Source: Lineolata rhizophorae
Taxonomy: Eukaryota > Ascomycota > Dothideomycetes > Lineolatales > Lineolataceae
Assembly: GCA_010093515.1 (NCBI GenBank)
Contig: MU001677.1
Span: forward strand, 457,654 to 521,653
Direction of reading: 5' to 3'
Length of the DNA stretch: 64,000 nucleotides
The notes beneath the pieces were generated by a model. The model was not told the origin of the DNA and made no database searches. It saw only the letters and a program-made list of their open reading frames with translations. The first letter of the stretch is position 1. Each line of letters opens with the position of its first letter. Below, piece after piece: positions 1 to 64,000 of this stretch. Made by a program: the position numbers and the translations under genes.

Positions 1-873
1 GCGGCAATGGCTTTACTTCGGCTAACGATCTCATGAGAGAATCCGGCACCAGTTGACCATTGGCGACTCAGTTGCTGCTCTTCTAATGGCATTCTTGTCA
101 ATATGATCGACCGGACATGCCTACGAGCTCTGCTACCATTGGCCAAACTGACGTCCAGCGCCTCGCCTGCTGAACGGTGGCCCGGATATGCTCAAACAAT
201 TGCCGCTCGGAAGTATAACTTCTCGCGGACCACAATTCCTCTCTCGGTTCTAGTTACAACTGCGTAGATTTCCTAAACCGTGCTGTAGTGGTGCGTATGT
301 AGGCGCCTCCCTGTGAGAGAAGCTAGCCTTGTGTAAGTGTCATTACCTAAGTTGAAGCCACGGCAGCCTCCGGGCACTCCTGGCGGGCAGGTCTGGGCCT
401 TTCAGGGAGAGGACCCACCTCGAGTCTGGGTAGCGCCATGGTTGACCCAAGAGCACGGTTGTCGGGGACTGTCTCTGTGTCTCTAGGAGATCTGACGATG
501 CTTCGTGGCGCGTGGTTGGCGGGCCCATTTTTATCTTTCTGGGTGAAGGGGGCTTCTGAGCTTATTTGGTAGCGCCTCGCTGCTCTCCTTGCCCTTTCTC
601 TTCTTTCCTGGTCGGACTCGGGAGACTTTTCTGTCTGTTTCCTACTCTTGAGGTCTCTTCTCGTCCCATCACTTTCCTTGTTTAGTCTCGTTCCCTTTCC
701 CTTCTCGAAGTCGGCTGGCCGCTGTGTCTTTATTGATATAGTACCTTTAACGCGCCGGTCGCTTCCACTGAAGAAATAAAGAACAGAAGACTTTCTCACC
801 TTCATTTCGTTTTACCCTTTCCCTTGTTGGAGGTTAGATCACAAGACAGAAGACATAAAGTTTATCTGCCAGC
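1..873. other. 5' flank of the IDO-reductase fusion gene; no gene seen
   Basis: No supportable gene. The stretch from about 530 to 830 is rich in T and C on the plus strand, as is common in fungal promoters and 5' leaders just upstream of a start codon, here the ATG at 874. A 152-codon open frame on the minus strand (347-805) has a charged, low-information composition and looks like a by-product of this purine/pyrimidine strand bias. Confidence 0.6.
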
Positions 874-3800
874 ATGTCCGAAGCATCTTGCCCTATTTCT
901 GGCATTAGGAGCCAGCTGGGTCGAGGTTGTCCAGCCTCCCAGCGGAAAGGGCCACGCGGATGTGCCTTTGCCGCATTCCAACCCAATGCCGGGGGTTCTA
1001 CGATGTTTGCAGATGTATGTGTCCCTGACGTAAAAGGAGGCGCTAGTTGTGATCAGACAACGAAGATATGCTGACATCAAGATGTCTAGGACCCTGCCGA
1101 AATACAACGTCTTCACGAACAAGAACGCCGCACTATCAACGAAATGCTCATGCCCAAAGCGTATCCCAAAGAAGTCACCAAGAGTCTAAAAAATGCCGAC
1201 GAACTTAACCCACCCGATGACGACGTCCTCGCCATCGCTCTTGGCGCCCCCGCTCGCAGCGTCCTGGCCCGCGCCGAGCAGATCGGGCCGCGGACCGGCT
1301 GGAAAGATGGCTACCTTTCCTCCACGCACGGCTTCTGCCCACCGGACCCGTCTGACGCGCCAGTCGCCCTGCGCGCCACGCCCGGCCGCGTGTGGTCTGA
1401 CCTGTGCGAGCGCATGCCCGGCGTGGTCGCGCGCGGGAACATGCGCAACGCGATTCTGGCGCTGCCGCTCGTGCACGGCACCGCCGACGTGATCCCGGAC
1501 CGGGCTCTATGGGCCGCGACGGTGTGCCTGGGCATCCTGGCTAGCGTGTACCGCTACGAGGAGCGGAACGATGGCAACGACGGCATCACGGTGGCGCCCC
1601 CCCCGGGGACGTTTCGTGGGCTGACGGGCGACGAGGACGACGAGGAGCCAGAGACCAAGGGGATCCCGCGCAATATTGCGATTCCATTGCGTCAAGTCTG
1701 CACGAGGATGGGACGGCCCTTGCCGCATCTCACGCAGTTCGATGTTAGCATTTACAATTATAAGATTAGGGATCCCACAAGCGTGCATCCGTATGTAGCG
1801 CGGTCAGAGAATATGGACCTGAGGTGGCCGGTAAGTCAACTTGGGCAATAGTCCGGAAGAGATTAGAACGAGTGCTAACATAACGAACAGGTTTTCAACG
1901 ATCGAGGCGAGGCCATGTTCCTTCTTTGCATGGCTGAGGTTCATGGCGCGTTTGTTCCCGGGGTGGAGCTTCTTACCCGCTGCCAGGAGGCGGTGATGAA
2001 CCGCGACACCGAGGGCCTCATCCAGGAGCTCGTCAAACTCAAAGCCGTCATCGACCAACTTGCGTTTGTCTTCCACAAGATCAGCGTGAATCCCAACTCC
2101 GGAGAGAATTTTGCCAATCCTGTCGAATGGGGCCAACGATATGCCAAGTTCAGCGCACCCCTATCCAAGCGTGTCCCTGCCCTGTCGGGTCTTGCTCTGC
2201 CGTTGTTCCTCACCATGGATGCCTTCTTGGGTCGGACAAAGTACACTTCTTTCCTAGGTGCCGAGGCGGTTCATTTGCGGCGATGGCTGCCTATGAACAT
2301 TCGCGCTTTCATTGCTGCAATTGAAAACCATTACCAGGTTCCCAACTACGTGAAGGAAGTGAACGATCCTCGGCTTAACGGAGTTTTGGAAGGCCTCGTG
2401 GAATCATACGCTGGTGAGCGGGGCTTCATGGGAACCCATCGGTACAAGGTGTACGGCTTCCTCGAAGTCGTGGCCAAGACCGGACGTACCGAGACCAACG
2501 GCAACGCTGGCGCCACTGATTCTGTCGGACGCCCCTGGGAAGAAGTCCACAAGACGCTCTCCGAATCCATGATCGAGCGGCTCGACCCCTACCGCGGCAA
2601 GCTTTCAGTGCAGCCGCATGAGATGCGGGGCACGTTTGAAGAGTGCCGCTTCAAAGCCCGTATACTTGAGCGCGCTAATATCGACAACGACCCTACGCGC
2701 GCTACGGGCATGGTCACGTTCGATTTGCAGGGCACTGGAATCACGTTCCAACCTGGCGACAGACTAGCCATCATGCCTATGAACACCAGGCAGGAAGTCA
2801 TCAAGGTGGCGGCCGCCCTCGGTGTTGAGGATATGATGGATACTATTGTGCCGGTAGAGAATGGGTCCGAGTGGGCTCGCTTCACGAAACACCTAAATCA
2901 GGTGTCCAGGTCTTCGATCGGCCTCACTGTTGGCGATATTTTGAAAAGAGGACATCTCGCTCCCCTAACCAAGGATTTCGTCATGGCCTTTCATCTGGCC
3001 TTGCGTGCTTCCTCTCGTACTGTTCTGAAGCTCCTGTCCACCGAAGAGTGGCCGATCAGAGCCAGCTTGGGCGATCTTCTCCAAAAGGCTATCATGGACG
3101 TCCCGTCCGCCGTTTGGGATCAGGCCTTTAGTCTTTCCGATTTGTCCTGGCTCTCCAAGTTGATCCCGCTCGAGGTGCCGCGGACTTATAGCATCTCGAA
3201 CTACTCAGGCGAACTGTTACCAAGCATGATCGATCTCACTATTTCTCGGGTAGAGATGAAGCCCAGCCCACTACTTGAGCCCGCGAAGGATGCCTTGCCT
3301 TCGTATGGCGTTAGCAGTGGCTTCCTCAACCCCAACCCCCAGATCATGCCCTGCGACCATCTCGACGATGACGAAGTCCTTATTGGGCTCTCACGCCCCA
3401 TAAATTTCCAGCTGCCGTCTTCGACCACAGTACCAATTGCAATGTTTGCGGGTGGCTCTGGCATCGCTCCGTTCCGCGGTTTCTGGCAATCACGGGTGGC
3501 CAACGGCATCGGCCGGAATGTGTTGTTCATGGGTACACAATCACGGGACAAATTCCTGTATGAACACGAGCTACGTGGACTGGTGCAAGAGGGTTCCCTG
3601 GAACTATATACAGCATTCTCACGAGATCGCCGCGGCCTTCTTTTCGACCCTTCCACCCGGGAGCTCATCGAGAGGGACATGGATCCCCGCTATATCGACG
3701 CGACTATTGTCGAGCAAGGCCGGCTCGTCAGCGAACTAGTTATGTCTAAGAACCAAGGCGGGCTCGGCGGCCACTTGTACATTTGCGGGTCGGTCTCGGT

Positions 3801-5916
3801 GTACGAAACCGTCATGTCTGGCATCCGCGCGGCCATCTACAAGTACCAGGCTGCCACCAAGTCTTCAGCCGACGCGCTCCTAGCGACAGCATTCGCCGAG
3901 CGCCGCTTCATGCTTGATATCTTCATGACGCCGAGGCCCATTTCGTTCACCATGCCAACAATATCGCTCGCGGATCTAGCAAAGCACACGGGCCATCGCA
4001 AGGGTTCGCGCATGTGGATTGGTGTCCATGGCGGCGTGTATGATGTCACCGACTTTCTCGATATCCATCCTGGTGGTACGCTCATTGTGGCTGCTAGTGC
4101 CGGGTTGGACGCTACGAAGACGTTCGATGATCTTGCCCATACGAGCAACCCGGAGGTCTCATCACTGCTATCTAAGTATTTCATCGGCCACTTGCAGCAA
4201 AAGCCAGAGCTGCAGCGGCTTCCTGAAATCAGTCAACTCTACGATGTGTGGCATCAATACCTGCGCACAAGTGTGGAGAGCCTTACCACATTGTATTTCG
4301 AGGCCAATAACATCATGGAGGACTCGAAGGTGTGGTTCTCGGGTGGGTTGTTCAACATTGGCGGAGTAAGGAAGTTCTACCAGTTCCAGTCGCGTCTCAT
4401 GCAGAACGGCTTCTCAACTTTGTTCGGTGCCCAGCTCCAAGAGATATATCTTAAGCTATCCTTCACGCTAGCCAATTCTGGCGCGCCAAATGTCAGATTG
4501 CCGGACATCATCGGCACTATCACACGTGCTCAGTCCTCTCCGGATTCAACAACAGCCGCCAAGGAGATTGCTAATGTTGGGCAATTCGTCTGCAACGCAA
4601 GCGGTTCGGCACAGTTCCATGAGAACGGCATCCTACGGTACGCGCAAACTTGCACAGAGATGGACATCGCGTTCCTGGAACAGATCCGCGACGAGATTTG
4701 CACGGGCATGGATGCTTTTGGTATCTTCACGTCGGCGTCCGAGGAGACCACTACCGCTGGCAAGCAGATGCGTTTAGCCGCGTTCCTACTCTCCGTGCTT
4801 GAACGCATCGCTAAGAGGCTTGAGTCGTTCTATGGGTCGCTGGCCGGAGAGTCCATGTATCGTCCGGAGTTGGAGCTGAATCCGGCGAGGTCTCGGTGGA
4901 ACAATCTTAGGAGGAAGATTAGAGACGGATCTTTCTTCGTGCTTGCGCATACGCTAGAATTCAGCTTCAAGGGTAGCGAAGATGACAATGGACTTGAGGA
5001 TCCCGCTGCGTACTTCCGGAGCAACCGGAATCGCACCGCTACCCGCGCGGCTGAGGTCGACTTCACCGACATTTTCCAGCAAGCCCAGCGTGCGTTGCAA
5101 CGTGCCGATGTCCACTCGAAGCAGCAGCAGCAACAGCAACAGAAGGGCCGCGCCGCAGCTCACGATCGAGCTGTTCCAGCCGAACCCATCCGCCGTCGCC
5201 TCGCCGACAACCACACCGCACGTGCGTCGCAAAAAGCGAACGCGCCCTCGTCCTTCGAGGCCGGCGAACAACGTGGCGCTCTCTCCCGCATGACAGCCTT
5301 CATCGACTCTAATCGCGCCGCCATCAATCGCCTCAGCCGGCTACCGCCCGGCCTCGACATCGAACAACTGATGGCCGACTATGCCTCCGTGGGTGGCGGG
5401 CGCGGCGCGAACGCCTCCGGCGCAGAAGTCCCCGCCCTGATGGGCGGGCCTGTCCTCTCTCCACCGGCCTCTGACACAAGCTCCCAGCGCACGCGCTCCT
5501 CGTCGCAGGCCTCCTCGACAGCCTCGTCCGGCCGCGCCGCCGCCGCCCGCGCTCATGCTCACGCGCAAATCGCCGCATCTGCGGGCGCCGTCCCGGACAT
5601 GCCACCGCCGCCCGCGCCACCCAAGGACGATGGCCTCCAGCGCCGTCGTGGGCCCAGCGCCGCTGTGGCGCCGGATATGCTAGCGCCGACGGGTTCGACT
5701 ACCGCCGCGCTGCGGCGTGCGCCGACATTGCCGTCGTCACCGAGGGCGTCGCGTGTTGGGAGTGCGTCTGGAGCGGCGCCATCGGTGGCAGGTTCGGTGA
5801 AATCGAATGCGTCGGTGGCAGTGATGCCGGCGGGCTTGAATACGAGGAAAGGGCTCAGACAGGATGGAGTGGTGGAAGGAAGGAATGTCAATGTTGGGTT
5901 GAGGGGGTTGAGGTAA
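874..5916 (+). CDS. IDO-like heme domain / P450-reductase-like / cytochrome b5 fusion protein
   Basis: Exons 874-1014, 1090-1830 and 1891-5916 give 1635 residues. Both introns have good donors (GTATGT, GTAAGT), branch points and acceptors (TAG, CAG), and all joins are phase 0. Residues about 60-500 follow the indoleamine 2,3-dioxygenase (IDO) fold: the IPRNIAIP stretch, a SENMDLRWPVF stretch matching ENMDVLFSF of IDO, and a GTHRYKV motif whose His477 aligns with the proximal heme ligand. Residues about 540-960 resemble the FAD/NADPH half of P450 reductase: PRTYSIS (724-730) for FAD, GGSGIAPFRGF (815 on) for NADP, and a late LYICGS motif. There is no FMN domain. Residues about 981-1063 are a cytochrome b5 domain with heme ligands His1020 (HPGG) and His1044. 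Then come about 260 helical residues of unknown family and a disordered tail with polyQ and proline runs. I infer a self-supplied heme oxygenase-type enzyme with unknown substrate. The domain calls are firm; the activity is not. Confidence 0.87.
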
Positions 5917-6858
5917 GGGGGGGGCTGCTGGTCGGCCGTTCTCTGTTGGCTTTTCTGTTTATTCTGGTAGGAGTGGAGAGTAGACTGCACTTGCAAAAAA
6001 AAAAAAAAAAAACCAAAGTTCAAGGGTGAGAAAAAAAATATATACCATGTACTGCCGTCGCATTTCCTTTCCCTATCATTATCTATTTTGCATCAAAATT
6101 TCCTTCTCTGTCTATCTTTCGTACTAGGTAGATTAAAGGGAGGTGTTAAGGAATTTCATTAACATTTTCGTTGGATTTTGCTTCGTGTATACAATATCAA
6201 AGCAACTAGGTATCGATAAATGATTGCTATGTAGTTACTACACTCAAATTGTAGTCATCTTAAATAGCACATGAAGTTGGTTATTATCGCGTTATATGTC
6301 GGTGTTACTCAACTAGATATGGCCTTGGGAAGCTGAAAATTTTGAGATCCAGACTTTCCCAGAAATTACGAGTAACTGACATGTCATCAAAAATTGATGC
6401 TACCGGATTCTTAAAGTTTGGACGATTGGACTCATACAAGTAAGCAAACTACGTGCGTGGCATGGCGTGAATAGTCTCTACAATATATGCCGGTGCTAGT
6501 GTTACGAAGCTATGCGTTCAGTTTGTCTAGAGCTCCAAATAAACGTTGCGCAAGGAGCCGAGAAAAAGCAAAAGTTGGATGAGGTTGTCCAGCATCCCAC
6601 AGAAAAGGCGCCGACGGTATAAATATGTTCCGGCGTTTTGCATTAGAATTCCTCCCTTCGGCATGTTCAAAGCTCTATCGGCACTCCTGATTTACGTGCC
6701 GTAAAAGAGACGCATTACGACGTGAGCCAATCTTTCTAACGAAACTGAGTGGTCTTGCATACGGTTACTCATATAACTAAGTCGAAAATTCCTTAAGATT
6801 ATTGTGGTTTCCCTGCAAGCTGCGGCAGTGAAATAGACCCCGCAAGTTGCCTCGCACT
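5917..6858. other. intergenic, AT-rich, with an 18-base poly-A run
   Basis: This is the 3' flank of the IDO fusion gene and the promoter of the next plus-strand gene. A poly-A run lies at 5995-6012. The part from about 6575 to 6740 shows ordered, degenerate similarity to the first exon and intron of the IDO fusion (about 915-1060), including a shared 13-base block (GAGGTTGTCCAGC). No open frame of note. Confidence 0.55.
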
Positions 6859-8049
6859 ATGGCTACTTCTGCAGAAGACTTCGAGCTCTTCACTTCCCTG
6901 CGATACGATCCATTACTGTTAAAAAGTGTTGAAAATGGCTCTGGGGGGCTAAGCTTTGTTTCCCCCAGCCCATTTTACATGCTAGTGTACCACCGCGACC
7001 GCATGCTCGAAGCCGCCAGACATTTCGGTTTTGACGCGGCGGCCGAGAAGCTCTCTGATGGCAAAGCCTTATCTGAGGCGTTGTTAAGCAAGGTCCGAAA
7101 GTATCAAAAAGAAAGCGAAGCGAAGGACGGTCCTCTGAGAGTAAGAACAAGAGATTTCTCTGTTCGACTTTATTTATTTATTAGTTTTACAACTGTTGCC
7201 TGCCTCCAGCTCGTGCCGCAGACAGCCATCCTCGTTGGATCTTCGAGTCGCATATTTTGAAAACATCCTTATACTAAAATTTTCTGCTCCGACCAGATCC
7301 GCACTTTGTATAACCGAGCCGGCGACCTCCAAGTCGACATGTCTCCTGTGCCGCCCGTCCCACTCGAGGCCTTGTATCCACCGACCTTAGACCCACCACC
7401 TAACCCCAAACCTCCTCGCGTCTCCCCACTCACAGGCGGCGCCCTTACTCTCGGCCCTACCGACAGCCTATCCTCGTCCTCATCGCCACTTCCACCCACC
7501 ATCCCGCGCTGGACACTCATGCTCGACTCCCACCCGACCGCCCTAACCGCTCACACCTCGCTCAAAACAACCCATCGGCCGCACTACGACGCTTCCCGCG
7601 CGCGCAGCCTTCCCGGCAACTCCGACGGCGCTTCACCCGCGGCCTCCGCCGCCGCCCTCACCGAAGTCTTCCTCTATTCCCCTGTCGGTGAGATTACCGA
7701 GGGCAGCATATCGACGCCATACTTCTTCCGCGGGGGCCGCTGGGTGACGCCGCCCGTCGGTACGCCGCCTGCAGCCGGGCCCTTCACCACCCCGACGCGG
7801 CAGGGCATCGACGGCGGGCCCGACGTGCCGTTTGCCGGGCGGTGGGGCCATAGCGTGCGTGGCGGCGGGCAGAGGGGCACGACTAGGCGGTGGGCGCTGC
7901 GAAAGGGGCTTTGTCAGGAGGAAGGGGTGGAAAGGGCGAGTGTGAAGATTGGGGAAGGGGTATGGGTGAGTAACGGGGTTAGGGGTTTCGGGTATGGGAT
8001 TGTCGTGGAAGGGAAGACGGAAGACAACGACGCAGCGCAAAACAATTAA
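6859..8049 (+). CDS. aminodeoxychorismate lyase-like class IV aminotransferase
   Basis: Exons 6859-7140 and 7297-8049 (one 156-bp intron, GTAAGA...CAG, phase 0) give 344 residues. The protein opens with FELFTSLRYDPLL and contains a YHRDRMLEAA motif, then LKTTHRPHYD with Lys184 as the likely pyridoxal-phosphate lysine, then GEITEGSIS and a glycine/arginine-rich GTTRRWALRKG block. These mark a fold-type IV PLP enzyme of the aminodeoxychorismate lyase / branched-chain aminotransferase group. The known family reaction converts 4-amino-4-deoxychorismate to p-aminobenzoate and pyruvate for folate synthesis. The ATG at 6859 is chosen because the frame upstream has only a TTG. An extra Pro/Ser-rich stretch (about residues 115-165) is typical of fungal members. 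The precise substrate remains an inference. Confidence 0.82.
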
Positions 8050-8488
8050 GACTAGAGCTAGTACATGACGTGCGCACGAATAGAAACTGTTGCGGCCATT
8101 TGACGGGGTTTACCAAGACCACCCAATGCAAGATAGAATCAAACTTTAGAATGGGATTTTCTTGCCTTCGACGCTCTAAGTACAGGTTGCGCCAGATCAC
8201 TACCTACCATACTCACTACCATCACCACGCCTTTGAGCCATCGCTTTTGATAAAAGTACACTGTAGCCGAATAAGGAAAACTTACGTCCGGCTACTTTAA
8301 GGTGGAAAGACGCCCGGTCGAATCATCTGGTCACCAGGGATGGGATACACCATACGTCCGCAATAATATCAACCCCAATGATAACCTGCAATGCATCATG
8401 CAGAACTCGCAGACTCCAACCGTCTCTTCGCCAGTCCGGCTCGAACATCGAGTCCCCTATATCCAACGCCTCTGACGCCTCGCACGGC
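8050..8488. other. convergent intergenic region
   Basis: Shared 3' flank between the plus-strand lyase gene and the minus-strand SPT6 gene. A weak alternative splice site in the last SPT6 codons (GGTAAGC near 8510) could extend SPT6 into this stretch, but the in-frame stop at 8489 fits the usual end of the protein. No other gene seen. Confidence 0.5.
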
Positions 8489-11400
8489 TCAGCGCCTCTG
8501 GGCGGTCTGCTTACCGAAGAGCACCTTGAAACCATTCTTTAGAGCGCGCATATCCGGATATTGATTGCGCATCAGTTCAAAGGCGTTGGGAACCACCTTG
8601 ACGGGCCAACTGCACAATTGCGCCTGCTGACCAGCCTTGAAGCACAAATGGAAATAGCCCGGGTACTTTGGGTAGATGCAGAAGGCGTACATGCTGCGCT
8701 TCGGGTTGGCCTCCGTATACGTCGTGAGCCATTGTTCTATTTGAGGATATGTTAGTAAATTCCTTAATGATCAAAGCTAAATCGGTCCTAGGATGAATAT
8801 ACCTGTCTGTGCCTTGGTCCCATTCTGGTACTTCTCGTCGTTCATCATCTCGTCCACCTTCTTTGCCATGGCCTTAATGTGATTGACAACCAAATCGTCC
8901 AGATCGCTGTATGTATACTTGCCGCTAATCTTGAGCACACGACCAACTGAGAATTCGTTTTCCTTGTCCAGCTCTAGCACGTCAATATGCTGGTAAACAC
9001 CGTCAGACACCTTCCACGTGACAGCGAGATGGTTGGGTCCCTTGGACGACGGTCGGACAACCACGTCGCCTCGGCCCTGGCTGCCCAAGTACTCCTCTGC
9101 CTGCGCTGAGTTGAAAGTGTGGAACAAGGGGTGCTTGATGACGCGCTGCGTGCGGCCGAATAGCATCTCATCCTTGCGTACCTGCTCTTTGCGGTCCTGG
9201 GCCTCCTGCTTTTCATCCCATTCGCCAGGCATGTGATCGAAAGTCTTACGGGCTGGCCGCCGCACTTGCTCCTCGCGCATCGATAGCTGCGCTGTGAACT
9301 GCTTGCGGTTGAGATACGTGAGTTTGGCCTGCAGGACCTGACCCGGTTGGTAGGCGGCTCGCGGATCGATGCCGTTGCCGCCGACACCGCTCGGAAATTC
9401 AACCTCAGAGACGCCGCCTTCTACACCACAATCAAGGCGCACTTCGATATGGTCCGGGAAGATGCGTCTGATGCTAACCGGAACGACCATGCCGTCGACG
9501 AGCGAGTCTTTTGTTTCGGCCGTGAGCATGGTAAACAGCTCTTCGGTGCTGATAAGCGAGAAAGAGTGACGGAGCTCCTCAAACGGCGCAGCAAGTTCCT
9601 CACGAATGGTGTAAAGCGTAGCTCGCTTGTGTTGTTTGAATTTGATTTCCAGCTGCTCCGCATACTCCTCAAGCGCGAGATCGTTGAGCTTGTCTTGCAT
9701 TTCATCTCTGACCAGCTTACGAATGACGGCAGCAGGTCCATTCTCGTCAACCTCGGCTTGGACGTCTTCTTCGTCAAGTTCGAGTGCATCGGCTGCCATC
9801 TTTTTCGCCAGATCATAGTCTTCGGGGTGCACGCGGGTGTTGTCCAAATATTCCGACTCGGGATCCGTGGGATCGAATTCGATAATAAGGAAGCTGCAAC
9901 AGTTGTCCCAAACCTTGGCACTAACAGCTGGATAGATGTTGTTGTCGGGGTCGCCAACCAGCTCGGCACGGCTATTTATCTGACCACCGTTCAGGTTGGC
10001 AACCTTCAGCAGCTGCGCCGCCTTCCGCGGACCCAACCCACACACGTACGGTAAAAGTTGAGCTTCCGCGGGATCGTGGATAGCCTCATTCACGTCCACG
10101 CCAACGAGGTTGACAATGTCGATCATGGCCGTATCGAGGTACCTCATGAGCTTCTCCCGGCTCACCAATTCTTGGTTTGGATCAAAAGAAATGGAAGTGA
10201 TGTCCTTGCCCAGAGCAGCATAGCACTTGAGGGGACTTTGCACGTACCGCGCCAACCCAACACAGTACCTGCCCATAGGTACGAGGCTCGGCAGTTCCTG
10301 AGCAGCACGCTCTGTACCATGGTAGAGACGTGCCGTTTCGTCGTTGACGAGGATAACTTCGACTTTGTCGCTGCGCTCGTTGCCGTCATCATCCTCCCAG
10401 TCGGGCCCACGCACATCGTATTTGTCAATCAGATCGTGCACGTCTTTGTATAACTTGCGTGTTTCGACCGAGAAGCCCCCAATAGCAATAACATCAGGTC
10501 GGCGGCGAGACACAAGCTCGACAAAGGCTCGCACGTCTTTGCCATCTGGAATGTACTTGTCTGGATTACCGATTTTAAGATCGACGAATTTGCCATTCTC
10601 AAGCATACGCCCTTCTTCGTCAACGTATACCCAGACAGTCGCATCGCGATTCGGGACCCCTTTGCCGTTAGACATAGCGAGAACGCGGCATGGGACGCCA
10701 AAATCCATGGCACGCGATTTCCATGGCGCCTGGTCGAGCTTTTTCAGGTACTTCGCGCGGCAGGCGCGAGCAATTTCGCTCTCACATTCCGACTTCAGCG
10801 TCTCCTTAACGTTGCGCGTAAGGAGCTTCATAAGCTTCTCGAGAGCTTGGTCAAGGACCTCGCGCCGAAGCGCATTCCAGGCGTCCGCGACTTCGCTGAA
10901 GTTGTCCGATTCAATGTACTTGTAGAGGTCTTCCTTAAACCTATCGAAGCCATCCATCCGCACCTGCACGTCTACCAGACCATCGGACTCTGCCTTCAAC
11001 ATGCGCAAATAGAGTTCCGGCCGCTTGGCCAACGTAGTAAGCTCTTGATTCCGGAGGTACTTGAATTCGTAGTATGGGCTATCCTCAGTGATCTTACGCA
11101 GGCCTTTGGTGGTCCGGAAGACATCGAAACGACCTCTCTGGTAAAGATTTTGGCGAATAAGTTTCCTCATTCTAGGGCTGTTTACTAGCTCCTCGCAGTA
11201 CATCGTCCTGGCGGCACGCAGGACTTGAGCACCAGAGGGATACTCTGGATAGTCAATGTGCGCGTCGGCCAAATCGTCTGGCCTGTCCGATGGGTCTTCA
11301 GTGTATTGCAGATGTCTTGACACAAAGAAGCTCTGTGCAAGGTTGTCTGCCGTAATTCCAAACGCTCGGACAACATTATAGACCTTGCTGGCGCGGATCT

Positions 11401-12978
11401 TCTCGTAAACCGACCTCGAGGACATGGCCCGCTTTTGTGTACCGTTGGTTTCGGCTATCGTAAGGTTAACGTCGCGCAACTCGGCTGAGTACTGGAAGTA
11501 AATGTAGTCCTGGACGTCCTGAACCTCTTCGATGGTCATAGCATTCTTCAGGGTGTCTTTGAAGACTTGGTCATCGATGCTCTCGTTGAATGATCTCAAG
11601 TTGTCGTAGTGTCGCTGCAAGGCATCACGCTTGTCCAACATTGCCCTGAATTTCAGATCCAGTTCCTGGATTTCCCACATGTCCGACTGGAGAAGTAGAC
11701 GCTGGGGGCCAGTATCCGCAGCATTGTCCGAGTCAGGAGAGCCAGGGTCGACAGAGTGGATCAGGTAGTCTCGACGGTGCTGATAGATGAAAGGAACTTC
11801 GAGATCCTCTAGATTCATGAACTCCAAAACTTTCCGACAAGCCTTCTGAAAGGCCGGGACGAAGTGACGTCCCCATCCTTTGCGGGGCAACATCATGTTG
11901 GCTACCCAACTAGCTTCTTCCTGCAAGCGGGCATCAATCTCCTCCTGAGTAAGCTCCGGTTGAGTGAACGGCTTCCGGGCAATCTGGTAGCGCTCTGGTA
12001 CGTCAGTCTTGCGGATAATCTCATCCTCTTCCGTGAGGAAGCGATCAATCAGCTGAGCGGGCTCGAACACATCCTTCAGTTCGAGCGGACGCTCCATGCC
12101 CTCGTCTTGCTCATCCGCCTCATACTGCAGCTGCAACGCCCAGTCGTATTCTGTCCCGTCGCCAAACGCAGCGCGCATGTCCTCCAATGCAGACTCGTCC
12201 AAGCCGGCGGCTTGATCGACGCCGAGGTCGGCGAGCCCTTTCCGTGCCGGTCGAGCGACCTCGCGATCTTCCATGAGTTGATTGCGTTCCTCGTCATCAA
12301 ACTCGTCTTCCTCGATGAAGTCTTCAAACTCGTCAACCATGCCACGGCGCGGAGGCCCTCGATCGTCATCGACAAGTTCATCCTCTTCATCGGAGAAGAT
12401 TTCTTCGACACCGCGAGGCTCGGTACGCGTTCTATCTTCCTTATGGCCGCGCTTCAAGCGTTTGAAGATGCGCTGCGAAAATGCCACGAATAATTAGCTT
12501 GCCGTCCCTCATGGATAATGGCAGAGGCGGTGTCCGCTTACCTTGTCCTTCTCCCGGCGCTCGAACTCCGGATTTGCTTCTCCGATGAGGTCTAAGTCTT
12601 CTTCATCAAGAGCCTCCTCTTCTTCCTCACGTTCTGCCCGGCGCCGCTTCTTCCTCTCGCGCCGACGCACCGCGCGGGCGGCGTCTTCCTCCTCTTCGTC
12701 TTCATCCACGATGAATCCCTCTCGGATCTAGGCCAGGAGCAACATTAGCAAACTAGACCATACAGCACTGCAAAGGCGGCTAGTATTGCGCAAGAGTAAC
12801 TCACCGCAGCCGCAGCTTCCTCATCGTCATCATCATCCTCCTCGCTGGAATCTTCCAAGCCGCCGTTGGCATCCTTCTGCTTCTGCCTCTTCGGCTCACC
12901 CATCTCTTCATCAGAGCCGCCTTCTTCCTCCTCGCTACCGAGGTCGGCGAGGTCGTCGATGAGATCGTTCGTCGCCAT
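8489..12978 (-). CDS. SPT6: transcription elongation factor Spt6
   Basis: Exons, in gene order: 12978-12805, 12727-12542, 12472-8803 and 8736-8489, giving 1425 residues, the usual size for Spt6. The first two exons encode the strongly acidic N-terminus with basic patches, the region known in yeast Spt6 to bind Spn1/Iws1 and nucleosomes. The large exon holds the helix-turn-helix, YqgF-like ([14 protein letters not shown]), helix-hairpin-helix ([14 protein letters not shown]) and S1 regions. The SH2 region is cut by the last intron (66 bp, GTATAT...TAG with a TTACTAAC branch site). The joined SH2 part reads [16 protein letters not shown] then [17 protein letters not shown], a family hallmark. 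Spt6 is a histone chaperone that travels with RNA polymerase II. All joins keep frame. The gene is transcribed away from the MAPKK gene. Confidence 0.96.
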
Positions 12979-15315
12979 CGTGTTCGGCGAACGCGCAGGC
13001 TTGAATGAAGCTTGAGCAGCAGCGAGCAAGGGCTATTTACAGCGACCTCGAGGAAAGTCGGCTCGAGATGAAAGTGAAGAAAGAAACTGTCGCTTGGAAG
13101 AAGGAGATGCAGAAGGAAGTAGCAAAGGTGAAAAAAGGGCGCGGCGGTGGCGGAGAACGAGCGCTGGGCAGAGCGTTGTTCTTTCCCAAAGAGACGCGGC
13201 GGCCGCGAGAATGGCCCGGCACGGTCACGTGGTCGCGTATCGATCTCGCTGCTTTTGCGTAAGCAGTGGTCTTGACCAAACACGCTCTTCGTGCCAAGGC
13301 ACACGCTCGAGAATCCACGGTTGTCCCTCCCGAGGGACTTCGCTGGACACGGACCTCACCCTATGGAAACACCAGAAGATATCTCCTTCGAGGCGAGAAG
13401 CACCTCGCATGGAGCACTTAAATTCTGTGTGTATTTCACATGAAGTCTGGCGCGTCGCTGCCTCTGCCACCTGCTAAGGCTTCGATTTCTCTCGGTCTTA
13501 CATATAAACTTACTGCTAGGCAGTGTGCAAAGTGTCGTGATGCCATCGCGAAAGCTTTGTTAGTCATTTCTAATTCTAACTTGCACTTTGGGAAGTCAAT
13601 TTATCCTTGAACACTAGAATGGCATGGCTTTCCGGTGCCACTGATACTATAGCTATGCCGCGTCCTGCCGGTTGCCTGGATTTGGTGTCCAGCCTTTAAG
13701 AATTACCGTGGGATAACGTGGCCACCTTCCGAAACATGGGCACTGAAATTCTCAACAAAGAGCTTGATATTTTCAAACAGAGCTTAGGTTTGCCTTCTCA
13801 TTAAGAAGACTCGACCAAATTTCACAATTAAAAAGCCGAAACCTCCTTTGACTTCCAAAGGTGTTGGCGTCCTCGTGCTCAGCATTTCTACAAAGTCAAA
13901 TTTATTAGTATTGCATACTCTTTCTAGCCTCTTAACAAGGCGCAGAAAAGGAGATTGCGCAAGTCGCTATAGTAATGGCAGCACGGCGGCTATGCAAGCA
14001 CTGATTCAAGGCGACGAGCTTGAAACTGGCCTGCGCGTATCCCTCCCCGCAGACGGCGGCTCTTCGAACAGGGTTGGCCGATAACCAACTGCCTTCGATG
14101 CCAACGCGAGGAGCCCTGTTCTGACCTCCCTATATACAGGAGGATTAGCCTGTTTATGTGCAGCGACGGTCGCAAGCCATAGAGTTTAATCTAACTATCA
14201 CTTACGTAGCTTTTTTATAGCAGATTTCTGAGTGACAAACCCGAAATTATTCACTCCAACATATAGCTTGGCACAACCCAGTGGTCATGTTGCGGCAGAG
14301 CGTCAACCAACCCAACCAACCAATGAGCTCCGGAGCACCTAGCGCCGCGCGCTTGTCGCAGTCTACCGGTTGGATCGCCCCCGCCACAGCTGTTGTCTCG
14401 TACGCCTTCAACGGTTGTTCCACGACAGCCACTTGCACTGCAGTAGGACGAATATCCGCGCCGCACCCTAGACGCTGGACTTTCTTTTTCTGGAACTGAC
14501 TTGGGTTGTTCCCTGCAGAGGCTTCGTGGCCGCCGAAGTAGACCGTAGCAGGACATCCTCGAAAGCTTCACGGTTTCCAGAACTTTTGGTGCCATCGCCA
14601 ACCGACTCCTCACTAACTGCGCCAAGGCCATTCAGCAGAAAGGCTTGCACTCTGTCTTCCGGCCCGCTCCGCAAAGCACCACGCACAGCGTTCTGGACCT
14701 CTGTCCACAGGGAAAAAAGAAGACCCTTATCGAATCGTTGACCCAGAAGGAGCTTAGACCCCAATAGCGCGCGCAAATAAAGCCCGCGCCCAACTCCCCT
14801 TTTTCGGGCCTCTAGACAAGCTTTCTAATTGGCTCTTCCCGTGCAAGCCCGACCACCCATACCTGCGGCACTTTCGCGTTGGCTCACCACCGAGGACCCC
14901 TCGTCTGCAACCCCCTCCCTTTACTCAAGCTCCGGCTCGAGCGCCAGCATTCGCTAGGGACACTACTAGCAAAACACTACTGCACGTCCTCCTACATACA
15001 CTGCTCCGTTCCGACTATCTTCTCCGTCGCCTCTCCCCTTCCATACTCCTTTGCGCATCCGGTCACGACAAGGACTGCGACGTCGTTTTGGAGGTGTTGC
15101 TGTCTTTCCCTTAAACGCCGGCTAGGTCCATAGCCGCACACCTCTTTCTGACTTCGCCCCCGCACAACCAAACACCTTCCTCTCCGTCCTCATAGGCGCC
15201 GTCGAGCCGCCCAGAGTGTCCGCCAGCTTCTACATTTCTTCCACCTCGCCCTTCGTCCCGATTCTCTACCGCGACCGCCGCACATAACCCTCACCAACCT
15301 ACAATCACCGCCACC
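12979..15315. other. 2.3-kb divergent promoter region between SPT6 and the MAPKK gene
   Basis: No gene found. The right part (about 14,850-15,315) is C- and T-rich on the plus strand, as expected for a long 5' leader of the MAPKK gene. The middle (about 13,480-14,000) is more AT-rich. Short open frames on both strands lack recognisable motifs. Confidence 0.5.
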
Positions 15316-16837
15316 ATGTCATCGGACCAGTTCAAAGCGCGCACCATGAAGCGCAAGAACGTGAAGGGCCTAGCGCTGTCCGCACCGGCGGCTAAGTCGC
15401 CTGCTCCATCGGCCGGCGACGCGCAGATTCCGGGCGCCATCGGCAACGAGAACCGGGGAGACACGCTCGAGATAGGGGTCGAGTTCCGGCTAGACCTGCG
15501 AGCGGAGGATTTGATCGTGATCAAGGAGCTGGGTGCCGGCAACGGCGGCACTGTGAGCAAGGTGCAACACGCGGCGACCAAGGTCATCATGGCACGCAAG
15601 ATCATCCACGTTGAAGCCAAGAAGGAGGTCCGGAAGCGCATCGTGCGCGAGCTGCAGATCATGTTCGAGTGCAACTCACCGTACATTGTGTCGTTCTATG
15701 GTGCGTTCATGAACGATACTGGCGATGTGATCATGTGCATGGAGTACATGGATTGCGGGTAAGTCATACCTTCAATAGCAGCGTTCCAACCTTCTCTTGC
15801 AGATTCTAACTTGGTCGGCAACCATAGCTCCCTCGACTCGATATCCAAGAACTTCGGCCCAGTGCGCGTTGACGTACTGGGCAAGATCGCCGAATCCGTC
15901 CTTGGCGGTCTTACCTACCTCTACCGCACTCACAAGATCATGCACCGGGACATCAAACCATCCAACGTCCTCGTCAACTCCAAGGGCCAGATCAAGCTGT
16001 GCGACTTCGGTGTGTCGTCGGAGCTGGAAGGCTCTATTGCCGAGACCTTCGTTGGCACCGGCACTTACATGGCACCTGAGCGTATCCAAGGTTCGCCGTA
16101 CACAGTCAAAAGTGACGTGTGGAGCGTGGGCCTCACGCTTATGGAACTTGCTATCGGCAAGTTCCCTTTCAACAACGACTTCGGCGATGCGGAAGACGAC
16201 GGCCCGAACGGTGGCGGACCCCAGGGCATCTTGGATCTTCTGCAGAGAATCGTGCTAGAGCCGGCGCCGAAGTTGCCGGAGAGCGACGCCTTCCCGTCGA
16301 TTCTCGACGATATGATTGGCAAGTGCCTCATGAAGGATCCGGCCGACAGGCCGACGCCGCAGCAGCTCTATGTAAGTTCCCTATTTTAGCTCAAAGCTCA
16401 AAGGACACCGTTTTCGCTAACTAAGCCCCCAGGATGAGGACGCATTCATCGAAGCTGCCAAGCGCACCCCCGTCGACCTGCAGTCGTGGGCCGTCAGCAT
16501 GATGGAGCGCCAGCACCGCAAGTCGCACCTAATCCAGCTTCCCTCCAATTCACCCTCCACCCGCTCCCTCCTCCAGAAAGACCCCTCTTCCGCGACCACC
16601 ACTCCGCACGCCCCACCTCCTCCCTCCTCATCTTCCACCGCCGAACCAACCCCGACTTCGATTGATATCCCAATCGGCGGACCTCCGCGGGAGGATAGCA
16701 GGCCTACGTATCCGATCCGCACGAGCAGCGCCAGCCAAGTGCTCTCGTCGGAAAAGGGACCTTCCATGGCCTTGCCGATACGACCAGCGCCCACAGGTCC
16801 GCTGCCGCAAGTCCCACCGCGGAAGGTCGGTTCGTGA
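15316..16837 (+). CDS. STE7: MAP kinase kinase, Ste7 type (pheromone/infection pathway)
   Basis: Exons 15316-15758, 15828-16371 and 16433-16837 give 463 residues; introns are 69 and 61 bp with GTAAGT donors. The basic N-terminus with FKARTMKRKNVKGLAL is typical of the Ste7/MST7/mek-2 group and suits a MAP kinase docking site. The kinase domain shows the glycine loop (GAGNGGTVSKV), HRDIKPSNVL with Asp189, the DFG motif at 207-209, and an activation loop SIAET with Ser217 and Thr221 spaced as in MAPKKs. The C-terminal 100 residues are Pro/Ser-rich and end in VPPRKVGS. Known role of the family: relay from Ste11-type kinase to a Fus3/Kss1-type MAP kinase in mating, hyphal fusion and host infection. 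Assignment to Ste7 rather than the Mkk1 or Pbs2 groups rests on the N-terminal motif. Confidence 0.93.
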
Positions 16838-17994
16838 CAAAGAGACGGTAGGCAAGGATGACTTGCGAATAGTGGCGGGAAGGAGTAATGCGGAGGAGTT
16901 CGTAGGAGTTCTTCAATTGGATTAAGATGCACTCGGGATCAGGATAGATCCGCTAGATATTAGTCAAGCGGATAGAAGATCACCTATTACGATGCTATTG
17001 ATGGATCCGCTTGCTGTGAGAAGGGGATTAGTAGTTTCTGCCTTCAGTTTGTTTGTTTGGAGATGAATGATGAGGTTGCTGGCAGTGAACGGGTTCATCC
17101 GATTGCTTCCGGTTTTTTTTTCTTTTCCAAATCGCTCTTTCCTCATGTTGCAGAACGTTGCGAAGTCTACTGTTTGAGTGGTTCCTTTACACGTGCCCGG
17201 AGTTTTGTGTCTAGTGCAGGGTGCATTCATGGTGGGCGCGGTCGTTTCAGTATGATAAAAAATAAAGGAACCAAGAATAGAAGATTCTACATTGGAGCCA
17301 ACAGACTAAGCTGCTGTTTCTGACTGCCGCAGCGCGTGGCCCTCAAACATGCCCAGGAAACATCTCCAGAAATTTACCAAATGGGAGCATCTCCGGTCCA
17401 TCTCTAACAGCAAACCGGCTACCATGGAGTCCAACCATCAAAGCGCGCCAACCCAGCCCCGCCTATTTGCCGACCGGCACAAAGTAACTTCTGGGGCCCT
17501 TGAGTTACGTTTGTCCGGGTCCTGAAACCGCAGGTCAAATGAGGACGAATGACGACTCTCGAGGAAAGACCCTACCAGAGCGCGCCGCTGCCTCGCCGCC
17601 GGCCGGGAGGACCCCGAAGGCGCGTGCGCGGCTGCACGCGGCGCGTCGGGGTGACAGGCCGAAGCGCGCAGGTGATTTGTCGGCAGGGCGGCGCGCTAGC
17701 GGCGCGGGCTCGACGCTCGAGATTACAGGCGGGGCGCCGGTGGCCTCGGTGGCAGCGGAATGGGCAAGCAGCTCCGTACCTCGTCAACTGTTGGTCGGCG
17801 TCTTTTAAGTGAAGGTAACGTGGTGGAGAGTCGCAAACAATAGGAAGCATGTGATTTAATAGAAGAGGAGGACGAGGGGACGTTTCCCGGTTGTTGAGGG
17901 AAGGTTTGTTTCGTTTCACTCTTTCTGCGTCATTCCTTTGCTTGTAGTTTTGTTAGTTGCTTGCTACTTCTGGGAAGCTAGTTTCAAGCTCGCG
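16838..17994. other. intergenic between MAPKK and amylase genes
   Basis: 3' flank of the MAPKK gene and promoter of the amylase gene. A GC-rich patch (about 17,560-17,770) stands out from AT-richer flanks and opens overlapping short frames with Arg/Ala/Gly-rich translations; I take these as composition effects. Confidence 0.5.
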
Positions 17995-19905
17995 ATGCGG
18001 TTGCAGGGCTCGACGAAGACAGCTGCAGCTATAGCTGTAGCATGCTGCAGTGTCGGGGTTCATGCCGCCGGTGCGGATGAGTGGCGCAGCAGATCTATTT
18101 ACCAGCTGTTGACAGACAGGTGCGTATTTACTGTTCCCTTTGAGACTGTTGTTTTTATTGAGCTGGCTTCTGGTGCGAGGGAAAAGCTCAAGAAGAACAA
18201 AGAGACAATATCGAGACCGCAGAGCTGCAACATGTTTCTAATGCCCGGTGCTTGCTTCGTGCAGGTTTGCTAGAACGGACGGCAGCACTACGGCCGAATG
18301 CAACACTGAAGATGCGCTATACTGTGGTGGCACGTATAGCGGCCTCATCAAAAAGCTGGATTATATTCAAGATATGGGATTCTCAGCTGTAAGTCGCCAC
18401 TATTTGGTTTACGATGCCTGTCAGTAGTACCAAACCGTTGATGAGTGGAGTAGGTTTGGATTTCGCCCCCCGTGAAAAATCTCGAAGGCACTACCGCATA
18501 CGGCGAGGCTTTCCATGGATACTGGCAGCAGGATATTTACTCGTTGAATCCGCACTTTGGGACTCCCGACGAGCTCCGCGAGCTCTCGGATGAGTTACAT
18601 GATCGAGGGATGGTATGGAATCTAGTCCCTTATCCGTTCCATGTGCTTTCATTCTAAAATATCACTCCTAGTATCTCATGGTCGATATTGTCGTGAACCA
18701 CATGGCCTGGCCTGGCCCGGCAGACTCTGTTGATTATGACGACTTCTACCCGTTCAACTCGGACTCGTACTATCATTCCTTCTGTGACATAACTAACTAT
18801 GACGACCAAGATATGGTTGAAGACTGCTGGCTCGGCGACTCGAATGTTGAATTGGTTGATGTGAAGACGGAAGACGAAAACATTCAGCAGATGTACAATG
18901 AATGGATTGCAGAATTTGTGGCAAATTACACGAGTAAGTCCCATTAACTTCACTTCGACTTTTGCCAATATGCTAACGTCGGAATACATAGTCGATGGTC
19001 TCCGGATCGATACAGTAAAACATGTCGAGAAGGATTTCTTCCCGGACTTTTTAGATGCTGCTGGCATTTTTGCAACCGGAGAAGTCTTCGACGGAGACCC
19101 GCAGTACGTCTGCGACTATCAGAACTACATGGATAGTGTGCTCAATTACCCAATGTAAGACACGCTCAATTCACCTGTTCATGTTCCTACGTATCAAATT
19201 CCAAATACTAAGACCAAATATAGCTGGTACCCTCTCACCGCTGCGTTCCAGTCCACTTCCGGTAGCATCTCCGACCTAGTCTCCACGCTAGACCTTATTA
19301 AAGACACTGACACTTGCGGGGATCCGACTCTGCTCTGTACCTTCGCCGAAAACCACGACGTAGCGCGGTTTGCCTCATTAACCTCCGACCTCTCGCTTGC
19401 CAAGAATATTTTGGCCTTCGTGCTCCTTTCCGATGGCATTCCCATCGTGTACGCCGGCCAAGAACAGCACTATGCAGGCGACGAGGACCCTGACAATCGC
19501 GAAGCTGTCTGGCTCAGTGGTTATAACACTGAAGCACCGCTTTACAAGATGACTGCAACTCTGAACGCAGTTAGGAACTTAGCTGTAACATCTAATAGCA
19601 GCTATTTGGAGTATAGGAACTGGATCGTATACAGTGACGAGTCAGTATTGGCGATGCGAAAGGGCTATGACGGCATCGGCCAAGTTGTGACTGTGCTGAA
19701 CAACCAGGGTGAAGACGGCGGTGAGTACGATTTAAGTATTGGGCAGACTGGATGGGAAGAGGGCACCAGCATTCTAGAAGTTTTAGGATGCGTACAAGCC
19801 ACGGCAGGTTCGGAAGGTATGGTGACGGTGGCGATGGCTGGTGGTGAGCCGAAAGTGTATTTTGCGGAAGACTCACTAAGGGGGTCTGGAATTTGCGGTA
19901 GATAA
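17995..19905 (+). CDS. secreted alpha-amylase, glycoside hydrolase family 13 (Taka-amylase type)
   Basis: Six exons: 17995-18119, 18265-18388, 18454-18612, 18672-18933, 18992-19154 and 19224-19905, giving 504 residues, close to fungal Taka-amylases. Intron lengths are 145, 65, 59, 58 and 69 bp. An N-terminal signal peptide (about 25 residues) precedes [16 protein letters not shown]. Catalytic regions are clear: [10 protein letters not shown], then [12 protein letters not shown] with nucleophile Asp230 (the first Ile is formed across a splice), [10 protein letters not shown] with acid/base Glu254, and [10 protein letters not shown] with the third acid. [15 protein letters not shown] follows. 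The spacing of 24 between Asp230 and Glu254 matches the family. There is no starch-binding domain after the C-terminal beta domain. It would cut alpha-1,4 links of starch outside the cell. The first intron is the longest and least certain. Confidence 0.94.
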
Positions 19906-20487
19906 AAGGTTGCGACTGGGGAATGTGATAGTAGTTGGGCCGAATAGACTGCATCTAACTTCGGGCACTCCTCGCTTTTCCGCTCCAAGGATATATTTGT
20001 ATTTATGTATTGGTATCTATTGCACACGCCTAGTGTCTTTAGGATCAGAATCTGAGACAATCAATTCAAGGCCTCCCAGTATACCAGACTCAATTTAGAG
20101 TTAAATTTAAAGTTGAACTGACTTTCAAAGATTGCTATCTTGGTAGACAATTTCAAGGATTAGGCTGATAACAGTCACCATGATCATGCTTATAGCAAGT
20201 GAAAAAAAATTTGCTTATTCTAAGTCGAAAGATGCTTTAGGTCCCTAACTCCGAGAAACCCTTCCATAAAAACCTCGCTATGCTTGGAACACTATTCGAA
20301 GAAATATATATCGCGAATTATCCATGCTATTCCTAGAAAATGCACCGATGCATAACCAATCTTACCTCCCAATCGTACAAAATACAAACAATTGACCGAA
20401 ACGAAATAGAAATCAAGTCATCTACAGCATCTCAAAACCGTAACTCTCAGGGTATCTGTGGCACTCGGAAATCCGGAAACATTATAT
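19906..20487. other. convergent AT-rich intergenic region
   Basis: Shared 3' flank of the amylase gene (+) and the S41 peptidase gene (-). AT-rich with short A and T runs; no gene or repeat recognised. Confidence 0.5.
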
Positions 20488-22847
20488 TTACAATGCCAAT
20501 ATCCAAACGCTTAGGGCAGCCAGGGCAGCAAGCCCAACAGGAGCCTTAGCACTCATGGGCGCTGCGTCGCAGAAGGATCCGATGCAATCCTCCTCATCAT
20601 CCGTCAATGCATTGTTCTGCAAGCCCAAGTCTGCCGAGCTCGAGTTGCGGTGGCCCGTGGTCGACGACGGGTGGTTCGTAGAGCCATCAATGCAGGCGCC
20701 GCCGTGCCACATGTTGTGCGCGGCACCCACCCAGACATTACGGACGTCCTGGATCATCTCGGGCGTGTACCAGAAACGGCAATCTGCGGCATCGTAGATG
20801 AAGTGGGTCGGCGTGCCGCTTTCATCGCCCTGGCGAAGGGCATTGCGGAAGTTGATTCGGAAGGGAAATGAACCGCCGGCGCCGGCACGCAGCGGGAGCT
20901 GCGTACCATTGAAGAGAGCACCTAATGCGGTTGAATCGTAGTAGTCGGCGGTAGCTTCATCGGGAGCAAATTGGAACGGAATGGCTGCGAAGGACTGGAT
21001 TGAAGTGGTGTCAAGCACATTTGCCCCCTTGGTGCCGCTAACACCTTGCATAGGTCCAGCGCGAGGTTCACCTCCAACAGAAATAGATCGAACGTTCCCT
21101 TGCGTGCGCATCAGTTCTGTGAAGATGCTGCACGTAGAGCCGCACTGCCCGTCCTGGAGGATGACAATGTTGTTATGGGCGAACGGGCGGATAAGGCTGA
21201 CACCCTGGGAACCAAACCCGGTAATGTTGAGCTCCTGCTCCTCGACTGGCTGGGATAACTAAAATTGTTGTGAGCGGACATCGTCCTCGCTATGGTGTAT
21301 AGTGACACTTACATTGTAACGGAATGCCGAGGTGTACACATCTCCATGAGTCATATGCGGGCCGTAAAAGTCATCCCACGAGGAGAAGTTCCCATCGTCG
21401 ATGGTGAGCCAATTGCGGAAATTGAATTGTGAATCAAAACCGCGGGCGTTATCAATTTGCGTATCGTTCGCAATGGTCGCATTGGCGGTCAAGCTACTGA
21501 TAACGTTCCCGATAATATCCATAGCTTCGTTTGCCCTGCTGTTGGCGGCGCCGTAGTGTTCAACATTGGGAAAGAACTGCTTGAATGATTCGTATCCAAG
21601 GACGATTGAACCACCGCCATTTCCACGAAGGTCAATAACCATCCTGTCTTTATTCTGTTGGCGGCAAAGGTCGAGGAAGTCGGACAAAGATTGCTGGTAG
21701 TCCACAGGGTTGGTAGCCGAAAAGCTAGAGAGACTGAGAACAGCAGTGCTTTCATAACCCTCCTCCTCAAGGAAAAAGCCACCGAGGATACCCGAGCTGT
21801 CATTGACAAGCGGTTCAGGGTACCCTAGCAAAGACCGAGGTTCCAAAGTCGAAACGTCTCTCTTGGCGGGGGTATCGGTATCCAGCCCTGGCTGCGACGC
21901 ACAGATTTGGTCATAAAAGTCTTCGACTGAGCTGATTGCGCTCCAGTCGACCTGCGAATAAGCGCTAGAGAGTCGGGCCATGTTATCGATTGTCTGTTCA
22001 GTACCGTTCGCGTATTCGATTGTCGTCGTTGGGCCATAATAATAAATGCCTTTCGAAAATGGGTTCGGAACGGCTTCGTCCTGTCCGGTCGGCCACATCA
22101 TGTTGTTGAACCGCGCATGGTCCTCGATGTAAGCGCTTGTTTTAACAGCGAAATTGGCGATGTACTCGGTGGCATTTTGGCCGTTTATCTTCACGACAGG
22201 GGACGGTGTATAATCCACAGGGTCAACGATATCAACTGTAACCAACTGTGAGTCGACGTGTCATTGCACGATCGGGCGTAAGGATGGCATTGCATGAAAA
22301 CAACTCAGGCGACGGCTTGTGTGAACGTACTCAGACTGTAGATCTGTGGGAACTCCGACCCATTCATCGAAACAGAGACGGGGACGAACTCTCTCTCGAA
22401 CAAAAAGACGGACTGGATATCACTGGTCCAAACGAGGTGGAAGTCGTACGCTCTAACGAAGAGCATATTAAGGTCCAACTGGAAAGCGTATTCCGAATCG
22501 TAGTCCACGTCGAAAAGCACGCGATGCTCAAGATTATTCAAAGAACTGATGAGGTCGACAGGAGGGTTGACCCATGTCTCCGGTGGGTTCCTGAGCCACT
22601 CAGTGTGCGAATTCCACTCAAGGAAGACCTTCAACTCCTCAATGAGTTCGTAGTCGGCCTGAGGATCCATCATAGGCACGGCGGCTAAACAGTTGTAGGC
22701 AGTTTCGGCGGGAAGGACGAGATCGGCCTCGGGATTCTCATCCATGATCGAAAGAATGCTCGAACTCAGAATTCCACAAGGATCGTCGGAATCGCTGGCG
22801 ACTACAGCCGCCGCGAATGCAGCAACAGCGAAAGCGACGGTTCGCAT
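20488..22847 (-). CDS. secreted S41-family (CPAF/tail-specific type) peptidase, probable GPI anchor
   Basis: Exons in gene order: 22847-22331, 22235-21313 and 21258-20488, giving 736 residues. The first intron (95 bp) uses GTACGT and the second of two nearby AGs; only that AG keeps frame. The second intron is 54 bp. The protein begins with a signal peptide of about 17 residues. The central part has RMVIDLRGNGGGS, the hallmark of S41 peptidases, and VILQDGQCGSTCSIF, where Ser521 is the likely nucleophile. Many N-glycosylation motifs (NGS, NAT, NDS, NGT) fit secretion. The last 18 residues are hydrophobic after a short spacer, which suggests a GPI anchor. A Lys-Arg at the PAKRDVS site could be cut by a Kex2-type protease. 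Known fungal members are poorly studied; substrate unknown. Confidence 0.88.
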
Positions 22848-24921
22848 CGTGAAACGCAGAAACGAACGAAAAGAAAGACGAACAGGACAAACGACCACCT
22901 TCCCTAGGTACAAACACCTCTTGAGGGTTTCGCACGCTGATAGGGAACATTGTGAGGCGCGAGGCCGGCCGGCCTTTTTGTATCAATGAGCTAGACGACC
23001 AGGAGTGACTGCAAAGCCACATTGTCAGCGCGCCGTCCTGGCTAGACCTTTTCTAGCAAACGGGGAGGCTGCGGCGATGCACCGTGCGGGAGCTATGCCG
23101 CGACCCACGTTGCCGACAAGCCTCAAATACGGGGTGTAGTGCTGCGGTGACAGCCAATGATTGGTCAATAAATTGAAAGGAAGATTTGCCTTGCCATGAC
23201 TAGTGAGTTAGGAACACCGTGATTTTGAACGAGGTTTTGAATTTAGTTATTGCTTTCAGCGCCCAAACCCGCTACCTCTAACTCCCGAGATCGTGGAGTT
23301 GAAAACAGCAGTCTCTTTACCCCCAACTCTCCTCTTTTTCGGTCGAAAATCAAGCCATCTTACTCAAAGTTGGCAGGTTGCTGGGATGTTTGGCGCCAGC
23401 ACGGGCTAGGTCGCCAAGAATGACGGATTCAAGCCCTAAGTGTCCTGCGCCACTACGGAGTACATATAGCTATTCTTGTCCGCATAAGTGTCGGGGAACC
23501 CACAGCCTTATCGAGCAAGGCCAATCACAGCTGAACAAGACTCCGTCGCGCTTCGCACCGGCGCTGTGTTCAAACAGGGGTGGGATCCTCAGCCCCTTAC
23601 CAGCCTACCGCGCACAGGCCTAAATCGCGGGTAGGACCCTTCGGAGTTGAGGCAGGCTTGCTACGGAGTACATTAGGATTTGATGGGATGCTGTGCCGTG
23701 CGCTGTCGCATTGAAGACTAAGACCGGGAGGCCCATGCAGCCTACCTCCATGTCAAGACGGACGAAATTTGCAGCGAGTTGTCAGCAGATCGACGGTTTA
23801 CAGCCGCGTGCACATATTGCCGGGTCGAAAAGGAGAGGCTATATTGAAGGCCGCGGGCTCCCAAAGCTGAACTCCTCCGCTTCCGTCTTGAGCTGCCCTT
23901 TTGACGCTATGATTTCTTGTACGGAATAATTCCGCTCGGTCTCACCGTCTTCAAGACCGCTGCATTGGCAGTGTCCCACATATCGCTTGTCGCTTGTACA
24001 TACCAGCAACGGGCCAGTTGTGAAGTAGCGCAGTCGGTATGTAGGTAAGCAGCCACGAGGTGCGTCCACAACCTAAAACATGAAAGGCACGTCCAACCCG
24101 GCGTCAAGTCCCTCGGCCCATGGCCGAACCGCCAGCTCCTTATTCTCACCACCTCCTTGCATTGACTTATTTTCAAAAGATTAGCGCGCCCAAACCCGAT
24201 CGTATGTCGCCGCGTCCTCATCAGGCGTCAAAGAGGAATCCGACCTCGGCACAGAGCTAGCACAATAAACTGTAGTTGGATTCCGAAGCTAGCATTGTCG
24301 TATGCCTCTTGGTTCAGCTTCATAGACTGAAGTAATCCCATCGAGGAATGGCAGCGAAAATTTTCGCAGCGGAGTTCGTGTTTCAGGAATCGTTCCGATA
24401 ATGTGGCACATCTATCCAATCCTTTTTGTGCCTTGGAGCCGGCGCATGCAGGCCGAGCAAACACGTGCCTTCGAGTAGGAAAGATCATAAAGAACAATTT
24501 AAGACGAAAACATCTCAGATTGCGGCGCTGTTCGCCCGGGGTAGCCAGTGCTCAGGGACCCGGGATCCTCATTGGGAATCTTAAATGAGAGTGTGAGACG
24601 CTAGAGACGCCACAGCAAGAGGCGCACGAGGCGCAAGACTCGTGCCGAGGCCACTAGGATAACCAAAAATTAGGGTGCGAACATACTACGTACTATGTAC
24701 TCCATACGTAGGCCGAGACTACACATACCAGACTTCGCGCTTCATCCGAAGTTGCTGATTCGTTATTTGAAGTCGTCAGTGGTATTTAATAGAACCTCAC
24801 TTAGCTCCTAGCAAGCTTTTCTTTTGTTCTGACTTCTAAGACATAATTGTAAAACAGAGATTAAGATTGAAACTTCTCGACCCAAAACATTATTCCCGTT
24901 GCTTTCAGCTAGCGAAATGGC
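22848..24921. other. 2.1-kb intergenic region, no gene seen
   Basis: Promoter of the S41 peptidase gene on the left and 3' flank of the dehydrogenase gene on the right. A run rich in TACGTA/GTAC-type steps lies near 24,680-24,715. Short open frames on both strands have no recognisable motif. The region is large for this window and may be remnant sequence, but I find no terminal repeats. Confidence 0.45.
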
Positions 24922-25827
24922 TCAATGTTGTTTGACTGACAGCAGATCGTCAAACCCAACTCTCCAATACAGCTCCCTTCGCATCCTATCCCTCACCCCA
25001 CTCACAATCTCAGAACCATCGTCCATTGGATCGATGAACAACCTGTACGGCCTCTTTTCCGGCGGCGAATTAACAACGTTCACAATCGCCTCGGCCACCT
25101 CCTTCACATCCGCATCTTTTGACTCTAATTTGCCCAACCTAGCTTTGATCTCTTCTCCCACCCCCTTATACGGGCCCTCCTCATATTCTTTCTGAACATC
25201 CTTATCCTTGGGCGACCCTGCCGACGAGTAATGGTTCGTCCCACTGCTAAACGAGCCGGGAGAGACTATCGTCGTCCCGACACCCCACCGGCTGAGCTCT
25301 GCCGCGTACGACACGGCCATGGCGTCCATGCCCGCCTTGGCCGCGAAATACGGCGCGAGGAACGGCGTTGTCCCTCCGTGCACGCTGCTGGACGAGATCC
25401 AGAGGACGAGGCCCGACCCCGCGCGCCGCATGTGCGGCAGCGCCGCCCGGTTGACGCGCTGCGTGCCCAGCGTGTTGATGTCGTAGAGCGTGGCCAGCTG
25501 GTCCGGCGTGAAGGCCTCGGTCGGCCCGTACACCATGTGGCCGGCGTTGTGCACCAGCACGTCCAGCCGCCCGCTTTCGCGGATGACGTGAGAGATGGAG
25601 TCCTGCACCGAAGTGTCGTCCACAACGTTTTGCTCTAGCGGGCGTAAGTCTACGTTGTGGGTCCGAGCGAAGTCTTGCATCGATGCCACGTGTGGTGCGT
25701 CCGCGCCGTGGGCATCGCGAACGCCAGCGTAAACGGTGTGGCCGGCGCGGGCGAGGGCCCGGGCAGTAAGAGCACCGAAACCGGTCCCAGCGCCGGTGAT
25801 GTTTACAATGTGGGGGAGCGGAGGCAT
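24922..25827 (-). CDS. short-chain dehydrogenase/reductase
   Basis: A single exon of 301 residues from the ATG at 25827. The classical SDR pattern is complete: TGAGTGFG for NAD(P) binding at about 11-18, a VHNAGH motif, catalytic Ser in the ISSSS strand, and a YFAAK active site giving the Tyr-x3-Lys pair. After the fold, a 60-residue helical C-terminal part (PYKGVGEEIKARLGK, then RPYRLFIDP) resembles bacterial and fungal SDRs annotated as oxidoreductases acting on unknown carbonyls. The cofactor preference may be NADP(H), since an Arg (GVRDAH) follows the second strand. A longer in-frame upstream extension exists but starts in non-conserved sequence, so the ATG just before MPPLPHIVNITG is preferred. 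Substrate cannot be deduced. Confidence 0.9.
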   Translation of the reverse strand: MPPLPHIVNITGAGTGFGALTARALARAGHTVYAGVRDAHGADAPHVASMQDFARTHNVDLRPLEQNVVDDTSVQDSISHVIRESGRLDVLVHNAGHMVYGPTEAFTPDQLATLYDINTLGTQRVNRAALPHMRRAGSGLVLWISSSSVHGGTTPFLAPYFAAKAGMDAMAVSYAAELSRWGVGTTIVSPGSFSSGTNHYSSAGSPKDKDVQKEYEEGPYKGVGEEIKARLGKLESKDADVKEVAEAIVNVVNSPPEKRPYRLFIDPMDDGSEIVSGVRDRMRRELYWRVGFDDLLSVKQH

Positions 25828-27009
25828 TGTATATCTCAAAGACGTGTGGGTAGCGTGGACTGTGACCTGAGGGCAACAATACAGAGAATCCAAGCTTGCG
25901 GTCGTTGGGACAACAGTGTCCAAATTTCGAGCTCTTTTATACACACGGCTATGGACGCAAAATACAGTGAGGCAAGCATTCATCACCCATTAGTTTACTA
26001 TAGTAGTTGATTTGCTCTCCGGACTTAAGGCCTGTCCGGATTTCCGGTGAAGCAGCTTAGGGATGTTGTTGCGGAGGTGCGGACCCTGGGGAGATCCGGC
26101 CATGCGTACATGACCGCCAACAAACTACTATCATGTTTTACGTTCTATGCGAAATTCACGCGTCGGATATTCTCGAACGCGTCAAGCATTGTGATTAGCT
26201 AGCGTCAGGAAGAGATGTGGGTGGCGATCCGTGGCGATGCCCAACCCAGCCGACCTTTCCCCGGTGCACCACCTCCGATTACATCATCCTTGCAAAGCCC
26301 GGAGGATATCCGACCGTTAAAATCCGGTGCTTTTGACACTCCCCAAAAATAGTCTCGACCGCCATCAAAGCCTTGGTAACATAGAACGTCCGAGAACGTG
26401 CATTTTATTCGCTTACGCAATTGATGCGTTCACACCTTGTATAGGGACTCGCACCTGGGTCAATATGCCAGAGCACATATTCCCTGGTACCTCTGTATTA
26501 GGACTCATTTCTCATAATTGTTGTAATGAAGTTTATGACCGCATGATACCCGCAAACAAAGTTCCCACGATATCTACGCTTGTCCTTGAATTATGATAAG
26601 CTACTCGCGAGATTTGCGTCGGAGTAGAAGAAATATTGAGACTGTTTGGGTACTGTCCGCTATCGAAAGCATGGGTCCCGAGAATATGCACAATGCCAAG
26701 AGAGAGTTTCCGCTGCTAAGCAGTGATGTCACGTTGTCTCAGTTCAAGGTGGAGAGGATCAAGCATGTCGTAAATGGGCTACCGTAAATTCTTAGGTCTT
26801 CTTGATTGAAGCGTAGTTGTCTTCGATACTCTAGGCTGTATGATTATGGTGTTGGATAGAATACTTCGCTTTCGGGTCACTTATCAGGTTCAGTTCAGTT
26901 TTTATTCTACGGTTCCTATGTTATATCCAACTCTCTTGATTTATCAACATAACAAGTCCTGAAATCGTGAAGAATCCACTCACGTCTACTTCGAACATTT
27001 TTCACCTCC
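25828..27009. other. intergenic region, no gene seen
   Basis: Promoter of the dehydrogenase gene and 3' flank of the phosphatase-fold gene. AT-rich toward the right; short frames only. Confidence 0.5.
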
Positions 27010-28351
27010 TTAGCCTGTTCCAACAGAAGCCGTTGGATCAACCTCACAAGTCGGCGGCCCCGTACTCAACACACCCGTCGGACTAGGCCTCTCAACCACC
27101 CTCCTCTCCGCCCTCACCAAAACCGGAATCACCGCCCCTGTCACCAGCCTAAACTCCCTGTGCCCCAGCACCCTCAACACGCTCCCCAGCGCGCCCGAAT
27201 GGCTCGTAAAGCTGATCACGCTGCTGCGCTCGTCGCTCGCAAACACGTTGTCCAGTAGTTGCGCGAGCCGCGCGTCCATAGCCGCGTTGGTCTCGCGCTC
27301 GTCCGGCTCCCAGAGCGGATCCTCCTCGGCGAAGCCCTCCTCGAACACGTAGCCGGGGTAGTTCTGCGCGATCCACGCCTTCGACGAGCGCCGGTCGCAC
27401 GTGTGGATGCCGATGGCTTCGCGCAGCAGCTCCTTGATGGTGGGGACGAAGGGCGCGGCGTCCGCGGGGAAGGGTAGGTCGGCTGGAGCCGAGAAGGTCA
27501 GGCGGGCCGTCTCGAGACAGCGCGCGAGCGGCGAGACGTAGTAGGATTGCGGGGCCGGGATACCGCCGTTAGCGAGGGCGTCATGCCAGAAGGCATGGGC
27601 GCGGACGGCTTGGTCGGCGCCCTCGGGGGTGATGTGCGCGTCGGCCCAGGTGATGGTTCCGTTGCCGTCGAGAAGGGACCAGTAGCACTTGAAGATAGTT
27701 AGCAGGAGTGTCGCTTTGAGGAGTATTGTTCTATGTTCTAGATAACTTGGGAGAGAAGGTGGGATAACGAGATTTTCTCCTATAGTCTGACAGAAAGCAA
27801 TAAAGAAAACAAAGACAATGATTTCACGCACGTCCCAAGCCTCTGTGCCATAGTACGACTCGGCGACATTGTGATATCCTTCGCCATGGCGACCCATGAT
27901 GAGGAGCTTGTACTGAACGTTGTGAGGCGCGACGCGGTTTAGGTGGTTGAGATAGCAAACGAAGCGCTCCCACTGCGTTTTCGTGCCATGGGGATCACAG
28001 CGGTGGTCCGTCTCGTAAGACCTGTCAATCAGACCTAAGTTCACTGTTGTCTGATACGCTGTCAGTGATAGTATTTCTAATGTTGTAGTCCCGAAATACA
28101 CGGAGCTTCTCAAGCGTCCCGATCTCCGATACAGGTTAAATTCTTACATAGTCAAAATCAGATGCATTGGTCGCCGGATCATCCTGCAGGAAAATTCCCC
28201 TGACGGTAGAGTAGTTGAACTCCCTGGGGTGACTACTTGACGGCGGATGGTGAGGTCCACGTGGCCCGCCGTATCCAGTAGCCTCACCCATGGAGAAGAG
28301 CAGGGCGAGCACTACAGTCAGGGCGAAGAGGATAGGTCTGAGCGCGGACAT
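27010..28351 (-). CDS. secretory histidine-phosphatase-fold (phosphoglycerate mutase family) protein
   Basis: Exons in gene order: 28351-28148, 28050-27832 and 27687-27010, giving 366 residues; introns of 97 and 144 bp, all joins phase 0. Residues about 1-25 form a hydrophobic signal peptide or signal anchor (ILFALTVVLALLFSMG). The joined sequence FDYTTVNLGLIDRSY matches the fungal family. LLIMGRHGEGYHN holds the catalytic RHG with His123; a later VISFTSHSGAL supplies the second catalytic His. YYVSPLARCLETA is the conserved phosphate-pocket segment. The branch is better described as an acid-type phosphatase of the histidine phosphatase superfamily than as a glycolytic mutase. The entry signal suggests action in the secretory path or outside the cell. 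Substrate unknown. Confidence 0.87.
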
Positions 28352-30080
28352 AGTGAGCTAAATTGAAACACTAACGCACTAGCCCTATGCCAAAACAAAA
28401 GATAAGATCACCAAGAAACCAAGCCCGACAGAGTGATATTGGGGTCGCAGGCTGATGTTTGCTTGGTTCTCTCCTGGGCTTGTACGACCGAGTGCTTCCT
28501 CAAGTCTTCCAGAAAATGCCTTGCATAGATTGGAGAATAGGAAGGACGCACAGCAAGGAGAGAGGGCGCCAACTGACATTATAACTACGATCCTATACAC
28601 CCGATGCCATCTGAACGGCCCAACACCCCTCCTTCGGAATCGACGCCGGTACTGCTCAGCGAATCCAAGCATGAACGTGGGAACAGGCAACGTGCAGCCG
28701 TAGCATCCGATGATGCACAAATCCCGGAAAGTGAACCTTTACTAAAAACCAACTGCCACCATGGCCGCGTTCAACATGCAAATCGACGCCGAGAAACGGG
28801 CACACGGTTCCTTGATAGAATAGCGCCGGGCGGTTGACCCGGTTCGTGAACGCGGAGGCGCGGATGACGATGGAAGAGAGACGAGACAGCGAGGGCACGG
28901 CACAACGCTGGCCAATAGTGGGACAACGTGCTCGGCTTCCCTGCTCGCATCTAGTCCAACCCCTGCATCGAGGCCTCACGACTCCGCAGGGAACAGAATA
29001 GCTCTTCGACAGCTATATGTAGCAGCCTTGCTCACCTTCCATCCCGAGTATGCTGCTTGCCGAATGACTTTGTGCGCCACATGAGCCGAGCTTTTTTTTT
29101 TTCAGTTTCCCCTGCCGTTGTGTCCCTGGCGCAGTCGAGGTGCCGGCTTGGAGACATTGGGCGATGCCCCTGACAAGCGATTTCGTGGCTGCGTGAAGCA
29201 AGGACTCCCGCCGCCACATGGGACGGAAACTTCCACCATGCCAACAACACCTGCAATCAAGTCATTCAATTGATGCAATGATGGAGGCTTCCGCGCTTGC
29301 CAATTATACCGTATACGTCGGAACAACCTCATACAGTCTCCATATCTTCATAATGAGCTCGCGATGACATGCAGAGTGTTTGCAGGTGGTTTTAAATGCA
29401 AGCTTGTCGTGTCGCGCGATGAAATGACTCTTAGAACGCTCAGCGCCAATCCACAATCACGCCGCGTCGGGCGGATGGATGACGGCGACAAGAGGTGCTG
29501 CTCTTGCGCAGGACTCGGGTATTGCTAGATAATATCCTTTCCACTAGCGCTAATTCTTCCGTGAAGACGAGATCTCGGTTGTCGATTTGCGCGGGGAGTT
29601 CGACCCATCACGCGACCCGGGCACCATTGTGGCCCATTCGAATTGCGAACGAATCGTGGGCCTCAGCGGCGGCTTGAACATTGCTCGCGGACACGGTTCT
29701 GATCAAGGCTCACCCCTGTCTCCCCGCACTAGGATTTCCCTTATTCAACGCCAAGTATTAAGCGTGCTAATTGAACTATACTAAACTTCCAACACTAAGA
29801 CTCGCTGTTTTATCCTATTATTTATCCAGCTCTATGGCATTGGATGTTAATCTAAAATATGGCTAGAGCCCCCTCTCAGCAATATGTACCTTACTCTGTC
29901 GGCCCGGTTATTTGCGAAGCGCCCAGCTACTCGTAACTCCACAAACGAAACGAAACGAAGGACACAAAAAGGCGTCGACGTTATAATGGACCTTCGTGCC
30001 CACTATGATGGCGGTTTCAATCCGCAGCCGTCTCAATCCGCTCCCTAGAATCTGTTGTGGTTCAGTCACGTCTAGCCGAA
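28352..30080. promoter_or_regulatory. divergent promoter region upstream of the GH10 xylanase
   Basis: The 1.7-kb gap separates the minus-strand phosphatase-fold gene from the plus-strand xylanase. No gene seen. A GGCTAG at 29861-29866 and its reverse complement at 30072-30077, just before the ATG, fit the GGCTAR core recognised by XlnR/Xyr1 activators of fungal xylanase genes; a further GGCTAAA lies within intron 1 at 30207-30213. Six-base sites occur by chance, so regulation is an inference. Confidence 0.35.
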
Positions 30081-31416
30081 ATGCGTTTCGCGTCCTCCTT
30101 CACAACGGCCCTGACCGTCGGTAGCGGCATCGTGTCCGCGAGCCCGGTTCGGTGTGTCTGCCCATTCCAGTTTCACGAGACCCACGGGTCAAAAGTCTCC
30201 TCTTATGGCTAAAAGTTAACAATTGTCCCTCCAGCCGCCAGGCGGGCGGACTCAACGACGCCATGGTTGCCGCCGGCAAGGAATACTTCGGGACGGCTCT
30301 GACGATGCGCAACGACTACCAGGAGAGTAGCATCATCGACAACAACGCCGAGTTCGGTTCCGTGACGCCCGAGAACGCCATGAAGTGGGATGCGACGGAG
30401 CCGAATCGCGGCCAGTTCAACTGGGGCAACGCGGACCAGATCGCCAACTACGCTGCGCAAAACAACAAGGAACTGCGCTGCCACACGCTCGTTTGGCACA
30501 GCCAGCTGCCCTCGTGGGTCGCTAACGGCGGCATGGACAACGCCACGTTGATCCAGACCATGGAGAGCCATATTAACGCCGTGATGGGCCGGTATAAGGG
30601 CCAGTGCACACACTGGGACGTCGTCAACGAAGGTCAGTCAAGGAACATATACACTTCCAGTGCTCAGAAGGACACGGGAGAAACAGCGCACGGAGAGAAG
30701 AAAAATCAATCAACTGACCGAACTGGCCCTCATAGCCCTCGAGGAAGACGGTACCTACCGCGACAGCGTCTTTTACCGCACCATCGGCGAAGCCTTTATC
30801 CCCATCGCCTTCCGCATGGCCGCCGCCGCCGACCCGGACGCCAAGCTCTACTACAACGATTACAACCTGGCGTACGGCGCCGAGAAGGCCGAGGGCGCCG
30901 TCCGCATCGTCGAACTCATCCAGTCGTACGGCGTCAAGATCGACGGCGTCGGCCTGCAGGGCCACATGGTCATCGAGCCGACGCCCACGCAGGAAAATCC
31001 CGTGCCCGCCCAGGCGGACCTCGAGGCCGCTCTCCGCATGTTCACCGACTTGGAGGTCGACGTCGCCTACACCGAGATCGACATCCGCATGAACATGCCG
31101 GACAGCCAGCAGAAGTTAGAGCAGCAGGCAGATGCGTATGCGCGGATGACGGGCGCCTGCATGGCCGTGGAGCGCTGCGTCGGGATAACTGTTTGGGTAT
31201 GTGGACGCGTCCTTTCTTTCTTGTTCTCGATAACGTTCGCTAAATTTGTCGCAGGGCGTCTCCGATAGGTACTCCTGGGTCCCGCAGACATTCGACGGCG
31301 AGGGATCGGCCCTCCTCTGGGACCAGAACTACCAGAAGAAGCCGGCGTACCAGGCAGTCATGGACGCAATCACGGCGCCTCAACCCGCTGCGCCTGAAAC
31401 CGGGTACGAGTGCTAG
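30081..31416 (+). CDS. GH10 endo-1,4-beta-xylanase, secreted
   Basis: Exons 30081-30151, 30235-30632, 30736-31196 and 31255-31416 give 363 residues; introns of 83, 103 and 58 bp. A signal peptide (about 20 residues) is followed by SPVRRQAGGLN, with a dibasic site suited to Kex2 processing. The GH10 barrel is complete: [33 protein letters not shown] with acid/base Glu156 next to the second splice, [16 protein letters not shown], and AYTEIDIRM with nucleophile Glu270, then WGVSDRYSW. There is no carbohydrate-binding module; the protein ends with a short Pro/Ala tail and a Cys. It would break the xylan backbone outside the cell. Confidence 0.95.
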
Positions 31417-32231
31417 ACCTCTTGTGGCTGTTTGTATGCGGTCATATAAATTCTAGGCGTGAGAGTGTATTAGGTAGTTGAAAATGTATATACAGTTCGG
31501 CGGGGGCTCAACTTACTAAACTTTGAAAATTCGGGACCTAAATCGGAGAAAATATTGATTACAAGTTCCACTGCCTCCGCCTGCAATTCGTCGTGACCAC
31601 GGAGTTGAAGGTAACGCGCGACACTTGTAGGTTGGCGCACAACTGGGTCACGCTCTCTGTTTCAAGATGCTTTTGGGCAGAGCAAGTATATCCCCTCGAC
31701 AGAGAGCTCAAAGCAAGATAGGAAATATACGGTAGGTTGGCCGGAATTACCACTCCACGGAAATAGTCCCGCGAGCTAAATATTCGTGCGGAGAAAGTGA
31801 ATTTCGCAGCCCTGTAAGAGGCTTGGTTTTTCAAGCACTTAAGTTGATGAAGATACATGATTGCAACTTGGTAGCCCAAATTAACTTTAGTAGTGCCATT
31901 TACGTAGCATTTGCGATCTCGTAAACCTCCATTAAGCTCTGAAAGTCGCCCTGTAGCTAAGGTATGAGCCTAACTCACGCATAAATGCATAGCTTAAACT
32001 TAAAAACCCAAGTCAACTAGGCATCCAACTGTTTGCACGGTTATTGTCTGAAGTAAGTCATCTTGTACAAAATTAGGCAGCTCATTTGCATGAAATAATT
32101 GAGTCAACTCCTCATGAAGTTGACTATGGAACCTTTCGAATATTGGCTTCGAACCGTTGCGAAGATTTAGTTTCTTTGTTTATTATCCTCGTCATACCAT
32201 ACAACACGGTCTCAGACGGGAATGCACTATG
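31417..32231. other. convergent AT-rich intergenic region
   Basis: Between the xylanase (+) and AROM (-) genes. AT-rich with no gene; likely 3' untranslated regions of both. Confidence 0.5.
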
Positions 32232-38117
<5,886 letters not shown>

Positions 38118-38899
38118 ATGGGGTCCACGATGGAGCCGTACGCCGTGGAGCCCGAAGTACCCGTCGTGAAGATCCTTCTTCTGGGCGACGCCGGGGTCGG
38201 TAAGTCCACCTTCCTCTCGTACGTCCAACACCCTTCCCTCCCCTTCTTCCCTGCAGCAATCCCAGTCGCAGAACGCGAAACAACGGGTCCGATTGCTCCG
38301 TCGGCGCTCCGAGCCGCCAGTTGACACGACGCAGGCGCTTGACGCTGGGCCACAACGCGGCGGAGACGGGCACGGCCGGGCCGGGGCCGCCGCCGCCCTA
38401 CGAGCTGCCGCGCCTGCGCGACCTGGACCAGCCCTTCGTCTTCGCCGTCACGCTGTTCGCGCGGCCCTACCGCTTCGAGATGTACGACACGGCCTCGCCG
38501 ACCAACTACACGCTGCTCGCGCCCGACTTCCTGATCCTCTGCTACGACGTGACGTCGCGGGCGTCGCTCGAGTCGCTCACGACGAGGTGGCGCCGCGAGC
38601 TCGAAACGCACTTCGGCGCCGCGGTCGAGGCCCGCGTGCCGGTCATGGTGCTGGGGCTCAAGCGCGATTTGAGGCGCGATTGGACGGACGAGGAGAGGTT
38701 GGCGCTGAAGGGCGAGCATGTTATGCCGCAGGAGGGCCTCGGGGCCGCGCAGAAGATGCGGTGTGATGCCTACGCTGAGTGTAGCGCCGTCACGGGCGAG
38801 CTGTGTAGGGAGGTGTTGGAGGATGTGACGAAAATGGCGGCGAAGACGACGACTGAGAACGGGGCTAAGACGCCTGGCACGTCGTGTGGGGTTATGTAG
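38118..38899 (+). CDS. atypical Rho-family small GTPase
   Basis: Exons 38118-38218 and 38335-38899 (116-bp intron, GTACGT...CAG) give 221 residues. The P-loop is intact (GDAGVGKST, residues 23-31), and the join gives KSTFLSRLTLGHN. The second half looks Rho-like: GLKRDLRRDW in place of NKxD, then HVMPQEGLGAAQKM and YAECSAVTGEL for the SAK region. It ends in CGVM, a CaaX prenylation signal. Odd points: a Pro/Gly-rich insert of about 15 residues sits where switch I should be, no clear effector-loop threonine is visible, and the DTAGQ motif is DTASP (85-89), so the glycine and glutamine needed for normal GTP hydrolysis are replaced. Known Rho proteins control actin and polarity; whether this one cycles nucleotide is doubtful. 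An in-frame ATG at 38130 is an alternative start. Confidence 0.83.
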
Positions 38900-39138
38900 G
38901 GTTAGGGTCGTTGAGGAGGGTAAGGGGGTTGGTGTTTGGGAGTTGGACGTATGGGCTAAGGGGTTCATTGGATATCGACCTTGCCAGTGCTTTAACGTTT
39001 GGGGATGCTGACCGATTGTGGAGAACTCCGAACAAATAAGGGATGCTATGAAACATATAGGTGGAATAAGTTGAATTTATACTACTTTTGTTGTCTAGAG
39101 GTGTCTACTGAGCGTCTACAAATACCATACCACCCTCT

Positions 39139-40395
39139 TCACATCTTAGAACCCCTCCTCTCGGCCCCTTCATCCACCCCTTCCTTCTCCAACCCCTCCC
39201 ACACAAACTTCAACGCCTCCCCCATCATCTCCGCTGTAACCTCATGCCCCACCCCTTCAAACACTACATCCCTAAACACCACCCTCTCCTCCTCCCTCTC
39301 CCTATTCCACCACCCCCCTTCATCTCCCACCGCCTCCTTCAACGCGTCCAAAAACCTCTTCCCCCGCTCATACGGGACGAGCTTATCCGCCGCGCCCGAA
39401 AGACACAGGACGCGCTTCCCGCTCAAGCACGGCCCCAGCACCTCGCGCAGCCTCCTCGCGACGCGGTCCGGCCCGAGCGCGTCCCTGTCCCGGTCGTCGC
39501 CGGTCCCGAGCACCAAGGCGGCGGGGTCCCACCGCGCGACATCGGCCGCCAGGGCGGCCGGGAAGTCCTCGCTGCCGCCCAGCCAGGCCCGCCCCCGGCC
39601 CGCGACCCACGCCGGCCGCCTCGACTTCTCGGCCCGCTGCCGCATCAGCGCGCTGAAGTCCGGGCTGCCGATCAGGATCGCGGCGCTGCGCATCGGCGCG
39701 AGGTGCAGCGCGAGGTGCCAGGCGGCGTGGCCGCCGAGGGAGACGCCGAGGGCGTGGTGGGTTGTGAGGCGGTGTGTGGAGGGGGAGGGGAAGAGAGTGC
39801 TGGGGAGGGAGGGGAGGAGGACGTCGCGGATGAGGGGTAGAGCGGAGTCTGGGGTGGTTTGGTGGGGGTGGTTAGAGGATGGAGTTTGCAGTTGGTAAGA
39901 AGGGAGGAGAAGGGGAAAAGGGCTAAAGTTCAAGAGGCAATTGCACGAAATTTCCACCCTAGAAGACTAATAGTACGAAAACCGCAACTCACGATAACAC
40001 TCCCACATGTCCACTGCATGCCTTTCATTCCCCTCCCTCCACGCCAAGTTCGCCTTTTGATCCACCAGCCTCGACCCATGGTTCGCCATGTCGAAGCTCA
40101 CGGCCACCAGGCCGACATCCACGCCTTTGCGGCGCCGTTCGTTCCAGCCCAGGACGCAGCGCGCCGCCAGCGGCGCCATGCTCTGCCGCGACCCCAGCCG
40201 CGGGTGCAGCAGCCACAGGCAGGCGACGTGAGGCGAGTCGCTGGCGGGAGGGAGCTCGTCCAGGCCGTAGACGTCGACGAGGATGTCGGCGATGCGGTAG
40301 GTGGTGGTGGAGACGGACGTCGCGGGCGGCGGAGGAGGGGCGTGGGAGGGGGGGCGGAAAGTTGATTCGAGGGGATTCGGGGTGCGGGATGCCAT
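39139..40395 (-). CDS. alpha/beta-hydrolase-fold serine hydrolase
   Basis: Exons 40395-39993 and 39848-39139 (144-bp intron, GTGAGT...CAG, phase 1) give 370 residues. The first exon has a proline-rich start and WLLHPRLGSRQSM, a strand and oxyanion-type loop, then VAVSFDMANHGSR, a common fungal motif before the nucleophile. GVSLGGH contains the nucleophile Ser171. LSGAADKLVPYERG likely supplies the catalytic Asp, and EGVGHEVT the catalytic His. No signal peptide is seen, so a cytosolic enzyme is likely. The family is widespread in fungi and mostly untested; substrate unknown. Confidence 0.85.
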
Positions 40396-41717
40396 TGCGA
40401 CGCGAGGGTTTGAAGTGCAGTGGTATGGTCAGTTGCTCGAGAGATTACATTGGAACGCGATTGACTGCTTGTGGCGCGAATGATTTTCGTAGAGGAAGTT
40501 TGGATCCTCGGCGCGTAGGTATGAACGGTCTCGTCAATCTCCCCCGCCCGGACCGAGGTTGTCGTCGCTCGTAGGACCCTCGGACGTCCAGGCTCGCGCC
40601 CTTGCCCTTGTCGCCCACGGCCGTCGCCAGCCTCTCGCCCGTTCCGTCCCGCCTATTTACGTACTTACGTCGCACGCAAACATCAGGGGTCTACCATAAC
40701 TGCTAGGCCCGTGCGCTTCGAAGCTTCAGGACGATCAATCTATTCTCGCGGCCGCACGCCGGGCGCGCATGAGCTGCTGCAGGCCCGCAGAACTGCAGAG
40801 AAACCCCCCAGGGATCCGCGGGTCCCTATCGTCAATTGAACAGCGGGCTTCCGGGCTCCTGCGTAGCATGTGCGCCGTTGCGCGGCGCTGCTCTTGGCCC
40901 TTGGCCGGCTGGTCGCTGGCGGGCTGGGGCCATCGGCGCGCCTTGGCGGCTGGGGCGCCGCGTGGAGTCGCCGTCTGCTCACACGCCCGCGCTCCGCTGC
41001 CGCAACCAGCACACCCTCCCGCCCACCCGCCCACCACCTCCGTCTGCTGCCTCGTGCTGCCGTCCTGGCAAGGGACTGGACTATAGTTTATCTGTCCGTG
41101 TGTGCGTGCGTGCTTGTGTGTCTGTGTGTGTGCGTGTGTACAGGGCCTGCCTTTGTGTCTGCCAATTCCCTCCCTCCCACACGCGGGCCGGTGGATCCTA
41201 CCGACAAACAGCAAACAACAAGCCTCCGTCGACGGCGAGAGAGAACCAGAGAAGCCGACTCCGCAATTCTACAATCGCCCTCCCGCCTCCTGGGTGCGGA
41301 ATCATACTCGTCGTGCGAGCCGGGCCCCTCATGGTTGGGATCGCTCTCCTAACGACCGCTTTCCACCACGACGGCGACGCTACGGTCAAGGAGCGCCAGG
41401 CCGGAGCGAGGCGGCAAGGTTATTTGCTCTGGTCCTAGCTAGGCTTGCGGGCCAGCGCGGATCGAATACCGTCCTCGATTGGTCTTTTGAGGAACCCGCG
41501 GGAGGCAACATAGGGTCACCTCATCACCGCACTCTTTCGAGGAGGGATAGGAGAGAGATAGAGTCAAGCGGCAGCATTCGAGGATTATTCACCTATCGAC
41601 CTACTTCATCCTCTTTAGCTTCCTTCCCTCCATATAGCATCGCCCGTCGTAGCCATCCATCCGCAAGACCGCTTTCATCTACCGCCGCACTCGCTATCTC
41701 CCTCCGTCGACGACACC
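40396..41717. other. divergent promoter and long leader of the phospholipase D gene
   Basis: No gene seen. It contains a GT-rich imperfect microsatellite (about 41,096-41,140) and a long C/T-rich leader up to the ATG at 41718. Several overlapping plus-strand frames here have Arg/Pro/Ala-rich translations typical of random GC-rich DNA. Confidence 0.5.
41096..41140. repeat. imperfect GT/GCGT microsatellite
   Basis: About 45 bases of alternating TG, CG and occasional TC steps in the leader of the phospholipase D gene. Such purine/pyrimidine alternation can vary in length between strains. Confidence 0.8.
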
Positions 41718-44700
41718 ATGCCGACCTCCCACTCCGACCCCGTACCCGCTCTCAAAGAGCCACCCACCTCCTCCGACCCGCCTCGTCCCCCTCTCGAAAC
41801 GCACTCCTCTAGCACCAGCATCTCCCCCCTAACTAGCCCCCGCTCGCACTCCCCGCAGCGCGCCGACGGCGTCCTCTCCCTCAACGGCACCGCCAACGGC
41901 CGTCGCTCCTACGACAAGCACGCCAATAACTCGCGCGAACCCTCTCCACGCACACTCCTCCCGCCGCCGGCGCTGCAAGATCCGCGCAAGCACGTCGCCA
42001 AAGGCGCGCTTAACGGCACCCGTGGCAGCGACGGCCGCGACTCGTCCTCCTCCCGCCCTGGGACGTCCGGCTCCGTCCGCTTCGAAAAACACGACGCACC
42101 GTCTTCCTCGACGCCGACGCCGCAGGACCACCGCGCTGACACTACCACCGAGGCCCGCCGCGACTTCCCCTTCAACGCTCCCGTAGGCTCCTCCGGCGAG
42201 CCGTCCACAACGACCGGACTCTCCGAGCAGAACGACGCTAACGGCAGGCCGCGCGGGCCCGGCGCCAAGGACTCGTCTGCGGCCACTGCTGCAGACGGCG
42301 ATGCGGATGCCGCGGTTCAGCCGCGCCCGCGGTCGCGCAGGGGCGGTGACTCGGACAAAGGCATGCCGGACGGCACGGTCACGCCGCCTGGAAGGCGTAG
42401 TGTGCACTTCTCGCGGGCGCCGACCATCGACTCGAGCCTGGCGGGGCACTCGCGGAACCAGTCGATGGGGGAGGACGCAGGCGGCGTAGGCGGGGTGCAG
42501 GGACAGCAGCAGCAGCAGCAACAGCAGCAACAGCAACAGCCCGGCGGCGGCACGGCGTCGCAGCTGCTGTCGAAGCTAAAGGCGCTGGCGGCGCCCATCG
42601 CGATGCAGACGCACGGGCGGAACCAGAACGGATACGCGCTCGGCGGGGGTTCCGACTCGGCCGTCACACCGGGAGGGACAGCAGGGGACACGCCCGGGCC
42701 CATGTCGCCCATATCGGACCGCGGCGACAGGGACAGCGAGGCGGGCGCCGACGCCGACGCCGAGGAGTCCGGCACCGAAGCCGCCGAGCTGCCCTCGCGC
42801 AGCCGCCTGCCCCGCAAGCGGCGCAAGAGCAGGCGCGCCAACGAGATGGGCACCCAGACGGCGCCGACGACGCCGAGGACCGCGGGCCCGGCGCCGGGAT
42901 ACGGCGGCAAGATGCCGTCGTTTCTGCGCGACCGCGCCGGCGCCGGCGCGCGGGCCGACGGCGGCGCCGGCGGAGACTCGCCGCCCACGGCGGGCGTCTC
43001 TCCCATGTCGTTCCGCCCGCCCTTCGTCGGACGCAGCGCCACCATGGGCGACATCCCGGAGCACCACGCCCGCGGCGGCGTCTCCGAGGACGAGGGCCGC
43101 GACCGCCTGGCCAAGCAGAGCACCTGGCGTCGCGGCCTGCACGCGCGGGGGCTGAGCTACGCCGGCGGGCGCGGCCGCGCCCGCGAGAACGACGACGAGT
43201 CTCCCAGCGGCTTGCGCCGGCCCGGGAACCTGCGCCGGCTGACGGGCATCGGCGGGTCCGCGCTCGCGGGCGGCGCCGCTGGCGGCGCCAACAACCCGGA
43301 GGCGTCGCCGTCGGTGTGGCGGATGCGCGGCGACCGCACGGGCAGCATCAGCCGCGACAAGTGGCGGCAGCTCAAGGCGTCGTTCAAGCTGCTGGGCGCG
43401 AAGCGGGGGCGGGACGACTGGGGGCTCGACCATGGCAAGTCAGCGGAGCTGCTGGCGGAGCTGCTGGCGGGCGTGCCGGCCGCGCTCATGCTGGCCAGCA
43501 TGTTCCAGCGCGACGAGCACGGCCACCGCCGCATCCCGGTGCTGCTCGAGCAGCTCAAGCTGCGCATCGTCGACTCGCAGCGGCTCGAGGACAAGAGCGG
43601 CGATCGCCACCTCAACTTCCGCATCGAGCTCGAGTACGGCAGCGGCTTGACGCGCATGAAGTGGGTCATCAATCGCACCGTCAGGGACTTCTTCAACCTC
43701 CACGCGAAGTACAAGACGCAGGGGGATCTGTTCAAGATCGGGCCGGCCCACGGAGCCAAGTCCAAGCTGCCGCGGTTTCCGAGGACCGTCATCCCGTACC
43801 TGCGGGATGTGAGGGGGCTGTTCGATGATGAGGGCGAGGAGGAGGAGGAGGACATCGGCGTCGGCGGCGACCAGACGGACGGCGAGGCCAGCGGCACGGA
43901 TCGCCCGGCCCTGGGAGGCGCAAGGATGTCGACGGCCAGGCGGCGGCGGTCGTCGTTCGGCTTCGCGCGGCGCAAGTCGAGCATCGGCGGGCCGGCGGAC
44001 CTGGCCCACAGCCGGCAGCCCAGCCGCATCGCGGGGGCCAATCAGGCGGAGCTGCGCCAGAACATGTACAACGAGCGGCAGCGGCTGAAGCTGGAGCAGT
44101 ACCTGCAGCGCATGGTGACGCACATGATGTTCCGGCCGGACAGCAACCGGCTGTGCAAGTTCCTGGAGCTGTCGGCGCTCGGGGTGCGGCTCGCGGCCGA
44201 GGGTGGCTACCACGGCAAGGAAGGCTTCATGATGATCCAGAGCGGGAAGGGCACGGATTTTAGGAAAGGGTGGACGCCGTCGCTAGTCACGAACAGGCAC
44301 CGTCCCAAGTGGTTCCTTGTCCGGCACAGCTACGTCGTGTGCGTGGACTCGCCCGAAGAGATGAACGTGTACGACGTCTTCCTCGTCGACCCGGACTTCA
44401 CCCTCGAGGAGCGCAAGCGCCGCCTGCGCGACGAGAAGCCGCAGGAGATCGCCAAGCGGGCCAAGACGACGGCGACGCACCCCAAGCACCACATGCTGAA
44501 GCTGCGCAACTCGGAGCGGCTAGTCAAGCTGCTGGCCAAGAACGAGCGGCAGCTGCTGCAGTTCGAGGAGAGCATCAACTTCATGCGGACGTCGACGGAG
44601 TGGTCGGTCGAGCACCGCTTCGGCTCCTTCGCGCCCATCCGGCACCGCGTCTTCGCCCAGTGGCTCGTCGACGGCCGCGACTACATGTGGAACGTCAGCC

Positions 44701-47700
44701 GCGCCATCAGCATGGCCCGCGACGTCATCTACATACACGACTGGTGGCTGAGCCCCGAGCTGTACATGCGCCGCCCCGCCGCCATCAGCCAGAAGTGGCG
44801 GCTCGACCGCCTGCTCCAGCGCAAGGCCCAGGAGGGCGTCAAGGTCTTCGTCATCATGTACAGGAACATCAACTCGGCCATCCCGATCGATTCGGAGTAC
44901 TCCAAGTTCTCCCTCCTGGACCTGCATCCGAACGTCTTCGTGCAGAGGTCGCCGAATCAGTTCAGGCAGAATACTTTTTTCTGGGCGCATCACGAGAAGA
45001 TTTTGATCGTGGATCACACGGTGGCGTTCTGCGGTGGGGTCGATTTGTGCTTTGGTCGGTGGGACACGCCGCAGCATTCTGTCGTGGATGACAAGGCGAC
45101 GGGGTTCGAGCCGAACGATCTACCCAAGGACGCAGATCACTGTCAGCTTTGGCCGGGGAAGGATTACTCGAATCCGCGCGTGCAGGACTTCTACGCGCTG
45201 GACAAGCCGTACGAGGAGATGTATGACAGGACTAAGGTCCCCCGCATGCCATGGCACGACATCGGCATGCAGATCGTGGGACAGCCGGCGCGCGATCTCA
45301 CCAGGCACTTCGTGCAGCGGTGGAACTACATCCTGCGACAGCGCAAGCCGTCGCGGCCGACGCCGTTCCTGCTTCCGCCGCCGGACTTCATCCCCGCGGA
45401 CATCGAGGCGCTGGGGCTAGACGGGACGTGCGAGATACAGATCCTACGCTCGGCGTGCTCGTGGTCCATCGGCACGGCGGACAAGACAGAGCACAGCATC
45501 ATGAACGCCTATTGCAAGATGATCGAGACGTCGGAGCACTTCGTCTACGTGGAGAACCAATTCTTCGTCAGCAGCTGCGAGGTCGAGGGCACCAAGATCG
45601 AGAACCACATCGGAGACGCGCTCGTGGAGCGCATCATCCGCGCCCACCGAAACGACGAGGACTGGCGCGCCGTCCTCATCATCCCGCTCATGCCGGGTTT
45701 CCAGAACACGGTCGACAGCCAGGACGGCTCCTCGGTGCGACTCATCATGATGTGCCAGTACCGGTCCATCTGCCGGGGGGAGTCGAGCCTGTTCGGGCGC
45801 CTACGCCAGGCCGGCGTCGAGCCCGAGGACTTCATCGAGTTCTACGCGCTGCGCTCGTGGGGCAAGATCGGTCCGCATAAGGCGCTCGTCACGGAACAGC
45901 TCTACATACACGCCAAGTGCATGATCGTCGACGACCGCGTCGCCATCATCGGCTCGGCCAACATCAACGAGCGCTCCATGCTCGGCTCGCGCGACTCCGA
46001 GGTCGCCGCCATCGTGCGCGACACGGAGATGATACCGTCCGTCATGGCCGGCGAGCCCTACATGGTCGGCCGCTTCCCGCACACGCTCCGCATGCGCCTG
46101 ATGCGCGAGCACCTCGGCCTCGACGTCGACGACATCATGGAGGAGGAGTGTCGCGGCGAGGACGTGGAGCGCTCGCGGATGCGCCGGCAGCAGCAGCATG
46201 CGATGGCGCACAGCAGCGACGAGGAAGAGGGCCCTATGGGCGCCGGTGACGGCAACGTGAGCGGCACTTCGGAGCCATCGACGCCGGCGACGGACCGCTC
46301 GCTCGAGCGGCGCCTCATCGAGAGCAAGCACCGGGCCGAGGACGAGCTGCTGGCGCGCGTGCAGCGCATGCACTCGTTCAACCACGACGTCGACTGGGAG
46401 CAGGAAGGCAACCCGCACCTCAAGACGGTCAAGAAGCTCACCACGGACCCACGCGTTACAGACAATATCGAGCACGCGCGCGACGTTCGCGGCGAGGGGC
46501 CCGATCACATGCGCGACCATGCGGGCCACCCGCTCGAACTCGCGGGGAGAGACGTCGTGATGGATAGGGAGGGCAGGGAGGTGCTGGTCACAGATATGGC
46601 GTCTGAGGGGAAGGGCAGCCTGGCGCATCCGCTGCATGGACACGGGCACGGGCACGGGCACGGGCACGGGATCGGCCACGCATCGTCGAGCGGGAAGCGC
46701 TCCCGCGCTCGGGCCAAGTCCGGCGCCACGACCAAGACGACGGCGAGCAGCGCGCCCAGCGCTGCCGCGGCGTCCGACGCGCCCGTCCCGCACATCGCGG
46801 GCGCCAGCACCGGCAACCTGCTGCCGCCGCAGCGGCTGGGGCGCGGCGACACGGTGGCGGCGGGGCTCGCGCAGCTGTCGCAGCTCCCCGCGCTGCCGGC
46901 GCAGGACGACACGGACATCGGGGGCCCGCCGCTGGCGCGCAGCTTCTCGACGCGGTCGCTCGAGCTGCTGCGGCCGCTGCTGGCCGACATGGCGCGGCGC
47001 CGGCCGCTGGTGACGCGCGACTGCATGCGCGACCCGGTCAACGACGGCTTCGTGCTCGACACGTGGCACGCCGTGGCGGAGAACAACACGCGCATCTTCC
47101 GGCTCGTCTTCCGCTGTATGCCCGACTCGGAGGTCAAGGAGTGGAAGGAGTACAAGGAGTACGCGGCGTTCGCGGAGCGGTTCGCGCAGGCGCAGAACGC
47201 CGCCGGGGGCTCGGCCAAGGGCCCCGGCTCCGGCGGCAAGAACAAGGGCGCCCACCACCACCACCATCACCAGCAGGACGTGCTGGCCAAATCGGGCCCG
47301 CCGGGCGCCGGCGGCGTCGGCGTCGAGAAGCTGGCCGGCGTCGTGGGCGAGAAGCTCGCCAAGGAGGCCGTCCGCGCCGAGAACAAGGTCGAGCGCTGGG
47401 AGGAGAAGGTCGCGGACAAGGTGCCCGGCGTCGGGAACCAGCAGCAGGGCCTTGGCAAGGTGGAGGACTGGGCCGCGGACCAGGAGCACAGGGCTAGCGT
47501 CTCGGCGCAGGCGCATGCTCAAGAGCAGGCGCAGGCGCAGGCGCAGGCGCAAGGAGAAACCGTCCTCGACGAGAAGAACGTCGCCGCCGCCAACGATGCC
47601 GACGAGCTCGCCGCCCAGCAGCAGCCGCCGCAGACCCCCACCGACGCGAAACTCCAGCGCGAGCGCACGATCACGTATTCCGACTACGCGGCACCGCCGC

Positions 47701-48041
47701 TGCCGACGACGGCGGCGGCAACCGGCGGTGGCGGCGGCATCAATGGCGGCGGCGGCGGCGGCTCGTCCCCTCAGCCTCCTCCCAGCGCCGCCAGCGGCAT
47801 ACCTCCTCCCGCTCACAAGCCGACGGGGACGCGGCGCCGCCGCGCGACGACGCGGTCGAGCGGGCACCGCGTCTTCCACGCGGCGGACGAGGCGGCGCTG
47901 CTGGACCGGCGCGACGCCGAGGAGCTGCTCGACATGGTGCAGGGGCATTTGGTGCTGTGGCCGTACGAGTGGTTGGAGAAGGAGGAGAAGGGCGGGGGAT
48001 GGCTCTATCCGGTGGATCAGATTGCGCCGTTGGAGATTTAG
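41718..48041 (+). CDS. phospholipase D (PLD1/Spo14 type), PX-PH-HKD2
   Basis: One uninterrupted frame of 2107 residues, longer than yeast Spo14 (about 1680). Residues 1-540 are low-complexity (Ser/Pro/Arg-rich, a 12-glutamine run). A PX-like domain covers about 590-700 (FRIELEYGSGLTRMKW) and a PH-like domain about 780-900. The two catalytic HKD motifs are HHEKILIVD (His1092, Lys1094, Asp1099) and IHAKCMIVDD (His1398, Lys1400, Asp1405), each followed by the expected GG/GS segments. The enzyme would turn phosphatidylcholine into phosphatidic acid and choline at membranes, with PX and PH domains binding phosphoinositides. The C-terminal 600 residues include a conserved block (about 1750-1830) and repeats of His-Gly and Ala-Gln. 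The catalytic core is clear; the tails may be poorly conserved. Confidence 0.95.
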   Translation: MPTSHSDPVPALKEPPTSSDPPRPPLETHSSSTSISPLTSPRSHSPQRADGVLSLNGTANGRRSYDKHANNSREPSPRTLLPPPALQDPRKHVAKGALNGTRGSDGRDSSSSRPGTSGSVRFEKHDAPSSSTPTPQDHRADTTTEARRDFPFNAPVGSSGEPSTTTGLSEQNDANGRPRGPGAKDSSAATAADGDADAAVQPRPRSRRGGDSDKGMPDGTVTPPGRRSVHFSRAPTIDSSLAGHSRNQSMGEDAGGVGGVQGQQQQQQQQQQQQPGGGTASQLLSKLKALAAPIAMQTHGRNQNGYALGGGSDSAVTPGGTAGDTPGPMSPISDRGDRDSEAGADADAEESGTEAAELPSRSRLPRKRRKSRRANEMGTQTAPTTPRTAGPAPGYGGKMPSFLRDRAGAGARADGGAGGDSPPTAGVSPMSFRPPFVGRSATMGDIPEHHARGGVSEDEGRDRLAKQSTWRRGLHARGLSYAGGRGRARENDDESPSGLRRPGNLRRLTGIGGSALAGGAAGGANNPEASPSVWRMRGDRTGSISRDKWRQLKASFKLLGAKRGRDDWGLDHGKSAELLAELLAGVPAALMLASMFQRDEHGHRRIPVLLEQLKLRIVDSQRLEDKSGDRHLNFRIELEYGSGLTRMKWVINRTVRDFFNLHAKYKTQGDLFKIGPAHGAKSKLPRFPRTVIPYLRDVRGLFDDEGEEEEEDIGVGGDQTDGEASGTDRPALGGARMSTARRRRSSFGFARRKSSIGGPADLAHSRQPSRIAGANQAELRQNMYNERQRLKLEQYLQRMVTHMMFRPDSNRLCKFLELSALGVRLAAEGGYHGKEGFMMIQSGKGTDFRKGWTPSLVTNRHRPKWFLVRHSYVVCVDSPEEMNVYDVFLVDPDFTLEERKRRLRDEKPQEIAKRAKTTATHPKHHMLKLRNSERLVKLLAKNERQLLQFEESINFMRTSTEWSVEHRFGSFAPIRHRVFAQWLVDGRDYMWNVSRAISMARDVIYIHDWWLSPELYMRRPAAISQKWRLDRLLQRKAQEGVKVFVIMYRNINSAIPIDSEYSKFSLLDLHPNVFVQRSPNQFRQNTFFWAHHEKILIVDHTVAFCGGVDLCFGRWDTPQHSVVDDKATGFEPNDLPKDADHCQLWPGKDYSNPRVQDFYALDKPYEEMYDRTKVPRMPWHDIGMQIVGQPARDLTRHFVQRWNYILRQRKPSRPTPFLLPPPDFIPADIEALGLDGTCEIQILRSACSWSIGTADKTEHSIMNAYCKMIETSEHFVYVENQFFVSSCEVEGTKIENHIGDALVERIIRAHRNDEDWRAVLIIPLMPGFQNTVDSQDGSSVRLIMMCQYRSICRGESSLFGRLRQAGVEPEDFIEFYALRSWGKIGPHKALVTEQLYIHAKCMIVDDRVAIIGSANINERSMLGSRDSEVAAIVRDTEMIPSVMAGEPYMVGRFPHTLRMRLMREHLGLDVDDIMEEECRGEDVERSRMRRQQQHAMAHSSDEEEGPMGAGDGNVSGTSEPSTPATDRSLERRLIESKHRAEDELLARVQRMHSFNHDVDWEQEGNPHLKTVKKLTTDPRVTDNIEHARDVRGEGPDHMRDHAGHPLELAGRDVVMDREGREVLVTDMASEGKGSLAHPLHGHGHGHGHGHGIGHASSSGKRSRARAKSGATTKTTASSAPSAAAASDAPVPHIAGASTGNLLPPQRLGRGDTVAAGLAQLSQLPALPAQDDTDIGGPPLARSFSTRSLELLRPLLADMARRRPLVTRDCMRDPVNDGFVLDTWHAVAENNTRIFRLVFRCMPDSEVKEWKEYKEYAAFAERFAQAQNAAGGSAKGPGSGGKNKGAHHHHHHQQDVLAKSGPPGAGGVGVEKLAGVVGEKLAKEAVRAENKVERWEEKVADKVPGVGNQQQGLGKVEDWAADQEHRASVSAQAHAQEQAQAQAQAQGETVLDEKNVAAANDADELAAQQQPPQTPTDAKLQRERTITYSDYAAPPLPTTAAATGGGGGINGGGGGGSSPQPPPSAASGIPPPAHKPTGTRRRRATTRSSGHRVFHAADEAALLDRRDAEELLDMVQGHLVLWPYEWLEKEEKGGGWLYPVDQIAPLEI
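42504..42539 (+). repeat. CAG/CAA run coding a 12-glutamine tract
   Basis: Twelve CAG/CAA codons in the disordered N-terminal part of the phospholipase D gene. Likely to vary between isolates. Confidence 0.9.
46635..46670 (+). repeat. six-fold His-Gly codon repeat
   Basis: Six tandem His-Gly codon pairs (CAT GGA, then five CAC GGG) in the C-terminal linker of phospholipase D. The near-identical 6-bp units suggest recent slippage. Confidence 0.88.
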
Positions 48042-50710
48042 TGAGTTTTTGTTTCCTGTGTTATTTTTTCTTTCCAACCTTATTGTGTCGCGTGTATGTT
48101 GGTATACTGACGGTGTGCGTGTTACAGTTCGTGAGCGCGACGGTCGCGGACCTGATTGGTTGGTTGGTCAGTTTGGCCGCGAAGCTGAGGTTTTTGCTTT
48201 GGCTTGTATGATAGGTGTGGGTGTTCTCATTGTTGGGCCTTATTAGAGACGTACGTGCATTGAAGAGAAGAAAGAGAACGCGGAGTCGGGCTAGAGTGTG
48301 CATACAGGCATTTTGGCATACCTTTTTGTTGTCTCCTTTTCCTATGTTCCTTCTCAGGTTCTCAGTTTCTCCAGGGTTGGTTGCTGTATTCGTACTCCTG
48401 ACCTTCGTTTGTTGGTATCGTCTCCGCGCTTTCATATCTGGTAAGATTCTTCAAACCATATGTGCATTTCGGTCTGATTTTTTAGGTTCTGTTTTTGTCG
48501 TATGGTTCGATCATCTGTCTTTTGTGCATTCAATCAGGCCCTTTTTGGTCTCTTTGTTGCGGTTGTGTCGTTTTTGTTGCCTACCTTTTAGTGTCTTGTG
48601 ATATTCATACCTCGACCATGCACGCATAATGTTTCTTCTCGCCGCAAGCGTTCATTGTCCCCTGCTCCCCTGGCAGTCTCACAGCATGCATCATCTGTTG
48701 CCTTTTAACCTGGGTCTTTCAACTCCTTTCTCTCGCTATAAGCACGGAGGATTGCGTAGAGGAGCACAACATTGGCTCTTGCGCTGGGTTGTACGTTAAA
48801 ATAAATGGAAATAGAGTTAATAATGACAGGCATTGTTCATTCTAGACCACAAGAGTGTTCCTACAGTACTAGGATCAGTATAGAGCTATACAGTCAAAAA
48901 CAATGCAACTAAGCATAGTAGAAGATGACAGGAAACAGTCTACTCTGGAATCCCTTGACTAAGTGCATCATCAGCTAGGGAAGTCACACCACATACTGTG
49001 ACACATTCACTTGAACCTCCAACGAATGCCTGCACCACTTGGACTAAGGTGAACAAGCCCGCTGCGCATGCAATCCCCAATCTCTACATTGTGAGTATGA
49101 AAGCCGGCTTTAAATCGACCAAAACTGACAGCCGTTGTAATAGCTATCAGGCAAAGTATGAACCGTCGATTTATAGGCACTCGAACCAAAACGGCCCTTT
49201 CACTTTCAGTGTGCCGTTATCCCAGATTGCGTTAGCCCGGGGGCGAGTGCAACATTGCTTGTTCTAGAGTTTGAGTTTGTTGCCAAGTTGAAGAACAATC
49301 TAGGCTACTCAAGGTAGAAGTGGTTCCTTTGACTTTTCCGTAGTGCGAAGAATACCCTTAAGACGTCATTTTCGAGGATAGTATGCTTCATAACTAAAAC
49401 TAGCATGAAGTGAGGTCAAAAATCCGACCGATAAAGTCGTTGAGGTGCACGCGGCAAGTGTGCACACCCTCAATGCCATCACGGGTCTTACGCAAGTACC
49501 TTAGTCCACATCTATGGTCTGTTGACAAGGTATAATATTTCAATAAAGGCCCAAAAATCCTGTTGAATGCCGAGTCTTAAGCTTGTACACGAACATACTA
49601 AAGCCTTACATTGCAAGATATAAAAAAAGACGAGGAAACAAACCAAGTTTAGCGGGGACATCGCGTGCGACTTCGATACAGCTCAGCTGACGTGCAGTCT
49701 CCGGAGACCTCTAAAGGGAGCTCGAAAGGCAATGCAACAACGAGCCAAGGGTCTCCACAGTCTAGCCAAACCCAAGATAACGACAACCTTACTCGCCAAG
49801 AACTGATATCTTCGTTTAGATTTTCCGGTCCTGGCTGCATGTCTTCTATTGGAAGCCTGAATATCGCCGACATTATTTTGGACGAGGAAATCTTCGGCTA
49901 GTCCTATTCTGCCGGCAGGAGATGTAAAATCGCCAGGGTGCAGAATCAGACATGACCATGGCTTTCCAGGGCGGTGTCTCCAGTCTAGGAGCTCTGGATA
50001 GAGCTGGAGGGTATTCACAGAGGAAATGAACAGACTGTGCCACAGTCTGTACATATACTCACTTTGGATACGTTGCTTTGTCACTTTGATGCACATATGA
50101 GAAAATGTTAGATATCCTGCAAGACATTTCTATTACTACTAGGCTTCAGTTTTCGTGACTGCACACTCATCTTCTCATGGTTCGGGAGCCTCCCTAACAC
50201 TACCTTACATGCGTGATCTATCAAGTTGTAATTTGCTTGCCAGAATCGCATCAGCCAGCTGAGCCACGTGAATACATACGTAGATCCCTTCCTCTAGCTT
50301 GATGTCTTGCTAAACCGCAATTTTAGAATAGACATCCCGCAAATCTTAGTATTTCTAGGAGTTTTCTTGATTTTCTTTAACACTAGATTGCTTAAAGCTT
50401 ATATCAACACCGAAACTTAATCATGGCTCTCCGTTCCTATCGTATACTAGGCTACTAGCTAAGTAAAACAGTCCAAATTCAACAACTATTCGACGCACCC
50501 AACGCGGGCCAGCAGAAACAACAGCAGCAACCGCCATAGCCCCCGGCAGCGCAGGACCGTTCCGCTACCGCGCAAAAGCACTGAGTACAATAAACCACGG
50601 CAATGAGGGGAAGCAATATCAAACACAAAACAAGTGCAGCCTAACACAGCTGACTGAATTGGGAGGGGGAATCACAAAGGGCCACAAGTGAGAGAGCTAG
50701 CTTACAAAAA

Positions 50711-50756
50711 AGCAAAACAGGGTGGAAAAAAAAAGCAAAACAGGGTGGAAAAAAAA
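50711..50756. repeat. two exact tandem copies of a 23-base unit
   Basis: The unit (AGCAAAACAGGGTGG plus eight A) occurs twice head to tail with no mismatch, in an A-rich intergenic stretch. This points to a recent slippage duplication. Confidence 0.9.
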
Positions 50757-51734
50757 AGCAACAGATATATATATCAGAACCCACCCAGCCGGCCCCTCCG
50801 ACAGTCCACCCGTCCATCCACACACTTCTCTCATCACACTCGTCAACTCTCAGGCCTCCCCCCCTCTCTCCGTTTCCAAAAGGGGTAGGCAAAAAGACCA
50901 AAATCACTATGAGCCAGTCTGGACGCAAGCCGAAGCAAAAAGAACACTCGCAAACCATGAATGATATCGATCGGCTAAAAACGTGGGTTCCGGAAAAAAC
51001 AAACAATCATCATCAACAAGAGTTTAGAGGGGATGAATGGGTAATGATGATAATAATAAAAAAGAAGTTGATGAACAATGCCAATCTTGTAGCAACAATC
51101 CCGACCCTCATCTCAAGAGAGAGCCCCCCCCCCAAAGCCTAAGCCAAAAAAGGCCGCGAAACTGAGTTTCCACCAAACCGAATAGGGGGGCAGAGAAAAA
51201 GGAGGAAAGCTAAAAGGGAAAAGGAAAACCAAGGTATCTCTCCCTCCACCTGACTCGACTCGCCCCTCTAACTTTGCTCATTCTCCATCCACTCAGTCCT
51301 TCCGCTCTCGTATGCGGTCCATTATCCGCCACGATTACAGGGTGAAAAGCCATCCCCAAAGAAAAAAGGCTTCCAGTCTTTACATGTCCATATCACATGG
51401 CTCTGCTCCGCTCCGCTCTCGCTTCGCTCCGTCCCGAAACAAGATTACAACACGCAGCAACCACGCAAACAGACTTCGAAAAAGGAAAATCCCCTCTCGA
51501 ACTCACGACTGCCTATCTCAGCCGCCCCTCGTCTCCCACCGCCGGTTAGACATTACATACTCGGCCGATCCTCCGCCAGCACTCGGAGAAGAAAGCAGCC
51601 CGTAGTCACCCATTCCGCCAGCTTCAACCGCACCACCTCTCCACTCTCCCGCTGTGTTCCAGGCATGCCATCCCATCTTACACGTACTCATCTCCAAACA
51701 GGCTCGCGCGCTTCCCCAGGCATAAAGAATAGTC

Positions 51735-51758
51735 CGCTCACGCTCACGCTCACGCTCA
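51735..51758. repeat. four copies of the hexamer CGCTCA
   Basis: A 24-base minisatellite just beyond the 3' end of the CBM48 gene, within its likely 3' untranslated region. Confidence 0.85.
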
Positions 51759-51826
51759 CCTACCACCTCAACGTCCGCCTCGAATCACTTCCCCACCACC
51801 CTTCCCATTCCACCCCCGAAACACCC

Positions 51827-53819
51827 TCACTTAAACTTCTCCTTGATAATCTTGAACAGACTCCTCCGCTTATGCTTCTTATCCCCCTTCCCATTCCCCT
51901 CGGCGCCCGACCCCGTCCCCGCCTCGCTCGGCTGCTTCTTCGCCTCGCCTTCCTCCTGCCCGCCCTCAACCGTCTTCTTCGGCGCCTCTGGCTCCGCCGT
52001 CTGCGTCGCCGGCGCCGCCCCCTCCTCCGTCCCCGTCGTCGCCACCGGCTTCCCCTCCTCGTCCGGCTTCTTGCCGCCCGTCTCCGCCTGCGTCTCCGTG
52101 CCCGCCAACTGCCCCGCCTCCGTCGCCACCGTCTGGGCCGGCGCCTCGGCCGGCGCGTTGAGCTCCCCCTTGGCCGCGCCGTTAGCCGGTTCGGCAGGCT
52201 TCTGCGTCTCGCCCGACGGCGGCACCGACAAGTCGCCCTCGACCGGCTTCTTCCCAGCCGAGGCCACCTCCTCTTCGCTGGACTTGAGCGGCTCCTCCCT
52301 CGAGGCCAACGGGGTAGCGCCCACGTCGGCCCCCTCGGTCGTCGACGTCGTGGTCGGCTTGGGCGCCGATTCGGCCGTCTCGGCGGCCGCCACGGGGGCC
52401 GGTTCGCCCGCGTCCTGCGTTGTCTCTACCTTGCCCAAGAGCTCGCGCTCAACCTCCTTCTTCTCGGCCACGGCCTCGGGCTGCGCGGCCGCCTCCGCGG
52501 GCACCTCGGCCTCCTTCTGCGACTCGGAGACGACTTCCGGCACGCCGCGGGGCTCCTTGGGCACGGCGCCGGCGAGGGCGGCAGTGGTCGAGTCGGGCGC
52601 GGCAGACTGCACCGTCGGGCCCGCGTCCGTCGTGTCCTTGGCATCCTTGTCCGACATGGGCAGCGACGACTCGGGGATGGTCGTCTTGTCTGCGGGAGGC
52701 AGGCTGAAGGCGCCCTCGCCTTCGCCCTTGGACGCGATTTCTTTCTGCTTAGCGGCGATCTCATCCGGCGTCGGCACGGGCTCACCGGGCGCCAGTTTGA
52801 TTGGGTTGCCGAGGCCGTCCGTGGCCGGCAGCGGGTTGACGCTGTAGCTCTGGTCCTCGGGCGTCTTGGCACCCTCGGGCTTGGCCGGCTCCGTGATTTC
52901 GGTCGCGGGCGTCTCCGGGAAGGCGCCGGGCGCGTCGACTTTCTGCTGCTCCTCCTTCTTGTCGGCTTCCTTGGGCACTTCGGCGGCCATGGCGGCCGTG
53001 GACGACTCGGGCGCGGCCGACGACATGGGCGCGGCGGCGGCTTTCAGAGACGAGACAGATAGCACGTTGTTGGTGTTGTTGTGGTCGTCGGTTTCGGATG
53101 GTGCGGTTGAATCGGCGACCCAGTTGCCGTCGACGACGTACTGTGCGGTAAAGAGAGGAAGAGCGTAGACAATTAGCCCCAAGGCCAAGAACTATCAGGC
53201 TATGGAAGGCGAAGGAGGACATGTCGTGCTTGAACTTGGGCGGGAAAGGATGGGCGAAAGCATAGCTAGCTTGTGCAGCCTAAAGCACCGCGAGAGAGCT
53301 GACACTCTCGCAACAGAGCCCCGGCGTGACTCAAGCGACCCGCTAGCAAACGAAGGAAGCAGCAGGTCTAGGTAGCTGGCCCAGCTGCCTCCCGCAGTGT
53401 TTTGTCCCTCCGTGTTCGCACGCAGACGCCCGTGGCCGACATGCTTCCGCCGGTTCAGCTTCGTCGGAGACGTACCTTGTAGAATATCTTTTCCTTGTCG
53501 TCCGGCAGGTCGACCGTCTTGGAGAAACTAGAGTCGCTCTCTTTGTCCAACTTGACGCTGGCGGCCCAATCGTCGAAGGTGCCCGTCACAAGCACTTCGC
53601 TCGCGGGTTTTCCCCTGGATGGGAGGGCGTGGGAGTTAGCAGCTTATGGGGCGAGGCAAGACGGGCGGGTAAGAAGGGCGAAACGTCGTCCGTTTTGGCA
53701 CGGGGGCGCTCGTGCGATTACGTGGTGGGACGCGACCGCGGGCGAGCGGACGGGCAGTTTCGCGCCCGGAAGAAGCGGAGGAGCTCGTATCCTTACCATT
53801 TGAACGTGTAGCTCACCAT
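51827..53819 (-). CDS. CBM48 (AMPK beta-like glycogen-binding) domain protein with long disordered tail
   Basis: Exons in gene order: 53819-53797 (23 bases), 53614-53476 and 53140-51827, giving 491 residues; introns of 182 and 335 bp. The first exon codes only MVSYTFKW; joining it gives KWGKPASEVLVTGTFDDWAAS, then FYKYVVDGNWVADSTAPSETDDHNN, the pattern of the AMP-kinase beta / CBM48 fold seen also in yeast Crp1 and Mdg1. The remaining 400 residues are rich in Pro, Ala, Glu, Lys and Thr with no fold, and end in a strongly basic amphipathic segment (KKHKRRSLFKIIKEKFK), which could bind membrane or nucleic acid. Binding to a carbohydrate is inferred from the domain and is not certain for this subgroup. 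The 335-bp intron is the longest I propose in the window. Confidence 0.85.
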
Positions 53820-55822
53820 GGTGGCTGGGCGCGAGACCAGGGCGCGAGCAGCGGAAACCGGGTTGGAGAGGCGAGCAGCGGGCCTTGGTTTCTGCCGCGG
53901 GGACGGAAGGGTCTTAGGTTCTGCTTTGTGCGTGGGTTCGGGAGGGTGTCGGGAAGAATAAAAGACACACGGGAGGGAATGAGGCGATGCGTCTCAATAG
54001 GGAGCGGACACGATGCGGAAGGAAAGCTCTCCGGCAGCAGGCAGATGGCAGCAAAAAGGGCGCGCGACACGGAAGGCTGCGGGGTTTTGAGGGAGAGAAA
54101 GGAGGATGGAGGCGAGAGCAAGCGGGCGGCGTCGGCGGGATTAGTTAGACGCGGCGGGTAAGTTACGGTCGGTAGCGCGGCGGGCGGTGAGTGGGCGAGT
54201 GGCTGGGCCTTGGGGGCCGCTCCTTCCTGCCTCTCCTGTCGCTACGGAGCATACTGCCAACTTTTCCTCTCCCAATCTACTACCTTTCACTCTTCCGTTA
54301 CTTCTTCCACGTCCGAGCTACTACGTATGTATCTAGGGTCTCATCCTCTGCCCCGGCCGCCGTCCCCCCCAACGGCCTTGGCATGTGCTTGGGGCTGGTT
54401 GGTGAAGGGCCGCGCTAGCTCGTCGTTGCCCGGGGCCCGTCCGCCTTTTGACTCTCTCACTCCCGTTCAAAGCCATCGCCGTCGTATCTCTATCGCCAAT
54501 CAATTCGCCGTTGGCTCAATTGGAGCCGTCCGTCAGCATTGAGCCATTGCCCCTCCCGCCAGACATGTGGCTTCCAAGAGCGCCTGGAAACGTCTCTTCC
54601 TCTCCTCTGACCGCCCTCGCCCTGAAAACCATCCCCGGACGAAAGATGGCGTCGGCACGTGCCTGTCGTGGTCCGTGGAAAATGACGGAGGGCCGGATCG
54701 GCGACGCCGCCGGCCAGGGGACCGAGGACCGAGCTGTCAGCCGCCCTCCCTTCCCTCCAGGCACCGACGCTCCAGGCACACACGCCCGCAAGCCCACAAG
54801 CTCGCAAGCCACACCCTTGCCGGAAACAGCTAGAATCAATTTTAAGGCACCCTGGGCCAGACGTCGGCCGAAGCCACCTAGGTAGGCGCGTACACAGCTC
54901 CTCGCGTTCAGGTACGGGGGCACCTGAGAAAGGGTACGCGCGAGCTTGCATCGTCGTCGTCGTAGCTTTGCGCCGGCCTTCAAAGGTTCCTTGGTACGGT
55001 ATGTTTTCCCCCTGACTGATTGCGTGGCACAGGAACTCGGTACAACGGGGTCTAGTTAAAATGCCCCTTTCTCTTTGCCGGGCTCTACCTATATTGTGGA
55101 GCTGGATGCGCTTAGGTTGTTAGTAGCGTACATCGAATCCTTTCTGTTCTTTAGAGTACTCCTTATACTCAGCCACAGGCCTTGTTCGGCCTCGGTCTCT
55201 CCCATCCAGGCCAAACACCGTCTGATTACGCACATGGCCTGAAGGGTTTGTTTTGGTATAGAGTACTGAATAGAGCCGTAGAACGCATTCTTTCCCGTTT
55301 CAACAGTACTTAGAAATTGTAGATGCTAGCGTAAAAAGCCCTGGTAAGTACCGTATACGGGTAATTGCGTGCAAGAATATGATATTAGAGAGCGACTTCA
55401 GAAGACACTCACATCCCCGGCAACATAGTCGGTTTGGATTGCAACACACAACTACCATAACTATTTATGAAAATCAACACTTTAGAGAGAGCTTGTACCT
55501 TCGGGCGACACAATACAAGTTCCATCACTTGCCCATAATCACTCTACAAAGTCAATCGGAAAGAAAAACAAAAAAAGAAGTTGTACAAAGGCTAAATTTG
55601 TATGTGCACCATTTCGTACGAATGGAATATTGGTAAGCGGCGATCAACGCCCTCACCCTCAATAAACAAAGAAAATAATAGCGCCTACCATGCAAAAGTG
55701 TTGAACGCCTAGACGAAGCAGTTTATGTCAAACCGGCGTTCAGAAGATGAACGTTCTACCAACGCCGTCAGAATGTCAACGATCCAAAGCACAACTTACC
55801 TGTCTCCCAACCCCTCTCCTCC
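53820..55822. other. 2.0-kb intergenic region upstream of the CBM48 gene
   Basis: Promoter side of the CBM48 gene on the left, 3' flank of the zinc-knuckle gene on the right. Left half GC-rich, right half AT-rich. Overlapping frames near 54,448-54,983 on both strands have no shared motif and look like composition effects. Confidence 0.5.
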
Positions 55823-57433
55823 TCACCACTGCGGAATATTCGTCCACATAAAATACCCCCCGGGACACGCCTGATCATGCCTCGCATGCTCCGAGAGGCA
55901 CACCTCTCCCCTCAACCCATTCGTACACGCCGGGTCCGCCTCCGCCATGACGGTGTCCCCATGCTCATCCCTCACCACGCCCAGGACGCCGCACCCGGGA
56001 CACGTCGGGAGGCCCAAGCGGCCGCGCTGGACCCAGCCGCCCTGCTCGTCGCCCAGCGCCGGGTCCACGCGGTCCAGGAGCGGCGGCAACCAAACCTGCA
56101 CGTTGCCGCCGTCGTTGAAGTACATGTAGTCGAACTGCGGCATGCCCGGGCCGTTGTAGAAGGGCAGCTCCCCCGGGTGCGCCGTCGGGTACGGCTGCGC
56201 CAGGACTAGCGGCGCGTCTTCCATCTCCACGTCGGCGTCGTCGCCGCCGTGTCCGTTGCGGCGCGCGAACGACCTGCCGCCGGTCCCTTCGTTGCGGTTC
56301 GTGCCGAAGCCGCCGCCGCCGTTGCTGCTCCAGCCCTGCTGCGTCCACGTGGGACCGGCGAAGCCGCTGCTACCGAAGCCGCCTCCATGCCCGTACCCCG
56401 GTCCGATCGGGTTCCCGAACGCGTTGACGGCCGTCGAGGTCCCGAGGCCGTTCACGACGGACGACGGTCCTCCACCGCTGCCGCTGTAGATGCGCGGCAG
56501 CGGCAGCTTGAGGCCGCAGGAGGGGCAGGCGAACAGGTCGTTGCCGGCGCGCAGGTTGCGGTCGACCTCGGACAGCGCGAGCTCGTAGGGGGGTCTACCG
56601 CAGGGGCAGGCGAGGGCAATTTTTTGCTCGGCGCGGGCGTGCGGCGCGGCCGCGGCGTGCGACTTGAGCACGTTCTGGGGAAACGGGGACGAGGTGAAGC
56701 CCCCGCCGCCGCTGCCGCCGCTGCCGCTGCTACTATTGGAGACCGACGACAGCGAGGAGGCGAACCCGCCGTTGCTGTTGCCGTAGCCGTTGCCGCCGCC
56801 GATGCCGCTCTGGTGGAACCGCGGGCACTTAGTGCGCTCGTAGATGGAGTGCCCGAACTCGCGGCACTTGAGGCAGTAGTCGGGGGCGCCGGAGTAGGAG
56901 CGCACGAAGTGGACCCCCTCGCCGGGCCGCAGGTCCTGCGGGTTGGCGTCGCCGTGGTTGAGGCGCCGCTGCACCTCGGCGTTGATCTGGCGGTCCTGCT
57001 CCGCGTCGATGGCGGCCCGGCCGCAGGCCGACGACTCGTGGTCCCGCTGCCCGCAGTAGTAGCAGTAGTCGAGCACGTTGACGGCCCGCGCGATGTTTTC
57101 TAGCACCTTGCGGTAGTACGTCTGCTCGCAGCTAGTCGTACTTTTGTTGGGGTGGTTCGCGAGCGCGCTGTTGCAGATGCCGCAACAGTAGCGGCATTCG
57201 GTGTCTTGGTGGCCGAAAGTGCCACAGTTATTGCATCGAGAATGGTTGCCTCCTCTGCTGTTGCCGTTATTGTTGTTGTTCGGACCCCCCTTGCTGTTGA
57301 AGTTGCATTTGTTGGTATCGTGGCCATTCGTTTTGCAAATGTGACAATAGGGGCTTTTACCATTCTTTCCCTCGTTATTATTGTTATTGTTCCCACCTTT
57401 TCCACCATATTTGTTGTCCCTACCCTTTCCCAT
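55823..57433 (-). CDS. CCHC zinc-knuckle protein, Gly/Asn-rich
   Basis: A single exon of 536 residues. Three regular zinc knuckles (Cys-x2-Cys-x4-His-x4-Cys) lie at residues 30-43, 67-80 and 124-137, and a fourth, looser one (Cys-x2-Cys-x4-His-x6-Cys) near 183-199. Further on, paired Cys motifs (ACPCG ... FACPSCG, and later TCPGCG) could form zinc-ribbon-like sites. The linkers are rich in Asn near the start and in Gly/Ser in the middle; a DDADVEMEDAP acidic patch follows. Zinc knuckles usually bind single-stranded RNA or DNA, so an RNA-binding role is likely. Nothing here resembles a retroelement: no protease or polymerase frame is nearby. The C-terminal 90 residues (YFNDGGNVQVWLPPLLDR to WTNIPQW) look folded and may define a lineage-specific domain. 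Confidence 0.8.
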   Translation of the reverse strand: MGKGRDNKYGGKGGNNNNNNEGKNGKSPYCHICKTNGHDTNKCNFNSKGGPNNNNNGNSRGGNHSRCNNCGTFGHQDTECRYCCGICNSALANHPNKSTTSCEQTYYRKVLENIARAVNVLDYCYYCGQRDHESSACGRAAIDAEQDRQINAEVQRRLNHGDANPQDLRPGEGVHFVRSYSGAPDYCLKCREFGHSIYERTKCPRFHQSGIGGGNGYGNSNGGFASSLSSVSNSSSGSGGSGGGGFTSSPFPQNVLKSHAAAAPHARAEQKIALACPCGRPPYELALSEVDRNLRAGNDLFACPSCGLKLPLPRIYSGSGGGPSSVVNGLGTSTAVNAFGNPIGPGYGHGGGFGSSGFAGPTWTQQGWSSNGGGGFGTNRNEGTGGRSFARRNGHGGDDADVEMEDAPLVLAQPYPTAHPGELPFYNGPGMPQFDYMYFNDGGNVQVWLPPLLDRVDPALGDEQGGWVQRGRLGLPTCPGCGVLGVVRDEHGDTVMAEADPACTNGLRGEVCLSEHARHDQACPGGYFMWTNIPQW

Positions 57434-58469
57434 ATTTCAGATCTGTGATATGATTAAATGGTCCTACGCTGCCTACTGTAATTTCAGGGAGTACTTGCCT
57501 TTAGAAAAGCTTCGCAGTCAACGACGCGATGGTGCTAGATCGGTGAGTATATGGTATTATATGTGTCGGGGATAGATCGAGATCAGTTACTGCGTCGATT
57601 TGCTGTCCAGCAGAAGTCAAAAAGGAACTGATCAAAAGTTATGCGTAAATACTATGTCGTTGTGCACAGCAACGGAAAAGGCACTCGGACATTATATAGA
57701 AATGTATTAGAAACAAGCGAAGTCGAAACAATTTCCATTGTTTTGGAGGCGCGGCCAGATCGTCTCTTTGAACTCGAGCTCGACTCATGCGCCACAAAGG
57801 CATTGTCGGCCCAGTGAGAAGAGCAATGTTGAGAATGAACAAAGCGAAATTAGTATAGCCTTACGGATCCCGCAATGCTGTTGCTAAGTCTACCTAGAAT
57901 AGTTCTCATCATGACGAAGCCGCCAGGCGCATTACACATGCCGCCCTCCCACTCCCAAGGAGGGAGCCGGTTAAGGCACCCCTGGAGGTCAAACTAGCCT
58001 CACGGTTTGCTGCTTCTGGTAGCACGGATTTGTGTCTAGACGCTGGAAGTTTACGTTGTGCGGAAAGGGCCGATCAAAGGAGCAACGACTAAGCGATGTG
58101 GCTGCGAAGCATAGTTTATATTTCTAAGCAACCAATATGCGTTGTTGGAGTGATAGAACAGTGGAAGTGGAAGAGGAGATTGAGAGTGAGGAAGAGGGCG
58201 GTGCAAGGGCCCTCGGCCCGCGGCGGGCGACGAATAAAACAAAGGGGAATGGAAGGGTCCGACTAGCCGAGGCTTCCCCGCCTGTGGAGTTGCACGTACA
58301 GTAGTAAGCTTCGGCCCTTCAGCTTCGCATCTGATGAGGAGCAACGGGTGATATATACCCGTCCACTCCTCTATCATGACTGCTACCCCTCCTTCTCCTT
58401 GAAATCTCCTCTCGTAAAGTTCTCGATATCTCCTGATTGACAAATTCCCGCGCCCAACGTTTGCTCATC
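57434..58469. other. divergent promoter region between zinc-knuckle and aldehyde dehydrogenase genes
   Basis: No gene seen. A short inverted repeat (CCCTCC ... GGAGGG) lies near 57,945-57,965. The right end, before the ATG at 58470, is C/T-rich as in other leaders of this window. Confidence 0.5.
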
Positions 58470-60360
58470 ATGGATGCGATCCCCCAATTCGAGCACACTC
58501 CCCTCGAGGGGATCCCGGAGCTAGCTAGGGATGCGCGCAGAACGTTCCTCTCGCACAAGACGCGGCCCATTGAGTACCGGCTGGTGCAACTCCGGAAGCT
58601 ATACTGGGGGTGAGTGTCCCGGAGTAATCGCTGTAAAGGAGGCTGTTGCTGTTGGACCGAAGCTAAACTTTATTCCTCCGCTTCCAGACTAAAGGATAAT
58701 GAAGGCATTCTCGCCGAAGCCTTGAAGAAGGATATCGGCAAGCCGCCTTACGAAACGCAGTTGATGGAGGTTGGCATGTGCGAGAACGACATCTTGTATG
58801 CGTGCAAGAACCTCGACAAGTGGACTAAGGACCAGAAGCCCGAAGATGTGCCCCTCATCCACATGAGCTTCAGGCCGCGCATCAGGAAGGATCCGCTGGG
58901 ATGTGTCCTCATCATCGGGTGTGTACTCATGCTACGACTAGGCCTTGTGCGCGCAGACTCAACTAATGTCGGATATTCTGGCTTAGCACGTACAACTTCC
59001 CCATCCAGCTGTGCATCATGCCTCTCATTGGCGCCATCGCCGCCGGTTGCACCGCCGTCCTCAAGCCTAGCGAAAGTGCACCGCACACGGCGGCTTGCAT
59101 GGAGCACATCATCAAGACATATCTCGACCAGGACGCGTACAAGATAGTGCAGGGCGCCGTCGCGGAGGCGTCAAGCTTGTTGGACCAAAAGTGGGACAAG
59201 ATATTCTACACAGGCGGCGACAAAGTCGGCCGCATTGTAGCAAAGAGGGCGGCCGAGACGCTGACGCCCTACGTGCTCGAGCTGGGCGGCATCAACCCGG
59301 CCATCGTCACGAGGCACGCGGACCCGCACCTCGCGGCGCGGCGCCTGCTCTGGGCTAAGCTCGTCAACGCCGGCCAAGTCTGCGTCTCGCAAAACTATGT
59401 GCTCGTCGACCGCGAGATTCTGCCGCTCTTCGTGGCGGAGCTTGAGCGTGCGCTCAAGGAGTTCCACCCGGATGGGGTCAGGAAATCTAAGGATTACGGC
59501 CGCATCATCGACGCGCGCCAGTTCCAACGGCTCAAGCACATGCTGGACGAGACGCGCGGCCGCATCCTGCTAGGTGGTACCATGGACGAGGAGGATCTGT
59601 TCTTTGAGCCGACGGTCGTGCAAGTTGAAGACGTGAAGGACTCGTTGATCGTGGAGGAGTCGTTTGGCCCGCTGATACCCCTCCTGCCTATTGACGGCTT
59701 GGACGAGGCGATCCGTCTCGCGAACGAGATCCATGACACCCCGCTTGGCGTCTACGCCTTCGGGTCAAAAGCCGAGACCACAAGAAGTAAGTCATTAACG
59801 AGGCTATCATCTACCGTCGGCGAATATGCACGTCATTTTGGCTGACATGGACTTTGCGGCGCAGTTCTAAATGAGACCCGCTCCGGCGGGATAAGTATCA
59901 ACGAGTAAGTCTTTCCCCCACCTCCTTTTCCAACCCCTTTGCCGCCTTCCGCCCGCACGAGCCACGTCCAAATACGCGCGAGGCGCGCCATGCCACTCTC
60001 TTCCCCCGTCTCCTATCCACTAATGCCTTACTTCTCTCCCACCACTGCAGCGCCTTCGCCCACGTGTCCGTCCCTACGTTGCCCTTCGGCGGCGTCGGCG
60101 CCTCGGGCCAGGGAGCCTACCACGGCCGCGAATCCTTCGAGGCCTTCACGCACCGGCGCGCCGTGGCCAGCACCCCCTCGTGGGTCGAGAAATTGATCGC
60201 CGTCCGCTACCCGCCCTACGCGGGCAAGCTTAAGCAGGTCGAGCTCCTGAGCGGGAAGCCGAACTTCGACCGCGACGGCCGCGTCCGCCTCGGCGTCCTC
60301 GGCTGGGTCAAGCACGTGCTGCTCAGCCGGAACCTTTTGTTCACGGTTCTAGGTGAGTGA
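58470..60360 (+). CDS. aldehyde dehydrogenase, ALDH3 / fatty-aldehyde type
   Basis: Exons 58470-58609, 58688-58918, 58987-59786, 59865-59904 and 60051-60360 give 506 residues; introns of 78, 68, 78 and 146 bp. Fold motifs are in order: LIIGTYNFPIQL (joined across intron 2), AGCTAVLKPSE, FYTGGDKVGRIV, LELGG with Glu222, and GQVCVSQNYVLV with the catalytic Cys256, 34 residues further as in ALDH3. FGPLIPLLP and GISINDAFAHV lead to PFGGVGASGQGAYHG. The C-terminal part after PPYAGK is hydrophobic in places, like yeast Hfd1, suggesting attachment to a membrane. It would oxidise fatty aldehydes to acids with NAD(P)+. The last codons hold a good donor (GTGAGT at 60353); splicing to 60435 would replace the final Gly-Glu and stop with a nine-residue tail ending at 60463. 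Confidence 0.92.
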
Positions 60361-61282
60361 TCAATCATTCAGCGTGTTTGGTGCACTAGGTTCTAGATAC
60401 CCTTGCATTTTTGTTGTTTTGGTCTTTTGGGTAGGGGTTAATGAGGTGCGGTTGGCGCGGTAGATGTGGCACGGAGACCGTGGCGCAAGGCGCAATGAGG
60501 GTCGCGCAGCTGACGTATTATGTTTCAGTGGCTGTGGCGGTCAGGCAATACCTCCTGCGGCGGGCGTCTAAGTTGTAAAAGTGCGGCGCGAAGAGGCGCG
60601 CGGCGCGGTGCGCCTTGCGCTGCCGCCAGGGCTTTCATGGGTGTCATGGGCGTCCTCTTTTTCGGGGCGGAGAGCGAAGGCGAGCTCGGCTATGGCTATG
60701 CGGCGCCACTGACTATTCGCGAACTCTTTTGATGGGTGGTTAACGACGGCGCAATGGTTTCGTTGGTCTCAACTGATTAGTTGTACAAAATTTCCTGATC
60801 GCCTTGAGTACACCTGAAGCAATGGTTCGATAATCAAAAGCATGTTTGCGCGTAAGTTGTGCATGCAGTACGTCATCCTAAGCAGTGAGATGCATCCTGT
60901 TGGAAAATTTCCAACCCAACTGGCCCCAACAGTAAAAGACACTCAAACAATAAAAACTAAGAGAAAAGAAATCCCTGGCCTTCCGTAGGGGAGCCGTCAG
61001 TGTACACGCCGAGGAAAATGTAGGAAAATGACCAATAGTAAGTATGTACACAAGGCCCCCGACCCGTCCTCTTATCGATCCTTCCATAGGAAATAAGGAA
61101 TCCACGACCAATCACCTTCATGCCCAGACCCCAACTCCAACTCCAACGCAGACCTTCCACTTCAATAGTCCAATAACATTACAAGAAGAAAGGAGAATCC
61201 CTCTGCCAACAAACCTTCCCCGCACGCTCCACGTCAAACAATCCTGCCACGCCCGCAACACCACGCACAACACCATTACCAT
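60361..61282. other. convergent intergenic region
   Basis: 3' flanks of the aldehyde dehydrogenase (+) and DUF3455 (-) genes. Only the possible last small exon of the former (60435-60463) is noted. GC-rich to about 60,720, then AT-richer. Confidence 0.5.
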
Positions 61283-62032
61283 TCAAGCCGGGCCGTAGAT
61301 CCAGTACTCAGCCGCATAGTCGACATCGATCTCATCTCCCTCGACATCCGCGCACGTCTCCGGCGCCGACCCCCCGGCCGTATACACGCGATATACGGCG
61401 CTGACGCCCTCAGTGGACCCGCCCGCATCGTCCAGGTACAGCCAATCGACGGCAGCCTCGCCGCTGGCGCCGCGACAGCTGGTGTCTGGCGCGGGCGTGC
61501 TAGCCACCTTTGCGCACAGCAGCTTCTCGGCCGGCTCGGCGGCGGCGAGGTCGAACGTGGGGGTGCCGGCGGCGTCGAAGAGGTGGCGGCCCAGGCGGGC
61601 GACGCCCATGCGCGCCAGGAAGGCCTCGGCTTGCGCGGCCCAGGGCGAGGTCGAGACGCCGAGGGCCAGGCCCGGCAGCGCGGGCGCCATCATCGCCGAC
61701 GTGTACTCGGTCTGCGTGAGCAGCGGGGAGACGTCGTAGAGGGTGGCGAAGGCGCCGTATAGGGTCGGCGAGTCGGTGGGAGCCGAGTCGGCGCAGGTGT
61801 AGTTTTGGGTGCCCAGGCCGAGGACGACGTATTTGAGGGCGAGGGAGTCGGTGGGCGCGGGTAGGTCGGAGGGGGGCAGGGTGAGCGCGGAGATGGCGAT
61901 GGCGCGGCGGTTGAGGGTGTGCGGGAGAGACGGGATGGAGAGAGTGTCGAAGGCGGGGAGGGGGGTGCAGGTGGCGACCTGGGAGAGAAGAGAAGTCGCC
62001 GCGAGGGCGGTGGTGATGAGGTTGGCGAACAT
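61283..62032 (-). CDS. secreted DUF3455 family protein
   Basis: One exon of 249 residues. An N-terminal signal peptide (FANLITTALAATSLLSQVATC) is followed by a dibasic NRRAIA site. The family signature is visible: LKYVVLGLGTQNYTCAD, then GAFATLYDVSPLL, and later VDWLYLDDAGGSTEGVSAVYRVYTAGGSAPETCAD and a final AEYWIY. The conserved Cys residues in NYTCA, LLCAK, TSCRG and ETCAD may pair in disulfides. Members are secreted proteins of filamentous fungi, some expressed during host contact, with no established function. It runs toward the aldehyde dehydrogenase gene. Confidence 0.88.
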   Translation of the reverse strand: MFANLITTALAATSLLSQVATCTPLPAFDTLSIPSLPHTLNRRAIAISALTLPPSDLPAPTDSLALKYVVLGLGTQNYTCADSAPTDSPTLYGAFATLYDVSPLLTQTEYTSAMMAPALPGLALGVSTSPWAAQAEAFLARMGVARLGRHLFDAAGTPTFDLAAAEPAEKLLCAKVASTPAPDTSCRGASGEAAVDWLYLDDAGGSTEGVSAVYRVYTAGGSAPETCADVEGDEIDVDYAAEYWIYGPA

Positions 62033-64000
62033 TATGCTGGTAGGCGCGGATTCGCCGGAATAGACAAGAAGATAATAGGCTCAATATCTCAGTGGAGTAG
62101 TCGAAGAGATTGCTGTTTGGGCAAAAACCGCCAGAACCAATCGACAGCGAAGCAAAGTGCAAAGTTGATGCGTGGTGTAATCGCGTAGGTGTGGTCGAGG
62201 AGTGACGGGTATGTCAACAACGAGCTTGGATATTAAAAATCCAAGGCGACAGGGAGTCGGACGAGTGCGGCCTTGCCGTGGAGAGTAAATTGGCAGTGGC
62301 CGAAATGAGTGTCGTACAAGGCTTTAAGTGAAAGCGCTTAGCGAAGCAGTGGAAGTGTCGAGCGTGTAGTAGCCGCCTTCAGGCCCGCTTCACACTGAAA
62401 TAGCAAAAGCAATCGGAGAAGAAAACGAGTAAAAGGGCAAAGCAGAAGCAGGGAAAAGAGATCCCAATTAAAAACTTGCCCGCTCTTTCGAGTGGAATGA
62501 ATTAATGGGGATGTTGAAGGTGCGAAGGTCAGTCACGGAGTGGCCGGCTCAACCCTTCCTTTATACTCGACTCTCTCTTTCAATCATCCAGCCGCCTAGC
62601 GTACTGGCCCCAGCCCACCACCACTCGCCGGGGCCCCAACAGCGCGCTTGACAAGTTACAGCCTCCACAAAACCCTCCATCTGCACCTCACGCGGCGAGG
62701 GGCATACAGGCTGCAAACGCACGGATCCCTTCGCAATTCCCTTTCTCGGGCCCACACGCGGGGCCGCCTGCCATGTGTGTGCCTATCCCTTGGAACAAAC
62801 ACAAGCTTCCCGTTCCTTTTTGCCCACTCGAGTGCCAGCCGGGGGGGGCCCGCCGCCGCTGTGGGTGCGCCGGGGTACCGGGGTTGCGGGAGGCTGACTT
62901 TCACTTACTGTGTTTCTCGCAAGCAGTCCACACTGACCACCCTATGTACCTGCCCCCGCAGGCCTGTGCTCCTTTGCAGGGCGCATGCCCGCAGCAGAGG
63001 GGGCCCTGTCAAGCCCTGTGTAGCGGTGCTAAATCTGCGTCAGTGCTGCTGCTGCTGCCGCCGTGCGTCGCTGGTGCGAAGGGAGCGGGCATGGCAGGGA
63101 ACGAGGACGCCGGTTTTTTCGACGGCGGCCTGAAACGGCAGCCGTGGCGCACGCTGGCCCGGTGAGCTTAATTCTCGACGGCGCCCCTGATACGCTGCCC
63201 GCAGCCCGAGATCCCGTCCGGGCGCGTCTTGGCACAAGCGGATCGGGACCGGGGGCCGCCGGCCGCCGGCGCCGGCGCCGATTGACGATGGCTGGCAGCC
63301 CCGGCCCAACCTCGCCAACCTACCTATGCACGTCCGATCTGAGCAGCAGAGGCGGTTGGATTTCCATGCAGTGGTTGATTGGCCTTGTCCTTTCGGCTTC
63401 CCGTCCTTCCATCGCATGCGCCACGGCCTTTTCTTTTATCTTCCTTTGTTGGTTCAGGCAGGTGTGCATTGGCGAGGCTGTTCGCCGTGGCGCCTACGTC
63501 GTGCGATGCTGACGATATTGCGGCCCTCGGAGATGGGCGAGGAGAGAAAGCTGCAGGCCAAGTCGGCTCTCTCCCGCTGCTAGCGTTCAACGCTCCGTTC
63601 CCCCTCCGTCGTGCGGATGCGTCCGTCAGGGCGCGCTGCGGACCCAGCGTTTCAAACCTTCTGCGCAGGTGGCTCTTTCGAAGTTTCACGGTCGACTGAC
63701 GCAGGAGAAGAAGCCGCTTCAAGGCATCCAGCTCTTCAGACGAGCAATTTCGCCCTCTACTCCAGCAAGACGCCACGCAGCACGCTACTTCGACACCAAT
63801 ATTCCTTCGAAAGGGCAGTTTGAGTCAGATGCAACCTGTTCACCCTAGCGCGAGTGGTTAGTCAGTCCCTCTTCAGTCGGAATTGCGAGGAAAACAACAT
63901 TCATCAAAATCCAACCGCGCCCGGGCCAGGCAACTCGCAGTGGAGGCTTCAAAAATCGGCCCACACGCTGCCTCCGACTTCCACTTGGGTTCGCGCGTTG
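62033..64000. other. upstream region of the DUF3455 gene, no gene seen to the window end
   Basis: About 2 kb without a supported gene. Short overlapping frames on both strands between 62,650 and 63,780 have Arg/Cys/Ala-rich translations without motifs. The part from about 62,770 is GC-rich and may belong to the promoter or leader of a gene beyond the window. Confidence 0.45.

What the first reader, a model, noticed from the sequence alone, without database searches (positions are those of the whole stretch)
874..5916. A heme-dioxygenase-like domain fused to its own reductase and cytochrome b5
The joined gene encodes, in order, an IDO-like heme domain (His477 as proximal ligand), a P450-reductase-like FAD/NADPH module without FMN domain, and a b5 domain (His1020, His1044). 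It is established for human IDO1 that cytochrome b5 together with P450 reductase can act as the electron donor that keeps the heme ferrous. A fungal gene that welds the three parts into one chain is therefore a natural self-sufficient version of that system and points to an enzyme needing repeated reduction, perhaps a monooxygenase rather than a dioxygenase.
Basis: partly seen in the sequence, partly recalled or inferred. Interest (0 to 1): 0.78.

Follow-up and report, generated by a model that had tools for sequence, protein, structure and literature searches.

The report
Fungal IDO-like domain fused to reductase
A fungal gene joins a divergent relative of the tryptophan-cleaving enzyme IDO to its own NADPH-fed flavin reductase and cytochrome b5 in one protein chain; the chain looks built to push electrons into the IDO-like part, which seems to have lost the parts that grip tryptophan and so may do different chemistry.

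Summary
The spliced gene (exons 874-1014, 1090-1830, 1891-5916; 1635 aa) scores above Pfam cut-offs for IDO (aa 123-359, E 2.5e-16), FAD_binding_1, NAD_binding_1 and Cyt-b5, with no flavodoxin match. Exon 3 is one open frame holding the IDO C-half, reductase, b5 and a C-terminal extension, so the fusion does not depend on splicing. Reductase residues (R725, Y727, S728, C926, D970) and b5 ligands (His1020, His1044) are kept.

His477 as proximal ligand is plausible but unproven: the helix pattern fits, but flanking anchors put Val481 there. Motifs shared by 11 of 11 prokaryotic IDO homologues are absent, so a plain tryptophan dioxygenase is unlikely; two of those motifs also vary in human IDOs.

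Best reading: a single-chain NADPH-FAD-b5-IDO-like heme oxygenase on a non-tryptophan substrate. Main rival: a heme-less IDO-like domain. No fungal collection could be searched, and no listing from ten searches of an open-licence paper library named such a fusion.

The parts
874..1014 (+). Proposed exon 1 (aa 1-47); coding status doubtful, Met65 (1144) is an alternative start
   Evidence: GT donor at 1015 and open frame; but GC by codon position 0.574/0.681/0.468 against 0.664/0.486/0.749 in exon 2, and about 40 bp shared with 6573-6616
1090..1830 (+). Exon 2 (aa 48-294): N-terminal half of the IDO-like domain
   Evidence: the Pfam IDO match crosses the exon 2/3 junction
1891..5916 (+). Exon 3 (aa 295-1635 and stop): one open frame holding the IDO C-half, reductase, b5 and C-terminal extension
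1315..2610 (+). IDO-like domain, about aa 123-534 (includes intron 2)
   Evidence: Pfam IDO E 2.5e-16 for aa 123-359; PDB IDO1 E 3.3e-7, aa 237-469; weak AF2 model of aa 295-534 matches IDO1 in Foldseek, best E 1.2e-4
2437..2439 (+). His477, candidate proximal heme ligand (Val481 is the alternative register)
2131..2151 (+). GQRYAKF (375-381), near where IDO homologues carry R-[PH]-Y (the substrate arginine, Arg231 of IDO1; role recalled)
   Evidence: alignment ambiguous here, Arg377 lies nearby
2179..2202 (+). ALSGLALP (391-398), in place of [ST]GAQS; Ser393-Gly394 kept
2500..2520 (+). GNAGATD (498-504), in place of GTGGT[PD]
2647..3258 (+). FAD-binding module (aa 547-750), RTYS at 725-728
3442..3924 (+). 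NADPH-binding module (aa 812-972): AFSR 869-872, Cys926, Asp970, terminal aromatic Phe972
   Evidence: Pfam 812-873
3967..4194 (+). Cytochrome b5 domain (aa 987-1062), heme ligands His1020 and His1044
   Evidence: Pfam Cyt-b5 E 1.1e-15, profile 2-73 of 74
4231..5130 (+). Unknown C-terminal region (aa 1075-1374), mostly helical in a very low-confidence model
   Evidence: Nothing significant in Pfam, PDB, PHROGs or plasmids; AF2 mean pLDDT 42
5131..5913 (+). Low-complexity C-terminal tail (aa 1375-1635), following a glutamine run
   Evidence: Sequence

Best explanation
The gene encodes one large NADPH-driven oxidoreductase. NADPH reduces FAD in an FMN-less, CPR/sulfite-reductase-type module; FAD passes single electrons directly to the b5 heme, whose domain starts about 15 residues after the reductase's terminal aromatic residue (Phe972 to aa 987); b5 reduces a histidine-ligated heme in the N-terminal IDO-like domain, which binds O2. 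As the tryptophan-recognition motifs are altered, the substrate is probably not L-tryptophan. A donor built into the chain suggests electrons are used in every turnover (monooxygenase-like) rather than only to rescue autoxidised enzyme. Shown by sequence: the domains, their order, the uninterrupted exon 3, the reductase and b5 residues, the departure from IDO motifs. Inferred: heme in the IDO-like domain, electron path, O2 chemistry, substrate.
For: Four domains in one chain; exon 3 is one open frame. R725, Y727, S728, C926 and D970 are identical in a CysJ and a CYP102-like reductase, and F972 sits where they have Tyr and Trp. No flavodoxin match, while both controls have one. b5 profile matched nearly end to end with both His ligands. 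His477 sits in the helix pattern of the proximal ligand, and the narrowest register window prefers it. Motifs in 11 of 11 prokaryotic IDO homologues are missing, 0 of 4. CPR with or without b5 supports recombinant human IDO1 in vitro (PMC13142367, passages).
Against: The broad register and three of four narrower windows put Val481, not His477, first; forced alignments score Val481 13.9 and His477 10.6 at usual gap costs. The HMM of nine IDO homologues does not align the query past about aa 457. The conserved Arg of the ligand helix is Met474. The model of the IDO C-half is weak (mean pLDDT 56; the ten-residue block holding His477 has 44), its IDO1 matches have rmsd 6.5-12.9 A, and IDO sequences were in its alignment, so it is not independent. 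PrnB, another IDO-fold enzyme, was inactive with b5 or CPR in vitro (PMC11791213, passages). No relative of the fusion could be searched, so conservation of His477 is untested. No RNA or biochemical data.
Confidence: 0.45

Rival explanations
1. The IDO-like domain has lost its heme (ligand position is Val481) and serves as a binding, scaffold or sensing module; the NADPH-FAD-b5 part is a b5-type reductase that feeds an external acceptor or the unknown C-terminal region.
For: Best ungapped register over the whole protein puts Val481 at the ligand column, 9.0 against -1.6 for the next place; IDO motifs 0 of 4; Tyr467 and Gly498/Gly501 fit that register.
Against: The local helix pattern fits His477. 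A b5 and a reductase kept in one chain with a heme-less domain has less obvious use (inference).
Confidence: 0.3
2. A self-sufficient but otherwise ordinary tryptophan 2,3-dioxygenase that uses reductase and b5 only to re-reduce autoxidised heme.
For: Pfam IDO E 2.5e-16; human IDO1 is supported by CPR and b5 in vitro.
Against: The R[PHI][YF], [ST][GA]AQS and GTGGT motifs, each in 11 of 11 prokaryotic homologues, are absent. Fungi carry stand-alone IDOs: most aspergilli have three (PMC7448278, passages).
Confidence: 0.12
3. A flavocytochrome that reduces O2 or another small molecule (oxidase, or NO dioxygenase) at the IDO-like heme, with no organic substrate.
For: Architecture recalls flavohemoglobin or NOX-type chains (recalled); the substrate motifs are altered.
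Against: Nothing specific in the sequence points to it.
Confidence: 0.1
4. An artefact: two neighbouring genes wrongly joined.
For: Exon 1 is doubtful; no RNA reads available.
Against: Exon 3 is one frame without internal stops from inside the IDO domain through b5, against 22-81 stops in the other five frames.
Confidence: 0.03

Closest known systems
Indoleamine 2,3-dioxygenase (PF01231; human IDO1, haloarchaeal and bacterial homologues)
   Same: N-terminal domain is homologous (Pfam E 2.5e-16, IDO1 E 3.3e-7); possible proximal His477
   Different: 21-24% identical to haloarchaeal IDOs; four motifs of 11 prokaryotic homologues absent; fused to its own reductase and b5
NADPH-cytochrome P450 reductase / sulfite reductase flavoprotein (CysJ)
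   Same: FAD and NADPH modules, Ser/Cys/Asp and Ser-Arg residues kept (their roles recalled)
   Different: No FMN (flavodoxin) domain found; b5 follows instead; Ser928 for Asp; NCBIfam sulfite reductase models far below their cut-offs (93 of 432 bits at best)
Cytochrome b5-cytochrome b5 reductase fusions of fungi (e.g. ZtCBR2)
   Same: b5 and FAD/NAD modules in one chain (PMC4557397, passages)
   Different: There b5 is N-terminal, the NAD module is PF08030, and the word indoleamine does not occur in the text
Self-sufficient P450s (CYP102 type)
   Same: Heme domain followed by its own NADPH reductase in one chain (L018)
   Different: Heme domain is IDO-like, not P450; no FMN domain; b5 as last carrier
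[quoted passage not shown]
   Same: IDO/TDO-related heme enzymes, several doing chemistry other than tryptophan dioxygenation (PMC11791213, abstract and passages)
   Different: No fusion is described in the passages read; PrnB stayed inactive with the redox systems tried, b5 and CPR among them

Membership tests
Indoleamine 2,3-dioxygenase (PF01231) | Profile score above the curated cut-off | tested here: met
   59.9 bits against cut-off 26, but only profile positions 7-211 of 412
Indoleamine 2,3-dioxygenase (PF01231) | Proximal heme histidine | tested here: inconclusive
   His477 by local pattern, Val481 by broad register
Indoleamine 2,3-dioxygenase (PF01231) | Substrate arginine in R-[PHI]-[YF] (Arg231 of IDO1; role recalled) | tested here: not met
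   Pattern in 11 of 11 prokaryotic homologues, absent in aa 295-540; human IDO2 has R-I-F. Alignment in the query is ambiguous, Arg377 is near
Indoleamine 2,3-dioxygenase (PF01231) | [ST][GA]AQS pocket motif | tested here: not met
   11 of 11 against SGLALP; human IDO2 has SAAQS, but human IDO1 has SAGQS, so the motif is not strict
Indoleamine 2,3-dioxygenase (PF01231) | GTGGT loop | tested here: not met
   11 of 11 against GNAGAT; for 2 of the 11 (L014, L015) the frame was picked by holding GTGGT, so 9 of 9 unbiased
Indoleamine 2,3-dioxygenase (PF01231) | Tryptophan to N-formylkynurenine | not testable with these tools
   Needs an enzyme assay
Diflavin reductase (CPR/CysJ) | FAD_binding_1 and NAD_binding_1 with catalytic residues | tested here: met
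   one change, Ser928 for Asp
Diflavin reductase (CPR/CysJ) | FMN-binding flavodoxin domain | tested here: not met
   None found (E up to 1); both controls score it
Cytochrome b5 (PF00173) | b5 domain with two axial histidines, first in HPGG | tested here: met
   Profile 2-73 of 74, His1020 and His1044
Self-sufficient heme oxygenases (as a way of working) | Heme oxygenase domain and its NADPH reductase in one chain | tested here: inconclusive
   Architecture met; heme in the IDO-like domain unproven
[quoted passage not shown]
   Homology supported; ligand ambiguous

The most novel reading that the evidence does not exclude
An undescribed class of single-chain, histidine-ligated heme monooxygenase: an IDO fold that dropped tryptophan recognition and gained its own NADPH-FAD-b5 supply, so that it does P450-like reductive oxygen activation on another substrate. 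The evidence does not exclude this.
Probability: 0.3. Interest if true: 0.85.

Novelty: new variant of a known kind. Interest (0 to 1): 0.6.

Why it matters
IDO-type enzymes are held to need ferrous heme, and what keeps them reduced in cells is still argued over (PMC13142367, passages). A natural protein that welds an IDO-like domain to a reductase and b5 would be a self-contained system for testing electron supply to this fold, and for asking whether a histidine-ligated IDO-type heme can run reductive monooxygenation. The departure from the tryptophan motifs points to unexplored chemistry. If the domain turns out heme-less, it is instead an unusual retired oxygenase used as a module.

Tried and rejected
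Gene-fusion artefact: rejected, exon 3 is one open frame. My first view that the proximal ligand is simply lost was withdrawn after one search showed comparable support for His477: among ten candidate positions tried, forced local alignments score 13.9 for Val481 and 10.6 for His477 at gap costs 11/1; at 5/1, Tyr482, His477 and Val481 score 15.9, 14.7 and 14.6. The helix pattern was chosen after looking at the columns and leaves out the Arg invariant in the nine homologues, which is Met474 here, so its rarity is optimistic.

Relatives: two viral-contig scans found none (600 and 23 pattern matches, none confirmed); one genome-contig scan gave four haloarchaeal IDOs (53 stretches, 4 confirmed); plasmids gave haloarchaeal and alphaproteobacterial IDO homologues (12 hits in 10 distinct records, 7 of the 10 viewed, none annotated as fused). 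The reductase-b5 part matched 88 plasmid records (40 listed) and 4 phage-collection records, none covering 80% of the query. In the phylum of G001, 5 of 294 genomes had an IDO match, 3 over the cut-off. None of these collections is fungal, so conservation of the fusion is untested, not absent. The window's own genome is not held.

C-terminal region: no family, no PDB relative by sequence, useless model; not taken to a fold search. Three Cys-Pro dipeptides (aa 6, 19, 130; 0.94 expected) could be heme-regulatory motifs (recalled), but two lie in doubtful exon 1, so I dropped the idea.

Literature: ten full-text searches ran (one search found 0 papers); no listing named an IDO-reductase-b5 fusion. 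Only listings, and passages of seven papers, were seen. The library holds open-licence papers only; the Yuasa and Ball papers on fungal IDOs and Shin et al. on the superfamily were not read.

It also named the motifs as if they were strict for all IDOs; human IDO1 and IDO2 depart from two of them.
Full report
What is there. The joined gene is real at the coordinates given: exons 874-1014, 1090-1830 and 1891-5916 with GT-AG introns give 1635 residues. Pfam finds, in order, IDO (aa 123-359, E 2.5e-16), FAD_binding_1 (547-750, 1.7e-13), NAD_binding_1 (812-873, 1.2e-7) and Cyt-b5 (987-1062, 1.1e-15), all above the curated cut-offs. In the PDB, aa 1-520 match human IDO1 (E 3.3e-7) and aa 481-976 match P450 and sulfite reductases (best E 2.2e-17). 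Exon 3 is a single frame without internal stops, while the other five frames of the same stretch have 22 to 81; as it begins inside the IDO domain and ends beyond b5, the fusion is in the DNA and not made by splicing. The IDO match spans the exon 2/3 junction, which supports intron 2.

What is uncertain in the gene model. Exon 1 has GC 0.574/0.681/0.468 by codon position, unlike exon 2 (0.664/0.486/0.749) and exon 3, and about 40 bp of it (914-956) recur at 6573-6616 ahead of the next gene (score 24 against at most 20 in 100 shuffles; blastn E 0.001 within the window). A 13-base core alone is no more frequent than chance at two mismatches (3 found, 1.8 expected). The protein may start at Met65.

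The reductase and b5. Aligned with a plasmid CysJ (L019) and a CYP102-like protein (L018), the query keeps R725-x-Y727-S728, C926 and D970, and has Phe972 where they have Tyr and Trp; AFSR lies at 869-872. The roles of these residues are recalled. Ser928 replaces Asp. No flavodoxin domain was found, while the two controls score it strongly. NCBIfam sulfite reductase models match but stay far below their cut-offs (93.1 of 432 bits at best). b5 begins about 15 residues after Phe972. His1020 (HPGG) and His1044 are the b5 ligands by position. Direct FAD-to-b5 transfer, as in b5 reductases, is therefore likely (inference).

The IDO-like domain. It is 21-24% identical to haloarchaeal IDO homologues, which lie near kynureninase genes in four of the seven plasmid regions viewed (not in 45-47). 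Four patterns, R-[PHI]-[YF], [ST][GA]AQS, FR..H and GTGGT, were each found in 11 of 11 prokaryotic homologues and none in the query's aa 295-540. Two limits apply: L014 and L015 were picked by holding GTGGT, and the human enzymes are looser, IDO1 having SAGQS and IDO2 LRSYH. The matching places in the query read GQRYAKF (375-381), ALSGLALP (391-398) and GNAGATD (498-504). The first is alignment-dependent: the HMM put Glu373 there with low confidence, MAFFT put Ala379, and Arg377 lies between.

The proximal histidine. Sliding 40 columns around the ligand of nine homologues over the whole protein gives one clear best place, with Val481 at the ligand column (mean 9.0; next place -1.6; overall mean -39, s.d. 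10.9), and -17.1 for His477. Of four narrower windows, three rank Val481 first and one (-10 to +10) ranks His477 first, by a small margin. Leave-one-out controls found the true histidine in 9 of 9 homologues. But the helix FMGTHRYKVYGFL, with His477 as ligand, agrees with the homologues at four of six conserved positions and has Phe for Tyr at a fifth; the sixth, Arg, is Met474. The pattern without that Arg occurs once in each of nine homologues and once in the query (0.02 expected per shuffled protein; chosen post hoc). A shift of one helical turn with compensating four-residue indels would reconcile the two. I put His477 as ligand at about 0.6.

Structure. AlphaFold2 of aa 295-534 with four haloarchaeal IDO C-halves gave mean pLDDT 56 and pTM 0.60; the block holding His477 has 44. 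The 50 listed Foldseek matches, of 793 at E up to 10, are all IDO1 entries (best E 1.2e-4, TM 0.53 by query, rmsd 6.5-12.9 A). This agrees with an IDO fold but is not independent, since IDO sequences were in the alignment. The tool's answer gave no coordinates, so side-chain direction was not checked. The C-terminal region gave pLDDT 42 and no significant family or PDB match.

How it most likely works. NADPH, FAD, b5 heme, then the IDO-like heme with O2. Keeping the donor in the chain suggests that electrons are used in each turnover. This is inference. CPR with or without b5 is reported to support recombinant human IDO1 in vitro; the same preprint calls the in vivo donor unclear, while two titles in its reference list claim b5 for human cells and yeast (PMC13142367, passages). 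PrnB shows that an IDO-related heme enzyme can do other chemistry, though it was inactive with b5 or CPR in vitro (PMC11791213, passages).

Known or new. Ten searches of the open-licence library gave no listing that names such a fusion. In fungi, b5-reductase fusions with N-terminal b5 are described (PMC4557397, passages), and most aspergilli have three IDOs (PMC7448278, passages). Unannotated copies may well sit in fungal databases that I could not search. I file it as a new variant of a known kind: IDO-related, but not a member of the tryptophan dioxygenases on the motif tests.

Setting. The window carries SPT6, a five-enzyme AROM-type protein and, next door, an aminotransferase class IV gene. 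AROM and the short introns point to a fungus (inference). None of the neighbours scanned suggests a pathway for the fusion; the rest of the window was only looked at by eye.

Noticed in passing
914-956 and 6573-6616: About 40 bp are shared upstream of two neighbouring genes, perhaps a decayed repeat or shared upstream element; it overlaps proposed exon 1.
   Followed up: partly
6859-8046: The next gene downstream carries Aminotran_4 (E 1.2e-9); it resembles fungal aminodeoxychorismate lyase (recalled). Its first stretch, 6859-7140, has no Pfam hit.
   Followed up: partly
32337-37148 (-): AROM-type shikimate pathway protein: dehydroquinate synthase, EPSP synthase, shikimate kinase, dehydroquinase and shikimate dehydrogenase N-terminal domains in one chain; the last C-terminal domain falls just under its cut-off.
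   Followed up: no
41619-48041 (+): A 2140-residue open frame that reads like phospholipase D with long low-complexity ends (by eye), in the window's GC-richest stretch.
   Followed up: no
30125-31243 (+): The frame reads like a GH10 xylanase at first and then turns into arginine-rich sequence (by eye): an intron or a frameshift.
   Followed up: no
aa 6, 19 and 130 of the fusion (exon 1 and exon 2): Three Cys-Pro dipeptides, 0.94 expected, possible heme-regulatory motifs (recalled); two lie in doubtful exon 1.
   Followed up: partly
L001, L002, L009, L013: Haloarchaeal IDO homologues near kynU on plasmids, a likely tryptophan catabolism pair in archaea.
   Followed up: no
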